Source: Thermoplasmata archaeon (GTDB taxonomy: Archaea > Thermoplasmatota > Thermoplasmata > Lutacidiplasmatales > UBA184). Taken from it: a stretch of DNA of 64,000 nucleotides. Position 1 is the stretch's first letter, and each line of letters begins with the position of its first letter. The notes under the pieces are model-generated. The model saw only the letters and a list, made by a program, of their open reading frames with translations, was not told the origin of the DNA and did not search any database. The translations under genes and the position numbers were made by a program. Of the stretch, positions 1 to 64,000 are shown one piece after another. Where the stretch lies: the NCBI GenBank assembly GCA_022750055.1, contig JAKIWL010000003.1, positions 119,300 to 183,299 of the forward strand, read 5' to 3'.

Positions 1-198
1 GGCCGAGGCCCTCTCCGCCCCTGACACAGTATAACATGCATGTCTGGGGGGCCCTTTAGGGTTGCTCTCGGCATCGGGACGCCGGTCGGGGGTCGGATTG
101 CCGAGATCGGCTAGGGCGTCGTCGCTTCGGGGGCCCCGGATCTCCCCGGCACCGCGGACCGGGATAGGATTATTCGGGACGGCAGCGTCACGGCTCCG

Positions 199-885
199 GT
201 GCGGCCGGGTCTCGTCGTCATCGGCGTGGCGTTCCTCGCCGTCGCCGCCGTGAGCGCTACCTCCCTCTTCCTCTGGCCCAACACACCCTCTACCCGGACC
301 GTCACGACCGAAGTGCCGTCGACGGCGTCCGGTCCCAACGAGACCCGGGAGGCCCTGCTCGTCGGGACCAATAGCACATCCGGCACGTTCACCCTGGATT
401 GGCAGTCGACCGGACCGTTCCGGGTCGTCCTTTACGATGTGCCGGGATGCGCCAGCGCCGCCAGCGCCTGTGCGCGCGGCTCGCCCTTGGCCTCCTGGCC
501 GGGAAACCTCTCGGGGCACTTTCGCGCGGACGGACCGCTCGCCTTTCCTTACCTGCTGGTCTGGACCGACCGAAGCGGCTCCGTCGGTTCCCTTCAGGCG
601 ACCGCGGAATCCGTCGCCGAAGTGACGACGCCGGCCCCGGTGTGGGCGACCCTCGCGACCGTCGGGGCGCTCGGCTCACTGGGTGCCGTCGGGGTCGTGG
701 CGTTCTTCCTCGGCGTGTTCCTCCGGTCCGGAGTCTACCGGCGGCCCGGCGCTGCGGACGCATCTCGCCGTCCGGCCGTGGAGCGGGAACGGATTCCGTC
801 GGATGGGCCTACTGGCCCCAAAACGGGTTTTCCTGCCGACGGAGCCGGACCACCTCGTCCAGGACCGCCTTCTCCCGGTCCGTGA
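199..885 (+). CDS. Hypothetical membrane-anchored protein (N-terminal and C-terminal TM segments, Pro-rich tail)
   Basis: ORF from GTG; hydrophobic N-terminus (LVVIGVAFLAVAAVSATSLFLW), C-terminal TM (ATLATVGALGSLGAVGVVAFFLGVFL); AT-rich TATA-like element about 30 nt upstream (ataggattattc). Confidence 0.6.
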   Translation: MRPGLVVIGVAFLAVAAVSATSLFLWPNTPSTRTVTTEVPSTASGPNETREALLVGTNSTSGTFTLDWQSTGPFRVVLYDVPGCASAASACARGSPLASWPGNLSGHFRADGPLAFPYLLVWTDRSGSVGSLQATAESVAEVTTPAPVWATLATVGALGSLGAVGVVAFFLGVFLRSGVYRRPGAADASRRPAVERERIPSDGPTGPKTGFPADGAGPPRPGPPSPGP

Positions 886-2572
886 GCGGGGCCGATTTGA
901 GCAGGCGAGCCGCTCCCTCCGGTAGCTCCACGTAGAGCTGGTCGCCTTCCCGAACGTTGCGACCCACGACCGCGCCCTCGATCGACGCCGCGAGCTCGTC
1001 CGATTCGCCCGCCTCGGTCACCGAGACCTGGTCCTTCTGCAGGGCCTTCAACAGGCCCACGCCGACGCCGTCCGGTCGCATGACCCGGACTCCCGGTCGC
1101 AGCGTCCCGGCCAACACCTTGATCCCGACGATCGCAGGGTGGGAGCTACGGAACACAAACCCTCGGAGCACTTCGAACTTGGCCGGGTGAACGAGTTGGA
1201 GCCGACGCTGGGCCTTCAGGGCGGTCGACTTCTCCTCTCGCCACGCCACGTACTCCTCGAGGACCCGATACATCACGTCCCCCCGGAACACGCGGACGGG
1301 GGATTCGGAACCCTCGGGGAGGGCGTCGGGAAGCACCGGGACGTTGAACGCAAGCACGGCTCGATGGGTGGGATCCTTGACCGCCCCCACCTTCAGGACC
1401 GTCGGTCGGCCCACGGGCCCGACACCGGCCTCGTGGATCGGGATCGACGCCTGACGGCATTCGAACGCAAGCGCCTCGAGCCCTCCGAGTGTATCGGCCG
1501 CCAGCGCGACGCCCGACTCGGCGAGGTCGGCGACGGGGTGGCTTTCTTGGGCGAGGTCCGCCTCGGCGCTCGTTCGCTCTGCGTCCGTCCGGACCACCTT
1601 GAGGAGCCCGCCGGGAAGGGCATCCTCGATCCCGGGAGCCGCGAGGTAGACCCCTGCGGCGGCCTCGACCCTCGGTACCGAGTCGAGGACGGTCCGTTTG
1701 CCTCCACGCCCCCGCACCACGGGGGCGGGCCGGTAGATCCCGCGGATCTTGGTCGAGAACGGCGCGCTGCGGCCCGTCACGACCAGTTCGTCCCCGACGG
1801 AGACCGCGCCGCGATAGACGATGACGCTGCCGACCGGACCGATCCCTCGCTGGTCGCTCCGTTCGAGGATCGTGCCTTCCCCGGCCTGGTCGACGAGCTC
1901 GAGCTCGGCCTGGAGGAATCGTTGGGAGAGCCCGACGAGAAGCGCGATCAGCTCCGCGATCCCGACCCCGCTGCGTGCGGAGACCGGGGCGATCCCGATG
2001 TTCCGCGTGAAGTCGCTCACCCGGTCGTAGCGTTCGACGGAAAACCCCATCCGGTCCATCTCTTCGGCGAAGGCATACAGTCGGGCATCGAGGGCGCGCT
2101 CGAACTCGGGTCCGCAGCGCTTGAGCTGCTGGGCGAGGGAGATCGGTCCCGCCGGCTTCTTCCAGCCGGCGATGAGGTCGATCTTCGTGAGGGCCACGGC
2201 GAACGGGGTCTTCTCGTGGCGGAGGATCTGGACCGATTCGCGGGTCTGCGGCATCGCGCCTTCTCGGACGTCGACCACGAGGATGGCAAGGTCCGCGAGC
2301 GCGCCTCCCCGGCGCCGCATCGTCTCGAACGAGCGATGTCCGGGCGTGTCGATGAACAACAGTCCGGGGACGGAGAACCGTTGGGTGTCGAGGATCCCTT
2401 CACAGAGCGCGAGGACGCTCTCCTTCGGCACCTCGATCGCGCCGATGTGCTGGGTGATCCCTCCTGCTTCCCTCTGGGCCCGGATCGACCCGGAGATCCG
2501 GTCGAGCAGGGTCGTCTTTCCGTGGTCCACATGGCCCAGCAGCGAGACGATGGGCTGGCGAAGGTCGGCCAC
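809..2572 (-). CDS. infB: Translation initiation factor aIF5B (IF-2 family GTPase)
   Basis: N-terminal VSLLGHVDHGKTTLLDRISGS (G1), DTPGHRSF (G3), TKIDLI (G4); archaeal IF5B-like C-terminal half. Confidence 0.96.
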   Translation of the reverse strand: MADLRQPIVSLLGHVDHGKTTLLDRISGSIRAQREAGGITQHIGAIEVPKESVLALCEGILDTQRFSVPGLLFIDTPGHRSFETMRRRGGALADLAILVVDVREGAMPQTRESVQILRHEKTPFAVALTKIDLIAGWKKPAGPISLAQQLKRCGPEFERALDARLYAFAEEMDRMGFSVERYDRVSDFTRNIGIAPVSARSGVGIAELIALLVGLSQRFLQAELELVDQAGEGTILERSDQRGIGPVGSVIVYRGAVSVGDELVVTGRSAPFSTKIRGIYRPAPVVRGRGGKRTVLDSVPRVEAAAGVYLAAPGIEDALPGGLLKVVRTDAERTSAEADLAQESHPVADLAESGVALAADTLGGLEALAFECRQASIPIHEAGVGPVGRPTVLKVGAVKDPTHRAVLAFNVPVLPDALPEGSESPVRVFRGDVMYRVLEEYVAWREEKSTALKAQRRLQLVHPAKFEVLRGFVFRSSHPAIVGIKVLAGTLRPGVRVMRPDGVGVGLLKALQKDQVSVTEAGESDELAASIEGAVVGRNVREGDQLYVELPEGAARLLKSAPLTDREKAVLDEVVRLRRQENPFWGQ

Positions 2573-2599
2573 GACATCGAAACGGCGTCGCGACGCTCT

Positions 2600-3910
2600 T
2601 TACCGTTTCGAATCGGGGGGTGCCGACGCCGCCCCGAACGCCGCGAGCGGGCCCGCGACGAGAGGGACGACCAGTTCGGCCGCCTCGAGTCCCCCGTGCG
2701 CGCCGTACAGGAAACGCTTGGGTTTTCCCATTCCGGGCAGCCGGTAACTGAGAGACCCCGGACTGGGCACGAGGGCGAGCAGGTCGCCGAGGCGCTCGTG
2801 GATCTCCGGATGGAAGGGTGGGGGCCCAAAAAGTCCCGCATCGACCGCATCGGTCATCGGGATCACTCGAGACCCGTCGGGCAGCGCGTCGAGCAGCGCG
2901 GCTCGGAGGGGTGCTATGCGTCCGGACCGGGCCGAGAAGAATCCGGCGCGGCGGTCCCCGGCGAGCGGCCGCGCGAGCTCCGCGGCGACCGCCGGGATCG
3001 CGTCCACCGCGATCCCCGCCGATGGCTCGGCGGGCACCTGGCCGTGGTCGCCGGTTAGGAGGAGCATCGTCCGTTGCGCGAGACCAGGGGGCAGGTGGTC
3101 CGCCACGTACTCGATGAGCTGGGCCGTTCGTTCGATCTCGAGGTCGATCAGTCCCGGATGGGGTCCCTTGAGGTGCTGGATCGTATCGAGCTCGTCCCAG
3201 TAGACGCTGACAAAGCGCGGGGGGTGGCGCTCCAGGAGCTGGAGGAGTTCGTGGGCGAGGTCGGTGGCGGTCGCATATCCGACGAAGCGGGCGCCGTCGT
3301 ACAGAAGTCGCGAGAATCCCGTCCCCTGGAAGCGATCTCGTGTCAGGGCGGCCGAATCGACGCCACGGCGGAACAGGGTCGGCGCTCCGGAGAGGTGACC
3401 GGGTTCCCAGTCCGGCCCGACGAGGAGGTCCCTTTCCTCCATCCCCGTCGGGCTGAACTTCAGCATGTCCGCCACCATACCGAACCGGGGGAGGTACTGG
3501 CGGTATCCGAGCAGACCGTGCCGGCCTGGCGGCGTCGCGGTGGACAGGCTCAGCAGCGCGGCGGTCGTGGTGGACGGAAAGACCGAGGTGATTGGATGGG
3601 CGGATCGGCGCCAGAGGGCGCCCCGACCCGCCGGGCGATGCCCCGTCCAGCGGTCGAAATCGTACCATCCGAGGCCATCGATGACGAACTGGACGATCGT
3701 ACCCTCGAATCGGCCGCGGATGAACGGGTCGATGCTCGGGTCGAGGGGCGGGACGACGGGTGGATCCTCCCCCGCACCGCCTCCTCCGGCCGCCAGGATG
3801 GTCGCGGCCAGGTTGGGAAGGGACCGGCCCTCGTACGAAGGGATCGGCACCCCGAGCGGGCCGCGAGGTTCGCTCAGCCGCGCGGCGTCGTCAGTGAGGT
3901 CGGGGGTCAT
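2600..3910 (-). CDS. Alkaline phosphatase superfamily / type I phosphodiesterase-nucleotide pyrophosphatase-like protein
   Basis: VQFVIDGLGWYD, ITSVFPSTTTAALLSL, LLLTGDHGQVP motifs typical of the AP superfamily. Confidence 0.75.
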   Translation of the reverse strand: MTPDLTDDAARLSEPRGPLGVPIPSYEGRSLPNLAATILAAGGGGAGEDPPVVPPLDPSIDPFIRGRFEGTIVQFVIDGLGWYDFDRWTGHRPAGRGALWRRSAHPITSVFPSTTTAALLSLSTATPPGRHGLLGYRQYLPRFGMVADMLKFSPTGMEERDLLVGPDWEPGHLSGAPTLFRRGVDSAALTRDRFQGTGFSRLLYDGARFVGYATATDLAHELLQLLERHPPRFVSVYWDELDTIQHLKGPHPGLIDLEIERTAQLIEYVADHLPPGLAQRTMLLLTGDHGQVPAEPSAGIAVDAIPAVAAELARPLAGDRRAGFFSARSGRIAPLRAALLDALPDGSRVIPMTDAVDAGLFGPPPFHPEIHERLGDLLALVPSPGSLSYRLPGMGKPKRFLYGAHGGLEAAELVVPLVAGPLAAFGAASAPPDSKR

Positions 3911-3932
3911 GGGATCCTGCCGAGCAGTTCTC

Positions 3933-4292
3933 TCACGGGCTCAGTCCGATCCAGACGCTCGTGGCGAGAACGGCGAGAACGAAGGCCGTGATCAAGGAGA
4001 AGGAATACTCGCGACGGTGGGTGAAGTGCGCGAACGAGACCAGCACCCTCCCGATCGGGGTGAAAACGAGGACAAGGACCCCGAGCAGGATGAAGGCCTG
4101 GCCGTTCCCCACAACGATCCTGCCCGGAAGGGAGGCGACCGAGATCCGAGAGGGGGGGGCCAGGATGTCCGCGGTGCCCCCGACCAACGCGAGGCCGATC
4201 CCGACCAGGAGCAACGCCGCGGCGATGATGATCCCGATGCGCAGGGTCTCCTGTACCTCCTCCGAGAGCGTGGCATCCTCGCTAGCGATCAT
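3933..4292 (-). CDS. DUF1634-like small membrane protein
   Basis: 119-aa ORF from ATG at 4292 with three TM segments; overlaps the TauE/SafE gene by 4 nt, the common DUF1634-TauE pairing. Confidence 0.75.
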   Translation of the reverse strand: MIASEDATLSEEVQETLRIGIIIAAALLLVGIGLALVGGTADILAPPSRISVASLPGRIVVGNGQAFILLGVLVLVFTPIGRVLVSFAHFTHRREYSFSLITAFVLAVLATSVWIGLSP

Positions 4293-5170
4293 GCCAGCAC
4301 CCCCGTTCCGCGCAACAGGAGGAGGAGCGCCGCGAGGACGAGGATGCCGACGAACACGAACCGGAGCCGTTGCCTCGTCCAGGTGCTGCCCCAATGGGTC
4401 GATAGGTAGCTCCCGAGGAGGACGGCGACCGCCACGGGCGCGACCAACGTCAGGGCCACATCCCCGGCGAAGAGATAGACGAGCGCTCCGGCCGAGGCCG
4501 TGACCCCGATCATCAGCGTCGAGGTGGCGCTCGCGACCCGCAGCGGAACGTTCATGAAGGCGTTCATGGCCGGGACCTTGAAGATCCCGCCTCCCACGCC
4601 CAACAGGCCCGAGGCGAGTCCGGCCAGCGAGGCGAATCCGAGCCCGTACGTGGTTCCACGGACGCGGTACACCTCCCGTTCTCCGCTCGAAGGGTCCACA
4701 TACTCCCCGCCTAGACGTAACCGATCGGCGAGCGGGTCCGGCGACCGGGTCTTGGTCCCAGACCGAGTTCGGCCCATCGACATCAGTACAGCGGCGAGCA
4801 GGATCACCGGGATCAGGGCGAGGATCAGTAGGTTGCCATGCCCCGAGAGCAGCGTGACCGAGATCAGCGCTCCGACGAGGCCCCCCACGACGGTGGCGGT
4901 CTCGAGGAACATCCCGAGTCTCAGGTTCACAAACCCCTCGCCCATTCTCGCTGCCGTGGCCCCCGTGGTCGTGGCGACCACGCTCACGAGGCTCGCTGCG
5001 ATGGCCACGTGAACGTCCAGTCCGAAGAGGAGGATGAGGGCGGGCACGAGGAAGAGGCCGCCGCCCACCCCCATCAGCGCGCCGATTGCCCCCGCGGCGA
5101 ACGAGACGATGAGCAGCAACGCGAGGTCGAAGAGCGGGGACGACCCGCCGATCGCGTCGAATGAGACCAC
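4289..5170 (-). CDS. Sulfite exporter TauE/SafE family (DUF81) membrane protein
   Basis: Duplicated GALMGVGGGLFLVPAL / GLLGVGGGIFKVPAM motifs. Confidence 0.92.
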   Translation of the reverse strand: MVSFDAIGGSSPLFDLALLLIVSFAAGAIGALMGVGGGLFLVPALILLFGLDVHVAIAASLVSVVATTTGATAARMGEGFVNLRLGMFLETATVVGGLVGALISVTLLSGHGNLLILALIPVILLAAVLMSMGRTRSGTKTRSPDPLADRLRLGGEYVDPSSGEREVYRVRGTTYGLGFASLAGLASGLLGVGGGIFKVPAMNAFMNVPLRVASATSTLMIGVTASAGALVYLFAGDVALTLVAPVAVAVLLGSYLSTHWGSTWTRQRLRFVFVGILVLAALLLLLRGTGVLA

Positions 5171-5199
5171 CCGAGCCCCGCCGCGTCACGCGGAGCGCG

Positions 5200-6330
5200 T
5201 TACTTAACGGTGGGGGGATTGACCGGGCCGAACTGGTCGAGCCGGACTTGCCGGTCGATGGCTTCGGAGAGTTTTTCCACGCCGACCGAGAGCGTCCGGA
5301 CACGGCGCCGGCGCGCTCTTCGCTCGGACTTCCACAATTCCCGGAACAACCGTTGGGCCTCGCCTCGCAAGGCTTCGGGGCCTTCCTGCACGCTCGGCAT
5401 CGTTCGGCTCCGCTGCGTCCGTTCGAAGTCCTGCCAACGCACGGCAACGGTCGCGGTGCGGTAGCGAAGGCGTTCCTGGGCGAGCGCGCCGGAAAGGTCC
5501 GCGGCGAGCTGGCCGATCGCGGCCTCGAGTTCCGGGAGGTTGTCGGTGTCCCGGTCGAACGTGTGGTCGGAGGAACGCGACCTTGGGGATCCCTCGGGCT
5601 CCCCGGCCTCGGCCGGCGATTCCCCCCGAGACAATCGGTAGAGCTCTTCTCCGAATCGTCCGAGCTTGTGCCGAACGGCCGGAGGAAGCGAACGGATCTC
5701 CCCGATCCGCACCACACCGACACCGGCCAGGAGCTCCTCGGTCTTCGGGCCGACTCCGGGTATGGCCCGCACCGAGAGGGGCGCGAGGAAATCGGCCGTC
5801 GCCTCCGGGGCGACCACCCGGACCCCGCCGGGCTTGGCCTCATCGGTCGCGATCTTGGCGACGATCCGGGAGCCGGCTACCCCGATCGAACAGGGAAGCC
5901 GCAGCGTCCCCTGGAGCTCGGCCTGCACCCGTTCGGCCCGAGCGCGGGCGGCGGCGACGTCCGGTAGGTCCTCGGTCATGGCCGCTTCGTCGATGCTCAA
6001 TGCGGTGACGTGTTCGAATCGCTCCGCTAGGAAAGCGCGGACCTCCCTCGCCACGCGGCCGTACTTATCGAAGTCCGGAGCGACCCAGATCGCCTCCGGG
6101 CACAACTGGCCGGCCCGAGCCACAGGCATCGCGCTGTGGACCCCGTTCGCGCGGGCTTCGTAGCTCGCCGACAGGACCACGCCTCGGCTCGGGCCATTCT
6201 TCGGGTCCGGCCCCACGATCACGGGCCGGCCCTCGAGTTCCGGGCGCTCCCGACGTTCACACGACACGTAGTACGCGTCGAGGTCCACGTAGAACACCCA
6301 GCGCACTTCGGTCCCCTCCCAGGGCGGCAT
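5200..6330 (-). CDS. dinB: DNA polymerase IV (Y-family)
   Basis: VFYVDLDAYYVSCERR, SIDEAAM, CSIGVAGSRIVAKIATDEAKPGG, AIPGVGPKTEELL; start chosen at MPPWEGTEVRW to avoid overlap with the upstream gene. Confidence 0.94.
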   Translation of the reverse strand: MPPWEGTEVRWVFYVDLDAYYVSCERRERPELEGRPVIVGPDPKNGPSRGVVLSASYEARANGVHSAMPVARAGQLCPEAIWVAPDFDKYGRVAREVRAFLAERFEHVTALSIDEAAMTEDLPDVAAARARAERVQAELQGTLRLPCSIGVAGSRIVAKIATDEAKPGGVRVVAPEATADFLAPLSVRAIPGVGPKTEELLAGVGVVRIGEIRSLPPAVRHKLGRFGEELYRLSRGESPAEAGEPEGSPRSRSSDHTFDRDTDNLPELEAAIGQLAADLSGALAQERLRYRTATVAVRWQDFERTQRSRTMPSVQEGPEALRGEAQRLFRELWKSERRARRRRVRTLSVGVEKLSEAIDRQVRLDQFGPVNPPTVK

Positions 6331-6398
6331 CGAGTCCGGCGACTTGGGTGTTACTGTCCTCCGATCCGAGTCGGCGGTTGCGGGGACCGCGGGAGGCG

Positions 6399-7118
6399 CT
6401 ACGTGCTCCCGAAGTCGACCGCCTTGGCATCGACGGAGATGCCGCCGTTCCCGATCCAATACGGTTGGACGGTCCGGGCGTGGGCGGTCCGACGCATCTT
6501 CAGGATCCGGAGGGAGAGCCCCACCCGATGCCCATCCTCCGCCGTACTGTATCCGAGCAAGAGGACACCGTCCGCCACGTACTCGGACAGCCCATCGCGG
6601 GTCACCGCCGGATGGGTCGGGTCGGCTTCGGCGGTCAGGAGGGTCGTCGCGCCGGCGGCCCGACAGGCGCCAGCGAGTCCGAACAGGACCTGGCGCCTCG
6701 ACGGCTCGTCATCGCTCAACATGTTGAGCAGCGAGACCGAATCCACCACGATGCGTTTCGCTCCCAACTGGCTGAGCTCTTTACCGAAGGATCCCTGGAT
6801 CCGCTGGAGGCTCTGCTTGGTCTCCTTCGGGTCGAGACGCAGGATCTTGAGCGAGCCGGCCTTGAGGGCTTCGTCGACGGGCCAGCCGAACTGGCGAGCG
6901 CTCTCGGTGAGTTGAGGGGCGTCCTCCTCGAGGGAGAGGAACAGACCGGGTTCGCCCTTCGAGAACCCCGCGGCCAGGAACTGAAGGCCGAGACAGGTCT
7001 TCCCGGTTCCGGGCAGTCCCGTCACGAGGACGACGTGTCCGGCGGGAAAGCCTCCGCCGAGCATCTCGTCGAGGCCCTTCACCCCGGTGAGCACCCGGAC
7101 CGTACTAGATTCGCTCAT
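6399..7118 (-). CDS. KaiC/RAD55-like RecA-superfamily ATPase (intact Walker A)
   Basis: GVKGLDEMLGGGFPAGHVVLVTGLPGTGKTCLGLQFL; Walker B-like RIVVDSVSLL. Confidence 0.9.
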   Translation of the reverse strand: MSESSTVRVLTGVKGLDEMLGGGFPAGHVVLVTGLPGTGKTCLGLQFLAAGFSKGEPGLFLSLEEDAPQLTESARQFGWPVDEALKAGSLKILRLDPKETKQSLQRIQGSFGKELSQLGAKRIVVDSVSLLNMLSDDEPSRRQVLFGLAGACRAAGATTLLTAEADPTHPAVTRDGLSEYVADGVLLLGYSTAEDGHRVGLSLRILKMRRTAHARTVQPYWIGNGGISVDAKAVDFGST

Positions 7119-8016
7119 ACTGCGTGGTCACCAACCCGTTCAGTGCGCTCACCCGGATCACGAAACGGCCCTGCATCTCCGCGGGGATCCTCGAGAGCAC
7201 GGACATGAACTTCTCGATGAGCATGCTGCGGTTACGGTGCGAACTGAACGGTCCGGCCGTCCACGTGAAGGAGAGTACCCCATCGACGGAATCGTAGAGC
7301 GCCTTCTCCACGGAATCCGGCGCGACCCCGCGGGAGAGGATCAGATAAACGATGCCCCCCCACCACTTCGCCCGACGCCGGAGTCCCTTGACCAGGGTCA
7401 GGAGCGATTCGACCTCGATCCCCTTTCGGACGACGAGGTCCGTGAGCGAATCGATCAAGATCACGTTCGAGGCACCGTCCGCCTCGACCGCGTCGGCGAT
7501 GGCCGCGAGCGGGTCCGAACTCCGGGCCGCGGGAGCCGCAGCGAGCAGCGCGCTCCCGGAAGACGTCCACCCGGAGGGCACGACGGAGTCAGAAAAGTAT
7601 GCTTGAGAGATGTCGTGGAACCGCAGGTGTCGCTCGAGTACATCATGGTAGGCCGGCTCGAAGGTACCGGCGACCTCCCGTAGTACCTGCTCGCGGGACC
7701 GGGTCGCGCTGACATAGACGATCCCGTTCGGGTACACGAACGGTCCCGGGGCGTTCCCGAGGAAGAGGGCGTGGGTCCGGGGTTCGTCGTGATGGAGCAT
7801 GATGTGCACGGCGGAGGTAAGTGCGAATTCCTGGTGCCCCGCCCCCGCCTCCCCGATCAAGAGGACGACCGATCCCGCCGGTATTCCGCCTGTCAAGTAG
7901 TCGAAATCGGCTACCCCGGTTGGAACGCGATCCCCGGTCCCTTGGGCGGGGCTGAACGGTCGGGACGGGACCGTGTCGAGAGGTGCGCTCCAGGGCTGGG
8001 GAGAGTCCGTAGCCAT
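7105..8016 (-). CDS. KaiC/RAD55-like protein with degenerate Walker A
   Basis: GVADFDYLTGGIPAGSVVLLIGEAGAGHQEF (GxxGxGHQ instead of GxxGxGK[ST]); Walker B-like NVILIDSLTDL; start chosen at internal ATG 8016. Confidence 0.8.
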   Translation of the reverse strand: MATDSPQPWSAPLDTVPSRPFSPAQGTGDRVPTGVADFDYLTGGIPAGSVVLLIGEAGAGHQEFALTSAVHIMLHHDEPRTHALFLGNAPGPFVYPNGIVYVSATRSREQVLREVAGTFEPAYHDVLERHLRFHDISQAYFSDSVVPSGWTSSGSALLAAAPAARSSDPLAAIADAVEADGASNVILIDSLTDLVVRKGIEVESLLTLVKGLRRRAKWWGGIVYLILSRGVAPDSVEKALYDSVDGVLSFTWTAGPFSSHRNRSMLIEKFMSVLSRIPAEMQGRFVIRVSALNGLVTTQYERI

Positions 8017-8053
8017 GCCGGGTTTCCTAGCGTGGGATGCCCTGAACCCACTA

Positions 8054-9409
8054 TTAGAAGGGTCGGTTCGAGCCGTCACCCGCGGGCATGGCCCCGGCCT
8101 TCAGGAACTCCCGAAGGAGGACGGTCGCATAACTTCCCTTAGGGAGGGAGAACCCAACCCAGATCCCCAACTTGTGTCCGTCCGGGTGTTCGGCTGCCTC
8201 TTCCCCGCGGAACGATATCGGTGGAAGTGACACGAGCGCGGGTCGCCACGAACCGGCGCTCGCTAGCTCCGGCGTTTTGGGCAACTGGAAATCGCGCGGC
8301 GCGACGCCCTCTGCGGTTAGGATGCCTTCGAGGAGGCGGCCGACCGGCCCCGTCTCAGAGACGGTCTCGTAGCCCACCAGGGGTCCCGCCACGACCGCGC
8401 GACCCCGCGCCACCATATCGCGACACTCGGGGCGATTGTCGGCGGAGACCGGGATCGGGTCAAGGGTGCGCACCGTCCCATCCGGTCCTCGACGCAGCAG
8501 TCGGTCCCCCGCCTCGGGGGTATCGAGTGGTATTCCCGCCGCCCACCGCTCGCTGAGCCAGCGGTTGAACAGGAGGGCCTGGTAGGCGTGAACGAACAGT
8601 TTCCGGAGCTCTCGGGACAGCGATCCGAGCGCGCGCTCGGGAGAGTGCCCACGGGTCAGGTGGTCGAGCAGTCGCTTCTCGAACTGGAACGAAGGCGGAA
8701 AATCGCGCTGAGCGCGGGCCGCGTCGTGATCGAGGGCGTATTGCCTCCTCGCCGCCGCACCCAGGGTATCGGCGTCGCCGGTGAGGTAGGTCAGGTAGGT
8801 CTCCACGGCCGCCGCGGGATCTCCGCGAACCAGGTCGCGGCCGACGAGGTGCGTCACGGGTCGTACCTCGCCAAAGCGCTGGAGGCCGAAGAAGTTGGCA
8901 AACCCTCCGATCGCCCTCAGTTCGTCGCGGCAACGTTCGAAACGGCCCACGACAGGTTCGGGCGGTTCGCCCAGATCCGATATCCGGACCGCGAAGGTGT
9001 TACCGTAGTGGTGGCCCAGGACGACCCCATCCCGCGCTCGGTACGATTCGAGGACGGTCACATCCGGAAGTCCGAGCTCCCGATCCGGCGGTTGTCCCCG
9101 ATAGGAGAACAGCCGTTCGGAGACCGCGCGTCGGTCCTTCGTTCCCGCCCAGGAGATCGCGTGGGGGGCCAAACCGAGTCGCGAGGCGATCCTCTGCGCG
9201 AGTTCGTGCTGCTCCCAATCCCGCGAGCGGACCCGCAGAACGGCGTACTGACCGCGCGGGTCCGGAAGTGGATACGACGAGATCTCCTGCACCTCGAAAT
9301 CCTCGGCCGTGGCCTTGATCCGACCCGGAACGGGCGGGGAGTTCGTCGCGTAGAACCCGAGACCGACGTCCCGTTCCCCGGAGGGCGGATTCCATCGCGG
9401 AGGTTCCAC
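8054..9409 (-). CDS. truD: tRNA pseudouridine(13) synthase TruD
   Basis: AISWAGTKDRRAVSERLFSYRG, NFFGLQRFG motifs. Confidence 0.94.
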   Translation of the reverse strand: MEPPRWNPPSGERDVGLGFYATNSPPVPGRIKATAEDFEVQEISSYPLPDPRGQYAVLRVRSRDWEQHELAQRIASRLGLAPHAISWAGTKDRRAVSERLFSYRGQPPDRELGLPDVTVLESYRARDGVVLGHHYGNTFAVRISDLGEPPEPVVGRFERCRDELRAIGGFANFFGLQRFGEVRPVTHLVGRDLVRGDPAAAVETYLTYLTGDADTLGAAARRQYALDHDAARAQRDFPPSFQFEKRLLDHLTRGHSPERALGSLSRELRKLFVHAYQALLFNRWLSERWAAGIPLDTPEAGDRLLRRGPDGTVRTLDPIPVSADNRPECRDMVARGRAVVAGPLVGYETVSETGPVGRLLEGILTAEGVAPRDFQLPKTPELASAGSWRPALVSLPPISFRGEEAAEHPDGHKLGIWVGFSLPKGSYATVLLREFLKAGAMPAGDGSNRPF

Positions 9410-9468
9410 GAGTCAGCGGAACGGCGGGTCCGCTAAACCTATTCGATAGGCCCACCTCTCCCCGCCCG

Positions 9469-9945
9469 ATGATCCGGGCGGTCGCGAGGGTGCTCAAGAA
9501 CATCATCGAGATCGAGGTCGGACCGGAGACCTGGCTTGCGCGCCCGGTCCCTTCGATGAGCGCCCCGATCGCCCGTCAGCTCTCCTCGCTCTTCTCGACG
9601 GTCTACGAAACGTTCCGCCCGGCAGACTCCGGAGCGATCCATTCGACCGTATCCTACCACGCCAAGAAGGACGAGATCATGGTCCAAATGGGCGAGACCA
9701 AATGGCGGACCCGCTCGTCCGCCTTCGGACCCCTGATCTTCGACTACGCCGGCCTCACCTACGAGATCCACGAGAAGCTCACGGGAAAGTTCGCGATCTT
9801 CCAGGACCAGCAAATGGTCGCCTCGGGGCAGCTCGGTTTTCGCTCGTGCTCGATGGCCGACTACTCTCCCGATCTGGAGCCCTTCTTGGCGAACCTCGCC
9901 CTCGGATACTTGATCCGGACGCTCTTCTGGGAGATGTTCCGGTAG
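9469..9945 (+). CDS. Hypothetical cytosolic protein (158 aa)
   Basis: ORF with typical composition; starts at ATG shortly after an AT-rich element; no family recognised. Confidence 0.65.
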   Translation: MIRAVARVLKNIIEIEVGPETWLARPVPSMSAPIARQLSSLFSTVYETFRPADSGAIHSTVSYHAKKDEIMVQMGETKWRTRSSAFGPLIFDYAGLTYEIHEKLTGKFAIFQDQQMVASGQLGFRSCSMADYSPDLEPFLANLALGYLIRTLFWEMFR

Positions 9946-10136
9946 CCCGGGTCGGGGCGGGCGGACCGTGCAACGGGGGCTCGCGTTCCGAGAACTCGGG
10001 CTGGACAGCCGGACGAATGCGGGACGGGTTCCCAACCGGTGCCCCGGAGGACCGGGGGATACGGGTCTCGTACCAAACCGCGTTTTCCGTCGAGATTTCG
10101 ACGACTCTATGAACCCGAGGGTGGCTCGCTTTTCTC

Positions 10137-10937
10137 ATGCCCGCACGATCCGAGTCAAGGCCCAGGACCGTCCGATGGACCCCTATCCCAGACCCCCCCG
10201 ACCGGTTCTCCACGGGGATCCCCGAGTTCGACCGCCTCCTGAGCGGGGGGTTTCCCCGTGGTGGCATGGCCCTCTTTCAGTTCGATGAGACGGTGACTCC
10301 AAGCGATCGGGAACTGTTGATGACCCCGACCCTGCTCAACTTCCTCGGTCAGTCGAACGGAATCATGGCCGTCCTGCCGGCGAGGGAATCGCCCCATGAG
10401 TTTCGTTCCCACCTCACCCGTTGGGTCACCCGACGGCTCTTCGACACCCGGGTCCGGGTCGTCTCGTATGTCGGGGAGGATTCGGAGGCCCCCTATGTCG
10501 TCGAGTTGAAGATCCGAGGGCCCCGGGCGATCTCTTCGAAGGAGAAGCGAGACAGCGCTCTGGCCATCAAGAGGTTGTCCCAGGCAGAGCGAGCGGTCCG
10601 AGGGGCCCGCTCAAGAATGTACCTGGAACTGATCGCCTTCGAGATCATGGACATGATCGCCGGCTCCGACACGGCCTCGAGAATGTTCTTCTTTGCGATC
10701 AAGCGGATTCGCCAGGTCGGAAACCTGTGCATTGGGATCCTCCGTCCCGGACTCGGCTGTGCGGACGCCGTTCGAGGAATGGCGGACCTCGAGTTCGCGG
10801 TGCACCGCGATGAGGTCGGTCTGACCCTCCGCGGGATTCGGCCTCCCTTCGCCAGCCACCGGGTCCTGCCCGATCCCCGGCGAGGGGTCCCGTGGGTCTC
10901 CTTGATGCCGATCCCGTCAAAACCGGGCCCCACCTAA
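10137..10937 (+). CDS. RecA-fold/KaiC-like protein lacking a Walker A motif
   Basis: FSTGIPEFDRLLSGGFPRGGMALFQFDETVTPSDREL: KaiC-like entry sequence but no P-loop; later IRQVGNLCIGIL... / DLEFAVHRDEVGLTLRGIRP resembles KaiC C-terminal strands. Confidence 0.65.
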   Translation: MPARSESRPRTVRWTPIPDPPDRFSTGIPEFDRLLSGGFPRGGMALFQFDETVTPSDRELLMTPTLLNFLGQSNGIMAVLPARESPHEFRSHLTRWVTRRLFDTRVRVVSYVGEDSEAPYVVELKIRGPRAISSKEKRDSALAIKRLSQAERAVRGARSRMYLELIAFEIMDMIAGSDTASRMFFFAIKRIRQVGNLCIGILRPGLGCADAVRGMADLEFAVHRDEVGLTLRGIRPPFASHRVLPDPRRGVPWVSLMPIPSKPGPT

Positions 10938-11116
10938 CTTCTGGACTCCCTGACCGGTGGGGCGGGCGACCCGAACGGGGACGGCCTTCCGAGGCCGTTG
11001 CGATGGAGGCCGCCGCCACCTGGGCCAAGGACCGGCAACCCACCTCACCCCTAGGGAACGTTGCGCTGGGGCGAATCCTCATTGCGCCCCGGCCCTCATC
11101 GCAGAGGGGAGGCAGG

Positions 11117-12280
11117 GTGTCCGTCCTTTGCGAGGTGATCTGGGATCCGGCGTTCCAATCCTACGACTTCGGACCTGGGCGGTGGTCCCGAGGCGGACCG
11201 AGATCGCTCTCGGTCGAGCTCATGGAACGAGCTGGGTTGTTCTCCGATCCGTCGCGCGCTCGCTGGAGGCACCGCGTGCGCCCGGCGAGTCGCCTGGAAC
11301 TACGGCGATTTCATGACCGACGATACCTCGACCTGGTTGAGAAGTTCAGCGCCCAGTCGGGGCGCATGTTCCTTGATTCGGGAGACACGCCCTCGTTCCC
11401 GGGGTGCGGCGCAGCCGCGAGCCGGATCGTGGGGGGTGCGATCGCTTCTCTCGAATCCGTTAGGGTGGGCCGTGCCCGTCGGGCGTTCCATCCTGCGGGC
11501 GGGCTGCACCACGCTCACCGAAGCCGAGCCGCAGGCTTTTGCATCTTCAACGACGTGGGGGTCGCACTCGCCCTTGCGACTGGCCCGGGCGGTGCCTACC
11601 GTCGAGTCGCGTACGTGGACATCGACGCGCACCACGGGGACGGCGTCATGTACGGCTTCTTCGATTCCGGACGGGTCCTCGATATCGATTTTCACCAGGA
11701 CGGGCGAACGCTCTTTCCCGGCACCGGTGCGGTCGAGGAGACGGGTCAGGGGGACGGAGCGGGGCTCAAGGCGAACGTCCCCCTTCCCCCCGGGACGGGA
11801 GACCGAGGCTTCGCCTCGGCCTTCTTGCGCGTGGTCCCGACCCTGCTCCGATCCTACCGACCCGAGATCATCGTGCTCCAGCACGGGGTCGACGGGCATT
11901 TCGGCGATCCTTTGGCGCGCCTACGTTACAGCGCTTCAAGCTTCTCGCTAGCCGTCGGGACCCTGATGGCGCTCGCCGAGGAGCTTTGCCAGGGTCGGCT
12001 CATCGTGACCGGGGGCGGAGGGTACAATCCCCGGAACGTTGCCCGGCTCCTGGCCGCATGCGGGTTCCTGCTGTCCGGTCAATACCCCCCCGAAGGAGCT
12101 CTCCCTGGGGCCTGGCGCGCACGTTTCGAGGTCGAAACTGGAGGGCGGGCTCCCGCGAACTGGCCGAATTTGCGTCCAGCCCCCGCGGGAGACCCGTCAC
12201 CCAGGGCCATCCGGAATGTCGTGCGCGCCCTCTCTGAGGAACTCGGGGTGAAGTTCCCGAGCGCTCGAACGGTGCGATGA
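11117..12280 (+). CDS. Histone deacetylase / acetoin utilization (AcuC) family deacetylase
   Basis: GLHHAHRSRAAGFCIFNDVGVAL, YVDIDAHHGDGVMYGF, LQHGVDGHFGDPLARL, GGGGYN; GTG start chosen because the longer ORF overlaps the upstream gene. Confidence 0.9.
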   Translation: MSVLCEVIWDPAFQSYDFGPGRWSRGGPRSLSVELMERAGLFSDPSRARWRHRVRPASRLELRRFHDRRYLDLVEKFSAQSGRMFLDSGDTPSFPGCGAAASRIVGGAIASLESVRVGRARRAFHPAGGLHHAHRSRAAGFCIFNDVGVALALATGPGGAYRRVAYVDIDAHHGDGVMYGFFDSGRVLDIDFHQDGRTLFPGTGAVEETGQGDGAGLKANVPLPPGTGDRGFASAFLRVVPTLLRSYRPEIIVLQHGVDGHFGDPLARLRYSASSFSLAVGTLMALAEELCQGRLIVTGGGGYNPRNVARLLAACGFLLSGQYPPEGALPGAWRARFEVETGGRAPANWPNLRPAPAGDPSPRAIRNVVRALSEELGVKFPSARTVR

Positions 12281-12530
12281 GTCGGTTCGGTTGCAGGGTC
12301 TGGGAACGGCTTCGGACGTCACGAGGTCCGCAGCGGTTTTCCCCCGAGGGGGGGAACATAGCTCCCCCATCGGCCGACGGCGGTACCGTTTCGGCGGGCC
12401 GACGCTGTAATTACCTCGGACCCACTAGCGAGAGGTTCGGAGGGAGGGTCCTTCATAACGGGGTTTGAACCAACCGTTTCGGGACTCGCACCAAAACGTG
12501 AGAATACACTCCGCCGACTTGCGATTTCAG

Positions 12531-15014
12531 ATGCGCCGACGGATGAGCCACTGGTCCCGACCCGGCCGGATTCGAATCGTCTCCGCCCGGGTCGCCCTGT
12601 CGGTCCTGTTCGCAGCAATGCTCGCCTTCTCCGTCTACGGAACGCTCTCTCCTCCTCCCCTTCGCTGTGGTCTACCGGGCTCGGTTGGCTGCTCGGGCGG
12701 ACTGCTCGGTCCGGCCCTGGTGCCGGCAAGCTCCGGCGAGCAGTGGTTCACCGTCACGCTGTTCGACTACGGGTTCTGGATCGTCGATTCGACAACGGGC
12801 GCCAATGAGTCGACGGCTTGGAACGTCTTCGAAGGGTGGACGGTCCACGTCAACGCCACCAGTCTGGCCCCCGACGCGGCGGTCGGTGGGACCGCCTACC
12901 ACGGCCTAGGTGTCGAGCTCAATCAGACCGGCCAGCAACTCCTTTCCCTGGCCGCGCCGGTCGGAGCTTGGACCCCTGGGAGCTTCGTGGCCCCTCTCGC
13001 CGAATACCATCACCAGCACATCTGGTGCACGATCCAATGCGGTCCGGGCCACGGCGGGCAACAGGCCTGGGTCCTGAACGTAATCCCTTCGGTCCCACTG
13101 CCGAAAGCCACGGCCACCTCGAACCTGACGTCCGGGCGAGCCCCGCTCGCCGTCACTTTCACGGGGACCCCGAGCGCAGGGACGCCGCCGTACAATACCA
13201 GTTGGGACTTCGGGGACGGAACCGCGATCGGATACGGCGTCAGCGCGGGCCACACGTACGCGTTAGGGGGTGCCTACGAGGCCCAATTCCGAGTGACCGA
13301 CGCGAAAGGGATGGGCGCGACCGCGAGCGTGGGTATCCTCGTCAACTCCTCCGACCCGCTTCGGGCGTCCGTTTCCGCCGCCCCGACCCTCGGGGCGGCG
13401 CCGTTCACGAGTACGCTCAGTCTGATCGTGCATGGTGGCGCGCCGCCGTACACGTACGCATGGTCCTTCGGGGACGGGAGCACGGGCTCGGCCGGGAACC
13501 ATACGAGTCACCTCTACGCCGCCCCCGGTGTGTATGCGGTCGTCGCCACGGTCACCGACTCGCACGCGAGCTCGGTGCGGATCCTGACGTCGATCATCGC
13601 CTCCCCTCCCCTCGGCTATTTCCCGGTGACCGTCATCGCAAACCCACCGAACGGGTCCGCCCCTATCATCATCCAGATGAGCGCGACGCCGCTGGGTGGA
13701 ACCGCCCCCTATCGGTACCTCTGGGTCTTCGGAGATGGCTCGACGGGATCCGGGGCGTCCTCGGCCCATCAATACAACCTCACCGGATCGTACGAGGTCA
13801 ACCTGTTCGTGAGCGACTCCGCCGGTCACGTCGGGTCGGCGGCGGTCAACCTCCCCCTCGTCGCAGCCTCGGGCGGGGGCGGCGGAGGCGACGAACGCCC
13901 CGCGGGCGGCCCCCTCGCCTCCCCGGCGGCTGTCAATGGAACGCTCACGATCTTTCCCCTGGCGACTCCCCGAGACGGTGGCTCGCCTCTTCTCGTCAAC
14001 GCCTCGGCGTCCATCGAGGCGGGTACCGGATTGGGAGAGACGATCAGCTGGAATTTCGGGGATGGCACGACAGGATCCGGGACTCAGGTCTCCCATCAGT
14101 TCGCTCGGGTGGGGGCCTACAATGTCACCGTCACGGCGACCGATTCCGGCGGGAACCAGGGTTCCAACCGGACGGTGGTTCGGGTGGAGCCGCTCAGCAT
14201 GACGCTCGTGGCGAACCGGTCGCTCGGTGACCCGCCCATCTCGGTGACGACGGCCGTCTCGATCGTCGGCGGCACGGGCCGGTTCGGCGTCGTCAGTTGG
14301 AATTGGGGGGACGGCAATACGTCCTTCGGCAACCTCGTGAACCGGACCTACGGTCCGAACGAGACCGGACCGATCGTGATCCGTGCTTCGACCACGGACT
14401 CGTTGGGGACCCTTGTGAATGCCTCGATCACGCTTCAGGTGAACCCCGTACTCGTGGCGACGGTCAACGTCCGCCACCCGTCGTCGGTACTCCCCCCGGT
14501 CAATGTGGACTTCACGCTGGACACCCGGGGCGGGAGCGGCTCGTACAACGCCCTGCCGTTATGGGACTTCGGAGACGGCACGAGTACTCGCAGTGGCAAT
14601 GTGACGAATCATTCCTACTCGAAGCTCGGCGACTATCGGATCGTGGTGCGGACCAACGACAGCCTCGGAAGCTCGGTGGTCGCGAGCGCATGGCTGAACC
14701 TCACGGTCGCCCCACCGACCCAGCCGGTGAAGTTGGGAGGGAAGCCACCGTGGTCGCTCACCGGCGTCTCGGATCCCAACCGTGCTGCGCTCATCCTGAT
14801 CGGCATCGTGGCGGCCACGGGCCTCCTACTCCTCCAGCAACGTCGACGCCGGTCCAAGGCAAAGCCGACGACTCGTCCGAACCCCCGTCCGGGACCCGGT
14901 GCGACCGCACGCTCGGCTTCGCCTCCGTCGGTCGCTCGGCCCGCCAGTCGGCCGGTGACGGCGATCGGGGCGAAACCTGGCGCAGTCCCGCCGCCGTCGA
15001 AGGCCGTGAAGTAG
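12531..15014 (+). CDS. Membrane-anchored CuA-like cupredoxin domain fused to multiple PKD repeats
   Basis: N-terminal TM; AYHGLGVEL...HHQHIWCTIQCGPGHGGQ resembles the COX2/N2OR CuA site; repeated FGDGT/FGDGS PKD signatures; C-terminal TM (AALILIGIVAATGLLLL) plus basic tail. Confidence 0.75.
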   Translation: MRRRMSHWSRPGRIRIVSARVALSVLFAAMLAFSVYGTLSPPPLRCGLPGSVGCSGGLLGPALVPASSGEQWFTVTLFDYGFWIVDSTTGANESTAWNVFEGWTVHVNATSLAPDAAVGGTAYHGLGVELNQTGQQLLSLAAPVGAWTPGSFVAPLAEYHHQHIWCTIQCGPGHGGQQAWVLNVIPSVPLPKATATSNLTSGRAPLAVTFTGTPSAGTPPYNTSWDFGDGTAIGYGVSAGHTYALGGAYEAQFRVTDAKGMGATASVGILVNSSDPLRASVSAAPTLGAAPFTSTLSLIVHGGAPPYTYAWSFGDGSTGSAGNHTSHLYAAPGVYAVVATVTDSHASSVRILTSIIASPPLGYFPVTVIANPPNGSAPIIIQMSATPLGGTAPYRYLWVFGDGSTGSGASSAHQYNLTGSYEVNLFVSDSAGHVGSAAVNLPLVAASGGGGGGDERPAGGPLASPAAVNGTLTIFPLATPRDGGSPLLVNASASIEAGTGLGETISWNFGDGTTGSGTQVSHQFARVGAYNVTVTATDSGGNQGSNRTVVRVEPLSMTLVANRSLGDPPISVTTAVSIVGGTGRFGVVSWNWGDGNTSFGNLVNRTYGPNETGPIVIRASTTDSLGTLVNASITLQVNPVLVATVNVRHPSSVLPPVNVDFTLDTRGGSGSYNALPLWDFGDGTSTRSGNVTNHSYSKLGDYRIVVRTNDSLGSSVVASAWLNLTVAPPTQPVKLGGKPPWSLTGVSDPNRAALILIGIVAATGLLLLQQRRRRSKAKPTTRPNPRPGPGATARSASPPSVARPASRPVTAIGAKPGAVPPPSKAVK

Positions 15015-15024
15015 CGCACCGTCC

Positions 15025-15873
15025 ATGATCGGGTCGAGCGCTCAGGAACCCTCCCCACCCTCTCCGAACGAACCTGATCGCGCCGACCTCCCAGTGGTTC
15101 CGAGCGCACTCGGTCGTCGTGTCCTCCTGTACGAGTTCGTGGTGCTCGCCGAGTACTGGCTCGCCCCTACCTTGCTCGGCGTGACGAACTACGCCGGCAT
15201 TTGGTCGGACGTCGGTGTGCTCCTCTTCGTCCTCTTCGTCGGTTCGCTCGCGTGGTTCGTCCTTCGACCGCTCCGCCCCCACCTGAAGCGGGCTCTTCGA
15301 TCTCGCGAATCCCGTCTCGCCTTCCATGGTGTGTGGGCGGCCGCGCTCGCCGCGGCGCTGTTCGTGACGAATGTGTTTCAGATCAGCCGGCCGAGCGCGA
15401 TCGGCAGTTCGGTTCAACTCGGCGACACCACGGTCTACTCCCCGTTCGGGGCGTGGCCCAGCCTGACGGTCTACCTACCCAGGATCGGCCTGTTCGGAAC
15501 GTTCGATGTTGAGGTCCTCACCGTGCTCGGACTCATCTCCGTCCTCGGGTCGGCGGCGCTCCGCCTCGCGATCGACCGGAGGTCCACGACCTGCCCCGCT
15601 GTCCCGACCCGACCCTGGACCACGCGGGTCGCCACCGTCGCCGTCTGGTCGCCCCTTGGACTCATCACCGGATGCACGGCTTGTGCCCCTGCGTACCTCG
15701 CGATCCTCGGCCTCGTCGCGCCGGCGGCGTCGACCGGGCTCGCCTCGGTCCCGTTGGTCCCGTGGATCGGACTCGCTGGCCTTCTGTACCTGGGGAGCTT
15801 CGGTCTCGCCATCCATCTGATCCGGCGCGCGACGGGCCCGGCGCCCGAGTCGGTGGGGAACCCGGAGCCATAG
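15025..15873 (+). CDS. Polytopic membrane protein with intramembrane GCTAC cysteine motif
   Basis: Six to seven hydrophobic segments; SPLGLITGCTACAPAYLAILGLVAPA. Confidence 0.7.
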   Translation: MIGSSAQEPSPPSPNEPDRADLPVVPSALGRRVLLYEFVVLAEYWLAPTLLGVTNYAGIWSDVGVLLFVLFVGSLAWFVLRPLRPHLKRALRSRESRLAFHGVWAAALAAALFVTNVFQISRPSAIGSSVQLGDTTVYSPFGAWPSLTVYLPRIGLFGTFDVEVLTVLGLISVLGSAALRLAIDRRSTTCPAVPTRPWTTRVATVAVWSPLGLITGCTACAPAYLAILGLVAPAASTGLASVPLVPWIGLAGLLYLGSFGLAIHLIRRATGPAPESVGNPEP

Positions 15874-15879
15874 GGTCGG

Positions 15880-17262
15880 ATGGCGACGGCCGGCCCACCG
15901 ACCCAGATCTTTTGCCGGCTGTGCGGCCGGATGATGGCGCCCGCCTCCCGATGCCCGGGCTGCGGGTGGGTCGATCGGATCGGGCTGCTCGCGGAGGCGA
16001 GCTTCACTCCCCCCGCGCGGCCCTCGGCACCGGTCCCGCTCGCCCTGCCGGCCCGGCCACCGGCGTCCGCCCCCACGACGACCCCCGAGGCCCGCCCGTT
16101 GGGGTCCCTGATCGCCCCCACCTTCACCGACTCGCTGAGCACGTCGGGGGCCACCGGGAACACCCAGAGCGTCCCGGCCCCTTCGCTGGCCGTCCCACCG
16201 ACTGAAGCGGGGCCCAAGAAGGAACCGTCGCTGACCGCCCCGATTCGGCCCTCCGGATCACCCCGCCCGCCTTCGCCTAGGGCGCCGAGCCCCTCTGGAG
16301 CCGCTCGCGTCCCTCATTCCGCGGCGGCCGCCCGGAGCCCAGCGACCGCGCAGCGGGCGCGGACCCTGTCGCCCCGCGCTTGGCTCAAGGCGCTCTGGAA
16401 GCGCCACCTGCCGCCGGTTCGCCTGGTCTGGGTGTTCCTCGCGATCCTCCTATGGAACGGTCAAGGATTGAGGAACTTCGCCACGGCCCAGCCGCTGCTG
16501 CTGCTCCCGCTCGTCGCCGTGCTGGCCGACCTGGGTCTCCAAGCCGTCCGCTTCCCCAGGGTCCGCGTCCCGGACGCTGCAATCGCCAACGGCCTGTTCC
16601 TATCGGTGATCCTGTGGCCGACCCAGATTTCGCTCGCGCTCGTCGCGGTGGCCGTGGTCACGGTGGGGCTGCGGCACGCGGCCCGGGTCGCGAGCCACCC
16701 GATCTTCAACCCGGCCGCGGCGGGGGTCCTGATCGCCGCCACCGTCTTCGCCCTCCCCCAGCCTTGGCACATCGGGATCACGCGATGGGATACGCTCCTT
16801 GTCGCAGTGCTCGGACTCGTCCTCTGGTCCAAGGCTTGGCCCACCTGGAGGATCTGGGGTACCTACTTCGCGTGCAACCTGATCGTCGTCGTCGCCGTCG
16901 CCGACCTGCTCGGAGGCTCGAAGGCGGTCCCCCTCGTCCTGCAGACGTCCCTCCTCGGCACGACCCCTGTGTTCTTCGGTCTCTTCATGGTCACCGAGCC
17001 TCGGACGGCTCCGACCGCGCGTGTCGCGATGCTCGTCTTCGGCTCCCTCGTCGGGGCCTCCGCGGCCCTGCTACCGGTCCTCTTCGCCGAGTACACGGCC
17101 ATCTCCGCCCTCGGCGTCCTCGCGCCGTACCTCGCACTCTTCGTCGGGAACGTCTTCACCGTGGCCCTCCCGTCGGCGCGCGGGATCCGCCGGCCCGCGA
17201 CCGCCCCAGTCCCCACCCCGGCGCCCCGACGTCCGGCGGGCGCGGGCAGCGGGCCGTCGTGA
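15880..17262 (+). CDS. N-terminal zinc ribbon + Pro-rich linker + RnfD/NqrB-like membrane domain
   Basis: FCRLCGRMM...RCPGCGW zinc ribbon; HPIFNPAAAGVL and FFGLFMVTEPRTAPTA resemble RnfD/NqrB motifs. Confidence 0.65.
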   Translation: MATAGPPTQIFCRLCGRMMAPASRCPGCGWVDRIGLLAEASFTPPARPSAPVPLALPARPPASAPTTTPEARPLGSLIAPTFTDSLSTSGATGNTQSVPAPSLAVPPTEAGPKKEPSLTAPIRPSGSPRPPSPRAPSPSGAARVPHSAAAARSPATAQRARTLSPRAWLKALWKRHLPPVRLVWVFLAILLWNGQGLRNFATAQPLLLLPLVAVLADLGLQAVRFPRVRVPDAAIANGLFLSVILWPTQISLALVAVAVVTVGLRHAARVASHPIFNPAAAGVLIAATVFALPQPWHIGITRWDTLLVAVLGLVLWSKAWPTWRIWGTYFACNLIVVVAVADLLGGSKAVPLVLQTSLLGTTPVFFGLFMVTEPRTAPTARVAMLVFGSLVGASAALLPVLFAEYTAISALGVLAPYLALFVGNVFTVALPSARGIRRPATAPVPTPAPRRPAGAGSGPS

Positions 17263-17284
17263 ACCGCCCTCGGAAGCGGGGCCG

Positions 17285-18526
17285 ATGCGCCGTGCCGTGT
17301 CCCACCCCCAGGGAGACACGGTGACGCGACCGGACCGGGTCGGGCTGGATTGGTCCACGTTCTCGCTCCGCGAGACTCGTTCCCGGGTCCATGGGTGGAT
17401 GGCTCGGGGCCTTGCCACTGTGGTCGGAATCGCGGTTGCGCTCGGGTCCCTGTTGGCGGGCGGGATGCTGACGCTCTTCCCGACCCAGGGGGTGTACACG
17501 GCCGAAATCCTGAGCGGAAGAGGCCTCGCGGGCTGGTGGTTCTTTCCCGAGGTCCTCGTCGTCCAGCCGTGGGGGATCCTGCAGCTTCCCTGGCTTCCGA
17601 CCCTGGCGATGATCCTGGTGGCACTGGGGGCGGGATGGGGATCGGCCGCGTCCATCGGCGCGATCGTGCGTTGGCTCCGCCGCCGGACCCCGGGGGAACG
17701 GGGGGCCACGGTCGCCGGGATCGCGGCGGGAGCGGGCCCCGGGATCGCTTCGATGGCTACTCTCGGTGCCTGCTGCTGCACCTCCTGCACCTCAGCGGCC
17801 GGACTCGCGGTCGTGGCCGCGACGAGCGGAACGACGGTCGGCACGCTACTCCGGGTCGACTGGTACCTCCCCGTCTTCCAGGTCGCCGTCGTCTACCTGA
17901 GCCTCCTGGCACAGGAGCGCGCACTCCGCCGGACCGAGACCCTGGAGCCGACCTCGTCTCCGCAGGGTCGTTGGTTCCTCGTCGCAGCGGCGCTCCGAGT
18001 TGCCCTCCTCATCGCCGGGATGACCTGGTCGCTCGCGATGTTCGTCGAGTGGGGGACGGTCGATCCGGCCACGGCCTCCTCCGCGGACTGGTACCATTGG
18101 ATCTTCGAGCACCAGCTCCTGTCAATGATCGCCATCGCCGCCGCGCTGTTCCCCCGAGAGCTCGTATCTCTGTTCCAAAATCGGCCGTGGCGGATGCCGC
18201 TGTGGATAAGTCGCGCTGCGTTGCTCCTCGCCGGGCTGACCTGGGGCACCTGGGTGCCTCCCGCCCTCGTGAAACTCGGCTTGGGAGGCTTCGTCAACGA
18301 GCTGCTGGGCGCGATCGGGTTTCCCCCCTCCTGGGGGGCGGTGGCCCCGGACGTCGCAGTCGGGCCGGCCTTGGTGTTCCACTGGGCCTTCCAGCATCTC
18401 CTACTCTCTGGATTCTCCTTGACCCTCGCCCTCTCCCCCACGATCGCGGCCCGGGCCGTCCTAAACTCGACCTCGGCGCCCTCCCCCTCCTCGGGGGCGC
18501 AAGGAGATGTGGTTCCCTCCGCCTGA
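17285..18526 (+). CDS. Polytopic membrane protein with GACCCTSC cysteine motif
   Basis: Many TM segments; ATLGACCCTSCTSAAGLAVVAATSGTTVG; start ambiguous (ATG 17285 or GTG 17321). Confidence 0.7.
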   Translation: MRRAVSHPQGDTVTRPDRVGLDWSTFSLRETRSRVHGWMARGLATVVGIAVALGSLLAGGMLTLFPTQGVYTAEILSGRGLAGWWFFPEVLVVQPWGILQLPWLPTLAMILVALGAGWGSAASIGAIVRWLRRRTPGERGATVAGIAAGAGPGIASMATLGACCCTSCTSAAGLAVVAATSGTTVGTLLRVDWYLPVFQVAVVYLSLLAQERALRRTETLEPTSSPQGRWFLVAAALRVALLIAGMTWSLAMFVEWGTVDPATASSADWYHWIFEHQLLSMIAIAAALFPRELVSLFQNRPWRMPLWISRAALLLAGLTWGTWVPPALVKLGLGGFVNELLGAIGFPPSWGAVAPDVAVGPALVFHWAFQHLLLSGFSLTLALSPTIAARAVLNSTSAPSPSSGAQGDVVPSA

Positions 18527-18552
18527 CCCCCCGCGCCGGGCGGTCTGCTGAC

Positions 18553-18683
18553 CCGTTCGGAGAACGGCTGCCCTTCTCGGGCTTCGACCCCCATCCCGAA
18601 TGAAGCTCCCTCGGAGGGGACCGCCGAATGAGGTGGTGAAAGGCAGGCGAGACCTGCCGCCGAGCGGACCCTTCGGTCCCGCT
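18553..18683. other. Hairpin-dense intergenic segment between convergent genes
   Basis: Stems CCGTTC/GAACGG, GCCC/GGGC, GGCAGG/CCTGCC and AGCGGACC/GGTcCCGCT read directly. Confidence 0.5.
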
Positions 18684-18698
18684 GCGACCGGAGGATTC

Positions 18699-19823
18699 TC
18701 AGAACGGTCGGTTCGGTCGGGATCGGCCGCGATACGCGGCCAGGGCGAGGACGCTGACCATCCCAACGGCGACCGCCATCACCTCGGTCGAGGCCGGAGT
18801 GATCGCCCACGCCGGTAGGAGGCCGTGGGTGAACGCCGTGAGGTTGAGTTGTACCAGAGGGTCGTACTCGAGCTCGGAGTACCCGCCGCGGGTCGCGTTG
18901 AATCGCAGGAGGACCGTCGACGCCGACGCATCGCGAGAGAAGTTTCGGTAGGCTACGACCGAGCTGTTCGACCCGGGCCCGCTGCCATAGGCGACCGACG
19001 CCGACGAGACCCAGGAGAGGGTTGCGACGGTCTGATGGCTGCCGTTGGCGACCTCGAGGACCGAGTTCGGGGCGACCCCTGGGATGAGGGTAGTCGAGGG
19101 CACCGCGACGCTGGCGATCTCCATCCCCAGGACGTCGCGTGTGTCCGTCCAGGGCCAATGGTCGACCGCCACGTCGAAGCTGACGGACGACGGAGCCGGC
19201 GCCGCCGAGGCGTTGAGCGTGAAGGTCAGGGAGACGTTGGTGCTCCCCGGACCACTGTCGAGAACGGAGACCTCGTCGCCGGATTCCCAGCCGCCGTGGG
19301 TGAAGCTGACGCGGGCGGTCGCGTTGAGCCAGACCATCTCCCCGCCGCCGCTCGGGGCGGAGGCGATGCGCCAGGTGACGTTCTGGGTCAGGAACGGAGC
19401 GAAGGCCGTGACGTTTCCCGTGGGGGTCACCTCCGCGATCCGCTCGAACGAGTGCACCGAGGCGACCCGACCGTCCCGGTCGGAGGTGATGGTGAACGAG
19501 GGAAGAGGGTTCGTCAAGGTCAGGCGTACGACGCCATTGTCCCACGTCCCGGCCGCCGAGTCGAGGAGGTGCAGGCCCGTCCCGACCCTTGCCATTGAGC
19601 CCGCCGGGCCTCCTAGGCCGGAGGGCCCCAGAACGATCGTGATCGCGGCGAGGGCGACGAGCGCGGCGGCGTAGGCGCACCACGTCGGGGCCCTCCCGGC
19701 GCCCCTGGATTCCATCGGATGGTGGTGTATCCGGATGCGAGGATTCGTCGGTTTTGGCGCAAGACCCGCAATCGTTGGTGCGTAGATTGTCATTCCAGGG
19801 GGCTCGTCGCTCCGACCCTTCAT
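18699..19823 (-). CDS. Secreted/surface protein with N-terminal signal anchor and C-terminal TM
   Basis: AYAAALVALAAITIVLGPSG near N-terminus, extracellular Ser/Thr/Asn-rich body with many N-x-S/T sequons, C-terminal TM and basic tail; exact start uncertain. Confidence 0.6.
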   Translation of the reverse strand: MKGRSDEPPGMTIYAPTIAGLAPKPTNPRIRIHHHPMESRGAGRAPTWCAYAAALVALAAITIVLGPSGLGGPAGSMARVGTGLHLLDSAAGTWDNGVVRLTLTNPLPSFTITSDRDGRVASVHSFERIAEVTPTGNVTAFAPFLTQNVTWRIASAPSGGGEMVWLNATARVSFTHGGWESGDEVSVLDSGPGSTNVSLTFTLNASAAPAPSSVSFDVAVDHWPWTDTRDVLGMEIASVAVPSTTLIPGVAPNSVLEVANGSHQTVATLSWVSSASVAYGSGPGSNSSVVAYRNFSRDASASTVLLRFNATRGGYSELEYDPLVQLNLTAFTHGLLPAWAITPASTEVMAVAVGMVSVLALAAYRGRSRPNRPF

Positions 19824-20341
19824 CGGAGCAGCGCGCTCCAGGTCTCGACGAACCGATCGACCAGCCGATCCCGGAACGATTCCCGATAGAGACCGAGGAG
19901 TTCCGCGAGACGCTTCGGTTGGGAGGGTCGGAACCGGCGAAGATTCCCGTCCCGAAACATCTCGACCGCGCCGACCCGAAGGAGTTCACGCAGGTGGAAC
20001 GAGGTCGTGCTCAGGCTCATTTCCGTGGACTCGCTCAGACCGGCGACGGTCAATCCCGGCTCTGCGGCGAGCGAGATCAAGAGTCGACGCTGGGTCGAAC
20101 TGCGCAACGAACGCAGTAACTTCCGGTCGTCCCACGCTACACTGGGACGAAAGTAGTAGTCCCGACGGCCCCCGCGTTCTCGACGAACCGCCCCGGCTCG
20201 GGTGAGCTGATCCAGGTGGTAGGCGGTCTCCCCCCAGGCGAGGCCGGAGAGGCGTTGGACGTCGCGCGCGCTCGAACCCGGATGGCTCCCGACTACCTCG
20301 TAGATCCGCCGGCGGGTCGGCTGGTCGAGAATATCATCCAT
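19820..20341 (-). CDS. ArsR-like tandem winged-helix transcriptional regulator
   Basis: RRRIYEVVGSHPGSSARDVQRLSGLAWGETAYHLDQLTRAGAV and RRLLISLAAEPGLTVAGLSESTEMSLSTTSFHLRELLRVGAV: two wHTH domains. Confidence 0.82.
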   Translation of the reverse strand: MDDILDQPTRRRIYEVVGSHPGSSARDVQRLSGLAWGETAYHLDQLTRAGAVRRERGGRRDYYFRPSVAWDDRKLLRSLRSSTQRRLLISLAAEPGLTVAGLSESTEMSLSTTSFHLRELLRVGAVEMFRDGNLRRFRPSQPKRLAELLGLYRESFRDRLVDRFVETWSALLR

Positions 20342-20642
20342 GCTTCTCCGGGGCCCGCTCGGGTCGCCGTCGGACCAGGGCGACGTACAGGAGGACCACC
20401 GCCACGACGGCGAGGGCAAGTGGAACGTCGTCGACCGCAAACCCCCCTCCGTACCGGGGAGAGAGCTGGTGCAGCAGGGAGAGGATCCCGATCGCCATCA
20501 GAAGGCCCTGCGCTCCGCCGACCGCGCCCAGTCTCGCGTCCCGGTATCGCGCGGCGGCGGCCAAGCCGATCGTCAAGAGGATCGCCGAAAGCCCGGCGAG
20601 CAAGGTGGAGAGAAGAACAGTCAGCAGTTCCACGGTTCTCAA
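20334..20642 (-). CDS. Small membrane protein co-transcribed with wHTH regulator
   Basis: 102 aa, three TM segments; overlaps the regulator start by 8 nt. Confidence 0.65.
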   Translation of the reverse strand: MRTVELLTVLLSTLLAGLSAILLTIGLAAAARYRDARLGAVGGAQGLLMAIGILSLLHQLSPRYGGGFAVDDVPLALAVVAVVLLYVALVRRRPERAPEKHG

Positions 20643-20676
20643 CGAGTGTCGAACCTATTTCTTTCTTCCTCGTTGA
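20639..20676. promoter_or_regulatory. Inverted repeat flanking a putative promoter of the membrane protein/wHTH operon
   Basis: TCAACGAG (20639-20646) ... CTCGTTGA (20669-20676): perfect 8-nt arms, 22-nt spacer containing an AT-rich stretch. Confidence 0.55.
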
Positions 20677-20810
20677 AAGAGAGGGCGCTGCCCGTTTTCG
20701 TATCCTGGGGCCGACGGTGCGCTCGCTTACCGGCAACGCGCTTCACGAGCCGGACCGAAAGATGGGCCTCTGGCAGAAGGACCCTGTCCGATCCGGTCCG
20801 GAGGGCCGGC

Positions 20811-22028
20811 TCAGCCGGGCTTCGCCCGGAGGGAGGTAGTGGCCACCCTCGCCGCGTTGCGGTGTCGTCGAAGGGAGAGCCGGGATCCCTCGAGTTGCCA
20901 CCACCGAATGCCGGAGGGGGGTCGATCCTTGGCGATGAAATCCCCCATCGTCGGGCGTGTGAAGAGCGCGTACCACGGGGCCACGATGTCGATCAACGCG
21001 CCGAGCACCCCGTTCGCGAAAAGCCACGGAACCGCGACATGCCGTTCGAGGTACGCGGCGTGAAGACGATACCCTTCCACGTACGCCACGACGATCGAGA
21101 TCCACACGAATCCGGTGAAGACTCCGGTGAAGGCCGTGAGCCGACCGTAGTGGAGCGCCGCGCTACCGAGAAGGAGCAGGACGGAGGGTAAGGCGGAGAA
21201 CCAGGCGAGGGCCGAGTACGCGACGGTCAGGCGTCGACGCAGCGGTAACTCGTCTAGGCGGAACAGCGCGTGGAGAACCCCGTGGACCCAACGTCGCCGC
21301 TGTCGGAGCTGGTCGTGGAGCGAGAACGCGCCCTTCTCGTAGGCGAATCCTGAGAGCAGCCCGAACACGGAGCCGTAGCGGGCCCGCACGCGAATCTCGA
21401 ACGCGAGGTCCTCGGTGGGGTTGTATCCGGGGGCGTCCCATCCCACCGAATCCTCCACGTCGGCCCGGACGAGGATGTGGGACCCGTGGCAACCCGCGGT
21501 CGGATTGCCGGGCATCGTCATCGAATCTAAGAGGCGAAGATCGTCATACGACCGCGCCAGTTCCTGGACGTGGCTCGGCGTTCCCGCCCAGTCGAGAGGG
21601 TAGAGGATCATGCCGACCCCAACGAGCTTCCGACCCTGGTCGATGAACTCCGAGAGGCCCTGCAAGGTATCCTGTCCGACGCAGGTCTCCTCGTCTTGAT
21701 GGTAGACCCAGAACGACGGGGTCGACATTCCCTCGGCGCGGCGCTGGGCGCAGGCGTACTCCAGGGCGCGGGCCTTCCCCCGGGTTCCTAGCGGGGTACG
21801 GTACTCGGGTGGCACCATGAGGACTCGGACTCCCTGGCGCCGAAGCCGCTGGTAGAATCGGGGCGCCAGAACGTAACCGAGCGGTTCGACGACGACCCAG
21901 ATGAGGTAACGGAATCCCACGCGGGGGGTGTTGCGGACCCAGTAGAGGACGGATTCGACTGATTCCTGCAGCGACTCGGGGTTCTTGCCGATCGCCGTGA
22001 CCTGGAAGACGACGGTGGGAACGCTCAC
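20811..22028 (-). CDS. Family 2 glycosyltransferase, membrane-associated
   Basis: VYHQDEETCVG, TEDLAFEIRVRARYG, RQRRRWVHG (Q/RxxRW motif) followed by TM helices; GTG start overlaps the upstream stop. Confidence 0.85.
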   Translation of the reverse strand: MSVPTVVFQVTAIGKNPESLQESVESVLYWVRNTPRVGFRYLIWVVVEPLGYVLAPRFYQRLRRQGVRVLMVPPEYRTPLGTRGKARALEYACAQRRAEGMSTPSFWVYHQDEETCVGQDTLQGLSEFIDQGRKLVGVGMILYPLDWAGTPSHVQELARSYDDLRLLDSMTMPGNPTAGCHGSHILVRADVEDSVGWDAPGYNPTEDLAFEIRVRARYGSVFGLLSGFAYEKGAFSLHDQLRQRRRWVHGVLHALFRLDELPLRRRLTVAYSALAWFSALPSVLLLLGSAALHYGRLTAFTGVFTGFVWISIVVAYVEGYRLHAAYLERHVAVPWLFANGVLGALIDIVAPWYALFTRPTMGDFIAKDRPPSGIRWWQLEGSRLSLRRHRNAARVATTSLRAKPG

Positions 22029-23314
22029 GTTTCTCCGGGGAGCTTGAGGTGGTTCTGCCTCAGCACTCGATGGGTCCCCCGGAAGGCGATCAGGAAGAAC
22101 GGAACGGGGACCAGCCAAACCACCGGAAGGATCGCGACCCAGAGCGGGGAACTCGCCGACGCATAGACGACGGTCAGGATCGCGATGGTCAGTCCGACGG
22201 CCGCCGAGAGAGCCACCGTGAACATTGCCAGGACGCCGCGGCGTCGTTTGATGTCGTCGACGGTCCGGTTGTACGCCGAAACCGTGAACCGAACGAACCT
22301 CCCGCCGATCGCTTCGCCGCTCGTGAACGAAGATAGTGACGCCGCGGACGCCGCGGACCGTCCTCGCCCCTCCCGGGCTGGGTCGAAAGAGGGGACGCCC
22401 GGAGAACGAGGGGGTTGGGGTGGTTCGCTCGGGACCGACTCGCCCCCATACGAAGACCGGACGAAGACGAGTTCACGGACGGCCTGGTCCAGCTCCCGTT
22501 CGATCCGGACGATCGTCCCTCGAAGATCCTTCGCCCGACGCTCCATTTCGTCGATCTCCCGGTGGACTCCCGACGCGGCCGATCGGGCGGCCTCCATCCG
22601 CTCCTCGAGGTAGGCGCTGGGCGAGCCGCGCACCGGGGAGGGTCGCGGCGGTTTCGGACGGGACCCCGAATCACGGCCTGTCAGCGGCACGAGGAGGGGT
22701 CCCGGCCCGGCCGCAGTAGGGAGGGTGCGTACTGGGTCGCGGGGCGGTTCCGGAGCGACCGGGGTGACTGCCGCCGGGATGGGTACCAGGGGAGAAACGA
22801 GACCGGATCCGGCGAGGGGGACGAGTTCGAGGTCGTCCTTCCGGTCTGAGGTAGAGACGCTCTCGGCAGCGGGGCTCGGTTCGGCCGGGATGGGCGGAGG
22901 CGCGATCTCCTCGATGGGAGGGACTGTGGCCTCCTTGACTCCATGGGTGACCAGCTCCGTCGCGAGCTCACCCTCGAGTGCCTCGGGGGGGCGAGGACCC
23001 TCGATGGGAGGGTCTTCGACGATGCGTTCAGGCGTCGGCGGAGGGGGAACCGGACTCGAGAGCCGCTTCCTGAGCGAACCCCACCGAAGCGAGGTCGTTC
23101 GGCTCGATCGCTTCCTGCCCCTTCTGGATTCGCGTTCCTTGGAATCCCTCCCCTTCTTCTGGGCGGTTGCGTGTTCCGACGAAGACCACCGGGTTCCGGC
23201 CGCTAGCTTGGGCTGGGAAGGAGAGGTTGATTTTCGGCTCGCTCGCTTCTTAGACTCTGATCCTCTTCCCCTAGGAGGTTTGCGAGAGGGCGCGGACCGA
23301 CGGACCGACCTCAT
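22025..23314 (-). CDS. Hypothetical protein: Ser/Arg/Lys-rich N-terminus, Pro-rich middle, coiled coil, two C-terminal TM helices
   Basis: MRSVRRSAPSRKPPRGRGSESKKRASRKS...; AVGLTIAILTVVYASASSPLWVAILPVVWLVPVPFFLIAF; 4-nt overlap with the glycosyltransferase gene. Confidence 0.6.
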   Translation of the reverse strand: MRSVRRSAPSRKPPRGRGSESKKRASRKSTSPSQPKLAAGTRWSSSEHATAQKKGRDSKERESRRGRKRSSRTTSLRWGSLRKRLSSPVPPPPTPERIVEDPPIEGPRPPEALEGELATELVTHGVKEATVPPIEEIAPPPIPAEPSPAAESVSTSDRKDDLELVPLAGSGLVSPLVPIPAAVTPVAPEPPRDPVRTLPTAAGPGPLLVPLTGRDSGSRPKPPRPSPVRGSPSAYLEERMEAARSAASGVHREIDEMERRAKDLRGTIVRIERELDQAVRELVFVRSSYGGESVPSEPPQPPRSPGVPSFDPAREGRGRSAASAASLSSFTSGEAIGGRFVRFTVSAYNRTVDDIKRRRGVLAMFTVALSAAVGLTIAILTVVYASASSPLWVAILPVVWLVPVPFFLIAFRGTHRVLRQNHLKLPGET

Positions 23315-23550
23315 GGCCCCCTCTCCAGAAGAGGCGGGGCGCTGACGGTCCTGCGGCTCAGCGCGCTGGCCGCGCTAGCGGTGGTTCCCACGGGCATGCC
23401 TGGGCAGGGTGAAGGTGACCCGGTGTCGCTTCCACGATGGTATTTGGTAGCTCCACGTATAAATACACACTCCCACGCATCGAGTGCTAGGCAGTAGAAC
23501 CCGCCGATTATCGGGCATGGCCTGGGGGACGAAGACCCTCGGCGCGGACG

Positions 23551-23623
23551 TAGCCCCGAGCGGATTCGAACCGCTGTCGCCGGCTCCAAAGGCCAGCATG
23601 CTTGGCCGCTACACCACGGGGCT
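23551..23623 (-). tRNA. tRNA-Gln (anticodon TTG)
   Basis: Minus strand AGCCCCG-TG-GTGT..GCAT-G-CTGGC-CTTTGGA-GCCGG-CGAC-AGCGG-TTCGAAT-CCGCT-CGGGGCT-A: all four stems pair; anticodon loop CT-TTG-GA. Confidence 0.95.
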
Positions 23624-23733
23624 GCAGCCGCTCGGACGGAGACCGGGTACAAAATGGGTTGTGACGGGGCGGCGTCGCCGACGGAACTGGCTCGGGCTGA
23701 TTCCGAGAGTCAAAGTTCGGGTTGATTCTCGCA

Positions 23734-24969
23734 CTAGGGAGCGGGGCCGGGCCCGACCGGAAGGCCCGAGACTGCGGTCCCTCCTCGATTCGGTTTTACG
23801 AAATACAGCAACGGGAGCATCCCGACGCTGACGGCGCCGGCGAACACCCACGCCTCCGCATATCCGACCGACCCGGCGATGATCCCAAAGATGACGGCGA
23901 TGACCCCCCCGACGAGGACTTGGAGGGAGTTCACCACCCCGACGCCAAGCGCGAGTCCCTCCCCCTGGGTTTCGACGAGGTAGGTCGGGATCAGGTAGAG
24001 AATCGCGAACGTCATCCCATCGAAGAACCCGGCCGCCAGGAGAATGGGCCAAAGCTCCGCCCAAGAAGCGAAGGGGATGAGAAAGACGAGGAGGCTTGTG
24101 GCCAGGCCGGCGAGTCCCACCAGGAGGCGACGGTCTCGTCCGCGCTCGGCGATCCATCCTCCGATCGGGCCCCCGGGAAAGGCCGCGAGCACGACCACCG
24201 CCGCGAGTAGAGCGGCGGGCCCGAGGCCCCAAGATGGGTGCACGGTCTGAGCGTAGTCGACAAAATACTGAGCGATGACGAACACCGCCGCCCAGAATCC
24301 CGAGATCGATAGGGCAAGGGCCCAGATCGATCGCGACCGCACGACCGCTAGCCCAACCCTTCTCAGCGATAGGGACGGGTCGACGGGGGGGCCGTCCGGG
24401 CGGCTCGGCACGACCCCCCACGCGACCGCGGTCGCGGCGAGGAGCGCGATCCCACCGTACCCCAAGGCCGCTGGCCAACCCTGGACGATCCCGAGCGAGG
24501 CGCCGCCCAGGAGTCCGATCGCTCCTCCGATCGAGAACCCGCCGTTGTACAAGCCGATCACGGGGCCCCGCTGGGATCCGGGAAAGTACGTAGCCACGAG
24601 ACTGAGCGCGGGAGCGAAGAAGAACGCCGCCCCGATCCCTCCGGCGAATCGCAGGGCGGCGAGGGTCGGCCAGGTCGGCGCGAAGGCCGAGGCGAGCCCG
24701 GCCGCCCCGAACACGCCGATCCCCGCGAGCGAGACCCGCCGCGGTCCGTACCGGGCACTCGCAAGCCCGGCCGGGAGCTGAAAGATCGATACGCCCACCA
24801 GAAAGGCTCCGAGCACTACGCCGAGCGCTGCGGTGGAGGCGTGCAAGGAGGCACCGATCAACGGGAGGACCGCCCCGACATTGTACCAATTGTAGGCGTA
24901 GACGATCCGGGCGGACACCAGCGTGGCCACGACCGCCCCTCGACGGGGAATGCGAGTTGAATCGACCAC
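23734..24969 (-). CDS. MFS transporter
   Basis: About 12 hydrophobic segments; GVFLVGVSIFQLPAGLASARYGPRRVSL and GGPIGGWIAERGRDRRLLV loop motifs. Confidence 0.88.
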   Translation of the reverse strand: MVDSTRIPRRGAVVATLVSARIVYAYNWYNVGAVLPLIGASLHASTAALGVVLGAFLVGVSIFQLPAGLASARYGPRRVSLAGIGVFGAAGLASAFAPTWPTLAALRFAGGIGAAFFFAPALSLVATYFPGSQRGPVIGLYNGGFSIGGAIGLLGGASLGIVQGWPAALGYGGIALLAATAVAWGVVPSRPDGPPVDPSLSLRRVGLAVVRSRSIWALALSISGFWAAVFVIAQYFVDYAQTVHPSWGLGPAALLAAVVVLAAFPGGPIGGWIAERGRDRRLLVGLAGLATSLLVFLIPFASWAELWPILLAAGFFDGMTFAILYLIPTYLVETQGEGLALGVGVVNSLQVLVGGVIAVIFGIIAGSVGYAEAWVFAGAVSVGMLPLLYFVKPNRGGTAVSGLPVGPGPAP

Positions 24970-24972
24970 GGG

Positions 24973-25914
24973 CTACTCAGAAAGAAGGCCCTGGGTTCGG
25001 AAGTAGCGAAGCAGGCCTTGGGCGGCCAGGTCATAACCGGAGATGAGCTCCCCGCGGTCCTCTTGCGGGTCGCTGTGCCCCGCTCGGGCTGCCGAACCCT
25101 CCTCCACCGTCCGCAATGCGCGGGAGACCGCTGGGACCGAAGGATCGGTCCGCGCGGCCGCCAGCGCGGCATCCCGCCATTCCTGGACGGCGCCCCGGTA
25201 CGCGGCGAGGTCGTCGGGTCCGTCGGGGCTTTCCCCGAAATGCGTGAATAGGATGCGCCGAGGTGCGAGTCCCGCCATCCGATCGAGGCTATCGAACAGG
25301 GCAGTGAGATCGAGATCCGGGGGCGGCACCGCCGGTCGCGGCCGCCAGCCACCAGGGAGCCTGACCCCGGCCGCGTCCCCGGTCATCAGGCCGCCCGTCC
25401 CGGAGTCGAAGAAGGCGAGGTGGTGGCGGGCGTGGCCGGGAGTGGGAACGGCCAGCAGGGCCCCGCCCCGTATGGGGAAGGATTCTCCTCCCTTCAATGG
25501 AACGAGCCGCGCGGACGGAACGGGCACGATCGTACCCCAGAGGGGGTCCGCCGCCGCACCCCAAGCCCTCCGTGCACTCGCCACGAGGCGGGTCGGATCG
25601 ACCAGGTGGGTCGCGCCCAACTCGTGAGCGTACAGGGTCGCGTTGGAAAGGTCACGGGCGAGCGCCCCCATTCCCCCAGCGTGGTCGAGGTGAATGTGAG
25701 TGACGAAGACCCGACGGACCGCGCCCCGATCGATCCCTGCGAGTCCGAGGGCCGCGAGGAGGCGGTCTCGGCACGTGGAGGGTCCCGTCTCGATCACATC
25801 CCACCCGTCCTCCTCCGGTACGAAGTAGCTAGCGACCAGGCCCTCGGAATCGCGGAACCCAAGGTCCGCGTAGCACCGCCCCGCGCCGAGCTCGACGATC
25901 GCCGGTCTCGTCAT
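24973..25914 (-). CDS. Metallo-beta-lactamase fold hydrolase
   Basis: VTHIHLDHAGG (HxHxDH), TPGHARHHLAF, MTGDAAG, LFTHFGES; start chosen at MTRPAIVELG. Confidence 0.9.
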   Translation of the reverse strand: MTRPAIVELGAGRCYADLGFRDSEGLVASYFVPEEDGWDVIETGPSTCRDRLLAALGLAGIDRGAVRRVFVTHIHLDHAGGMGALARDLSNATLYAHELGATHLVDPTRLVASARRAWGAAADPLWGTIVPVPSARLVPLKGGESFPIRGGALLAVPTPGHARHHLAFFDSGTGGLMTGDAAGVRLPGGWRPRPAVPPPDLDLTALFDSLDRMAGLAPRRILFTHFGESPDGPDDLAAYRGAVQEWRDAALAAARTDPSVPAVSRALRTVEEGSAARAGHSDPQEDRGELISGYDLAAQGLLRYFRTQGLLSE

Positions 25915-25918
25915 CCGC

Positions 25919-26620
25919 CTAACCGATGGGAATGCCGACGATCGCGACCAGAAAGGTGAGCGCAGAGAATCCGCCGGCGAGTGCGATCGCACCGACCCAG
26001 ACCCCGCGGCTCCATCGCCAGACCTTCCGACCGTCGAGGGGTCCGAACGGGAGCAGATTGAAGGTCGCCCAGAAGGAATTGAGATACGCTAGGATGAGGA
26101 GCGTCTCCACCCACGCCACCCCGACGTCCATCGATGCGGTCGCGACCGCGGCTCCGAGAAAGACCGCAGCCTCGACGAGATTTACGGCGGGGCCGGCGAG
26201 GCTTGTGCGTCCCCATTCCCGGACGTCGCCCATGCCGCCGACCATGGTCGCTCCGGGCGCCGCGAACACCACCCCAACGATCGCCGACATGAACAGGCTC
26301 AACAGGAGGCCCACGGGCGACATCCGGAACTCGGCCCAAAACCCGCGACGCTGGGCGGCGACCTTGTGGGCCATCTCGTGAACCACGAACCCGGTCAAGG
26401 CCGCCGCGAGCCCGAACGGGAGGAACATCGGGACGGCCGACGGATCCGGCACCGCGAGCAGTCCGGCCCGGCTGAACGTGGAGCGAAGGAGAGCGAAATC
26501 GACCGCCAGCACGAGCGTCGCGAGGACCAGGTGGACCAGCTCCGTCCGTGAGGTGGACAGCCGGTGAGTAGCGGTCGGGCGGTACCCGATCGTGAATCCG
26601 CCGGTCGAGCTCCACGTCAT
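25919..26620 (-). CDS. M50 (site-2 protease) family membrane metallopeptidase
   Basis: VHEMAHKVAA (HExxH), NLLPFGPLDGRKVW; multiple TMs; start overlaps the next gene stop. Confidence 0.88.
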   Translation of the reverse strand: MTWSSTGGFTIGYRPTATHRLSTSRTELVHLVLATLVLAVDFALLRSTFSRAGLLAVPDPSAVPMFLPFGLAAALTGFVVHEMAHKVAAQRRGFWAEFRMSPVGLLLSLFMSAIVGVVFAAPGATMVGGMGDVREWGRTSLAGPAVNLVEAAVFLGAAVATASMDVGVAWVETLLILAYLNSFWATFNLLPFGPLDGRKVWRWSRGVWVGAIALAGGFSALTFLVAIVGIPIG

Positions 26621-27525
26621 GAGGCCCGGCTCCCCTCGACCCACGGTTCGAACGGCATGGCCACACGAGGGTCCGCGCCGTGCGAGAGACCCTCCAACAG
26701 AGCGATCCCCTCCGATAACCGCGGACCCGGCCGACTGAAGAAGGCTTCGTCGGCGAGCCACGCCCCGAGCCTCGGGGGCGACGCCCCGATCCTTTCGAAC
26801 GCCCGCAATAGGGCCGGTTCCGCGCGGGTTCGGTCGACGGAAAAGCTGCACGGGCTCACGATGACGAGGTCCGGCCTCTGACGGGAGATCGCCTCCCAGG
26901 TGGTACGCTCCCCCGGTTCGCCCTCGCCTGGCCCGATCGATCGACCGCCGACCTGTTTGACCATCTCATCGACCCAAAGCCCGGCTAGGATCGGAGGGTC
27001 AAGCCACTCGACCACCGCGATGGTCGGCCGGCCGCTCGAGTCGCCGGCCTCCGGACCGGATCCCCGATGGTGGAGACGGTCCACGAGGGCCCGGACACCC
27101 GTCCGATTCCCGATGGCCTCGCCCACGGTTTCGATGCTCTGGCCTACCTCGCGCAGCGTTCGCGGGGATAGGGACAGTACACGAGGGCGGATGCCCGCGA
27201 CGGCACAGGCTTCGGCCGCTTCGGCTTCGGTGACCGAGCACACCGAGCACAGGTCCTGGGTGAGGAGAAGGTCGGGGCGGAGCGAGCGAAGGAGATCCAC
27301 GTCCAGGTGATAGAGGCTCTCGGAGCGGGCTCGGGTCGCTCGGACGCGCTCGTCGATCTTACCCGACGGCGCTTTCGAATCGTCCACGTTGGGCCGCATC
27401 ACAGCAGGGAGGGCGCGGATGGTCGCAGGATAGTCACATTCCGAACTGCGGCCCACGAGGGAGTGCTTCGCTTCTAAGGCACAGACGATCTCGGTGGCGC
27501 TCGGAAGAAGGGAGACGATACGCAT
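26617..27525 (-). CDS. BtuF-like cobalamin/Fe-siderophore binding protein (no obvious signal peptide)
   Basis: MRIVSLLPSATEIVCALEAKHSLVGRSSECDYP; DLLLTQDLCSVCSV; typical of BtuF-type proteins. Confidence 0.85.
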   Translation of the reverse strand: MRIVSLLPSATEIVCALEAKHSLVGRSSECDYPATIRALPAVMRPNVDDSKAPSGKIDERVRATRARSESLYHLDVDLLRSLRPDLLLTQDLCSVCSVTEAEAAEACAVAGIRPRVLSLSPRTLREVGQSIETVGEAIGNRTGVRALVDRLHHRGSGPEAGDSSGRPTIAVVEWLDPPILAGLWVDEMVKQVGGRSIGPGEGEPGERTTWEAISRQRPDLVIVSPCSFSVDRTRAEPALLRAFERIGASPPRLGAWLADEAFFSRPGPRLSEGIALLEGLSHGADPRVAMPFEPWVEGSRAS

Positions 27526-27561
27526 TTCGCACCGGAGGGCCGTGCCCCCTCGAGGGGCCGA

Positions 27562-28725
27562 CTAGCGGGCGCGCGGCTTCTTGGGCTTTGGGGTACCCTT
27601 TGGAGGGGGTCGTGGCTTCTTGGAAACCTCAACGGGCACGCGCGCAGCCTTCGGCGCCGCTGACGACCGACCGGCCGGTTTACCCCGGCGGGAAGCGCGA
27701 CGCCTCGGAGCCGCGGGGGTAGGGATCTCAGGGGCGGAGGGCGCGCGGGCCGGCGCCACGTCCGGCCGGGCCTCCGGTTCAGGGAGTCCGAGCTGGGCGG
27801 CGAGGGCCTTCTCCCGGTCGAACGTCAGGCCGAGGGCTCGCGCTCGCTCCCGTTCTGCGATGGCCGCCCGGGCCTCGTGGGTGCGTTCGAGGGCGACCGA
27901 TCGGACGTACCGGAATGTGGGGTCGTCGGGCGTCCGCTCCAGCATCTGCTCGATCTCCCGGCGAGCCGCAGGCCACGCCTGCTCGGCGATCAGGGCCGCG
28001 ACGAGGCGCGCCCGAACCGCGAGCCGTTCGGGATCTTCGGACAGGAGCGTCCGGTACGCGGCGATCTCCTCCTGGGTCTGTCCGAGCCGTCCGAGGATCG
28101 CGGCTTTGCCTAGCCGCGACTCGAGGTTCCCGGGGTCCGTCGCCAGCACCTCGTCATACGCCCGAGCCGCCTCGCTCGGAAGTCCGAGCTCGAGGAGGGA
28201 TTCGGCGATCCCATTCCGAGCGGGCATGAACTCTGGCTTCATGGTGGAGGCCTGCCGATAGAATCGCAGGGAAAGCGCCGGAACTCCCCATGTGCTCCAG
28301 CTGCGGGCCCGCTCCATGATCTCGTCCAACTGGCGGGCGCTTGGGAGCAGTCGGTTCGAGACGGGAGAGGCGTCGCCTCGGGGCTCCTCGCCGATCAACG
28401 GGCCGAGTCCGAGGCCGCGCACGAGTTCGACGAATCGCGACGAATCGACCACGGTCCCTCGACGCCGCAGCACTTCGGCGGCAAGGGCGAGCGGGAGTCG
28501 CCCGCGGGTCAAGACGACGAGTCGGTTTCCCTCCTCGCCCAACTCGAGCCCCAGTCGTTGGATGAACCCGAGCGAGACCTGGGCCGGGTCTTCGAGCATC
28601 GCATAGAGGAACCCATCGGTCGTCCGGGCGAGCACCCCCTCCGGGACCTGGCGCACCGAGGCGAAGGATTGGCCCATCGCCTCCAAGAGCTGGCTCGTGA
28701 GGTTCGCGAACTCCGGACCGGGCAC
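27562..28725 (-). CDS. TPR-repeat protein with basic C-terminal tail
   Basis: NLESRLGKAAILGRLGQTQEEIAAYRTLLSEDPERL... TPR-like helices; Lys/Arg/Pro-rich tail; GTG start chosen. Confidence 0.7.
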   Translation of the reverse strand: MPGPEFANLTSQLLEAMGQSFASVRQVPEGVLARTTDGFLYAMLEDPAQVSLGFIQRLGLELGEEGNRLVVLTRGRLPLALAAEVLRRRGTVVDSSRFVELVRGLGLGPLIGEEPRGDASPVSNRLLPSARQLDEIMERARSWSTWGVPALSLRFYRQASTMKPEFMPARNGIAESLLELGLPSEAARAYDEVLATDPGNLESRLGKAAILGRLGQTQEEIAAYRTLLSEDPERLAVRARLVAALIAEQAWPAARREIEQMLERTPDDPTFRYVRSVALERTHEARAAIAERERARALGLTFDREKALAAQLGLPEPEARPDVAPARAPSAPEIPTPAAPRRRASRRGKPAGRSSAAPKAARVPVEVSKKPRPPPKGTPKPKKPRAR

Positions 28726-28745
28726 GCCGGTTTGATAAGAACGCG

Positions 28746-28756
28746 ACTTAAATATG
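28746..28756. promoter_or_regulatory. TATA-like promoter element between divergent TPR gene and GGPP synthase
   Basis: acttaaatatg; AT-rich island in GC-rich DNA, appropriate spacing to GTG 28787. Confidence 0.5.
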
Positions 28757-28786
28757 TGCACTCCTCGATGCAACGGTCGAACCCCC

Positions 28787-29848
28787 GTGGACCTCGACGA
28801 CCTCACCCGCTGGATACCGGCCGTCGAGCGAACCCTCAAGTCGACGTATCGCAGCGAGCGCCGACGCGTCGCGCCGGAGTTCCGGACCCAGGTGAAGCTG
28901 CTGGAGCGCTTCGCCCTGCGCGGCGGGAAGCGGTTCCGCGCCTTGATGGTCCTTGCGGGATACCACCTCGCGACGCGGCGCCCGCCGACGGCGGCTCTGC
29001 CGGCCGCGGCGGCGATGGAGCACTTCCAGAGCTGGATGCTCATCCACGACGACATCATCGACCACGCGGAAGTGCGGCGAGGAGGACCCACGGTCCACCG
29101 AGCTCTCGAGCGAGAATTGCGTGCGAGGCGCAGCCTCGGGGATCCCGCGTCCCTGGGGGTGGGCTTGGGGATCACCCTCGGGGACCTCGAAGAGCCGTTC
29201 ACCGTGGCTGGGCTGATCGACTGTCCCGTCCCCGTTGCGCGACGCCTCCGAGCCCTCCGGCAGTACGTCCAGATGACCCGGCTGACGGCATATGGACAGG
29301 TCCTCGACATCCTCAACGGCGCTCGGCCGGTGGGCGACATCGCAGAGTCGGACGTTCTCTGGGTCCACCGGCTCAAGTCCGCCATCTACACGGTCGCCAA
29401 CCCCTTGAAGATCGGGGCCACGCTCGGCGGGGGCTCCGACGGGCTGCTCGAGGAGTTGGAACACTTCGGCGGCGACATCGGGGTCGCCTTCCAACTTCGG
29501 GACGACATCCTCGGTACTGGATTCGACTCGGGGGCGGCCGGGAAGAGCGCAAACGACCTGATCGAAGGTAAGCGAACCCTCCTCGTCGTGAAGGCCTGGG
29601 AAGGCACCGACGCCACCGGTCGTGCGGTCCTAGCGGGCGTGCTCGGGAACTCCTCGGCATCGCCCGCGAAGGTGGAGAGGGCCCGCCGAGTCATCGAGGA
29701 GAGCGGCAGCCTTCGCTACTCGGAAACGCTGATCCGACGGCTCTCGGAGCGCGCCTACCGAAGGGTGAGGGCGAGTCGCCGCGTCTCCACGGCGGGCAAG
29801 GGCCTGCTGCTCCAAGTCGGGGACCGGCTCGTCCACCGTGCGTCGTGA
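28787..29848 (+). CDS. idsA: Polyprenyl (geranylgeranyl) diphosphate synthase
   Basis: LRGGKRFRALMV, LIHDDIIDHAEVRRGGPTVH (FARM), FQLRDDILGTGFD (SARM); GTG start about 30 nt downstream of a TATA-like element. Confidence 0.92.
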   Translation: MDLDDLTRWIPAVERTLKSTYRSERRRVAPEFRTQVKLLERFALRGGKRFRALMVLAGYHLATRRPPTAALPAAAAMEHFQSWMLIHDDIIDHAEVRRGGPTVHRALERELRARRSLGDPASLGVGLGITLGDLEEPFTVAGLIDCPVPVARRLRALRQYVQMTRLTAYGQVLDILNGARPVGDIAESDVLWVHRLKSAIYTVANPLKIGATLGGGSDGLLEELEHFGGDIGVAFQLRDDILGTGFDSGAAGKSANDLIEGKRTLLVVKAWEGTDATGRAVLAGVLGNSSASPAKVERARRVIEESGSLRYSETLIRRLSERAYRRVRASRRVSTAGKGLLLQVGDRLVHRAS

Positions 29849-29928
29849 CCCCCCCGTCGGTGAGGGGCGGAGGTCCGCCCAAGGTTCATGCGATCGGACT
29901 CGAACCCGCAGGTTCGGCCCACGGCGGA

Positions 29929-30306
29929 CTACGCTCCCGGAGAGCGAACTTCTGACGTGACGCCGGCGGCCTGGAGCGCCTCGCTCAGTTCCTTCTGCAT
30001 CAGCGAGTAGCGCTCCTTGAGGTGATTCTCCTGGCGTTCCAGGGCCTTCACTCGGACCTCGAGCGTTTCCTTCTCTTCGCCGAGCAATTCCTCGACCTCC
30101 TTACGGTCCTTCGCGCGCACGAGCAATCCCCCGATGGGGCGGTAGACCGTCGAATCCTCCGGGATCTTCGTCAACGCATCGAGGGTGTGCACGGTCTCGC
30201 GCAGCTTCAGGTCCATCTGGAGCCGCTGTTGGGTATACTGGGAAAGTTCCTGCTGGAGCCGCTGAAATTGCTTGATGTCGTTCTGAAGCTTCGCCGGTAG
30301 CGCCAC
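29929..30306 (-). CDS. pfdB: Prefoldin subunit beta
   Basis: KLQNDIKQFQRLQQELSQYTQQRLQMDLKLRETVHTLDALTKIPEDSTVYRPIGGLLVRA. Confidence 0.95.
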   Translation of the reverse strand: MALPAKLQNDIKQFQRLQQELSQYTQQRLQMDLKLRETVHTLDALTKIPEDSTVYRPIGGLLVRAKDRKEVEELLGEEKETLEVRVKALERQENHLKERYSLMQKELSEALQAAGVTSEVRSPGA

Positions 30307-30348
30307 GGGCCTCGCGAGGCGGGGCGACCGAGATAAGCACTTCGGACC

Positions 30349-30648
30349 TCAGGGCGCTCGAGATGCGCTCCCTGCGCCGCCGCGCGCGCCGCCGGCGACG
30401 CGTTCCGTCTCGAGGGCCAGTCTGACCCAGCCAAGGTACGCGTTCAGGGCCGCGCGCAGCGCCCCGGCATCCTCCGCTTCGACGTCCAGAGCGACGGTGC
30501 GATCATCCGGTCGGGAAAGCGTCGCCCGAGATCGCGGAACCTCCCGGGCCGCCTCGGGTCGAAGCGCGCGCTCGAGGTGGTCCGCGGAGTTGGGATCGAC
30601 GCGCTGCACTCGAATGGTCGCCTTCCACGTCGACGGCGCGGCCGTCAC
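30349..30648 (-). CDS. pcc1: KEOPS complex subunit Pcc1
   Basis: WKATIRVQ...LERALRPEA...VALDVEAEDAGALRAALNAYLGWVRLALE; GTGA overlap with purB stop/start. Confidence 0.8.
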   Translation of the reverse strand: MTAAPSTWKATIRVQRVDPNSADHLERALRPEAAREVPRSRATLSRPDDRTVALDVEAEDAGALRAALNAYLGWVRLALETERVAGGARGGAGSASRAP

Positions 30649-32012
30649 GGGGTCAGCTGAGGATCGAGCTGTTGCAGGACCCGGTCGGTCTTCTCGGCGG
30701 CCGCCTTCACGTATCGGTCTGGATCCACCAGGGGTCCCAACTCGGCCCCGGAGATCCACTTCGCAACCTCCGGACTCGCCTTGGCGCGCTCGGCAAGAGA
30801 GTCGCCGGCGCCGAAGTCCCGGGTCAACCTCCGAAGCAGATCATGGGCCTCGTTCCTGGGGAGACCCTTCTGGGTCAAGGCGAGCATCAGCCCCTCCGCC
30901 ATCGCCGAACCTCCGAACTCGGAGAGATTGCGGGCCATCCGTCCGGGGTCGACCACGAGGTGGGTGAACACGTCGACGAGCTTTCGCAACAGATCGTCCG
31001 TCAGGATGACCGCATGGGGGACGACGATGCGCTCGGCAGCGGAGTTGGTCAGGTCGCGCTCGTGCCACAGGGCGATGCTTTCGAGAGGGGGGAGGGCGAG
31101 CGCGCGCACGACGCGGGCGAGCGAGGTGACATTCTCCGACAGCATGGGATTGCGCTTCTGGGCCATCGTGGAGGAGCCGACTTGACGCGTCTCGTCGAAC
31201 CACTCCGAGGCTTCCGCGATCTCCGTCCGTTGGAGGTTTCGCACCTCGGTGGACAACCGTTCGGCCGTGCCGGCGACGAGGGCGAGCAAGTTCGTGAACT
31301 CCGCGATCCGGTCCCGGCCAACGATCTGTGTCGGGGCCTCGTCCGCATCGAGGCCGAGGATCGCCATGACGCGTCGCTCGACGCGCTCCGCCTCCCGACC
31401 GAAGCCGGCGCCGGTTCCCACGGCGCCGGACATCTTGCCGACCGCGATACGAGGCAGCAGCTGATCCAGCCGACGCCGTTGTCGCAGGACCTCCGCGGCG
31501 GCGACCGCCATCTTGTAACCGAAGCTCAAGGGGACCGCCGCTTGTCCGTGGGTCCGTCCGAGCTCGGGGGTGGCGCGGTGGGTTCGGGCGAGGGCCGCTA
31601 GCGCCCTGGCGAGGTCGGTCAGGTCGGTCCGCAGGACCCCCACCGAAGCCTGGAGCTCGAGCCCGAGCACCGTGTCCGTGATGTCGTTCGAGGTCGCGCC
31701 GTAATGGACCCACCCGGCGCCGGCTCCCGATTTCTCCGCCAACGCGCGAGTCAACGCCATGACATCATGTTTGAGCTCGCTCTCGAGCTCGTCGACACGG
31801 GCCAGCAGGACCCTTCCGCCCCGAGCGGCCTCTCCGATCGCGTTTGCCGCCTCTCGCGGGATCATCCCGGCCTCGGCTTCGGATTCGGCGAGGGCCGCCT
31901 CGACGAGGAGGGCACGGCGCAATCGTGCCTCCCGAGAGAACAGGGCTCGGACCTCGTTGCGTCCGTAGCGATACTCCAGGGCGCAGATCGGTCCAGGGTC
32001 GTGGTCGGGCAC
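30645..32012 (-). CDS. purB: Adenylosuccinate lyase
   Basis: TSNDITDTVLGL, RTHGQAAVPLSFG, SSTMAQKRNPMLSENV signature; GTG start chosen downstream of a TATA-like element. Confidence 0.94.
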   Translation of the reverse strand: MPDHDPGPICALEYRYGRNEVRALFSREARLRRALLVEAALAESEAEAGMIPREAANAIGEAARGGRVLLARVDELESELKHDVMALTRALAEKSGAGAGWVHYGATSNDITDTVLGLELQASVGVLRTDLTDLARALAALARTHRATPELGRTHGQAAVPLSFGYKMAVAAAEVLRQRRRLDQLLPRIAVGKMSGAVGTGAGFGREAERVERRVMAILGLDADEAPTQIVGRDRIAEFTNLLALVAGTAERLSTEVRNLQRTEIAEASEWFDETRQVGSSTMAQKRNPMLSENVTSLARVVRALALPPLESIALWHERDLTNSAAERIVVPHAVILTDDLLRKLVDVFTHLVVDPGRMARNLSEFGGSAMAEGLMLALTQKGLPRNEAHDLLRRLTRDFGAGDSLAERAKASPEVAKWISGAELGPLVDPDRYVKAAAEKTDRVLQQLDPQLTP

Positions 32013-32033
32013 GACCCGGGACTTGGCCCCCGG

Positions 32034-32042
32034 TATATTATG
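32034..32042 (-). promoter_or_regulatory. TATA-like element upstream of purB
   Basis: ggtatattatgg about 25 nt upstream of the GTG start. Confidence 0.45.
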
Positions 32043-32117
32043 GGGTAGGCGGCCTGCGCGGGTGGTGGCGCGGTTCGCGGACCCGGGGGGGTCGGAGCGA
32101 AGGCCACCGCCCCGTGC

Positions 32118-33071
32118 ATGAGAATCGTAGTCGCGCTCGGCGGAAACGCGCTCGCGCGAGCCGGAGGCAAGGGGAGCTGGTCGGAAGCGGTGGGGCAGAT
32201 GGAGCTCGCGGCCCCCGTGCTCGCCCAGGTCGTCGGTCGAGGCCACGAGCTGATCCTGACCCATGGCAACGGGCCGCAGGTCGGCCGTCTGCTGCGCCAA
32301 GACGAGCTCGCCGAGGGCGAGGTCCCCTTCCTTCCGATCCACGTGCTCGTGGCCGAGAGCGCGGGGCAGATCGGCTACCTGATCCAAGAGGCGCTCGCGC
32401 CGGCTTTGCGGCGGGTGCGGGCGCGGAGGACCGTAGTCCCGTTCGTCTGCCGCATGGAGGTCGCCCCCACGGATCCCGCGTTCCGCCGGCCCACGAAGCC
32501 GGTCGGAAGGTACTATTCGGATTCTGAAGCGCGCCGCCTTCGACGGGACGCGCGTTGGACGATGGCCCTCGACCGCTCCCGCGGAGGCTGGAGACGCCTG
32601 CTACCCTCCCCCCGGCCCCGGCGTTGGCTTGAAGGAAGGACCGTCCGCGACTGGCTCGAGCGCGGCTTCGGGCAGAGCTGCGTACCGGTGGTGACGGGCG
32701 GGGGCGGGGTGCCCGTCGTCGCTCGAGGTCGCGGGCGATACGACGGGGTCGAAGCGGTGATCGACAAGGACCTCGCCGCGGCCTTGGTCGCCCGTCAACT
32801 GAACGCGGATGTGTTGGTGATCGCGACGGATGTGCCCGGAATCGCCCTCGGCTTTCGTTCTGCCTCGCCGGTGTGGCTACGGAAGGCGTCTCTCCGGCAG
32901 CTTGGCGCCGCGGCGACCCGGGGTGAATTCGATCCCGGTTCGATGGGACCCAAGGTCGAGGCGGTGACGGAATTCGTGCGTCGCACCGGCCGAGTCGCGA
33001 TCGTCACCGAGATCAGTTCCCTGGTCCGCGCGCTCGACGGTGGCGCGGGGACGACGGTCAGCCGACTGTAG
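32118..33071 (+). CDS. arcC: Carbamate kinase
   Basis: MRIVVALGGNALARAGGKG, ILTHGNGPQVG, VTGGGGVPVV, VIDKDLAAALVARQLNADVLVIATDV. Confidence 0.94.
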   Translation: MRIVVALGGNALARAGGKGSWSEAVGQMELAAPVLAQVVGRGHELILTHGNGPQVGRLLRQDELAEGEVPFLPIHVLVAESAGQIGYLIQEALAPALRRVRARRTVVPFVCRMEVAPTDPAFRRPTKPVGRYYSDSEARRLRRDARWTMALDRSRGGWRRLLPSPRPRRWLEGRTVRDWLERGFGQSCVPVVTGGGGVPVVARGRGRYDGVEAVIDKDLAAALVARQLNADVLVIATDVPGIALGFRSASPVWLRKASLRQLGAAATRGEFDPGSMGPKVEAVTEFVRRTGRVAIVTEISSLVRALDGGAGTTVSRL

Positions 33072-33082
33072 GAGTCACCGAA

Positions 33083-33886
33083 TCAGACCGGTCGGGGCCG
33101 GGTCCGGTCGAGTCGGTGGAGGTCCCGCGCGACGCCGCTTCCGTATTGAAGGGCGACCTTGGGTCGGTCGGCGAGAAGCGTGGGCAGACCGCGATGCCGG
33201 GCCCACGCCCTCTGAAGCGGCTTGGTCAGGTCCTTCGGCCCGATGGGCCCGAGGGGTCGTGCGAGGGCCCAATCGGAAAACGATCTGTCGAGGTAGGGGG
33301 ACCTCAGGTCCTTACCCAAGTCGACCGCGAGTTCCCTCGACCGCGGCCAATCCTCGCTCAGGAGACGGTCCCAATCCCGGCGGCGTCGCTCCTGGAGCGC
33401 AACTCCGTCGAGACTCCGGAAATGGGCATATCCACCAAAGAGCTCGTCCGCGCCCTGGCCCGCGATGACCCGTTCGTTCGTGGCCGCCCGCAGACCTACC
33501 CCCAAGGCGACCTGCACGCTGCGAGCCGGCTCGCGCAGGGGGCCCGTCCGGCTCTCTAACCGGGTCAGCGACTCCTGAAGCTCCCGGTCCGTGAACTCGG
33601 CGACCCGTATCGGGAGGCCGAGCTCGCGGGCGGACAGCGTCGCCGGGAGCAGGTCCCGGCTTCCCGCGTTCCCGACCGTGATCAACTCGACGGGCACGGA
33701 GGACCGCAGGCCGTGCACCACCAAACCGGAGTCCAGCCCGCCCCCAAACAGGATCGACACGGCGGATGCGCCCGAGACCGACCGGGCCAGCGCCGCGTCG
33801 AACCTTCGGTCGAGTTCGCAGAAGTACGCAGCCGGTCCACGCGGATCGGACGGATCGGACCGATCGCAAGGGTGGGGTGCCTGCAT
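33083..33886 (-). CDS. Asparagine synthase (AsnB C-terminal) domain protein without glutaminase domain
   Basis: AVSILFGGGLDSGLVVHGL, VIAGQGADELFGGYAHF, LRSPYLDRSFSDWA. Confidence 0.82.
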   Translation of the reverse strand: MQAPHPCDRSDPSDPRGPAAYFCELDRRFDAALARSVSGASAVSILFGGGLDSGLVVHGLRSSVPVELITVGNAGSRDLLPATLSARELGLPIRVAEFTDRELQESLTRLESRTGPLREPARSVQVALGVGLRAATNERVIAGQGADELFGGYAHFRSLDGVALQERRRRDWDRLLSEDWPRSRELAVDLGKDLRSPYLDRSFSDWALARPLGPIGPKDLTKPLQRAWARHRGLPTLLADRPKVALQYGSGVARDLHRLDRTRPRPV

Positions 33887-34005
33887 CGCCGGATCGGACG
33901 CTGGCGATCCCGCATGAAGAAGCTTTGCCGGCCCCGCGCGGTGCTCCCGAGGGCACCCCGGCTGAAGTAAAAGCTCCCCGAGGACCTGTCCGCTGGAAGA
34001 GACCG

Positions 34006-34602
34006 ATGGAGGTAGTTAGACCCCCAGGGTCACGGCCGTTGCCGGGAGGCGGGCCGCGTAAGGCGGTCTTTGTCGACCGGGACGGAACGCTCAATCCGGA
34101 CCTGAAGTACCTTCGGGAGGCTGAGCGGCTTGAGGTCTACCGGGGCGTCATCGCCGGCATCCGGATCCTGAAGGCCCACGGGTATCTGATCGTCTGCGTG
34201 ACCAACCAATCCGGAGTGGAGCGGGGATTCTACACGGACGCCGATGTAACGCGCATCCACGAGCGGGTGAACCAGATACTCGGCCGGGGTGGAGTCGCCG
34301 TCGACCGCTTCTACTACTGCCCCCACGCACCCGAACACGGATGTGAATGCCGAAAGCCCGGTACGAAGCTCTTCCGGGACGCCGCCAATGACCTGGGGAT
34401 CGCGTGGGCCCGAAGCGCGGTCATCGGCGACCGTGTCCTCGACATCGAGGCCGGAGATCGACTGGGACTGTGTACCGTCCTCGTTCCGTCCCGCGGGCAC
34501 CGAGAGGAGGTGCTTCGTGAGTACCCTGCGAAGGGCCCCGAGCCGGACCTCCTGGCCCCATCGTTCTACGGGGCGGCCGTGCGCATCCTTCACCGCGGAT
34601 AG
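34006..34602 (+). CDS. HAD-superfamily D,D-heptose 1,7-bisphosphate phosphatase (GmhB)-like
   Basis: AVFVDRDGTLNPD, VTNQSGVERGFYT, YYCPHAPEHGCECRKPGTKLF, VIGDRVLDIEAG. Confidence 0.92.
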   Translation: MEVVRPPGSRPLPGGGPRKAVFVDRDGTLNPDLKYLREAERLEVYRGVIAGIRILKAHGYLIVCVTNQSGVERGFYTDADVTRIHERVNQILGRGGVAVDRFYYCPHAPEHGCECRKPGTKLFRDAANDLGIAWARSAVIGDRVLDIEAGDRLGLCTVLVPSRGHREEVLREYPAKGPEPDLLAPSFYGAAVRILHRG

Positions 34603-34653
34603 CCTACCGACAGCCTTTCATGCCCCGACCCGACTCCAAGTTGGGGTCCGAGT

Positions 34654-35412
34654 TTGGTCCTCCCGTTCTTAGCTGCTGGCGTTGGCGTTGCGGCGACCGC
34701 TGCGCTTTCGTATGCGTCGGTGCGCGTCGAAGCGCTCACGCCCCCAGCGGGGGGGGTCGCCTTCGCCTTCGGCGCGGTCATCGTGATCCTCGGCGGGTTT
34801 CCGTTCCTCGCCCTCCTCGTCCTGTTCGTGGCGGCGAGCGTCGTGGCGACCCGATACCGGATCCAGGAGAAGGAACAGCGACACGTCCAGGAAGGCCGAA
34901 AGGGGGAACGCGGCGTCTCCAACGTCGTGGCTCACATCCTGGTTCCCACCGCGCTCGTGCTGACGGCCTGGGTCTCGCCGAGCGTTCTCTCGTCGGCCAA
35001 TCTCTCGATCTTGTACTCGAGCGCCCTCGCATTCGGGGCGGCTGACACGTTCGCGAGCGAGTTCGGAGTACTCGCGGGCGGAGCCCGGTCCATCCTTACC
35101 GGTCGGAGGGTCGACGCGGGCACGAATGGCGGAGTGAGCGCGCTCGGAGAGGCCTGGGCGTTGGTCGGCGCGATCACGACGGCCCTGTTCGCCGTCTCGT
35201 TCCTGGTCGCGTTCGGGATGCTCAGCGCTCCTGCCGACCGCCTCATTGCGGTCGCGACGGCGTCGGGCTTCCTCGCATGCCAGGTCGATAGCGTCCTCGG
35301 GGAGGCCCTGGAGAACCGGGGTTACCTCACGAAGGGCGGGACGAATCTCTTGAGCATGGTCTCGAGCGTCTGGATCGCCGGTGGGTTGCTGTTCGCATTC
35401 GGGGTGGCATGA
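34654..35412 (+). CDS. DUF92 family integral membrane protein
   Basis: FGAADTFASEFGVL, TNGGVSALGEAWAL, QVDSVLGEALENRG, GTNLLSM motifs. Confidence 0.88.
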   Translation: MVLPFLAAGVGVAATAALSYASVRVEALTPPAGGVAFAFGAVIVILGGFPFLALLVLFVAASVVATRYRIQEKEQRHVQEGRKGERGVSNVVAHILVPTALVLTAWVSPSVLSSANLSILYSSALAFGAADTFASEFGVLAGGARSILTGRRVDAGTNGGVSALGEAWALVGAITTALFAVSFLVAFGMLSAPADRLIAVATASGFLACQVDSVLGEALENRGYLTKGGTNLLSMVSSVWIAGGLLFAFGVA

Positions 35413-36143
35413 GGGGCCGCCGCGTCGCAGAGGGTCCCTCCGTGGTGCTCCTCTCCGGCGGGATGGATTCTGCCACCTGCCTCGCCATCGCCGCTGCTCG
35501 GGGACCCGTCCACGCCCTCTCCGTGCGGTACGGCCAACGCCATGCGAGAGAGTTGGGCGCGGCTCGCGCCCTCGCTCGGTACTACCAAGCTACCGGCCCG
35601 GTGCTCGTCTCGCTTCCGCTCGGACCCCTGCTCGATTCGGACCTCACCAGGCCAGGGAGACGTCTTCCGGTCGGCCGGCCACGGGGTGGCTCGACGATCC
35701 CGACCACCTACGTTCCCGCTCGAAACACCATCCTGCTTTCCGTGGCGCTGGGGTACGCCGAGAGCCATCGAGTCCGGTCGATCTATCTGGGCGTCAACGC
35801 CGTCGACTACTCCGGATATCCGGATTGCCGTCCGGAGTTCCTCACCGCGTTCCGCCACCTGGCCCGACTGGCGACGCGCGAGGGAGTCGAGGGCCGGCCC
35901 ATCCGGATCCTCGCCCCGCTCCTGCGCATGACGAAGGCCGAGATCGTCCGCACTGGGGAACGACTCGGGGTTCCCTGGGCGCTGACCTGGAGCTGCTATG
36001 CGGGCGGCGAACGACCCTGCGGTCGCTGCGACGCGTGTCGGCTGCGAAGAATGGGATTCGCCCAGGCGGGAGTCAAGGACCCGCTCGCATCGGGGAGAGG
36101 GCCGAGATCCCTCCGCACCCCCGCCGCTAGGATACCGGGATGA
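35409..36143 (+). CDS. queC: 7-cyano-7-deazaguanine synthase QueC
   Basis: [18 protein letters not shown]-loop, [14 protein letters not shown], Zn site [15 protein letters not shown]; 4-nt overlap with the DUF92 gene. Confidence 0.95.
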
Positions 36144-36543
36144 CGGGCGAGGTGCAGAACGAGCAGCGCTTCGCCTTCAACGGGATCTGAGACAGGCACT
36201 CGGGACATTCCCGGGTGGTCGCAGCGGCGGCCGGTCGGCGGGCCTTCGCCCTCGCGTCCATCTGGGCCACCGGTCGCACCACGAGGAAGAACACGACCGC
36301 CGCGATGATCAGGAAGCTGACCAGCGCGTTGACGAACGCACCGATCTTGAAAACGCTCCCGTTGATGTTCACGCCGATCGAAGAGAAGTCAACGTGTCCG
36401 GGGATCCCGATCAGGGGAGTGATCAAGTCGGCGACCAGGGCCGTCACGACCGCCGTGAATGCGAGGCCGATCACGATTCCGACGGCGATGTCGATGACAT
36501 TGCCCTTGGTGATGAACTCCTTGAATTCCGAAGCGGCCGACAT
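36127..36543 (-). CDS. mscL: Large-conductance mechanosensitive channel MscL with C-terminal zinc ribbon
   Basis: [41 protein letters not shown]-terminal [18 protein letters not shown]. Confidence 0.93.
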
Positions 36544-36628
36544 CGGCGGTACGTCCGAAGTCGGGTATTCCACCCCGGCTAGATAAGCGTCCGGCGACCG
36601 CGAAGGAGCCCTCCGACCGCAGGCCGGT

Positions 36629-38434
36629 TCACATCCGGTCGAGCGGCGGGACGCCCAGCAGATCGAGGACAGATCCAAGGGTGGTCCGGGACGCGGCCAC
36701 CAACGCGAGCCGACTGGACCGTTCCGATCCGGCCTTCAGCACAGGAACTCCCTGGTAGAACCGGTTGAATGCCTCGGCGAGGTCGTGGGCATACCCCGCG
36801 ACCGCGTGCACGTGGGCGCTGCGCGCTGCATACGCCACGACGCGCGGCCATCGGGCGATCGTCCGGATCAATGCCTGCTCCTCCGGTTGGGCGAGCTCGG
36901 CCCCGCGATACGGGAAGGCCCCGCCGCCGCCCTCCGCCTTTTTCAACAGGCTCGTGGCCCGGACGTACGCGTACTGAACGAATGGGCCCGACCGTCCTTC
37001 GAACGACAGCGCATCCTCCCACCGGAACGCCACGGTCTTGTCCGGCGCGACCCGGAGGATGTGGTACCGGACCGCCCCCGTGGCGACGGCCGTCGCGATC
37101 CGATCCACCTCGTCGTCGGGGCTCTCCGGCCAACGGGTCCGAACTTCCGTGCGGGCGCGGCCGACGGCGTCGTCCAAGAGCGCATCGAGGTAGACGGCCG
37201 TCCCCTTCCGAGTGGACATCCCCCCACCGGACGGGGCCGTCAGGTACTGATAGAGGACGAACTCGGGGCGGCGAGGTTCCCCCATCTCGGTCAGCAGCGC
37301 CTCGAGCGTTCGGGCATGCAGCAGGTGATCCTGGCCGAGCACGTCGATCACGCGCGGGAACCGGGCGAACTTCGACAGATGGTAGGCCAGGTCCCGAGTC
37401 ACGTAGAGGCTCGTCCCGTTCCCGCGCGCGACGATGATCTTCGACGACTCCTTCGGCAAGCCGTAGGTGGCAGCATCGATGGCGAGCGCCCCATTCGGCT
37501 CGTGCGTGGCGTGCGCCGCCTGGCCCAGCCGTTCGAGCACTTTTGGGACGCTTCCATCGACGAGAAAGTCGGACTCCCAGACGAATTCGTCGAATCGCAC
37601 GCCGATCCGGGCGAGCGACGCGACCATCGCGTCGAGCGTCGCCGTTGCGATCTCCCGGTGCCGCGCCGGCGCCCGGCCGACCTCGAGCGACTCGGTGATC
37701 GCGGCGACCTCCGTGGCCGCCTCGGGGTGGGACTTCAGATAGGCGCTCACGGCCGGGTAGGGCTTCCCGAAGTGGAGGTCCGCCCGTTCGTTCGGGTCGT
37801 CCCACCGCGCTCCCGGGATCGACCCACGGATCTCTTCAGGCCACTCGGACGGAGGCTTCGACCAGATCCACGTGATCATCGCCGCCTGCCGGCCAACGTC
37901 GTCGACGTAGTATTGGGTCGTGACGGGGTGACCCGAGGCTCGCAGGACCCGCGCGAGCGTGTCCCCGATGATGCTGTTTCGAATCCGGCCCACGTGCAGC
38001 GGCCCGGTGGGGTTCGCACTGGTGTGCTCGACGCACGCCGCTTCGGCCTGCACGGCCGCGTGGCCGAACCGATCGCCCCCGTCGACGACCTCCTGCAGGG
38101 TCCGGTCGGCAAGCCACGCCCCGTCCACCCCGAAGTTCAGGTACGCCCCCACGGCCTGGACGCGGGCGATCCCCGTCGATGGGGGGAAGCCGGTCGCCAC
38201 GGTCCGAGCGAGCGATTCGGGGGCGAGCCCAGAGTTCTTGGCGGGGCGGTGCAGCGCGATCGCGACGTCCCACTCTGGACCCTCGTTCAGGTCGAGCTCT
38301 CCCCTGACCCATCCTGGATCCGTTGCCGCGCCGGCGTCGTGCAGTCGCTGCTCGAGCACCGGGATCAGGGGGTCCAGGACCGCCCGCCACGGGTCGCCGG
38401 AGACCGGCAGAGCGGGGCCGGCCTTAATCGACAT
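36629..38434 (-). CDS. argS: Arginyl-tRNA synthetase
   Basis: [23 protein letters not shown] (HIGH-type), [19 protein letters not shown]-like C-terminal anticodon domain. Confidence 0.95.
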
Positions 38435-38481
38435 CTCTAAGAGGAATCGCGGAGCGACCGGGCCGACTTAACGGTTCCTGC

Positions 38482-39381
38482 ATGACGGCGCTCGTTCTGG
38501 TCCGGTACGGCGAGCTCGCGCTCAAGTCCCCCCCGGTCCGACGCGAATTCGAGCGGACCCTCTCGCGAAATATCCTCGACCAGTTCGCCGCGGTAGGGAT
38601 CGAATGCCGCATCCGGTCCGACCACGGGCACCTCTACGTGGAGGCGGCGGACCCGGGCCCAGCGGTCCGGCTCCTGCGACGGGTCTTCGGCATCACCTCG
38701 GTGAGCGAAGTCCATGCGACTACGAGCGACCGGCCGTCCCTCGAAGAGGCGATCCGTTCGCTCAGCCGTCCGCACCTGTTTCCCGGGGCCCGGTTCGCGA
38801 TCCGGGCCCGTCGTACCGGACAACACCCATACACGAGCCAAGAGTTGGCCCGGGACCTGGGCGGCCGGGTGCTGGAAACCTGGCCGGACCTGGCCCTCCG
38901 CGTCGACCTGACGGAACCCGAGGTCGAGATCTTCGTCGAGGTACGCGGACCGAAAGCCTACCTGTATTTCGACCGGGCGGCCGGCCCGGGGGGTCTTCCG
39001 CTCGGCGTCGCCGGTCGGGTCGTGGCCCTCGTCGACGGGACCCGAGGAGCGCTCGGGGCCTGGCTGATGATGAAGCGCGGCTGCCGATGCGCCTTCGTGA
39101 GCACGGCGGGGGGACATGCGTTCGTCGAGGGCGTCCTACAGCGGTTCGACCCGAAGTCTGTCTCGGCGGCGGCGGTGACGTCCGACGAAGTCTCAGGGTC
39201 CCTGCAGCGGGCCGCGGACTCCTGGGGCGCCGACGGACTCGTTCTCCCGCTGATGGTCGACGACTACCCGGCAGCCCGAGAGCGCTGGTCGGACCGGGTG
39301 GTCTTTTCGCCGACGGTCGGGCTCACGGATGAGGAGGTAGAGGGCCGGTGGCACGGCGTCGTCGAACTCGCCTCACCCTAG
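38482..39381 (+). CDS. ThiI-like THUMP protein with degenerate PP-loop
   Basis: VRYGELALKSPPVRREFERTLSRNI start, THUMP domain, then VVALVDGTRGALGAWLMMKRGCRC in place of the SGGxDSP PP-loop. Confidence 0.85.
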   Translation: MTALVLVRYGELALKSPPVRREFERTLSRNILDQFAAVGIECRIRSDHGHLYVEAADPGPAVRLLRRVFGITSVSEVHATTSDRPSLEEAIRSLSRPHLFPGARFAIRARRTGQHPYTSQELARDLGGRVLETWPDLALRVDLTEPEVEIFVEVRGPKAYLYFDRAAGPGGLPLGVAGRVVALVDGTRGALGAWLMMKRGCRCAFVSTAGGHAFVEGVLQRFDPKSVSAAAVTSDEVSGSLQRAADSWGADGLVLPLMVDDYPAARERWSDRVVFSPTVGLTDEEVEGRWHGVVELASP

Positions 39382-39666
39382 GGGGGAGCGGGACCCAGCT
39401 CCCGCTCGACCGATTGGTGGACCGCGGCCCGCCCGAGGGTCCCGCGACCACGACCCCCACGATGCTTTCGGAGAGCAGTTCCGACGCAGCCATGAACGCG
39501 AGGCGAACCCGATGGCTGGAGGAGCGCGCGAGGTTCGAGAAGGCGAACCCTCGGCCGCGGGCTCGGGAAGCCACGGTGGATGAGGAGACCCGGTAGCCTC
39601 TCTTTGCCCCCAGAAGGTCTTATCAAGCCACCGTCGGTGCCTGGGTCAGCCTCGTTGGGAGACTCC

Positions 39667-39852
39667 ATGCCCCGCTGGTCCGTCCACGGAACGTTCCTTG
39701 CCCGTCGCGCGACCTGGCAATCGTTCACGAAGACCTGTGAGGCCCCGGACGCCAAACAGGCGAGAGAATGGGTCCTCTCGGAGATCGGAGGATGCCATGG
39801 GGTTCGCCGATCTCTCATCCGGGTCGAGTCGGTCGGTGAGGCCGACGCGTGA
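39667..39852 (+). CDS. Ribosomal protein L18Ae (LX)
   Basis: MPRWSVHGTFLARRATWQSFTKTCEAPDAKQAREWVLSEIGGCHGVRRSLIRVESV; upstream of prefoldin alpha and ftsY as in many archaea. Confidence 0.85.
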   Translation: MPRWSVHGTFLARRATWQSFTKTCEAPDAKQAREWVLSEIGGCHGVRRSLIRVESVGEADA

Positions 39853-40304
39853 GCGCATCTTCCGCCCCCTCGGAAGAACAGGTCCAAGAAGACCTCATGC
39901 GGCTCGAAGCCTATCGGAACCAGCTGAACACGCTACTCCAGCAACACCAGTATCTGTCCGCCTCCTTCGGGGACCATCGGAGGGCCCGGGAGACCCTCGA
40001 AGGCCTCGAGGGGGCGAGCGCCGAAGGGGAGTTCCTGATCCCGGTCGGCGGGGAGACCTATCTGAGAGGGTCCGTCGACCGAGGGGCTCACGTCCTGATC
40101 GGACTCGGGTCGGGCGTCGTCTCGGAGATGCCGCGGCCCCAAGCGAGCGAGATGCTCGCCGACCGGATCGCGAAGATCGAGGAGGCTCGCCGGGAGCTCG
40201 AGGTACAGATGAGTGAGTTGGAGACTCGGATCGAGGCGCTATCGCAGCGGCTCGAGGCGATGACCCGCGGCGCGACCCGGACCGACGATGTGGGCGGCGA
40301 TTAG
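39849..40304 (+). CDS. pfdA: Prefoldin subunit alpha
   Basis: LMRLEAYRNQLNTLLQQHQYL...EFLIPVGGETYLRGSVDRGAHVLIGLGSGVVSEM. Confidence 0.93.
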   Translation: MSASSAPSEEQVQEDLMRLEAYRNQLNTLLQQHQYLSASFGDHRRARETLEGLEGASAEGEFLIPVGGETYLRGSVDRGAHVLIGLGSGVVSEMPRPQASEMLADRIAKIEEARRELEVQMSELETRIEALSQRLEAMTRGATRTDDVGGD

Positions 40305-41295
40305 GGCCCGCCTTCGACGGGGCCGACCGCAGGACGTTTCCCCCCCGGACAAGGCCAACTCGAATTCAAAGACCGCCTCCCGCGGCGCGGCTCCGCCGGA
40401 GCCGGCTCCGTCGGCGTTCTCGGAGGGGTTGTTCGCGAGGTCGGTGGACGTGGCCCGCGTCGAGGACGTCCTCGATGACCTCGAGATCGTCCTCCTCCAG
40501 TCGGATGTGGCGCTTCCGGTGATCGAGAAGATCCGACGGGACGTCAAGAAGGAGCTCGCCGGGAAGAAGCTGCGCTGGGGTGGTGACCTCGAGGCGGCGG
40601 TCCGATCGAGCCTGGAGGAATCGATCCGGGCCGTTCTCTCCAAGCCCCCGTACGACCTCGCCGAACGGATCCGCGCCCATCCGACCCGTCCGTTCGTGAT
40701 CCTGTTCGTGGGGGTGAACGGGACGGGCAAGACCACGACGGTGGCGAAGATCGCCGGCCGACTACGGGACGCGGGGCTCTCGGTCGCGATCGCGGCCGGA
40801 GACACCTTCCGAGCCGGCGCGATCGAGCAGTTGCTCGTGCACGGAGAGCGACTCGGGGTCCGCGTCGTTCGCCAGCAGGAGGGGAGCGATCCGGCCGCGG
40901 TCGCCTTCGATGCGATCGAGCACGCCAAGGCGAAATCGGTCGACGTGGTCCTCGTCGACACCGCGGGGCGTCAGCACACCAACGAGAACCTGATCGAGGA
41001 GGCCAAGAAGATCCGTCGGGTGGCGCAGCCTTCGCTCACCCTGTTCGTCGGCGATGCGCTCTCGGGCAACGACGTGATCGAGCAGGCGAAACTCTTCCAG
41101 AGCGCCCTTGGGATCGACGGGATCGTGCTCACCAAGCTTGACGCGGACACCAAGGGGGGCGCCTCGCTCTCGCTCGCGTTCGTGACCGGCAAGCCCATCG
41201 TGCTCGTCGGAACCGGCCAGCGGTACGAGGACATCGCCCCCTTCGACCCCGAGGCCATGGTGGAACGGCTGTTCGACGAGGGGACGTCCGCGTGA
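40288..41295 (+). CDS. ftsY: Signal recognition particle receptor FtsY
   Basis: LFVGVNGTGKTTTVAKIAGRL, AAGDTFRAGAIEQL, VLVDTAGRQHTN, TKLDADTKGG. Confidence 0.97.
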   Translation: MWAAIRARLRRGRPQDVSPPDKANSNSKTASRGAAPPEPAPSAFSEGLFARSVDVARVEDVLDDLEIVLLQSDVALPVIEKIRRDVKKELAGKKLRWGGDLEAAVRSSLEESIRAVLSKPPYDLAERIRAHPTRPFVILFVGVNGTGKTTTVAKIAGRLRDAGLSVAIAAGDTFRAGAIEQLLVHGERLGVRVVRQQEGSDPAAVAFDAIEHAKAKSVDVVLVDTAGRQHTNENLIEEAKKIRRVAQPSLTLFVGDALSGNDVIEQAKLFQSALGIDGIVLTKLDADTKGGASLSLAFVTGKPIVLVGTGQRYEDIAPFDPEAMVERLFDEGTSA

Positions 41296-42029
41296 GCGCC
41301 GAGATCGAAGTGGTCCTCGTCCGTCCGAAGGAGGACGGTAACGTCGGGGCCGTGGCGCGGGCGGCCCGCAACTTCGGTGCGGACCGCTTGACTTTCGTGG
41401 CACCGCGCGCCGAGCTCGGGCCGGTCGCTCGCCGCCGGGCGATGGGGGGCCTGGCCCTGCTGGAGTCGGCGAAGGCGGTGGCGACGTTCGCCGAGGCGGT
41501 CGGCGAGGCCGACCTGGTCGTCGGCACGACCGACCTCGTGACCGGCCGTTCCACGGCCTACCTACGGCGATCGGTCTCCCCCGAGCGACTCGGGGAGGCG
41601 CTCCGGTCGGTCGTGGGGCGGGTCGCCGTCGTCTTCGGCCCAGAGGACAACGGGTTGTCCCGCTCGGAACTCGCGCGCTGCGACCTGCTCGTGCACGTCC
41701 CCGCCCGCCGGGAGTTCCCGACGCTCAACCTCTCCCACGCCGTGGCGATCGTGCTCTATGCGTTGCACCGGGCCCGCGGGGGCGAAGACCCCGAGACCAC
41801 TCCGGCTCCCGAGGTCCTCGAGTTGGACGGGAAGGGAAAGGAGGTCTTCCTCCTGCACCTAGGCCAGCTCCTCGAGCAGACCGGCTACCCGTCCCACAAA
41901 CGGGCCGGGATGGTCCTGATGTTCCGACGGGTCCTTGGAAGGGCGGCTCCGGGCGAATCGGAGTACCGAATGATGCTCGGGTTGCTGAAGAGCTCGAGGC
42001 GGGCGATACGGAGGGGTCATGGTCGCTGA
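41292..42029 (+). CDS. SpoU/TrmH-family (TrmJ-like) RNA 2'-O-methyltransferase
   Basis: VLVRPKEDGNVGAVARAARNFG, VAVVFGPEDNGLSRSEL, PTLNLSHAVAIVLYAL. Confidence 0.93.
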   Translation: MSAEIEVVLVRPKEDGNVGAVARAARNFGADRLTFVAPRAELGPVARRRAMGGLALLESAKAVATFAEAVGEADLVVGTTDLVTGRSTAYLRRSVSPERLGEALRSVVGRVAVVFGPEDNGLSRSELARCDLLVHVPARREFPTLNLSHAVAIVLYALHRARGGEDPETTPAPEVLELDGKGKEVFLLHLGQLLEQTGYPSHKRAGMVLMFRRVLGRAAPGESEYRMMLGLLKSSRRAIRRGHGR

Positions 42030-42417
42030 AACCGAATGGGTGCGGGTGCGAGGCATGGGGCGGGAGCGATTCGCGGGCCATCTGTCGGACTACCTGACCG
42101 GGATCGGCTACGCGGTCGAGCGCATCGAGTCCACCGAGCCCGCGGAGACCCGCATCGTGGCGAAGTTGGTCAGGATGAACCCGGCGATCCCCGAAGGGGG
42201 CAAGGAGCTTCGGTTCCGACTCTACCCCACGAGTGGGGGGGCCGCGGCCGGGTGGGTGGGTCCGAACGCCGTGCCGGACGCCGAGCGCGGCCGATTCGAC
42301 CGGATGGTCCGGGAGATCTTCGCCCACCTGGAGCGTGCGGTGTTGACGGAGAGTCACGCCACCGCGAAGGTCACGCGCGCTCCGGATGTCCGCCTTCCGT
42401 GGGAGAGCGAGCGATAA
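42019..42417 (+). CDS. Hypothetical protein, 132 aa
   Basis: ORF overlapping the methyltransferase end by 11 nt; no family recognised. Confidence 0.55.
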   Translation: MVAETEWVRVRGMGRERFAGHLSDYLTGIGYAVERIESTEPAETRIVAKLVRMNPAIPEGGKELRFRLYPTSGGAAAGWVGPNAVPDAERGRFDRMVREIFAHLERAVLTESHATAKVTRAPDVRLPWESER

Positions 42418-42458
42418 TCGACGGCTCGCCGATGGATTCGAATCCCATTCACGCCATC

Positions 42459-42465
42459 CTTATAG
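42459..42465 (+). promoter_or_regulatory. TATA-like element upstream of L15e gene
   Basis: cttatag, about 29 nt upstream of ATG 42494. Confidence 0.45.
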
Positions 42466-42493
42466 GGGGGACCCGGGTGGGCCGCCCGCGCCG

Positions 42494-43108
42494 ATGACCC
42501 AGTCCGCCTATCGATACATCTCGCGCTCGTTCCGGACCACCCTCGGCGAGGAGGGGCAGGCGTTGCGCCACGAGCGACTCCTCACCTGGCGCCGGGACCA
42601 CACGGTAGTTCGTCTCGAGCACCCCACCCGCCTCGACCGCGCACGGGCGATCGGCTGGCGGGCGAAGAATGGCTATCTGATCGCCCGGGTGCGCGTGCGC
42701 CGGGGCGGCCAACGAAAGCGCGCGATCATCGCGGGTCGACGTCCGAAGCGAAAGGGGATCCTCCGGATGACGCTCGCAAAGAGTCTCCAGCGGATCGCCG
42801 AGGAGCGCGCCCAGAAGCACTACCCCAACCTGGAGGTCCTCAACTCCTATTGGGTGGGGGAAGACGGGAAGGAGAAGTTCTTCGAGGTCATCTTGGTCGA
42901 TCCGGTCCACCCGGAGATCGTCTCCGACCCGAAGATCTCCTGGATCACCGCCCCGACTCAAAAGGGGCGCGTCTACCGAGGGCTGACCCGGGCGGGCACC
43001 GATGGCCGGGGCCTCCGGTGGAGCGGCAAGGGATCCGAGCGCATGCGACCTTCCCGGGCGCGCAATCGCCGCCCCACCCGACGCACCCAGTACAAGGTCA
43101 TCCCCTGA
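42494..43108 (+). CDS. rpl15e: Ribosomal protein L15e
   Basis: RHERLLTWRRDHTVVRLEHPTRLDRARAIGWRAKNGYLIARVRVRRGGQRK; NPRTRRTQ-like tail. Confidence 0.96.
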   Translation: MTQSAYRYISRSFRTTLGEEGQALRHERLLTWRRDHTVVRLEHPTRLDRARAIGWRAKNGYLIARVRVRRGGQRKRAIIAGRRPKRKGILRMTLAKSLQRIAEERAQKHYPNLEVLNSYWVGEDGKEKFFEVILVDPVHPEIVSDPKISWITAPTQKGRVYRGLTRAGTDGRGLRWSGKGSERMRPSRARNRRPTRRTQYKVIP

Positions 43109-43565
43109 TCTCGCCGCCGGCTTCGCCCTCGCGTTCGAGGTAGTGTTCGAGCGGCGCCCCGGTTCGCTCGGCCAGCCGTCGGGCCCATCCGTGGATCCCT
43201 TCCACATGGACGACCTCGCCCCGAAGGACCCGCGCGAGCCGCCGCCGAAACTCGAGATCGACGGCGACGGGTCCGGGGGCGAGGAACTCGTTCAATTTGT
43301 GCGCGAGCTGACCCCCCGTTGCATCCCAATCGGTCAGCACGATCGCTCGGCGAGTGCCCCGGGTCAACGCGTGCGCCAGCGCGCTCAACGGCACCCCCCG
43401 GTGCACGAGGACGATCGGGCCCTGGAGACCGAGCGCTCGAAGGGAATCGCGGTCCCGATCCCCCTCGACGACGACGACCGTACCCGGTCGGGTCGATTCC
43501 GATCGGAGCGTCGACCAAAGGCCGAGGAACTCCTCGAACGCCGTCTCGGATGACCCGGTCGTCAA
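43098..43565 (-). CDS. Toprim-domain protein
   Basis: TVVVVEGDRDRDSLRALG, VLTDWDATGGQL; start uncertain (TTG 43565 proposed). Confidence 0.7.
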   Translation of the reverse strand: MTTGSSETAFEEFLGLWSTLRSESTRPGTVVVVEGDRDRDSLRALGLQGPIVLVHRGVPLSALAHALTRGTRRAIVLTDWDATGGQLAHKLNEFLAPGPVAVDLEFRRRLARVLRGEVVHVEGIHGWARRLAERTGAPLEHYLEREGEAGGEIRG

Positions 43566-43658
43566 CGGACCCCCTCGGCCCTCCCGAGACCGGGAGCTCC
43601 GCCTTCCCCCGGACGCGGGGCAACAACTATAGGCTTCGGCTCGCCCTTGCACTCCTCC

Positions 43659-44309
43659 ATGCCCGACCAGTACACTCTCCTTCTCGAACTGAGGCGTTCG
43701 GAGGGGGCCAATCGAGGACTCGCCAAGCTCCCCCACGACTTCTACGGCACCACCTCGGCGTACCTCACCGAGGTCCGCCGAACCTTCGAGTCGGAGTTAC
43801 GGGAGAATCCCTCGGGGCGCAAGGGGGAGCTCTCCCGGCAGACCTACCAGCGGGCGAGCCAGGTGGCCCGCGACATCATCGAAGCTCGGATGACCAAGCT
43901 CCTGTCGCTCGCTTTCCAGGCGAGCGTCGGGGGGGCGAAGGAGATCCCGAACACGCTCCCCGAGGAGCGCGGACTGTTCGAGTCGCTCACCGGGGTCCTG
44001 CGCACGCACCGGGGTTCGGTCGCCCCGTACCTGCAGGCGGACGCGGGACCGCCCGCCGCACCGACGGGAACGCCGGCCCCGGCGGCGTCGCGCGACTCGA
44101 CCCCGCGGGTCGAACCGCGACCCACCCGCGCAGCGGCGGCCCAAGCCTTAGTTCGGATCCTCAAGGATAGCCGGCCCCTCGAGCTGGGGGGCGAGACGAT
44201 CGAACTTCGACGGGAGGATATCGTCTCGCTCCCACCCGAGGTCGCCCGGATCCTGGTCGACGGCAAGATCGCCGAAGCGCTCCAGGCGGAGTTCCGACCG
44301 ACCTCCTAG
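43659..44309 (+). CDS. Archaeal GINS complex subunit (Gins51-type order)
   Basis: N-terminal helical region KLPHDFYGTTSAYLTEVRR... and C-terminal ELGGETIELRREDIVSLPPEVARILVDGKIAEAL B-domain. Confidence 0.85.
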   Translation: MPDQYTLLLELRRSEGANRGLAKLPHDFYGTTSAYLTEVRRTFESELRENPSGRKGELSRQTYQRASQVARDIIEARMTKLLSLAFQASVGGAKEIPNTLPEERGLFESLTGVLRTHRGSVAPYLQADAGPPAAPTGTPAPAASRDSTPRVEPRPTRAAAAQALVRILKDSRPLELGGETIELRREDIVSLPPEVARILVDGKIAEALQAEFRPTS

Positions 44310-45514
44310 GTCGGCGGGACCTCCCCGGGCGGGGTCGCAGGGGTGGGCGGCGTCGGCCGGCTTGGGTCCCCCGCGGAAAGCTCGAGGGCAAAGAAGGTCG
44401 AGAATCCGAAGAGCAGGTTCTTCACCGCGAGTCGGGTGCGCACTGTCTCCTCCGCTCCTTCGGAGGCGCGCAGCGCCTCCTCCGTCCGCCGTTCGAGCCC
44501 CCATGCGACCAGGGCTTGTGCTTGGGGGCGGAACGCCCGCTCGTGGAGGCCCGCCGAACGGGCGGCCGCCCGGATCCGTGAGAAGTTGACGAAGGCGCTC
44601 AGGTCGAGCAGACCGGGATGGGCCAACGGGTCGGGCATCGGACGCTGACGGCGCACGGCCGCGAGCGTTCCGGATGGGTGGTCTCGTAGCAAGGGTCCCT
44701 CCTCGCCCCCGTAGTCGAGCAGGAGGGCCACGCCGTCGGTCAGGTGGTCGGCGACCTCTCGAACGAACCCCTCTGCCGCCGGGCAGACTTCCGCGATGGC
44801 GCCCGGCTCCGCCGGACCCATGCCGACAGGCGGCGGGGACTCGGTCCCTTCGGATTCGCGCCAGACGATCGAGTCGCCGGTGACCGTCACCCCGAGCTCC
44901 CTCCAGCCCTCGGGCCGCCGGATCCGGCGTTGGAACGGGAGCGCGTCGAGGAGCTCGTTGGCGAGGACCACGCCCGGGAACGGCCCGTTCTCCGCGAGGG
45001 AAGCGACGGCCTCCACCTCGACGGGAGTTCCCTCCGCGACGGCGGTGGCGCGGTCGACCGCTCGTGCCCGCAGGGCGGGGGACCGGTCGACGAGAAGGTA
45101 TCGTAGGCCGGGGGCGTCCCCCAGTCGGCCCGCGAGGGCGCGAATGACGTCGGCGCTCAGCGTGCCGTCCCCGCACCCGACCTCGACCACGGTGAACGTG
45201 GGGGGACGCGCGAGCCGCGCGTACTCGTCGGCGATCCGGTCGGCGATGGTCGCGCCGAACAGGCTCGACACGTGGGCGGCCGTGTAGAACGCCGCGGCCG
45301 GGCCGACAGAGGCCTCGGGTTCGGTGTAGAACCCGACGCCCGAGGCATACAGCGCGATCTCGACGAACCGGTCGAACCGCAGCCACCCGCCTGGTCCCGC
45401 GGCTTCGATCAACCTCCGGCGGACCTCCCGCTCCCGGATCCGCTCGGCGTCGAGGATCGGCTCGGCCGGATCGCCGGCCGTGGGGGGAGCCGACTCGCCC
45501 GGTTCGGACCGCAC
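44306..45514 (-). CDS. MidA/NDUFAF7 (DUF185) family SAM-dependent methyltransferase
   Basis: RFDRFVEIALYASGVGFYT, VVEVGCGDGTLSADVIRAL, VVLANELLDALPFQR, LLDYGGEEG. Confidence 0.92.
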   Translation of the reverse strand: MRSEPGESAPPTAGDPAEPILDAERIREREVRRRLIEAAGPGGWLRFDRFVEIALYASGVGFYTEPEASVGPAAAFYTAAHVSSLFGATIADRIADEYARLARPPTFTVVEVGCGDGTLSADVIRALAGRLGDAPGLRYLLVDRSPALRARAVDRATAVAEGTPVEVEAVASLAENGPFPGVVLANELLDALPFQRRIRRPEGWRELGVTVTGDSIVWRESEGTESPPPVGMGPAEPGAIAEVCPAAEGFVREVADHLTDGVALLLDYGGEEGPLLRDHPSGTLAAVRRQRPMPDPLAHPGLLDLSAFVNFSRIRAAARSAGLHERAFRPQAQALVAWGLERRTEEALRASEGAEETVRTRLAVKNLLFGFSTFFALELSAGDPSRPTPPTPATPPGEVPPT

Positions 45515-45526
45515 GGCGCTAGGCCA

Positions 45527-46303
45527 TCAGCCGATGTAGCCGAGGTCTTCCCTCGGCGCGTTGGAGGCTTCGCTGACCTTCTGGTCCGTCTCATGGATCC
45601 GTTGGGCGATCCGGTCGATCTCCTTCGCCTTCCCCTCGAGGTCGGAGAAGTTGAGCTCGATACCGAGGACCTTCGTGAGCACCTTGAGGACCGCCTCGGC
45701 GCTCCGCGGGTCGACGAAGTATCCGCTCGTCTCCCCCATCAGACAGACTCCCTCCATTCCGAAGAGCTGTCCGAGGCCGAGGAAGAGCCCGCTCGCCCCG
45801 ATGAGCCCGCCGCCCGGGTCGTTCCGGGAGAAGACGACCCCGAACTTCTTCATCGTCTCGACGAGCGCCGGGGTCGTCGCCGCCCCTAGGACCCGGTGGT
45901 TCTCGACGACATGTCCTTGGGCGAACCCCGCGAGCGTGTAGACCTCGCGGGTTGCGAACTGGCGGTGGCAGAACTCGAGGACCCGCTCGGTGAGCTCGTA
46001 TTGCCCTTCCGGACTGATCCCCTGATAGTCCCCTCCGAGGATGAGCAGGTCGCGGGACCCGGACACGACCCCCTTGCGGTACGACAGGTCGTTCGAGACC
46101 AACCGGATCAGCCCTTCCTCGCTCACGTAGACCTGGGGGGGGAAGAACTTCGAGTAGAACGTCGCGAGCGGCTTCGCACCGAGCTTCTCCTTCAGGTAGT
46201 CGGCCGCCAGTTTGCCGACGTTCCCGACGCCCGGTAGCCCCTCGACGAGGACCGGGTCCTTGAGGGCGACCTTGTCGAGCAGCCGGATGTGTACGTCGTC
46301 CAT
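45527..46303 (-). CDS. PAC2 family protein (proteasome assembly chaperone-like)
   Basis: DPVLVEGLPGVGNVGKLAADYLKEKLGAK; ICLMGETSGY-like motif VCLMGETSGYFVDP. Confidence 0.92.
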   Translation of the reverse strand: MDDVHIRLLDKVALKDPVLVEGLPGVGNVGKLAADYLKEKLGAKPLATFYSKFFPPQVYVSEEGLIRLVSNDLSYRKGVVSGSRDLLILGGDYQGISPEGQYELTERVLEFCHRQFATREVYTLAGFAQGHVVENHRVLGAATTPALVETMKKFGVVFSRNDPGGGLIGASGLFLGLGQLFGMEGVCLMGETSGYFVDPRSAEAVLKVLTKVLGIELNFSDLEGKAKEIDRIAQRIHETDQKVSEASNAPREDLGYIG

Positions 46304-46379
46304 CAGCGGTCCAGGGCCAACGAGCGGGACCCGACAGATAAGCCCTGCCGTTCGCCGGGGAAGTCAGGTGGCGTTCCCG

Positions 46380-47144
46380 TCACGGTCGGCCTCCGCTGCC
46401 GAGGGCGAAGCCGTTCGGCGTGACCCGGAGCGTGGCGGTGCGCTTGAGCTCCGGATGATTGCGGACCTTGCGGACCGCGAGCCGATGCTCAAACCTCGGA
46501 CCTTCGGGTTGGGCGCTGAGCTCCAGGACCAGGTCGGCCATCTCCTCGAGCAGGCCCGAGGCTCGCCGCTCGTGGATCTCGCTGTGCAACACGAGCAGGG
46601 TCTGGGCGCCAAGGGACTGGGCGCGGTGCCGGGTCTGGCGGGCGATGGTCAGGACCTCCGGAAGGTCCAGTACCTCCAGGAGGAAGTCGAGCGAATCGAT
46701 GACGAGCCGGAACGGATCGTTGAGGCCCGCGATGTCGGAGAGGATGCGGTTCGTGAGGTTGTACGGCGGGGGGGCGATCTCGACCGGCTGGCGGTGCGCG
46801 AGGTCGGAGAGCTGGAGGCCCCGGTCCCGGATCCGGGAGACCTCGAGCTGGGGCGAGAGCACATGCACGAAGTACTCCTCGGCGAGATTCACGATCCGCA
46901 GCCGGGCCGGGTCTCCGCCGAGCGCCCGGAACGTCGACTGAACCTCCTCGGTGCGTTCGTACGTCGTGTAGAACACCGCGGGGGCCTCGGCCGACGCCCG
47001 GGCCGCGAACTGTTTGGCGAGGAGCGACGCCTCGGCGTCGGTCGGCGCGTTGAGCAGCCCCAGCCACCCCTTCGGCAGGCTCGGGGCGAGCTCTCGGTCG
47101 AGCTCCGCGAGGCCCAGGATCGGCCCGGTCGACTCCTCTCCCAT
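46380..47144 (-). CDS. RAD55/KaiC-like protein with degenerate P-loop
   Basis: KGWLGLLNAPTDAEASLLAKQF replaces Walker A; Walker B-like FRLVIDSLDFLLEV; C-terminal VRKVRNHPELKRTATLRVTPNG. Confidence 0.75.
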   Translation of the reverse strand: MGEESTGPILGLAELDRELAPSLPKGWLGLLNAPTDAEASLLAKQFAARASAEAPAVFYTTYERTEEVQSTFRALGGDPARLRIVNLAEEYFVHVLSPQLEVSRIRDRGLQLSDLAHRQPVEIAPPPYNLTNRILSDIAGLNDPFRLVIDSLDFLLEVLDLPEVLTIARQTRHRAQSLGAQTLLVLHSEIHERRASGLLEEMADLVLELSAQPEGPRFEHRLAVRKVRNHPELKRTATLRVTPNGFALGSGGRP

Positions 47145-47150
47145 CGGGGA

Positions 47151-47738
47151 TCACCCCGGCGGTCGGACGACGTCGATCGTTTCGTCGACGATCAGGCTCA
47201 CCAGTTGATCGAGCTCGCTGACCGTGTCCTCGGAGACGATCAACAGGAGCGTGAGGACCTGACGGCTCTTGAGATTATTGACGAGGATGTGGAAGAATTC
47301 CGTGAGAAGCGCCTGCGGGTTGTGAATCGCGAGCGAGTTGACCGAGTCGATGATGAGCATGGGTCTAGCGCTCGCGTGGCGCCGGAGGAGGTACTCGACG
47401 CGCAGCATGATCGTCTCGAGCATCCGGGGGCTCTCGACGTACGTGGCATTCGGGAGAGGTTCCCGGTAGTTCATCATCGTATGGCTGATCGCGTCGACGA
47501 AGGAGATCCGGTCCGGGGACACGTCCAGGGCCTGCGCGATCGACCAGACCAGGCCGCACGGATTCGTCACGGAGACGTAGATCGTGTGGACGTCCTCCCC
47601 GTCACCACGTTCTTTGAGCGCCGATTGGAGCACGGCGAAGTAGTCGTCGGCATACTCCCTCGGATTCATCCGGATCGCGACCGCGGACGCGGGTGAGAGC
47701 GACCGGATCCGTTCGCCGATCTCGGACCCTTCGGTCAC
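47151..47738 (-). CDS. RecA-fold KaiC-like protein lacking Walker A
   Basis: No P-loop; ARPMLIIDSVNSLAIHNPQALLTEFFHILVNNLKSRQVLTLLLIVSE retains the Walker B region. Confidence 0.65.
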   Translation of the reverse strand: MTEGSEIGERIRSLSPASAVAIRMNPREYADDYFAVLQSALKERGDGEDVHTIYVSVTNPCGLVWSIAQALDVSPDRISFVDAISHTMMNYREPLPNATYVESPRMLETIMLRVEYLLRRHASARPMLIIDSVNSLAIHNPQALLTEFFHILVNNLKSRQVLTLLLIVSEDTVSELDQLVSLIVDETIDVVRPPG

Positions 47739-47742
47739 CCGG

Positions 47743-48522
47743 TCACCCGCCTTCCGGCCGGTTCCCCTTCAGGTGGGGGGCCATCAGGAGGCCGATCGGA
47801 GTGAGTTCCATCACGTACTGAGCCCGGGAGTGGGACGTGCCCCGCATCTTGACGACCTGGAGGACCCGAAGGATGTCGCCGCGCCGGGAGGCGTTCCCGA
47901 GGAGGATGACGCCATCGACGATCGCCTCCTCCACCCCGTGGGCCGAGTACCGTCCCTCTGAGGAGGCCACCTCCGAGACGAGCAGGGTCGTGCAGCCGAG
48001 CCGGTTCAGACCCTGACCGAGGGTCAGCATGAAATCCCGGATCCGTTCCTCGCGCCGGATCCGATACCCGACCGACGTGAGGGAGTCGAGCACGACCCGT
48101 TGCGCCCCGGTCTCGGCGACCAATGCGAGGATCGAGCGGGTGAGCAGGCCGATCTCTTCGGTCGTCAATTCCTCGTGGTCGAGTCCGAGTCGGGAGTACA
48201 TGTCCGGCAGGTCGACGATGACGAGGGACCCGGCCTCGAGGAGATCGTGCCGGAAGAACTCGAAAGCCGAGAGATTCTCCGTGAGCTTGACCGAGGATTC
48301 CGTCACCGACAGGAACAGGGACCGTTCGCCTGCCTCGGCCCCGCGGACGAGGAACTCGAGGCTCAGGGTGGTCTTGCCCGTGCCGACCGCGCCGGCCAGC
48401 AGGACCATGCTCCCCTTCGGGATGCCCCCGTGCAAGATGTTATCCAACCCGTCGATCCCCGTGACGCATCGGTCGCGGGGGGGAGCCGGTCGGCTCTCCG
48501 TCGGTGGGGTCGCCGTCACCAT
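47743..48522 (-). CDS. KaiC/RAD55-like ATPase (intact Walker A)
   Basis: GIDGLDNILHGGIPKGSMVLLAGAVGTGKTTLSLEFLVRGAE; RVVLDSLTSVG. Confidence 0.92.
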   Translation of the reverse strand: MVTATPPTESRPAPPRDRCVTGIDGLDNILHGGIPKGSMVLLAGAVGTGKTTLSLEFLVRGAEAGERSLFLSVTESSVKLTENLSAFEFFRHDLLEAGSLVIVDLPDMYSRLGLDHEELTTEEIGLLTRSILALVAETGAQRVVLDSLTSVGYRIRREERIRDFMLTLGQGLNRLGCTTLLVSEVASSEGRYSAHGVEEAIVDGVILLGNASRRGDILRVLQVVKMRGTSHSRAQYVMELTPIGLLMAPHLKGNRPEGG

Positions 48523-48561
48523 CCGATGAAATGAGCCACACCCATGCCTAAAGCATTGAGG

Positions 48562-50952
48562 TCAGCACGAACCGCTGCCTCGCTTCGCCAGATCCTTCCA
48601 CCGCTCGGTCGCCGCAGCGAGCTCGATCGGGTCCACTCGCTCGGGGAGCAGACTCCGAAACGTATCGATCCGCAGTCGCCAGCAGCGACCGTTGGGTCCG
48701 TCCGAAGTCTCGACGAGGGCACCCGAACGAGAGAGCAAGCCGCCAACGATCCTTAGGGCCTCTCCCCCGGGGTCGAGGGTCTCCCGCAGCATTGGCAGGT
48801 TCAGCAGAAGGTCGGTACCGGGGCTACTGTCCAGAAGGCCGGCCCAGAGGACCATCAGGATCTGATGCACCGTTTCATCGCGCGGTCCCTCGATCTCCTC
48901 CGGATCTTCCGCCGCGGGAGTCCCGGAGCCGGTCTCTTCCGAACGGTCCTTGGCCCAGTGCGCCCGAGATGCCTCGAGGACATCGCTCAAGGTCCGTTCC
49001 TGCATCCTTCCTGGATCCGTTCGTGCGAGGGTCACCCATTGAACGTCCTCCCCCTTGCCCGTCAGTACGAGCGCCTGGCCAGCTCCGAGTGAGAGAAGAC
49101 TCTCTTCGGGGACCGAAGGGAGCCACCGGTGGAAGGCGCGAGCCTCGTCCGGGGAACCACGGAAGATGACGAAATCCGCGGAGTTCGTCCGGACCGCCTC
49201 CGCTACCGACTCCGGAAGGGAGGCCAGGGCCTGCGTCGCGATCCACAAGTGGACGTTGTGGCGCCGGCCCAGCCGGAGCACTTCGGCCGTCGTTTCGTGG
49301 GCGTACCATTGAGCCTCATCCAACACGAGTACCGTCTTCAGACCCGTACTCCGATTCATGATCTCCGACCACACGAGCGCGAGGAGGACGGCGAGGAAGT
49401 AGCGGGCGGCCGCCTCGCCGTACTCACTCGCGTCGCCGCTGATGACCGTGATCCGTCCGGGTTCGACCCACTCGGACACTGCCGTACGCGCCTGCGGCTC
49501 GCAGAGCATTCGGCGAAGTACGGCGCTGCCGGCGATCTCCCCGAGCAGCCGACGCGACCCCTCCACCTCCTCGGGCCGCTCCCGGACGCGTTCCTGAAGT
49601 TGACGGACTGCCGGCTGGGCCTCCGGAGGGACCCCACGGATCGTGCGGCCGGACGCGGAGAGAAGTCGCTCGGCGTCGACCAACGTCCCGTTCGGAAGGG
49701 AGCTTGCGGCCGTGAGGGCTCGTCGGGTCATCTCCTCGATCCGGGGTCCCCAGAAGGGAGTGTCACCGAATCGATTTTCGCGGACCCGCCGGAGCGCGTT
49801 CACGAGGTCATCGATCGTCCGGTCCCGCTTGCCCGGGTTCGAACGGGGGCCGGCAGCCGCCGACGCGAGAGCGTTGATCGCCATCGGGGAGGAGTAGGGG
49901 GAAACCCACCAGGCCCGGGACCGACTCACGGCGGGCAGGGAGTGGAGGAATTGGCGCGCCGTATCTCCGATCGGGTCGAACAGCACGACGCCGGCCCCAG
50001 AACTGACCTGCCGGGCGAGGCGAACGAGGAGCGTGCTCTTCCCCATCCCGGTCTCCCCGAGGACGGCGAGGTGGCGACCTTGGTCGGGGTGGACCCAGAG
50101 TCGCGCCGTTCGACCTCCGGGTCCCGTACCCAGAACGAGCGGGACGGACCCGTCCGGGTGCTCCTCGGAGAAGGAGAGGAACCGGCACCCTGGCCCCGGC
50201 AGTGCCATCGCCAACTCCGCCGAGGAGAGAAGGATGGCCCGGGGTGATTGCGGAAGCCAACGTTTCAACGGCCGAAACCGAAGTCCCGAGCCTCCTTCCC
50301 GGTGCGACGCTATTTCGAGTAGGTCGGCGAACTGCGAGACTCCGTGGGCGTCCAGTACGGGACCGTCGGGCGAGGTGAGCCGGGCGGAGACCTTCCAGCG
50401 GGTCGCCAAACGGCGGTCCTCGAGCCGGTCCGAGATCGTCCGGCTCGCTAGCGCGGGAATCGGAGCTCGGAACCCGACCGGCTGGGGTACGAGTGACGCA
50501 GGGGGGGCCGGGCGACGGTCGGTCGGCGGAAATCCCAGGGGTTCGCCCTCGAGGACCAAGGTCCCCCCACGGGGAAGGAACGGGCTCCGAGCTAGGACCG
50601 ATTCGATCCAAGGTGTCCGCCCGTCGAAGACCGAAGGGAACGGCCCGAGCGGGTCCGGAGCGGAGGACGCGTAGCAAGCCGTCCCGCCCTCGAGGATCGG
50701 AGCTGGCACACTGACCCATCTCCCCGCCGGGTAGGTTGGAATGAGGACCGCGTCCATCCACTCGGTCATCGGCTCCGAGCCAGTAGAGAGAATCGCACGC
50801 CCCCGCGGTCCGGTCTCCACCGTCCAACGGAGCAACCCACGGGATGGCGGAGCCACCCGGAGAGCCCCCTCGATCAGCTCGGGGAACCGTTCCCGCGCCC
50901 GGGGGTCAGCGAAGACCTGACCGCTCGAACGGAACGCCCAAGCTTCCGACAT
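48562..50952 (-). CDS. HerA/TraG/VirD4-type P-loop ATPase (DUF87-like)
   Basis: RHLAVLGETGMGKSTLLVRLARQVSSGAGVVLFDPIGD, TVLVLDEAQWYAHETTAEVLRLGRRHNVHLWIATQALASLPESV. Confidence 0.85.
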   Translation of the reverse strand: MSEAWAFRSSGQVFADPRARERFPELIEGALRVAPPSRGLLRWTVETGPRGRAILSTGSEPMTEWMDAVLIPTYPAGRWVSVPAPILEGGTACYASSAPDPLGPFPSVFDGRTPWIESVLARSPFLPRGGTLVLEGEPLGFPPTDRRPAPPASLVPQPVGFRAPIPALASRTISDRLEDRRLATRWKVSARLTSPDGPVLDAHGVSQFADLLEIASHREGGSGLRFRPLKRWLPQSPRAILLSSAELAMALPGPGCRFLSFSEEHPDGSVPLVLGTGPGGRTARLWVHPDQGRHLAVLGETGMGKSTLLVRLARQVSSGAGVVLFDPIGDTARQFLHSLPAVSRSRAWWVSPYSSPMAINALASAAAGPRSNPGKRDRTIDDLVNALRRVRENRFGDTPFWGPRIEEMTRRALTAASSLPNGTLVDAERLLSASGRTIRGVPPEAQPAVRQLQERVRERPEEVEGSRRLLGEIAGSAVLRRMLCEPQARTAVSEWVEPGRITVISGDASEYGEAAARYFLAVLLALVWSEIMNRSTGLKTVLVLDEAQWYAHETTAEVLRLGRRHNVHLWIATQALASLPESVAEAVRTNSADFVIFRGSPDEARAFHRWLPSVPEESLLSLGAGQALVLTGKGEDVQWVTLARTDPGRMQERTLSDVLEASRAHWAKDRSEETGSGTPAAEDPEEIEGPRDETVHQILMVLWAGLLDSSPGTDLLLNLPMLRETLDPGGEALRIVGGLLSRSGALVETSDGPNGRCWRLRIDTFRSLLPERVDPIELAAATERWKDLAKRGSGSC

Positions 50953-51069
50953 GGACCGGTTCTTGGGGCCCCCAGGTCGATCGGTTGACCGTGTTATCCG
51001 TACTCCGCCTTCGATGGGGGTTGAAATCTGGAGCTAGGCCAGCCCCGGCGTTCCCTTCCGCGAACATGA

Positions 51070-51076
51070 TTAAATA
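51070..51076 (+). promoter_or_regulatory. TATA-like element in smc/HerA divergent intergenic region
   Basis: gattaaatagg in otherwise GC-rich DNA. Confidence 0.4.
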
Positions 51077-51166
51077 GGCCTTTGGAAGGTCTTGCACAAG
51101 CGCCGACATCTGTCCGACAAACGGGCGGCCATTGGCGGCAGGACTCGGAAGGGGCGGGAAGGAGCT

Positions 51167-54100
51167 GTGCACCTAAAGCGCGTCAAGGTCCGCAACTTCA
51201 AGTCTTTCTCGGGCGCGACCGAAATCCCGTTTCAGGCCGGTTTCACCGGGATCGCCGGCCCGAACGGTATGGGCAAGTCGAACATCTCCGACGCGATCCT
51301 CTTCGTCCTCGGACCGACCAGCTCGAAGGCGCTGCGCGCCGAGCGTCTGACGCACCTCTTCTTCAACGGGGGATCCTCGAAAAAGCCGGCCACGGAATGT
51401 GAGGTCTCCCTCGTCTTCGACAACCAAGACCGCATGCTCCCGGTCGAGACCGAGGAGGTCGAGATCACCCGGTACGTCAAGCTCACGTCGAACGACCCGG
51501 ACGGGTACTACTCCTACTTCTACGTCAACGGGCGCCGATCGACGCAGACGGAGATCGATTCGCTCCTCGCCCACGGTCGACTCTCCGGCGACGGATACAA
51601 CCTCGTTCAACAGGGCGATGTGAACCGCATCGTCAGCATCGGCCCGATCCCCCGCCGGAGCCTCGTCGAGCGCCTGGCCGGGATCTCCCAGTACGACGAT
51701 GAACTTGGGAAGGCCGATGCGAAGCGCACTGACCTCGAGTCGAACCTCGCGCGGATCAACACCCTGCTCGGGGAGATCAAGGGCCACCTCGCCGCTCTCG
51801 AGTCGCAGCGCCTGCAGGCGATCCAGTATAAGCAGCTCCAGGACCAGAAGCGGCATGCCGAGGCCCGGCTCGCCCGGGCGGGCCACCTGCTCGCACGAAC
51901 GGAGGTCGCGAGCTGCGAGGCCCAGCTGAAGAAGGTCCAATCCGACTTAGCCGCGCTCCGGGGGCAGACGCAGAAGCTCGAGGATGAGCGGGCCGCCCTC
52001 GCCCAGTCGATCGATAAGGCCGAGCTCGAGATTGCCCGCCAGGGCGGCACCGAAGCGGCGAAATTCAAGGCCGATCTCGACGAGCGCCGGATGGCGTTCG
52101 CCCGCCTCGATGAGAACGTGCGCACCGCCGAGGAGGAGCTCACGGCCATCAAAGCGCGAAGCGGGGAGTTCTCGACGCAGCTGACACACGAGGAGAAGGA
52201 GGGGGTCGACCTGCGGAGCCGAGAGAAGGCCCTCGCGGCGCGCGCGAAGGAGGTCGATGCTCGAGTCGGCTCCCTATCGGCCGAGTTGAAGGAGGCGACC
52301 GCCCGGACCGACCCGTCGCAGGGAAAGCTCGCCGGGATACGAAAGGACGTCCTGCAGACCGAAAAGGAACTCGAGGACGCTCAGCGGCGTTGGGAAGCCT
52401 TGGTGACGGTCCGGGAGGCGGCGAAGGCCGCCCTCCAGACCTCCGAGCGGGACCTGGCGGTGGTCGAGGACGACCGAGCGACCCGCGAGATCGAGCTCAA
52501 GGACGCGGAGCTCAGGACCCGTGAGGCGTCGGGAACCGAGGGCGGAGGCAAGCCGACGCCGGAGATGCAAAAGGAACTCTTCCAGGTCCGGGCCAAGGAA
52601 ACGTCGCTGCGGGCGGAGGGCGAGCGACTAGGCCGCGAGGTCCTCGAGCTGAACCGTCGATACATGGCGCTGGACGCTCGCCTCAAGGTTCGCGCGGAGA
52701 AGGGGGGCTCGGCGGGCGCCATTGCGGCCGTTGATTTCCTCCTGTCCCAGCGGAACTTAGGGAAGGTATCGGGTATCCGCGGGACCGTCCACGAGCTCAT
52801 CAACTTCGAGCCCCAGCACACGACGGCGCTCACGATCGCCGCGGGAAACCGCTTCCAGGCCCTCGTCGTCGAAACCGACCAGGTCGCGGAGGAATGCATC
52901 CAGCTCCTGCGCGCCGAAAAGCGGGGTCGGGCCACGTTCCTCCCGCTGAACCGCATCCTGCCGGGCCGCCCGAAGGGGAAGTCCCTCGTGGCGGCGCAAT
53001 CTCCCGGTAGCCTGGGGTTCGCGATCGACCTCGTTCGTTTCGACGAGGAGATCCGGCCCGCCTTGTGGTACGTCTTCGGGGAGACCGTGGTCATGGACGA
53101 CCTCGGTCGCGCCCGGAGCCAGATGGGCGGGGTCCGTCTCGTCACCCTTCAGGGAGACCTGATCGAGGCCACGGGAGCCATTACCGGAGGGTACCTCGAC
53201 CTCTCCAAGGGCCCCAGCGCGGACACGGCAACCGACCTCAAACGGTTGGGGGAAGAGCTCCGGGAGAAGACCGCCGCCGAATCGGCCGCCAAGGCGGATC
53301 TCGAGCAGCTCGGGGTCCGGGTCCGCTCCCTGTCCGAAGAGCTCGCCAAACGCTCCGGGCAAGCCGACGCGCGGGCCCAGACGCGCGACGTCCTCGCGAA
53401 AGACCTCACCACGGCACGGGACCGCCTGAAGGAGTGTGCGCAGCGCTTGCGTCAGGTCCAGGAGGGGCGCGCCACCGCCGAGAAGGCGCTCGCCAGGGTC
53501 GAATCCGACTCCGAAACCCTTTCGAAGACCCTCCTCGACCTCAAGGCGAGCCGAGACCGGCTTCAGCAGGATTACCTAGGCCAGCTTCCCGCGGCCCTGT
53601 CCAAACGGATCCAGTCGCTCCACGAGTCGAATCAGGCCGCGAACGAGGAACGCACGCAGGTGGCCGGCGAGCTGGAGGCCGCTCGCGCCTCGCAGGCCGC
53701 GGCGACCAAGGCCCTCGCGGCCCGACGTGCCGAACTCGCCTCGCTCGCCCGTTCCCTCGCCGACAAGTCGAGGCAGCTCGACGCCCTTCGGAGGAGCCGG
53801 GATGCAGCGAAGGAGTCCCTCGAGGCCCTGCGCTCGGTCGAGGCAAAACAGTCTGCGCGCGTCCAGGGACTGACCGAGGAGCGCCGAAGGCTCGACGAAC
53901 GCCGCCTCAAGGTCGCGGCCCTGCTCGGCACGAGCCAGGAGGCGCTACGGACCAAGGTGGACTTGGAACACTCCGAAGGAGTCCGGCTCGAGACGGCACG
54001 CACCCACCTCGCCGAGGTGGAGGCGACCCTTCAGGAGCTCCCGGAACCGGAGGACGACGCACCCGTGGTCCCGCTCGAGGAGCTCAAGCGTTCGATCCAG

Positions 54101-54799
54101 ACCTTTCAGGCCCAGCTCGACGGGATGGGCTCGGTCAACCTGCTCGCCCTGGAGGAGTACGACGCGGAGAAGACCCGGCTCGCCGAGTTCGATTCGGAGG
54201 TCAGCCGCCTCGGTCACGAAAAGGCCGAGCTCACGGACCTGGTCGGGGAGATCGAGAAGAAGAAACGGGAGAAGCTGACCTCGGTCACCGTCCAGGTCGA
54301 CCAGGGATTCCGGCAGATCTACGGCGAGCTCTCGGGAGGAGGAGAGGGAGAGATCGCGCTGGAGAACCCCGCCGACCCGCTCGCCGGTGGCCTCCTGATC
54401 AAGGCTCGGCCGGTGGGCAAGAACGTTCAGCGGCTCGAGCAGCTGAGCGGGGGAGAGAAATCTCTCGCGAGCCTCGCGTTCATCTTCGCGCTCCAGCGCT
54501 ATGACCCGAGCCCGCTCTACGTGTTCGACGAGGTCGACATGTCGCTCGATGGGGTCAACGCGGAGAACGTCGGGCGGATGCTTCGGCGCAATTCCGAGCG
54601 GGCCCAGTTCATCGTCATTTCGCTGCGGAAAGTGACCCTGAAGTTCGCCAACCATCTGTTCGGCGTCACAATGCACGGCGACGGCTGCTCGAGGGTCGTC
54701 GGCCTCAAGCTCGATGAGATCGTCGACGTGGACGAGCGCGACCGGGGGCCCGAACCCCGGGCCGCGGAAGCGGTCGCCCTCGTCCCGGGGGCCGCGTGA
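51167..54799 (+). CDS. smc: Chromosome segregation protein SMC
   Basis: VHLKRVKVRNFKSF...GIAGPNGMGKSNISDAILFVLG; hinge; QLSGGEKSLASLAFIFALQ signature; YVFDEVDMSLDGVNAE; GTG start preceded by ggag. Confidence 0.97.
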   Translation: MHLKRVKVRNFKSFSGATEIPFQAGFTGIAGPNGMGKSNISDAILFVLGPTSSKALRAERLTHLFFNGGSSKKPATECEVSLVFDNQDRMLPVETEEVEITRYVKLTSNDPDGYYSYFYVNGRRSTQTEIDSLLAHGRLSGDGYNLVQQGDVNRIVSIGPIPRRSLVERLAGISQYDDELGKADAKRTDLESNLARINTLLGEIKGHLAALESQRLQAIQYKQLQDQKRHAEARLARAGHLLARTEVASCEAQLKKVQSDLAALRGQTQKLEDERAALAQSIDKAELEIARQGGTEAAKFKADLDERRMAFARLDENVRTAEEELTAIKARSGEFSTQLTHEEKEGVDLRSREKALAARAKEVDARVGSLSAELKEATARTDPSQGKLAGIRKDVLQTEKELEDAQRRWEALVTVREAAKAALQTSERDLAVVEDDRATREIELKDAELRTREASGTEGGGKPTPEMQKELFQVRAKETSLRAEGERLGREVLELNRRYMALDARLKVRAEKGGSAGAIAAVDFLLSQRNLGKVSGIRGTVHELINFEPQHTTALTIAAGNRFQALVVETDQVAEECIQLLRAEKRGRATFLPLNRILPGRPKGKSLVAAQSPGSLGFAIDLVRFDEEIRPALWYVFGETVVMDDLGRARSQMGGVRLVTLQGDLIEATGAITGGYLDLSKGPSADTATDLKRLGEELREKTAAESAAKADLEQLGVRVRSLSEELAKRSGQADARAQTRDVLAKDLTTARDRLKECAQRLRQVQEGRATAEKALARVESDSETLSKTLLDLKASRDRLQQDYLGQLPAALSKRIQSLHESNQAANEERTQVAGELEAARASQAAATKALAARRAELASLARSLADKSRQLDALRRSRDAAKESLEALRSVEAKQSARVQGLTEERRRLDERRLKVAALLGTSQEALRTKVDLEHSEGVRLETARTHLAEVEATLQELPEPEDDAPVVPLEELKRSIQTFQAQLDGMGSVNLLALEEYDAEKTRLAEFDSEVSRLGHEKAELTDLVGEIEKKKREKLTSVTVQVDQGFRQIYGELSGGGEGEIALENPADPLAGGLLIKARPVGKNVQRLEQLSGGEKSLASLAFIFALQRYDPSPLYVFDEVDMSLDGVNAENVGRMLRRNSERAQFIVISLRKVTLKFANHLFGVTMHGDGCSRVVGLKLDEIVDVDERDRGPEPRAAEAVALVPGAA

Positions 54800-55740
54800 C
54801 GATCTCGCAGCTCCAGGCAACAGCCCTGGCAACCGAGACCCCGGCGGTCTCCCGGGAGGCCGCCGAACGGGTGGTCGAGTACCTCGTCTTCCACAAGGCA
54901 TTGATCGGGGAATCGTCCGGCCACCCCGCGATCTTGGAGCGCTACCTCTCCCTCGTCCAGAACCTGAAGGAGGGGGTGCACGTGGTCATTCCCGACCCGT
55001 TCCAGAAGGCCACCGCCCTCCTGTTCGAGCTCGTGATGGAGGAGGAGTTCGACCCGTGGGAGATCGACCTGGTGCGGTTCACCGAGGTCTACCTCGAGCG
55101 GGTCCGAGAGGAAGGCGGCATCAACTTCGCCGTCGCCGGCAAGCTCCTGTACATGGCCTGGAGCATCCTCTATCTCCAATCCCAGGAGGTCCTGCGCGCC
55201 CGGGAACCTCCGGTCGAGGCCGTGGCGGCCGACCCCGCCGACGACACCTATCTCTCCGAACTGACCACGCCGGAGGCGGTCGACGTCACGTCGGCGATCC
55301 TCGATGGACCGGGAACGGGCGGCCTGACACCCATGGTCCGTCATCCCGAAACGAGACCGGTGAGCCTCATCGAGCTCGTCCAGGCGTTCAGCGACGCCGA
55401 GGCGCAGGCCCGACGCTCGCTGCGAGTGCAGGAGCTACGCGAGCGGCTTCGTGAGGAGCAACGGGCCTCCCCCGAGGTGCTCGTCCACGGCGACATCCCC
55501 GAGCGGGACCTCGCCGATGCCTGGACCTCGGCGCTGCGCCATCCGGTCGGCGAGCCGTTCCCCATGCTCGAGCTCTGGCGGGTCGAACAGGGCCGGGACC
55601 GCCTCGTGTCGGTGTTCCTCGCGACGTTGTTCCTGGCCCGAGAGCAGGCCATGGAACTCCGCCAGGAGAGGCTCGGAGAGAGCGCCCTTTTCCTGGTCCG
55701 GATCCTCGACGCGCGGCCGGCGAAGCTACCGGAGGCCTGA
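54796..55740 (+). CDS. scpA: Segregation and condensation protein ScpA
   Basis: FDPWEIDLVRFTEVYLERVREEGGINFAVAGKLLYMAWSILYLQSQEVL; follows smc. Confidence 0.92.
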   Translation: MTISQLQATALATETPAVSREAAERVVEYLVFHKALIGESSGHPAILERYLSLVQNLKEGVHVVIPDPFQKATALLFELVMEEEFDPWEIDLVRFTEVYLERVREEGGINFAVAGKLLYMAWSILYLQSQEVLRAREPPVEAVAADPADDTYLSELTTPEAVDVTSAILDGPGTGGLTPMVRHPETRPVSLIELVQAFSDAEAQARRSLRVQELRERLREEQRASPEVLVHGDIPERDLADAWTSALRHPVGEPFPMLELWRVEQGRDRLVSVFLATLFLAREQAMELRQERLGESALFLVRILDARPAKLPEA

Positions 55741-55746
55741 ACGCCG

Positions 55747-56379
55747 ATGCCGTCCCGGGTCGACCAACTCGTCCTGCGGATCGAAGCCCTCCTGTTCGCC
55801 GCTGGAAAGCCACTGTCGGTCCGGGAACTCGGTGACACGCTCGGAGCCGCCGACCATCGCCCGATCCAACGCGCGCTTCGGACGCTCGGCCGTACCTACG
55901 ACCAACGTCAGACTGCGCTCGAGGTCCGGCGGGTCGGGGACCGGTACGCGCTCCAGCTCCGCGAGACGTTCGTGTCCACGGCCCACTCGGTCACGCCGGT
56001 CGACATGGCCCCGAAGACCCTCAAGACCCTCACGCTGATCGCCTACCACCAGCCCATCGAGCAGAGCCGCCTCGTGCGGATGGTCGGAGAGTCCGCCTAT
56101 GAGGAGGTCAAGAAGCTCCTGGAATCCGGCCTCGTCCATTCGGAGCCGAAGGGTTCGACCCTCGAGCTCACGACGACCCGGCATTTTGCCGAGCAGTTCG
56201 GGATCGCCTCGACGCGTCCGGAGGAGATCCGCCGGTTCCTGGAGCAGAAGCTCGGCGTGACGGGCTCGCCGGAGGCCGCATCTCCCTCCGCACCGGAGCC
56301 CGGCGCATCCGCCCCGGACGCCGCCCCTGCGATGCCCGTGACGCAGCGGCCCGGCCCAGCGGAACCGGTCCCGCCCTGA
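55747..56379 (+). CDS. scpB: Segregation and condensation protein ScpB
   Basis: IEALLFAAGKPLSVRELGDTLG, LIAYHQPIEQSRLVRMVGESAYEEVKKLLESGLV, TTRHFAEQFGI. Confidence 0.92.
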   Translation: MPSRVDQLVLRIEALLFAAGKPLSVRELGDTLGAADHRPIQRALRTLGRTYDQRQTALEVRRVGDRYALQLRETFVSTAHSVTPVDMAPKTLKTLTLIAYHQPIEQSRLVRMVGESAYEEVKKLLESGLVHSEPKGSTLELTTTRHFAEQFGIASTRPEEIRRFLEQKLGVTGSPEAASPSAPEPGASAPDAAPAMPVTQRPGPAEPVPP

Positions 56380-56388
56380 TCCGTCGAG

Positions 56389-58695
56389 TCACAAGCGACC
56401 GCAAGTGGGGCAGCGGACCGGCTCGGCCGGCCTCAAGTATCCGCAGTACGGGCAGACGAACGTGGGAGCGCCCCCGACCGGAGGCGGACCGCCGGCGATG
56501 GGAGGGTACCCCGAGGGGGCGAACTGGACCCTCGTCGACCCGGGACGACGGCTCACGGCGACCGCAAGGACGACCACCCCGAGGAGCAGCGCGCCCAGGG
56601 AGGCGATGAGGAGCAGGCCGAGGGTCGAGACCCCGGTCGGGCCCTTCGGTAGGCCCGGCGTCGGGCCGGTGTACTGATAACCGACGATCGGGGCCGTGCG
56701 GTATGCCGAGAGGAACCGGCTCGCGTCGATCCCACCCCAGCCCGTAGCCGCGTCCCATCCCGGTCCGGCGTGGAACAGGTAGTTCGAACCGGAGGTCACG
56801 TCGAGAAACGGGTCCCCGGGGCCCGGGTGGGCCGAGAAGTAGCTCGCGATCCGATACAACGCAGGGTCGATGAAACCGAAGCCGTGGCCGGCCACCGCGG
56901 CCCATTCGGCGACCATCCCCGCGAACAACGGGGCCGAGACGCTCGTCCCCTGCAGGACCGTGAAGTAGACGGTCCCGTTGGCACCGGTGCTGGAGTAGAC
57001 GATCGTGTCATTGGCCGAGAGGGCCACATCCGGTTCGCCCCGGCTCAGGTTGGCGATCGCCTGGCTCCCTTCGGCCTCGGCGAGGGAAGGCTGCGCGGCA
57101 GAGTGGAACTGCCAGGACGGCTCGGGGTAGCGCGTGGCCCCGCCGCCCTCGGAGCCTGTCGCGTTCCCGGGGCCCCCCAGGAGGTTGTACCAAACGGATT
57201 GGCCGGTGATGGTCCCGGTGGCGCCGTCGTAGGCGACCGTCGGAGCGTGGGTGCCGTCGAAGGTGCCCGTCGCGCTGCCTCCACTCAGAAGGCTTGCCCC
57301 GCCGACCGAGACGGTACCGGTCGAGTCGAACCCCGCGCTCGCGGGCCACCCCGGCTCCGCACCCAGATACTCCTGGGTGTCCGCGGCCGGGGCATTCCCA
57401 GAGTCTCCGCTCGAGGCGATGACGGTGACCCCGGTCGCCGCCGCGTGCTCGAGTTCGGTGTTCCAGAGCGTGTCGTTCAGGTCGGTGATACCGAAGGAGG
57501 CGCTGACCGACGCAAGGTGCCGTCCCGAATAGTTGAAGCTCAGGGCGTTGGAGAGGGCCGTGGAGAAATCGTCGGCGATCTGCCGGTCGGTCGTCGCGCT
57601 CGGGGTCGCGTACTGGAGACTCGCCGGGAAGTAGAAGTTCACGACCTCGGAACCCGGCGCCATGCTGCCGGCCATCTCGAGGTCGAGCGAGTTCTCGATC
57701 TGGTCGTTCGTGTCGTCGGTGAGGTTCCCGCTCGGACCGGGAGAAGGGGGGAGGATCCCCGAGATCGAGATCGGAACCCCCAGGACCGTGGGCCGGGTCC
57801 AGGCCGGCGGGAAGGAGTCGGCGAAGTACTGGTCGATCTGTCGTGGGTCCCACGGGGGGAGGTTGCGGCCGGTCGATCCGTTGTATCCGCTCATCAGGAG
57901 GGTGGCCACGGCCTCGTTCGTCGCGTACGACGCGTTCGGCAGCGATTGGGGACCCCCGGGCAAGAGCGGGGTCTCGTTGTACAGGCGCACGTAGTCCGAC
58001 CCGACGAACCACTGCGTTCCGGACACTCCCCCCGACCCGTTCAGGAAATCGGCGTGCGCACCGACGGGCCCTGGGTGCGTCAGGGCCCCCGTGAGCCGGC
58101 CGGTCGGTGGGACCCCATCGATCACGCCGGTGAGCCCCCCGACCCCAGCGATCATGCGCGAGACCGCCTCGGGAAGTGAGGGGGCAGTGGTGAGAGCTCG
58201 GAAGGGAACACCGACGGGACTCGAACCCTGGAAGAGCTCGCTCGAGAACGCGCGTTGCGCGCCCCCGGCATTCAGCGAGAACGACAGACCGAGGCGATCG
58301 GGCGTCGCGCGGAATCCGAGCGCGCCAAAGCCACCGAAGTACTGTTCGAGCTGGCTCAGATTGTCGGCCCGCGGAGCGAATCGTTGTTCGAACTGGTTCT
58401 CCGAGAGAAACCTTCCGAACTGAGGCGACCCCGGATCCGCGACCGCGCGGTCCCAACGCCCGAGGCCCGTCGCGTCATTCGGTTGGAGGGCGAGGGTGAG
58501 CTCGAGGGATTGACCGGTCGGGTACTTGCTGAACCCGCTCATGCCGACGCCCGACAACAGCCCGCGAGCCCAGTGCGTGCCTCCCTGAGCCGAGGTAGCG
58601 CCGTGCGTGGCGACGTTCGGCATCACCGGAATCGCCAGGAAAAGGGCGAGGAGCAAGACCCCGACCCGCTGGGATGCCGGGGGATGGGTTCGCAC
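56389..58695 (-). CDS. S53 family (sedolisin/kumamolisin-type) secreted peptidase with C-terminal TM and zinc ribbon
   Basis: Pro-kumamolisin prodomain, SLDLEMAGSMAPGS, SASFGITD, VIASSGDSGN, GTSVSAPLFAGMVAEWA; C-terminal LLLIASLGALLLGVVVLAVAVSRR and FVCPYCGYLRPAEPVRCPTCG; GTG start chosen. Confidence 0.9.
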   Translation of the reverse strand: MRTHPPASQRVGVLLLALFLAIPVMPNVATHGATSAQGGTHWARGLLSGVGMSGFSKYPTGQSLELTLALQPNDATGLGRWDRAVADPGSPQFGRFLSENQFEQRFAPRADNLSQLEQYFGGFGALGFRATPDRLGLSFSLNAGGAQRAFSSELFQGSSPVGVPFRALTTAPSLPEAVSRMIAGVGGLTGVIDGVPPTGRLTGALTHPGPVGAHADFLNGSGGVSGTQWFVGSDYVRLYNETPLLPGGPQSLPNASYATNEAVATLLMSGYNGSTGRNLPPWDPRQIDQYFADSFPPAWTRPTVLGVPISISGILPPSPGPSGNLTDDTNDQIENSLDLEMAGSMAPGSEVVNFYFPASLQYATPSATTDRQIADDFSTALSNALSFNYSGRHLASVSASFGITDLNDTLWNTELEHAAATGVTVIASSGDSGNAPAADTQEYLGAEPGWPASAGFDSTGTVSVGGASLLSGGSATGTFDGTHAPTVAYDGATGTITGQSVWYNLLGGPGNATGSEGGGATRYPEPSWQFHSAAQPSLAEAEGSQAIANLSRGEPDVALSANDTIVYSSTGANGTVYFTVLQGTSVSAPLFAGMVAEWAAVAGHGFGFIDPALYRIASYFSAHPGPGDPFLDVTSGSNYLFHAGPGWDAATGWGGIDASRFLSAYRTAPIVGYQYTGPTPGLPKGPTGVSTLGLLLIASLGALLLGVVVLAVAVSRRPGSTRVQFAPSGYPPIAGGPPPVGGAPTFVCPYCGYLRPAEPVRCPTCGRL

Positions 58696-58775
58696 GGCCG
58701 AGCCAGCATCGGCCGGGTGATAAGGGCGAGCGGTTTCCCGGCGTTCGACCGCCCCGGTCCCGGTCGTTCGAACGC

Positions 58776-59198
58776 ATGTCGACACCCCCTGCCGACGAGG
58801 TCGGATGCCCGTTCTGCGAGATCGTTCATCGCCGTTCCCCCGCCCACACCTTCTACGAGGACGACGAGGTGATGGCGTTCCTCGACCTCTTCCCGTACAC
58901 CCGCGGGCACGCGTTGGTCGTACCGAAGCGCCACGTCGACCGGCTGACGGATCTTCCCGAGGAGGAGTACCGAGAGTTCCTGCGGGGGCTCGCGAACGTC
59001 TGCCGACGGATGGACCGGCTCTCCCAGCACTACAACGTGGCCCTGAACCAGGGATCTCGGGCGGGCCAGGTCGTCTTCCACCTCCACGTTCACGTCATCC
59101 CCCGATACGGCGAGGAAAATCCCTTCGCGACGAGGCCGCGGGCTCGGCTCGACGACGTCGACGCCCGAGCGCTCCTGGGGGTCCTCGGAACCGCGTGA
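58776..59198 (+). CDS. HIT family (histidine triad) protein
   Basis: CPFCEIVHRRSPAHTFYEDDEVMAFLDLFPYTRGHALVVPKRH; VVFHLHVHVIPRY. Confidence 0.95.
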   Translation: MSTPPADEVGCPFCEIVHRRSPAHTFYEDDEVMAFLDLFPYTRGHALVVPKRHVDRLTDLPEEEYREFLRGLANVCRRMDRLSQHYNVALNQGSRAGQVVFHLHVHVIPRYGEENPFATRPRARLDDVDARALLGVLGTA

Positions 59199-60130
59199 CG
59201 AAGATGAGCGAGGGGACACGGCCTCCCGCGGTCGCGGGTCAGTTCTACGAGGGGGAGGGGGCTCGCCTCGCCCGGCAGATCGAAGCCTGTTTTCTCGATC
59301 CCCGCGGGCCCGGTGAACTGCCGCCCCGCCATCGGTCGGCGAACCGAACGATCCGCGCGGCGATCGTGCCCCATGCCGGGTACCAGTATTCCGGCGCGAT
59401 CGCCGCCCGGGCGTTCTTCGAGCTCGGAAAACAGCGGCCGGCACCGGTGGTCCTGGTCCTCGGCGTGGACCACCACGGCCTTGGAGCGCCGTTCGCCCTG
59501 TCGGACCGCCCTTGGGAGACCCCGCTCGGTCGCGTCGACGTAGACCACGCGCTCGTCCGGTCGCTCCGGCAGCCGCCGATCGTCGTCGACGAAAGGGCGC
59601 ACGAGTCGGAGCACTCGATCGAGGTCGAGCTGCCGTTCCTCCAGTACGTCGAGCCGTACCCCGTCGTCGTGCCGTTGACCGTCCGCTTTGCTTCCTTCCC
59701 AGACCTCCAGCGCGTGGCCGAGGTCGTCCGACGCGGGATCGAGGGTCGGGACCTCCTTCTGATGGCCTCGACCGACTTCTCCCACTATGTGTCGCCCGAG
59801 ACCGCCCGTCGGCTCGACCGGCGCGCGATCGACCGGATCCTCCAAGGGGACGCGCGGGGCTTGTACGACACCGTCACCGAGGCGCGGATCTCGATGTGCG
59901 GGATCGCGCCGACCACCGTCTTGCTTGAGATCCTCCGCTCGGAAGGTCTGCGGGCCCGCTTGCTTGCCTGGGGCCATTCTGGCGAGGTCGAGCCGATGTC
60001 CCAAGTCGTCGGTTACGCATCGATCCTCCTCGAGGCTCCCGGCGCGCCTTCCCCCGAGCCTGTGCCCGATCCGAGCAGGTCCGCTCCCCCCGCACCGGGC
60101 CCCGCGCCCTCCGTCTGGGAACCGGGTTGA
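59195..60130 (+). CDS. MEMO1 / AmmeMemoRadiSam system protein B family
   Basis: RPPAVAGQFYEG, AAIVPHAGYQYSGAIAARAFFEL, EHSIEVELPFLQYV, MASTDFSHYV. Confidence 0.94.
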   Translation: MTKMSEGTRPPAVAGQFYEGEGARLARQIEACFLDPRGPGELPPRHRSANRTIRAAIVPHAGYQYSGAIAARAFFELGKQRPAPVVLVLGVDHHGLGAPFALSDRPWETPLGRVDVDHALVRSLRQPPIVVDERAHESEHSIEVELPFLQYVEPYPVVVPLTVRFASFPDLQRVAEVVRRGIEGRDLLLMASTDFSHYVSPETARRLDRRAIDRILQGDARGLYDTVTEARISMCGIAPTTVLLEILRSEGLRARLLAWGHSGEVEPMSQVVGYASILLEAPGAPSPEPVPDPSRSAPPAPGPAPSVWEPG

Positions 60131-60152
60131 CCCGGCCCGTGGACTTCTGCGG

Positions 60153-62858
60153 TCAGCGACCCTGCGAAGGGGCGCGACTCCCGTTCCCGTCTCGACCGAT
60201 CCGCTCGAGGGCGTACGGCAGTATGCCCCCGGCCCGATAGTAGGCGAGTTCCACGGCCGAGTCGATGCGACACTTCACCGAAAAGCGACGTTCCTGACCC
60301 TCCGGACCTTCCGCGCGAACGTCGACCTCTCCGTTCGGGACGAGCTCCTTCCCCCGACCGATCGAAAGGGTGTATCGTTCCCGGCCCGTCAGACCGAGCT
60401 CGGTCTCTCCCTCCCCCGGGTGGAACGATAGGGGCATCACTCCCATTCCGACGAGATTGCCGCGATGGATCCGCTCGAAGCTCTTGGCCAGGACGGCGCG
60501 CACCCCGAGGAGGAGCGGCCCCTTGGCCGCCCAGTCCCGCGAGCTCCCCTGACCGTAGGAAGCCCCGGCTACGAGGAGGAGAGGCACGCCCTCTGCGCGG
60601 TAGCGCTGAGCGGCATCGAAGATCGTCATGGGATCTCCCGTCGGCTGATGGCGGGTGAACCCACCCTCCTTCCCGAGTGCGAGCCGGTTCTTCAGACGAA
60701 CGTTGGCGAGCGTTCCCCGAGCCATGACCTCGTGGTTGCCACGGCGAGTTCCGTAGGTGTTGAATTCCGCTGGCGGGACCCCGCGTTCGACCAGGTAGCG
60801 GCCCGCCGGACTGTCCGGAGGGATCTCGCCGGCCGGGGAGATGTGGTCGGTCGAGACCCGATCCCCGAGGAGAGCCAGGACCCGGGCGCCGTCGACCAGG
60901 GTTCCGTCGGCGGTCGGGGGCTTGGGTGGGTCCATCGAGAAGTACGGCGGCAGGCGAAGGTAGGTGGAATCCGGATTCCAGCGGTATTGGCCCCCGTTTC
61001 CGGCCGAGGCGAGATGGTTCCAATGGGGGTCGCCTTCGGTGATCCGCTGGTACTTGTCTCGGAAGATCGATGGGTCCAGGCTCGATTCCACGATCCGACG
61101 GACCTCCTCGGCCCCCGGCCATAGGTCCCGCAGGAAGACCGGTCGCCCGGCGGCATCCGACCCGAGCGGCTCGTGGGCCAGGTCGACGTCGACCCGTCCG
61201 GCCAGGGCGTAGGCCACGACGAGCATGGGGGAGGCGAGGTAGTTCGCTCGCACCTGGTTGTGGATGCGCGCTTCGAAGTTGCGGTTTCCCGACAGCACCG
61301 CCGCGACGTAGCCGTCCGAAGCTTCGACCGCGCGAGCCACGGTGGGAGGCAGGGGGCCGCTGTTCCCGATGCAGGTCGTGCAGCCGTAGCCGACGAGGGC
61401 GAACCCGAGGTCCGATAGCGGCTGCATCAAGCCGGCCCGCTCCAGGTACTCGGTGACGACCTTCGAACCGGGGGCGAGGGAGGTCTTCACGTAGGGGGGG
61501 ACCTTCAGGCCTAGCGCCTGGGCCCGCTTCGCGATCAATCCGGCTCCCACCATCACGGACGGGTTCGAGGTGTTCGTGCAGCTCGTGATCGCGGCGATCA
61601 CGACCGCCCCATCCGGTAGGTCGAGTCCCCCGGGCGGAGCCGGGCGTCGCGGGTGGTCCTTTCGGTACGACCCGACGGTCGTCCGGAACGACGCAGGGAG
61701 GGCCGAGATCGACATGCTCTCCTCGGGGTTCCCCGGCCCCGAGACCGTGGGGACGATCGACGTGAGGTCGATCGGGAGGACCTCGGAGAACTCCGGTTCG
61801 GGATCGCTGGGGTCGTGCCAGAGCCCCTGGGCCTTCGCATAGGCTTCGACGCGCGCCACCACGGCGGGGGGCCGACCCGTACCATTGAGGTACCCGAGGG
61901 TGGCGTGGTCGATCGGGAACAGCGACGCCGTCGCACCGTACTCCGGGCTCATGTTGGAGATCGTCGCTCGGTCCGGCACCGAGAGGGTCTCGAGGCCGGG
62001 TCCAAAGAACTCGACGAACTTGTCGACGACTCCCTTTTCCCGGAGGGCCCGGGTCACCGTGAGGACGAGGTCCGTTGCGGTCGCTCCCTCGGGAAGCCGA
62101 CCGGTGAGCCGGACCCCGACGAGCTCGATGCGAGAGAGGAAGTACGGCTCGCCCAGCATCGCCGCCTCCGCCTCGATCCCGCCGACCCCCCAGCCCAACA
62201 CGCCGAGCCCGTTCACCATCGGGGTGTGGGAGTCGGTGCCGACGAGCGTATCCGGGAACGCTTCGGGCCGCCCATTTCGCTCGCGCCGATCGACGACTTG
62301 GGCCAGGTATTCGAGGTTCACTTGGTGGACGATCCCGTTTCCCGGGGGGACGACTCGGAATTGCCGGAACCCCTTCTGGGCCCACCGAAGGAAATCGTAG
62401 CGCTCCCCGTTCCGTTCGAACTCTCGGTCCAGGTTGATGAGGACCGATCGCTTTTGTCCGAAGCTATCGACCTGGACGGAGTGGTCGATCACCAGGTCCA
62501 CCGGGATGACCGCGTTCACGCGCGTCGGGTCGACGTGGTGGGCTTCGGCAGCGTCGCGCATCGCGCTCAGGTCGACCACGACCGGTACACCCGTGAAGTC
62601 CTGCAGCAGGGCCCGCGACGGGAAGAACGGAAGGTCCTCGACGGACTCCCCGAGAGCCAAGGCGCGCACCGAATCGATCGAGGCATGGCCGCGGTCGAGG
62701 TTGCGCAGCAGGTTCTCGAGGAGGATCCGGATCGTCTTCGGCCGCCGCTTCAGGGTCGCGGCATCGACGCCGGGGATCCGGTCCACGCGCCAGATGACGG
62801 AGCGCTCCTCCCCCACCTGTAACGTATCGGTGACGTCGATGGTCGAATCGGGGATCAT
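60153..62858 (-). CDS. acnA: Aconitate hydratase AcnA
   Basis: LLENLLRN, PVDLVIDHSVQVD, VGTDSHTPMVNGLGVLGWGVGGIEAEA, GCTTCIGNSGPLP, GASYGQGSSRDWAAKGP. Confidence 0.96.
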   Translation of the reverse strand: MIPDSTIDVTDTLQVGEERSVIWRVDRIPGVDAATLKRRPKTIRILLENLLRNLDRGHASIDSVRALALGESVEDLPFFPSRALLQDFTGVPVVVDLSAMRDAAEAHHVDPTRVNAVIPVDLVIDHSVQVDSFGQKRSVLINLDREFERNGERYDFLRWAQKGFRQFRVVPPGNGIVHQVNLEYLAQVVDRRERNGRPEAFPDTLVGTDSHTPMVNGLGVLGWGVGGIEAEAAMLGEPYFLSRIELVGVRLTGRLPEGATATDLVLTVTRALREKGVVDKFVEFFGPGLETLSVPDRATISNMSPEYGATASLFPIDHATLGYLNGTGRPPAVVARVEAYAKAQGLWHDPSDPEPEFSEVLPIDLTSIVPTVSGPGNPEESMSISALPASFRTTVGSYRKDHPRRPAPPGGLDLPDGAVVIAAITSCTNTSNPSVMVGAGLIAKRAQALGLKVPPYVKTSLAPGSKVVTEYLERAGLMQPLSDLGFALVGYGCTTCIGNSGPLPPTVARAVEASDGYVAAVLSGNRNFEARIHNQVRANYLASPMLVVAYALAGRVDVDLAHEPLGSDAAGRPVFLRDLWPGAEEVRRIVESSLDPSIFRDKYQRITEGDPHWNHLASAGNGGQYRWNPDSTYLRLPPYFSMDPPKPPTADGTLVDGARVLALLGDRVSTDHISPAGEIPPDSPAGRYLVERGVPPAEFNTYGTRRGNHEVMARGTLANVRLKNRLALGKEGGFTRHQPTGDPMTIFDAAQRYRAEGVPLLLVAGASYGQGSSRDWAAKGPLLLGVRAVLAKSFERIHRGNLVGMGVMPLSFHPGEGETELGLTGRERYTLSIGRGKELVPNGEVDVRAEGPEGQERRFSVKCRIDSAVELAYYRAGGILPYALERIGRDGNGSRAPSQGR

Positions 62859-62941
62859 GGCCGCCGGAGCGGCCGGGAGTTCTTGTGTTCTGCGCCCGCT
62901 CTAGGCCGGCCCGGACCGTCGGACGCCGCCGCGCCCGCCCC

Positions 62942-62947
62942 TTTATA
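62942..62947 (+). promoter_or_regulatory. TATA box upstream of dcd
   Basis: tttata about 30 nt upstream of ATG 62977. Confidence 0.5.
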
Positions 62948-62976
62948 GCTCGCGTCCGTTCCCGTCGATTCGCCCT

Positions 62977-63564
62977 ATGATCCTCAGTGACAGTCGAATT
63001 CTCGAGGAGGTCGGTCGGGGACACATCGTCATCCGGCCGTTCCGCCCGGAGTGTCTCGGCTCCAATTCCTACGACGTCCATCTCGGGCCCTACCTCGCCA
63101 CCTACCAGGACGGGGCCCTCGACGCGGCAAGCCCCAACCCGGTCCATGAGTTTCCCATCCCCCGGTCCGGGCACGTCCTGATCCCGGGCCAACTCTACCT
63201 CGGGGTCACCGAGGAATACACCGAGACCCACGGATTCGTCCCGTTCCTCGAGGGGAAGTCCAGCGTGGGTCGATTGGGGATCGACATCCACTCCACGGCC
63301 GGCAAGGGCGACGAGGGCTTCTGCAACTACTGGACGTTGGAGATGTCCGTCAAACTTCCGGTGCGGGTCTACGCCGGAATGCCCGTGGGTCAGCTCATCT
63401 ATTTCGAGATCTCAGGACGGGTGAACAAAGGATACGGCCAGAAACGGGGCGCGAAGTACCGGACCGTCAGCTCGCACCCGACCCCGTCCCGCATGCACCT
63501 CAACTTTCCGGAACGCCCCGCCCGTCGCCCGGCGGCCCGGGCCCGCCGCACCCGACGAACCTAG
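62977..63564 (+). CDS. dcd: dCTP deaminase
   Basis: MILSDSRILEEVGRGHIVIRPFRPECLGSNSYDVHLGPYLATY; FLEGKSSVGRLGI; YSGKYRGA-type tail (KGYGQKRGAKY). Confidence 0.94.
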   Translation: MILSDSRILEEVGRGHIVIRPFRPECLGSNSYDVHLGPYLATYQDGALDAASPNPVHEFPIPRSGHVLIPGQLYLGVTEEYTETHGFVPFLEGKSSVGRLGIDIHSTAGKGDEGFCNYWTLEMSVKLPVRVYAGMPVGQLIYFEISGRVNKGYGQKRGAKYRTVSSHPTPSRMHLNFPERPARRPAARARRTRRT

Positions 63565-64000
63565 GGAGCGAACCCCAGCCGCTTCAGGAGCGTCTCCTGA
63601 GCCCGGCCGGCGGCTTCATCGACGAGTTCCGGGCCGAGCCCCGCGCCCCGCGCGACACCGATGGCCTGCTCTTGGGTGAGGAGTTCCTTCGGTTCGTGCG
63701 CGTCCGAGTCCACGATCAGGGTGGCCCGCGCGCGTTCGCCCACTCGCGCTACGTGCCCGTTCGCGACCATGTGAGTCCGACGGCCCGAAAGTTCGAGGAA
63801 GACGTCATTCTGCTTGGCAAGGTCGGCCTCCTCCGCCGTGAGGAACCCGGGGTGGGCGAGGATGTCGACCTCAGGGTTCGACACGGCCGCGCGGTTCGTC
63901 CCCGGGGCGACGGGTTCGGCCAGTGTTTCGCCGTGCACGACCACGATCTGGGCTCCGGCGCGACGCGCCCGGGAGACGGCCTCGTCGAGTCGCTGGGGCG
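63561..64000 (-). CDS. PHP-domain phosphoesterase (truncated by window end)
   Basis: VVVHGETLAEPV, VDILAHPGFLT, FLELSGRRTHMVANGHVARV, LIVDSDAHEP; reading frame open to the window edge. Confidence 0.85.
   Translation of the reverse strand, partial: PQRLDEAVSRARRAGAQIVVVHGETLAEPVAPGTNRAAVSNPEVDILAHPGFLTAEEADLAKQNDVFLELSGRRTHMVANGHVARVGERARATLIVDSDAHEPKELLTQEQAIGVARGAGLGPELVDEAAGRAQETLLKRLGFAP

Follow-up and report, generated by a model that had tools for sequence, protein, structure and literature searches.

A CuA-type cupredoxin domain joined to PKD repeats in Thermoplasmata and its linkage to an RnfD-like membrane protein

Established CuA sites are, to our knowledge, few, and are those of cytochrome oxidases, nitrous oxide reductases and PmoD. 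What, then, might a domain with the ligand layout of a CuA site be doing in a PKD-repeat protein of an uncultured Thermoplasmata archaeon, apart from any oxidase? The question is raised by a gene lying at 12531–15014 of the 64,000-nucleotide stretch of DNA analysed here (hereafter, the window), which comes from a genome assembly of 1.5 Mb. A first-pass annotation of the letters alone had described its product as a CuA-like cupredoxin with the axial Met replaced by Gln, displayed on PKD repeats. In the open-access literature, where absence is no proof, we found no paper that joins CuA or cupredoxin domains with PKD domains.

Architecture of the PKD-linked protein

The frame at 12531–15014 is open throughout and encodes 827 residues. 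The features of the gene and its product are as follows (window coordinates).

12465: TTG, alternative start of the CuA-like/PKD gene
12531–15014, + strand: CuA-like/PKD surface protein, 827 aa (open reading frame with translation; homologues)
12570–12647, + strand: N-terminal hydrophobic helix, signal peptide or retained anchor (hydropathy; family N-termini)
12663–12692, + strand: juxtamembrane conserved Cys pair C46 and C54, R-C-x7-C-x-GG (alignment A2)
12732–13088, + strand: CuA-like cupredoxin domain (profile–profile comparison with COX2, next hits being COX2, structure model, fold matches)
12900–12902, + strand: His124, first His ligand position, invariant (alignment, profile–profile comparison)
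13026–13061, + strand: ligand loop C166-x3-C170-x3-H174-x2-Q177 (alignment, profile–profile comparison)
13110–14720, + strand, outer limits approximate: six PKD-type repeats (Pfam, motif scan)
14772–14850, + strand: C-terminal membrane helix, with RRRR and a Pro-rich tail after it (hydropathy; conserved in close orthologues)

The codons of the putative ligands start at 12900 (His124), 13026 (Cys166), 13038 (Cys170), 13050 (His174) and 13059 (Gln177), and their spacing is that of the CuA pattern H...C-x3-C-x3-H-x2-X, with Gln in the Met position. The first-pass annotation had correctly placed the His codon of TAYHGLGVEL at 12900. Its limits for the Cys motif (13020–13061) were right at the end, but the start lies three bases earlier, HIWCTIQCGPGHGGQ spanning 13017 to 13061. 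The whole protein has only four Cys, at residues 46, 54, 166 and 170, and the C46/C54 pair was also invariant in alignment A2.

Downstream of the CuA-like domain, a motif scan located six FGDG/WGDG cores at residues 225, 311, 398, 507, 590 and 678 (starting at 13203, 13461, 13722, 14049, 14298 and 14562). Pfam PKD_4 matched six stretches (E 6.7e-61), and with their WxFGDG cores these were recognized as PKD repeats (PF18911/PF00801). Hydropathy placed a C-terminal helix at residues ∼749–771. The fusion to several PKD repeats, the C-terminal transmembrane anchor and the predicted surface location, all read earlier from the single protein, were supported.

The N-terminal hydrophobic stretch (residues ∼14–39), which the annotation did not mention, lies ∼30 residues ahead of the CuA-like domain. 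Comparison of the family N-termini revealed that the motif at the helix exit, FSxYG(T/S)xxPxxLRC, is conserved family-wide. One would not usually expect this of a cleaved signal peptide, and it suggests that the helix is retained. With the helix uncleaved, the CuA domain may be membrane-proximal as in COX2, with the PKD array forming a loop between two anchors. Cleavage of the helix would instead leave the domain at the tip of the stalk, as originally pictured. The idea of display on a PKD stalk thus stands as regards the PKD fusion, but placement at the tip holds only upon cleavage.

Distribution, ligand conservation and relation to COX2

Single-sequence searches followed by profile searches yielded 27 full-strength members, all from one Thermoplasmata family, in which they occur in 19 of 103 genomes and five of seven genera, with at most three copies per genome. 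Beyond that family, 400 sampled genomes of the class and 293 of the phylum yielded no comparably strong match. We counted the ligands in a 26-row alignment (A2) together with one member read separately (L049). The first His, the second Cys and the second His were present in all 27 proteins, and the first Cys in 26, being Arg in L031; hence 26 of the 27 have all four Cys/His ligands in the order H...C-x3-C-x3-H. This conservation, which held down to ∼45–50% identity, indicates that the CuA/COX2-type layout is real and more than a chance resemblance, the two Cys having passed the comparison among orthologues.

The axial position behaved differently from these four. It is Gln in 20 of the 27 proteins, Met in six and Leu in one, so that the axial Met of COX2 is not a property of the family. 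In the window protein Gln177 occupies the axial Met position, as the annotation had read it. On a tree built with the axial residue masked, and with the COX2 outgroup counted, the axial states need six changes. The position was therefore switched repeatedly, the exact number of switches not being firm because branch support within the family is modest. The earlier likening of this residue to the Gln of stellacyanin-type cupredoxins was apt insofar as Gln is the commonest state, but it is not fixed, and a residue that varies among Gln, Met and Leu looks less like a mark of stellacyanins than like a position at which a CuA-type domain can be tuned. The residue midway between the two Cys, whose carbonyl binds copper, is Glu in COX2 and Gln or Trp in others. 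In the present family it is mostly Ile, which counts against the CuA reading.

Curated models did not recognize the domain. Pfam COX2 (PF00116) matched none of the 26 members searched, no curated COX2 model of Pfam or NCBIfam (including TIGR02866) was matched above its cut-off by the domain or by the profile, and a PDB sequence search with the family profile gave no match. The nearest curated models, both weak, came from NCBIfam: L-NosZ matched 6 members (best E 0.0068) and CoxB matched 4 (best E 0.03). Evidence from the side of the family was stronger: the best matches of the A2 profile beyond its own family, in the 103 genomes, had E-values of 3e-7 to 1e-4, and these matches, when read, were genuine COX2 proteins with CTEFCG..H..M or CTVPCGPGHSGM.

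Profile–profile alignment by hhalign of A2 with a 14-sequence COX2 alignment (A3) gave a probability of 97% (E 5e-11) and paired H, C, C, H and Q of the family with H, C, C, H and M of COX2, that is, at all five ligand positions. A control against an unrelated RnfD-like alignment gave 0.2% (E 0.28). We took the pairing from this comparison; the MAFFT joint alignment (A4) misplaced the first His relative to COX2 because of an indel. On the strength of these profile comparisons, we concluded that the domain is related to the CuA domain of COX2. A pair of short COX2-like proteins carrying CTVPCGPGHSGM (L118:3743–4897 and L119:4600–5754) fall, by sequence, between normal COX2 and the PKD-linked family.

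A structure model computed from family and COX2 rows had a pLDDT of 92 and a pTM of 0.85. Its best fold matches were subunit II of caa3 oxidase (2yev_B), copper nitrite reductase, CyoA with an engineered CuA site, Thermus CuA (2cua) and nitrous oxide reductase; the cupredoxin AcoP was also among the matches. As the input held 14 COX2 rows, the likeness of the model to COX2 is supportive and not independent proof of the fold. Modelling from six near-identical rows alone failed (pLDDT 32). The predicted fold is that of a cupredoxin of the CuA type.

An RnfD-like gene as the constant neighbour

The best clue to function comes from the genes downstream, which in the window are the following.

15025–15873, + strand: mem15025, multi-helix membrane protein with a conserved C-x2-C-x-P (loci compared)
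15880–17262, + strand: NQR2/RnfD-like membrane protein with an N-terminal four-Cys knuckle, C12, C15, C25 and C28 (PF03116, linkage, alignment)
17321–18526, + strand: mem17284, membrane protein with ACCC..C, YHWxFEH and FHWxFQH (loci compared)

Close relatives L004 and L006 have all three beside the CuA-like gene, and L007 has the first two; mem15025 directly follows the CuA-like gene in 8 loci. Across the family, the RnfD-like gene is the constant neighbour. It did not figure in the first-pass annotation. In 20 of 23 testable loci it lies shortly downstream in the same orientation, next to the CuA-like gene or separated from it by the first membrane protein. The remaining four of the 27 loci (G169, G215, G149:C21 and G199:C14) were left out as a contig border lay too near. 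As these genomes of 1.2–3.6 Mb have one to four RnfD-like genes each, the downstream placement is far beyond chance, which we estimate at below 1% per locus. The neighbour is missing at G149:C5, G231:C41 and G389:C42, whose CuA-like proteins form a small branch of their own with axial Leu or Met.

In an alignment of nine partners, the four Cys of the knuckle (C-x2-C-x9-C-x2-C) were invariant. RnfD-like paralogues read away from CuA-like genes have no knuckle and a different C-terminal domain, and so the partner subtype is specific. PF03116 scored above its cut-off in five of the nine partners, the window copy falling just below it (26.0 versus 27.7 bits). The S/T-G-A-T flavinylation motif was found in the membrane domain of none of the partners; the one SGAT of the window copy sits in a Pro-rich linker. 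The profile of the four-Cys knuckle resembles zinc ribbons, which counts against the reading favoured below.

Several other observations concern the same gene families. In one open frame (L054:9407–10879, G274:C22) a CuA-like domain whose first Cys is replaced by Arg continues in frame into the membrane domain of an RnfD-like protein, and both PKD repeats and the Cys4 knuckle are absent; the join may be a fusion or the relic of a deletion. A second RnfD-like subtype, without the Cys4 knuckle and with a C-terminal domain LGPSVILSYD...TETDLYEDYGFAEFNGDDYAVSGC, occurs in many genomes of the Thermoplasmata family (L015:6725–8527, L016:7607–9046, L017:8223–9653 and L071:2568–3989).

As a specific partner of the CuA-like protein, mem17284 was weakened by its presence in 93 of the 103 genomes, mostly elsewhere than beside a CuA-like gene. 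Its linkage to CuA is confined to close relatives, and in one of two unlinked loci read it lies beside a radical SAM gene. The protein has no Pfam match and is possibly metal-binding. On the minus strand at 18699–20440 of the window are a winged-helix regulator of the HVO_0163 type and a putative membrane protein; this pair, a possible regulator, is also near the cluster in several relatives, upstream or downstream. Directly upstream of the CuA-like gene (10892–12280) is a gene for a histone deacetylase-family protein (PF00850, E 5e-75), which was not found near the CuA-like gene in L004, L006, L007, L008 or L009.

Candidate functions and comparison with known systems

The reading that we favour, by a modest degree, is that of a free-standing, membrane-anchored, extracytosolic CuA electron carrier working with an RnfD-like conduit. 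The CuA-type domain, apart from any oxidase and joined to the PKD array and the C-terminal anchor, would bind copper, presumably as a binuclear centre. Electrons would cross the membrane through the RnfD-like protein, perhaps with the help of a flavin or quinone that is bound non-covalently, and this protein would exchange them outside with the copper site in a contact between the two proteins; the electron transfer and its direction are what we infer from homology and gene linkage. The PKD array may set the spacing or bind a surface partner, and changes among Gln, Met and Leu at the axial position, with the other four ligands kept, may tune the copper potential. The CuA-like protein would thereby take the place of the outside flavoprotein of bacterial two-subunit Nqr/Rnf-like systems. 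We count against this explanation the Arg in place of the first Cys in one member, the three paralogues without an RnfD-like neighbour, and the RnfD-like protein having no flavin-attachment motif in its membrane domain.

Homology to COX2 and the weak CoxB and L-NosZ matches in NCBIfam could be taken to mean that the protein is subunit II of a heme-copper oxidase or belongs to a nitrous oxide reductase complex, to which we attach very little weight. No oxidase subunit I motif was found in 24 stretches around CuA-like genes, the whole window included, and the same search did find HHM(F/Y/W) in an oxidase locus that served as positive control. The source genome encodes a separate, normal CoxB that has every ligand, Met included, and whose gene lies with those for Rieske, cytochrome b and oxidase proteins. 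On these two grounds an oxidase subunit was rejected. A nitrous oxide reductase was rejected likewise: L-NosZ scored over its cut-off in none of the 103 genomes (its many weak matches hit the propeller part of the model), and the protein has PKD repeats instead of the CuZ β-propeller. No more credible is a structural adhesin domain, in which the Cys pair would form just a disulfide and the CuA likeness would be a relic. Many cell-surface and adhesive proteins do have PKD repeats, but in such a domain the His and the axial position would drift freely, yet the His are invariant throughout the family.

Two readings that retain copper deserve more attention. In one, the CuA-like fold binds copper at the cell surface and passes it to a recipient, for example the oxidase, for acquisition, storage or delivery without electron transfer, the Cys-rich membrane neighbours acting in transport. 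Those neighbours do have His pairs as well as Cys motifs that are conserved (C-x2-C-x-P; ACCC..C), and two further conserved Cys lie just outside the membrane. We nevertheless consider this unlikely. The family retains the complete set of CuA ligands, the two His among them, and varies its axial position only among residues that redox copper sites tolerate; its constant partner is related to RnfD and is not a transporter; and the Cys-rich mem17284, widespread as it is, mostly occurs without a CuA-like gene. Slightly less probable still is a mononuclear, type 1-like site on a CuA scaffold, which would hold one copper through Gln (or Leu) and a changed Cys loop, would be blue, green or red, and would still transfer electrons. 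Stellacyanins, with one Cys and one copper, have Gln as axial ligand. AcoP is among the fold matches, and chimeric loops convert the Thermus CuA domain to a type 1 site (PMC7480511). A one-copper site would not, however, need both bridging Cys, which are found in 26 of the 27 proteins, and the loop C-x3-C-x3-H-x2-X has precisely the length seen in CuA.

Returning to the carrier with its RnfD-like conduit, the gene linkage and ligand pattern suggest a previously undescribed electron-transfer pair. A fuller proposal, which we advance tentatively and which may well prove wrong in part, is that of a new two-component archaeal transmembrane conduit: an RnfD-like protein with a cytosolic Cys4 metal knuckle, and a surface protein with a natural CuA site outside any oxidase or nitrous oxide reductase, its axial Gln being exchanged with Met or Leu. 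If the partner is real, this would be an undescribed path for electrons through the membrane of uncultured Thermoplasmata. What the axial residue does in CuA is known mostly from mutants. The natural alternation of Gln, Met and Leu, with the other ligands kept, would allow the tuning of CuA potentials to be studied in evolved proteins. According to PMC10447441 (citing Hwang 2005 and Ledesma 2007), the axial residue influences CuA potentials, and does so less than in blue copper proteins.

Among known systems, COX2 (PF00116/TIGR02866) is like the family in its predicted fold, in the order and spacing of ligands, and in the juxtamembrane position of the domain after an N-terminal helix. Unlike COX2, the family has mostly Gln as axial residue, ∼8 extra residues ahead of the first His, no Glu between the Cys, and a PKD array with a second anchor; its genes are not beside subunit I and it remains below Pfam detection. 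With nitrous oxide reductase (classical and L-NosZ) it shares the CuA fold, and the weak L-NosZ match of six members, but not the catalytic propeller domain. The axial Gln is shared with stellacyanin-type cupredoxins; unlike these, the family has two Cys, and no sequence relation to them was found.

A CuA site outside oxidases and nitrous oxide reductase is already known from PmoD, where it is built differently (PMC6189053). The family resembles PmoD/AmoD in having a predicted CuA centre in a membrane-anchored cupredoxin outside oxidases. The PmoD site is assembled across a homodimer from Cx7MxHxnC (PMC6189053), unlike the ligands of the family, which are all in one chain in the COX2 layout.

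The arrangement of the partner genes finds its likeness in the two-subunit bacterial Nqr/Rnf-like systems without the flavinylation Thr, for which electron transfer from NAD(P)H to extracytosolic acceptors, by way of an outer flavoprotein, has been proposed (PMC11334425). Both comprise an NqrB/RnfD-like subunit without that Thr and an extracytosolic redox protein, a putative one in the present family. The outside partner is a flavoprotein of the NqrC/RnfG type in the bacterial systems and a CuA-like protein in the present family, and the cytosolic part is an NAD-binding domain in the former and a four-Cys knuckle in the latter.
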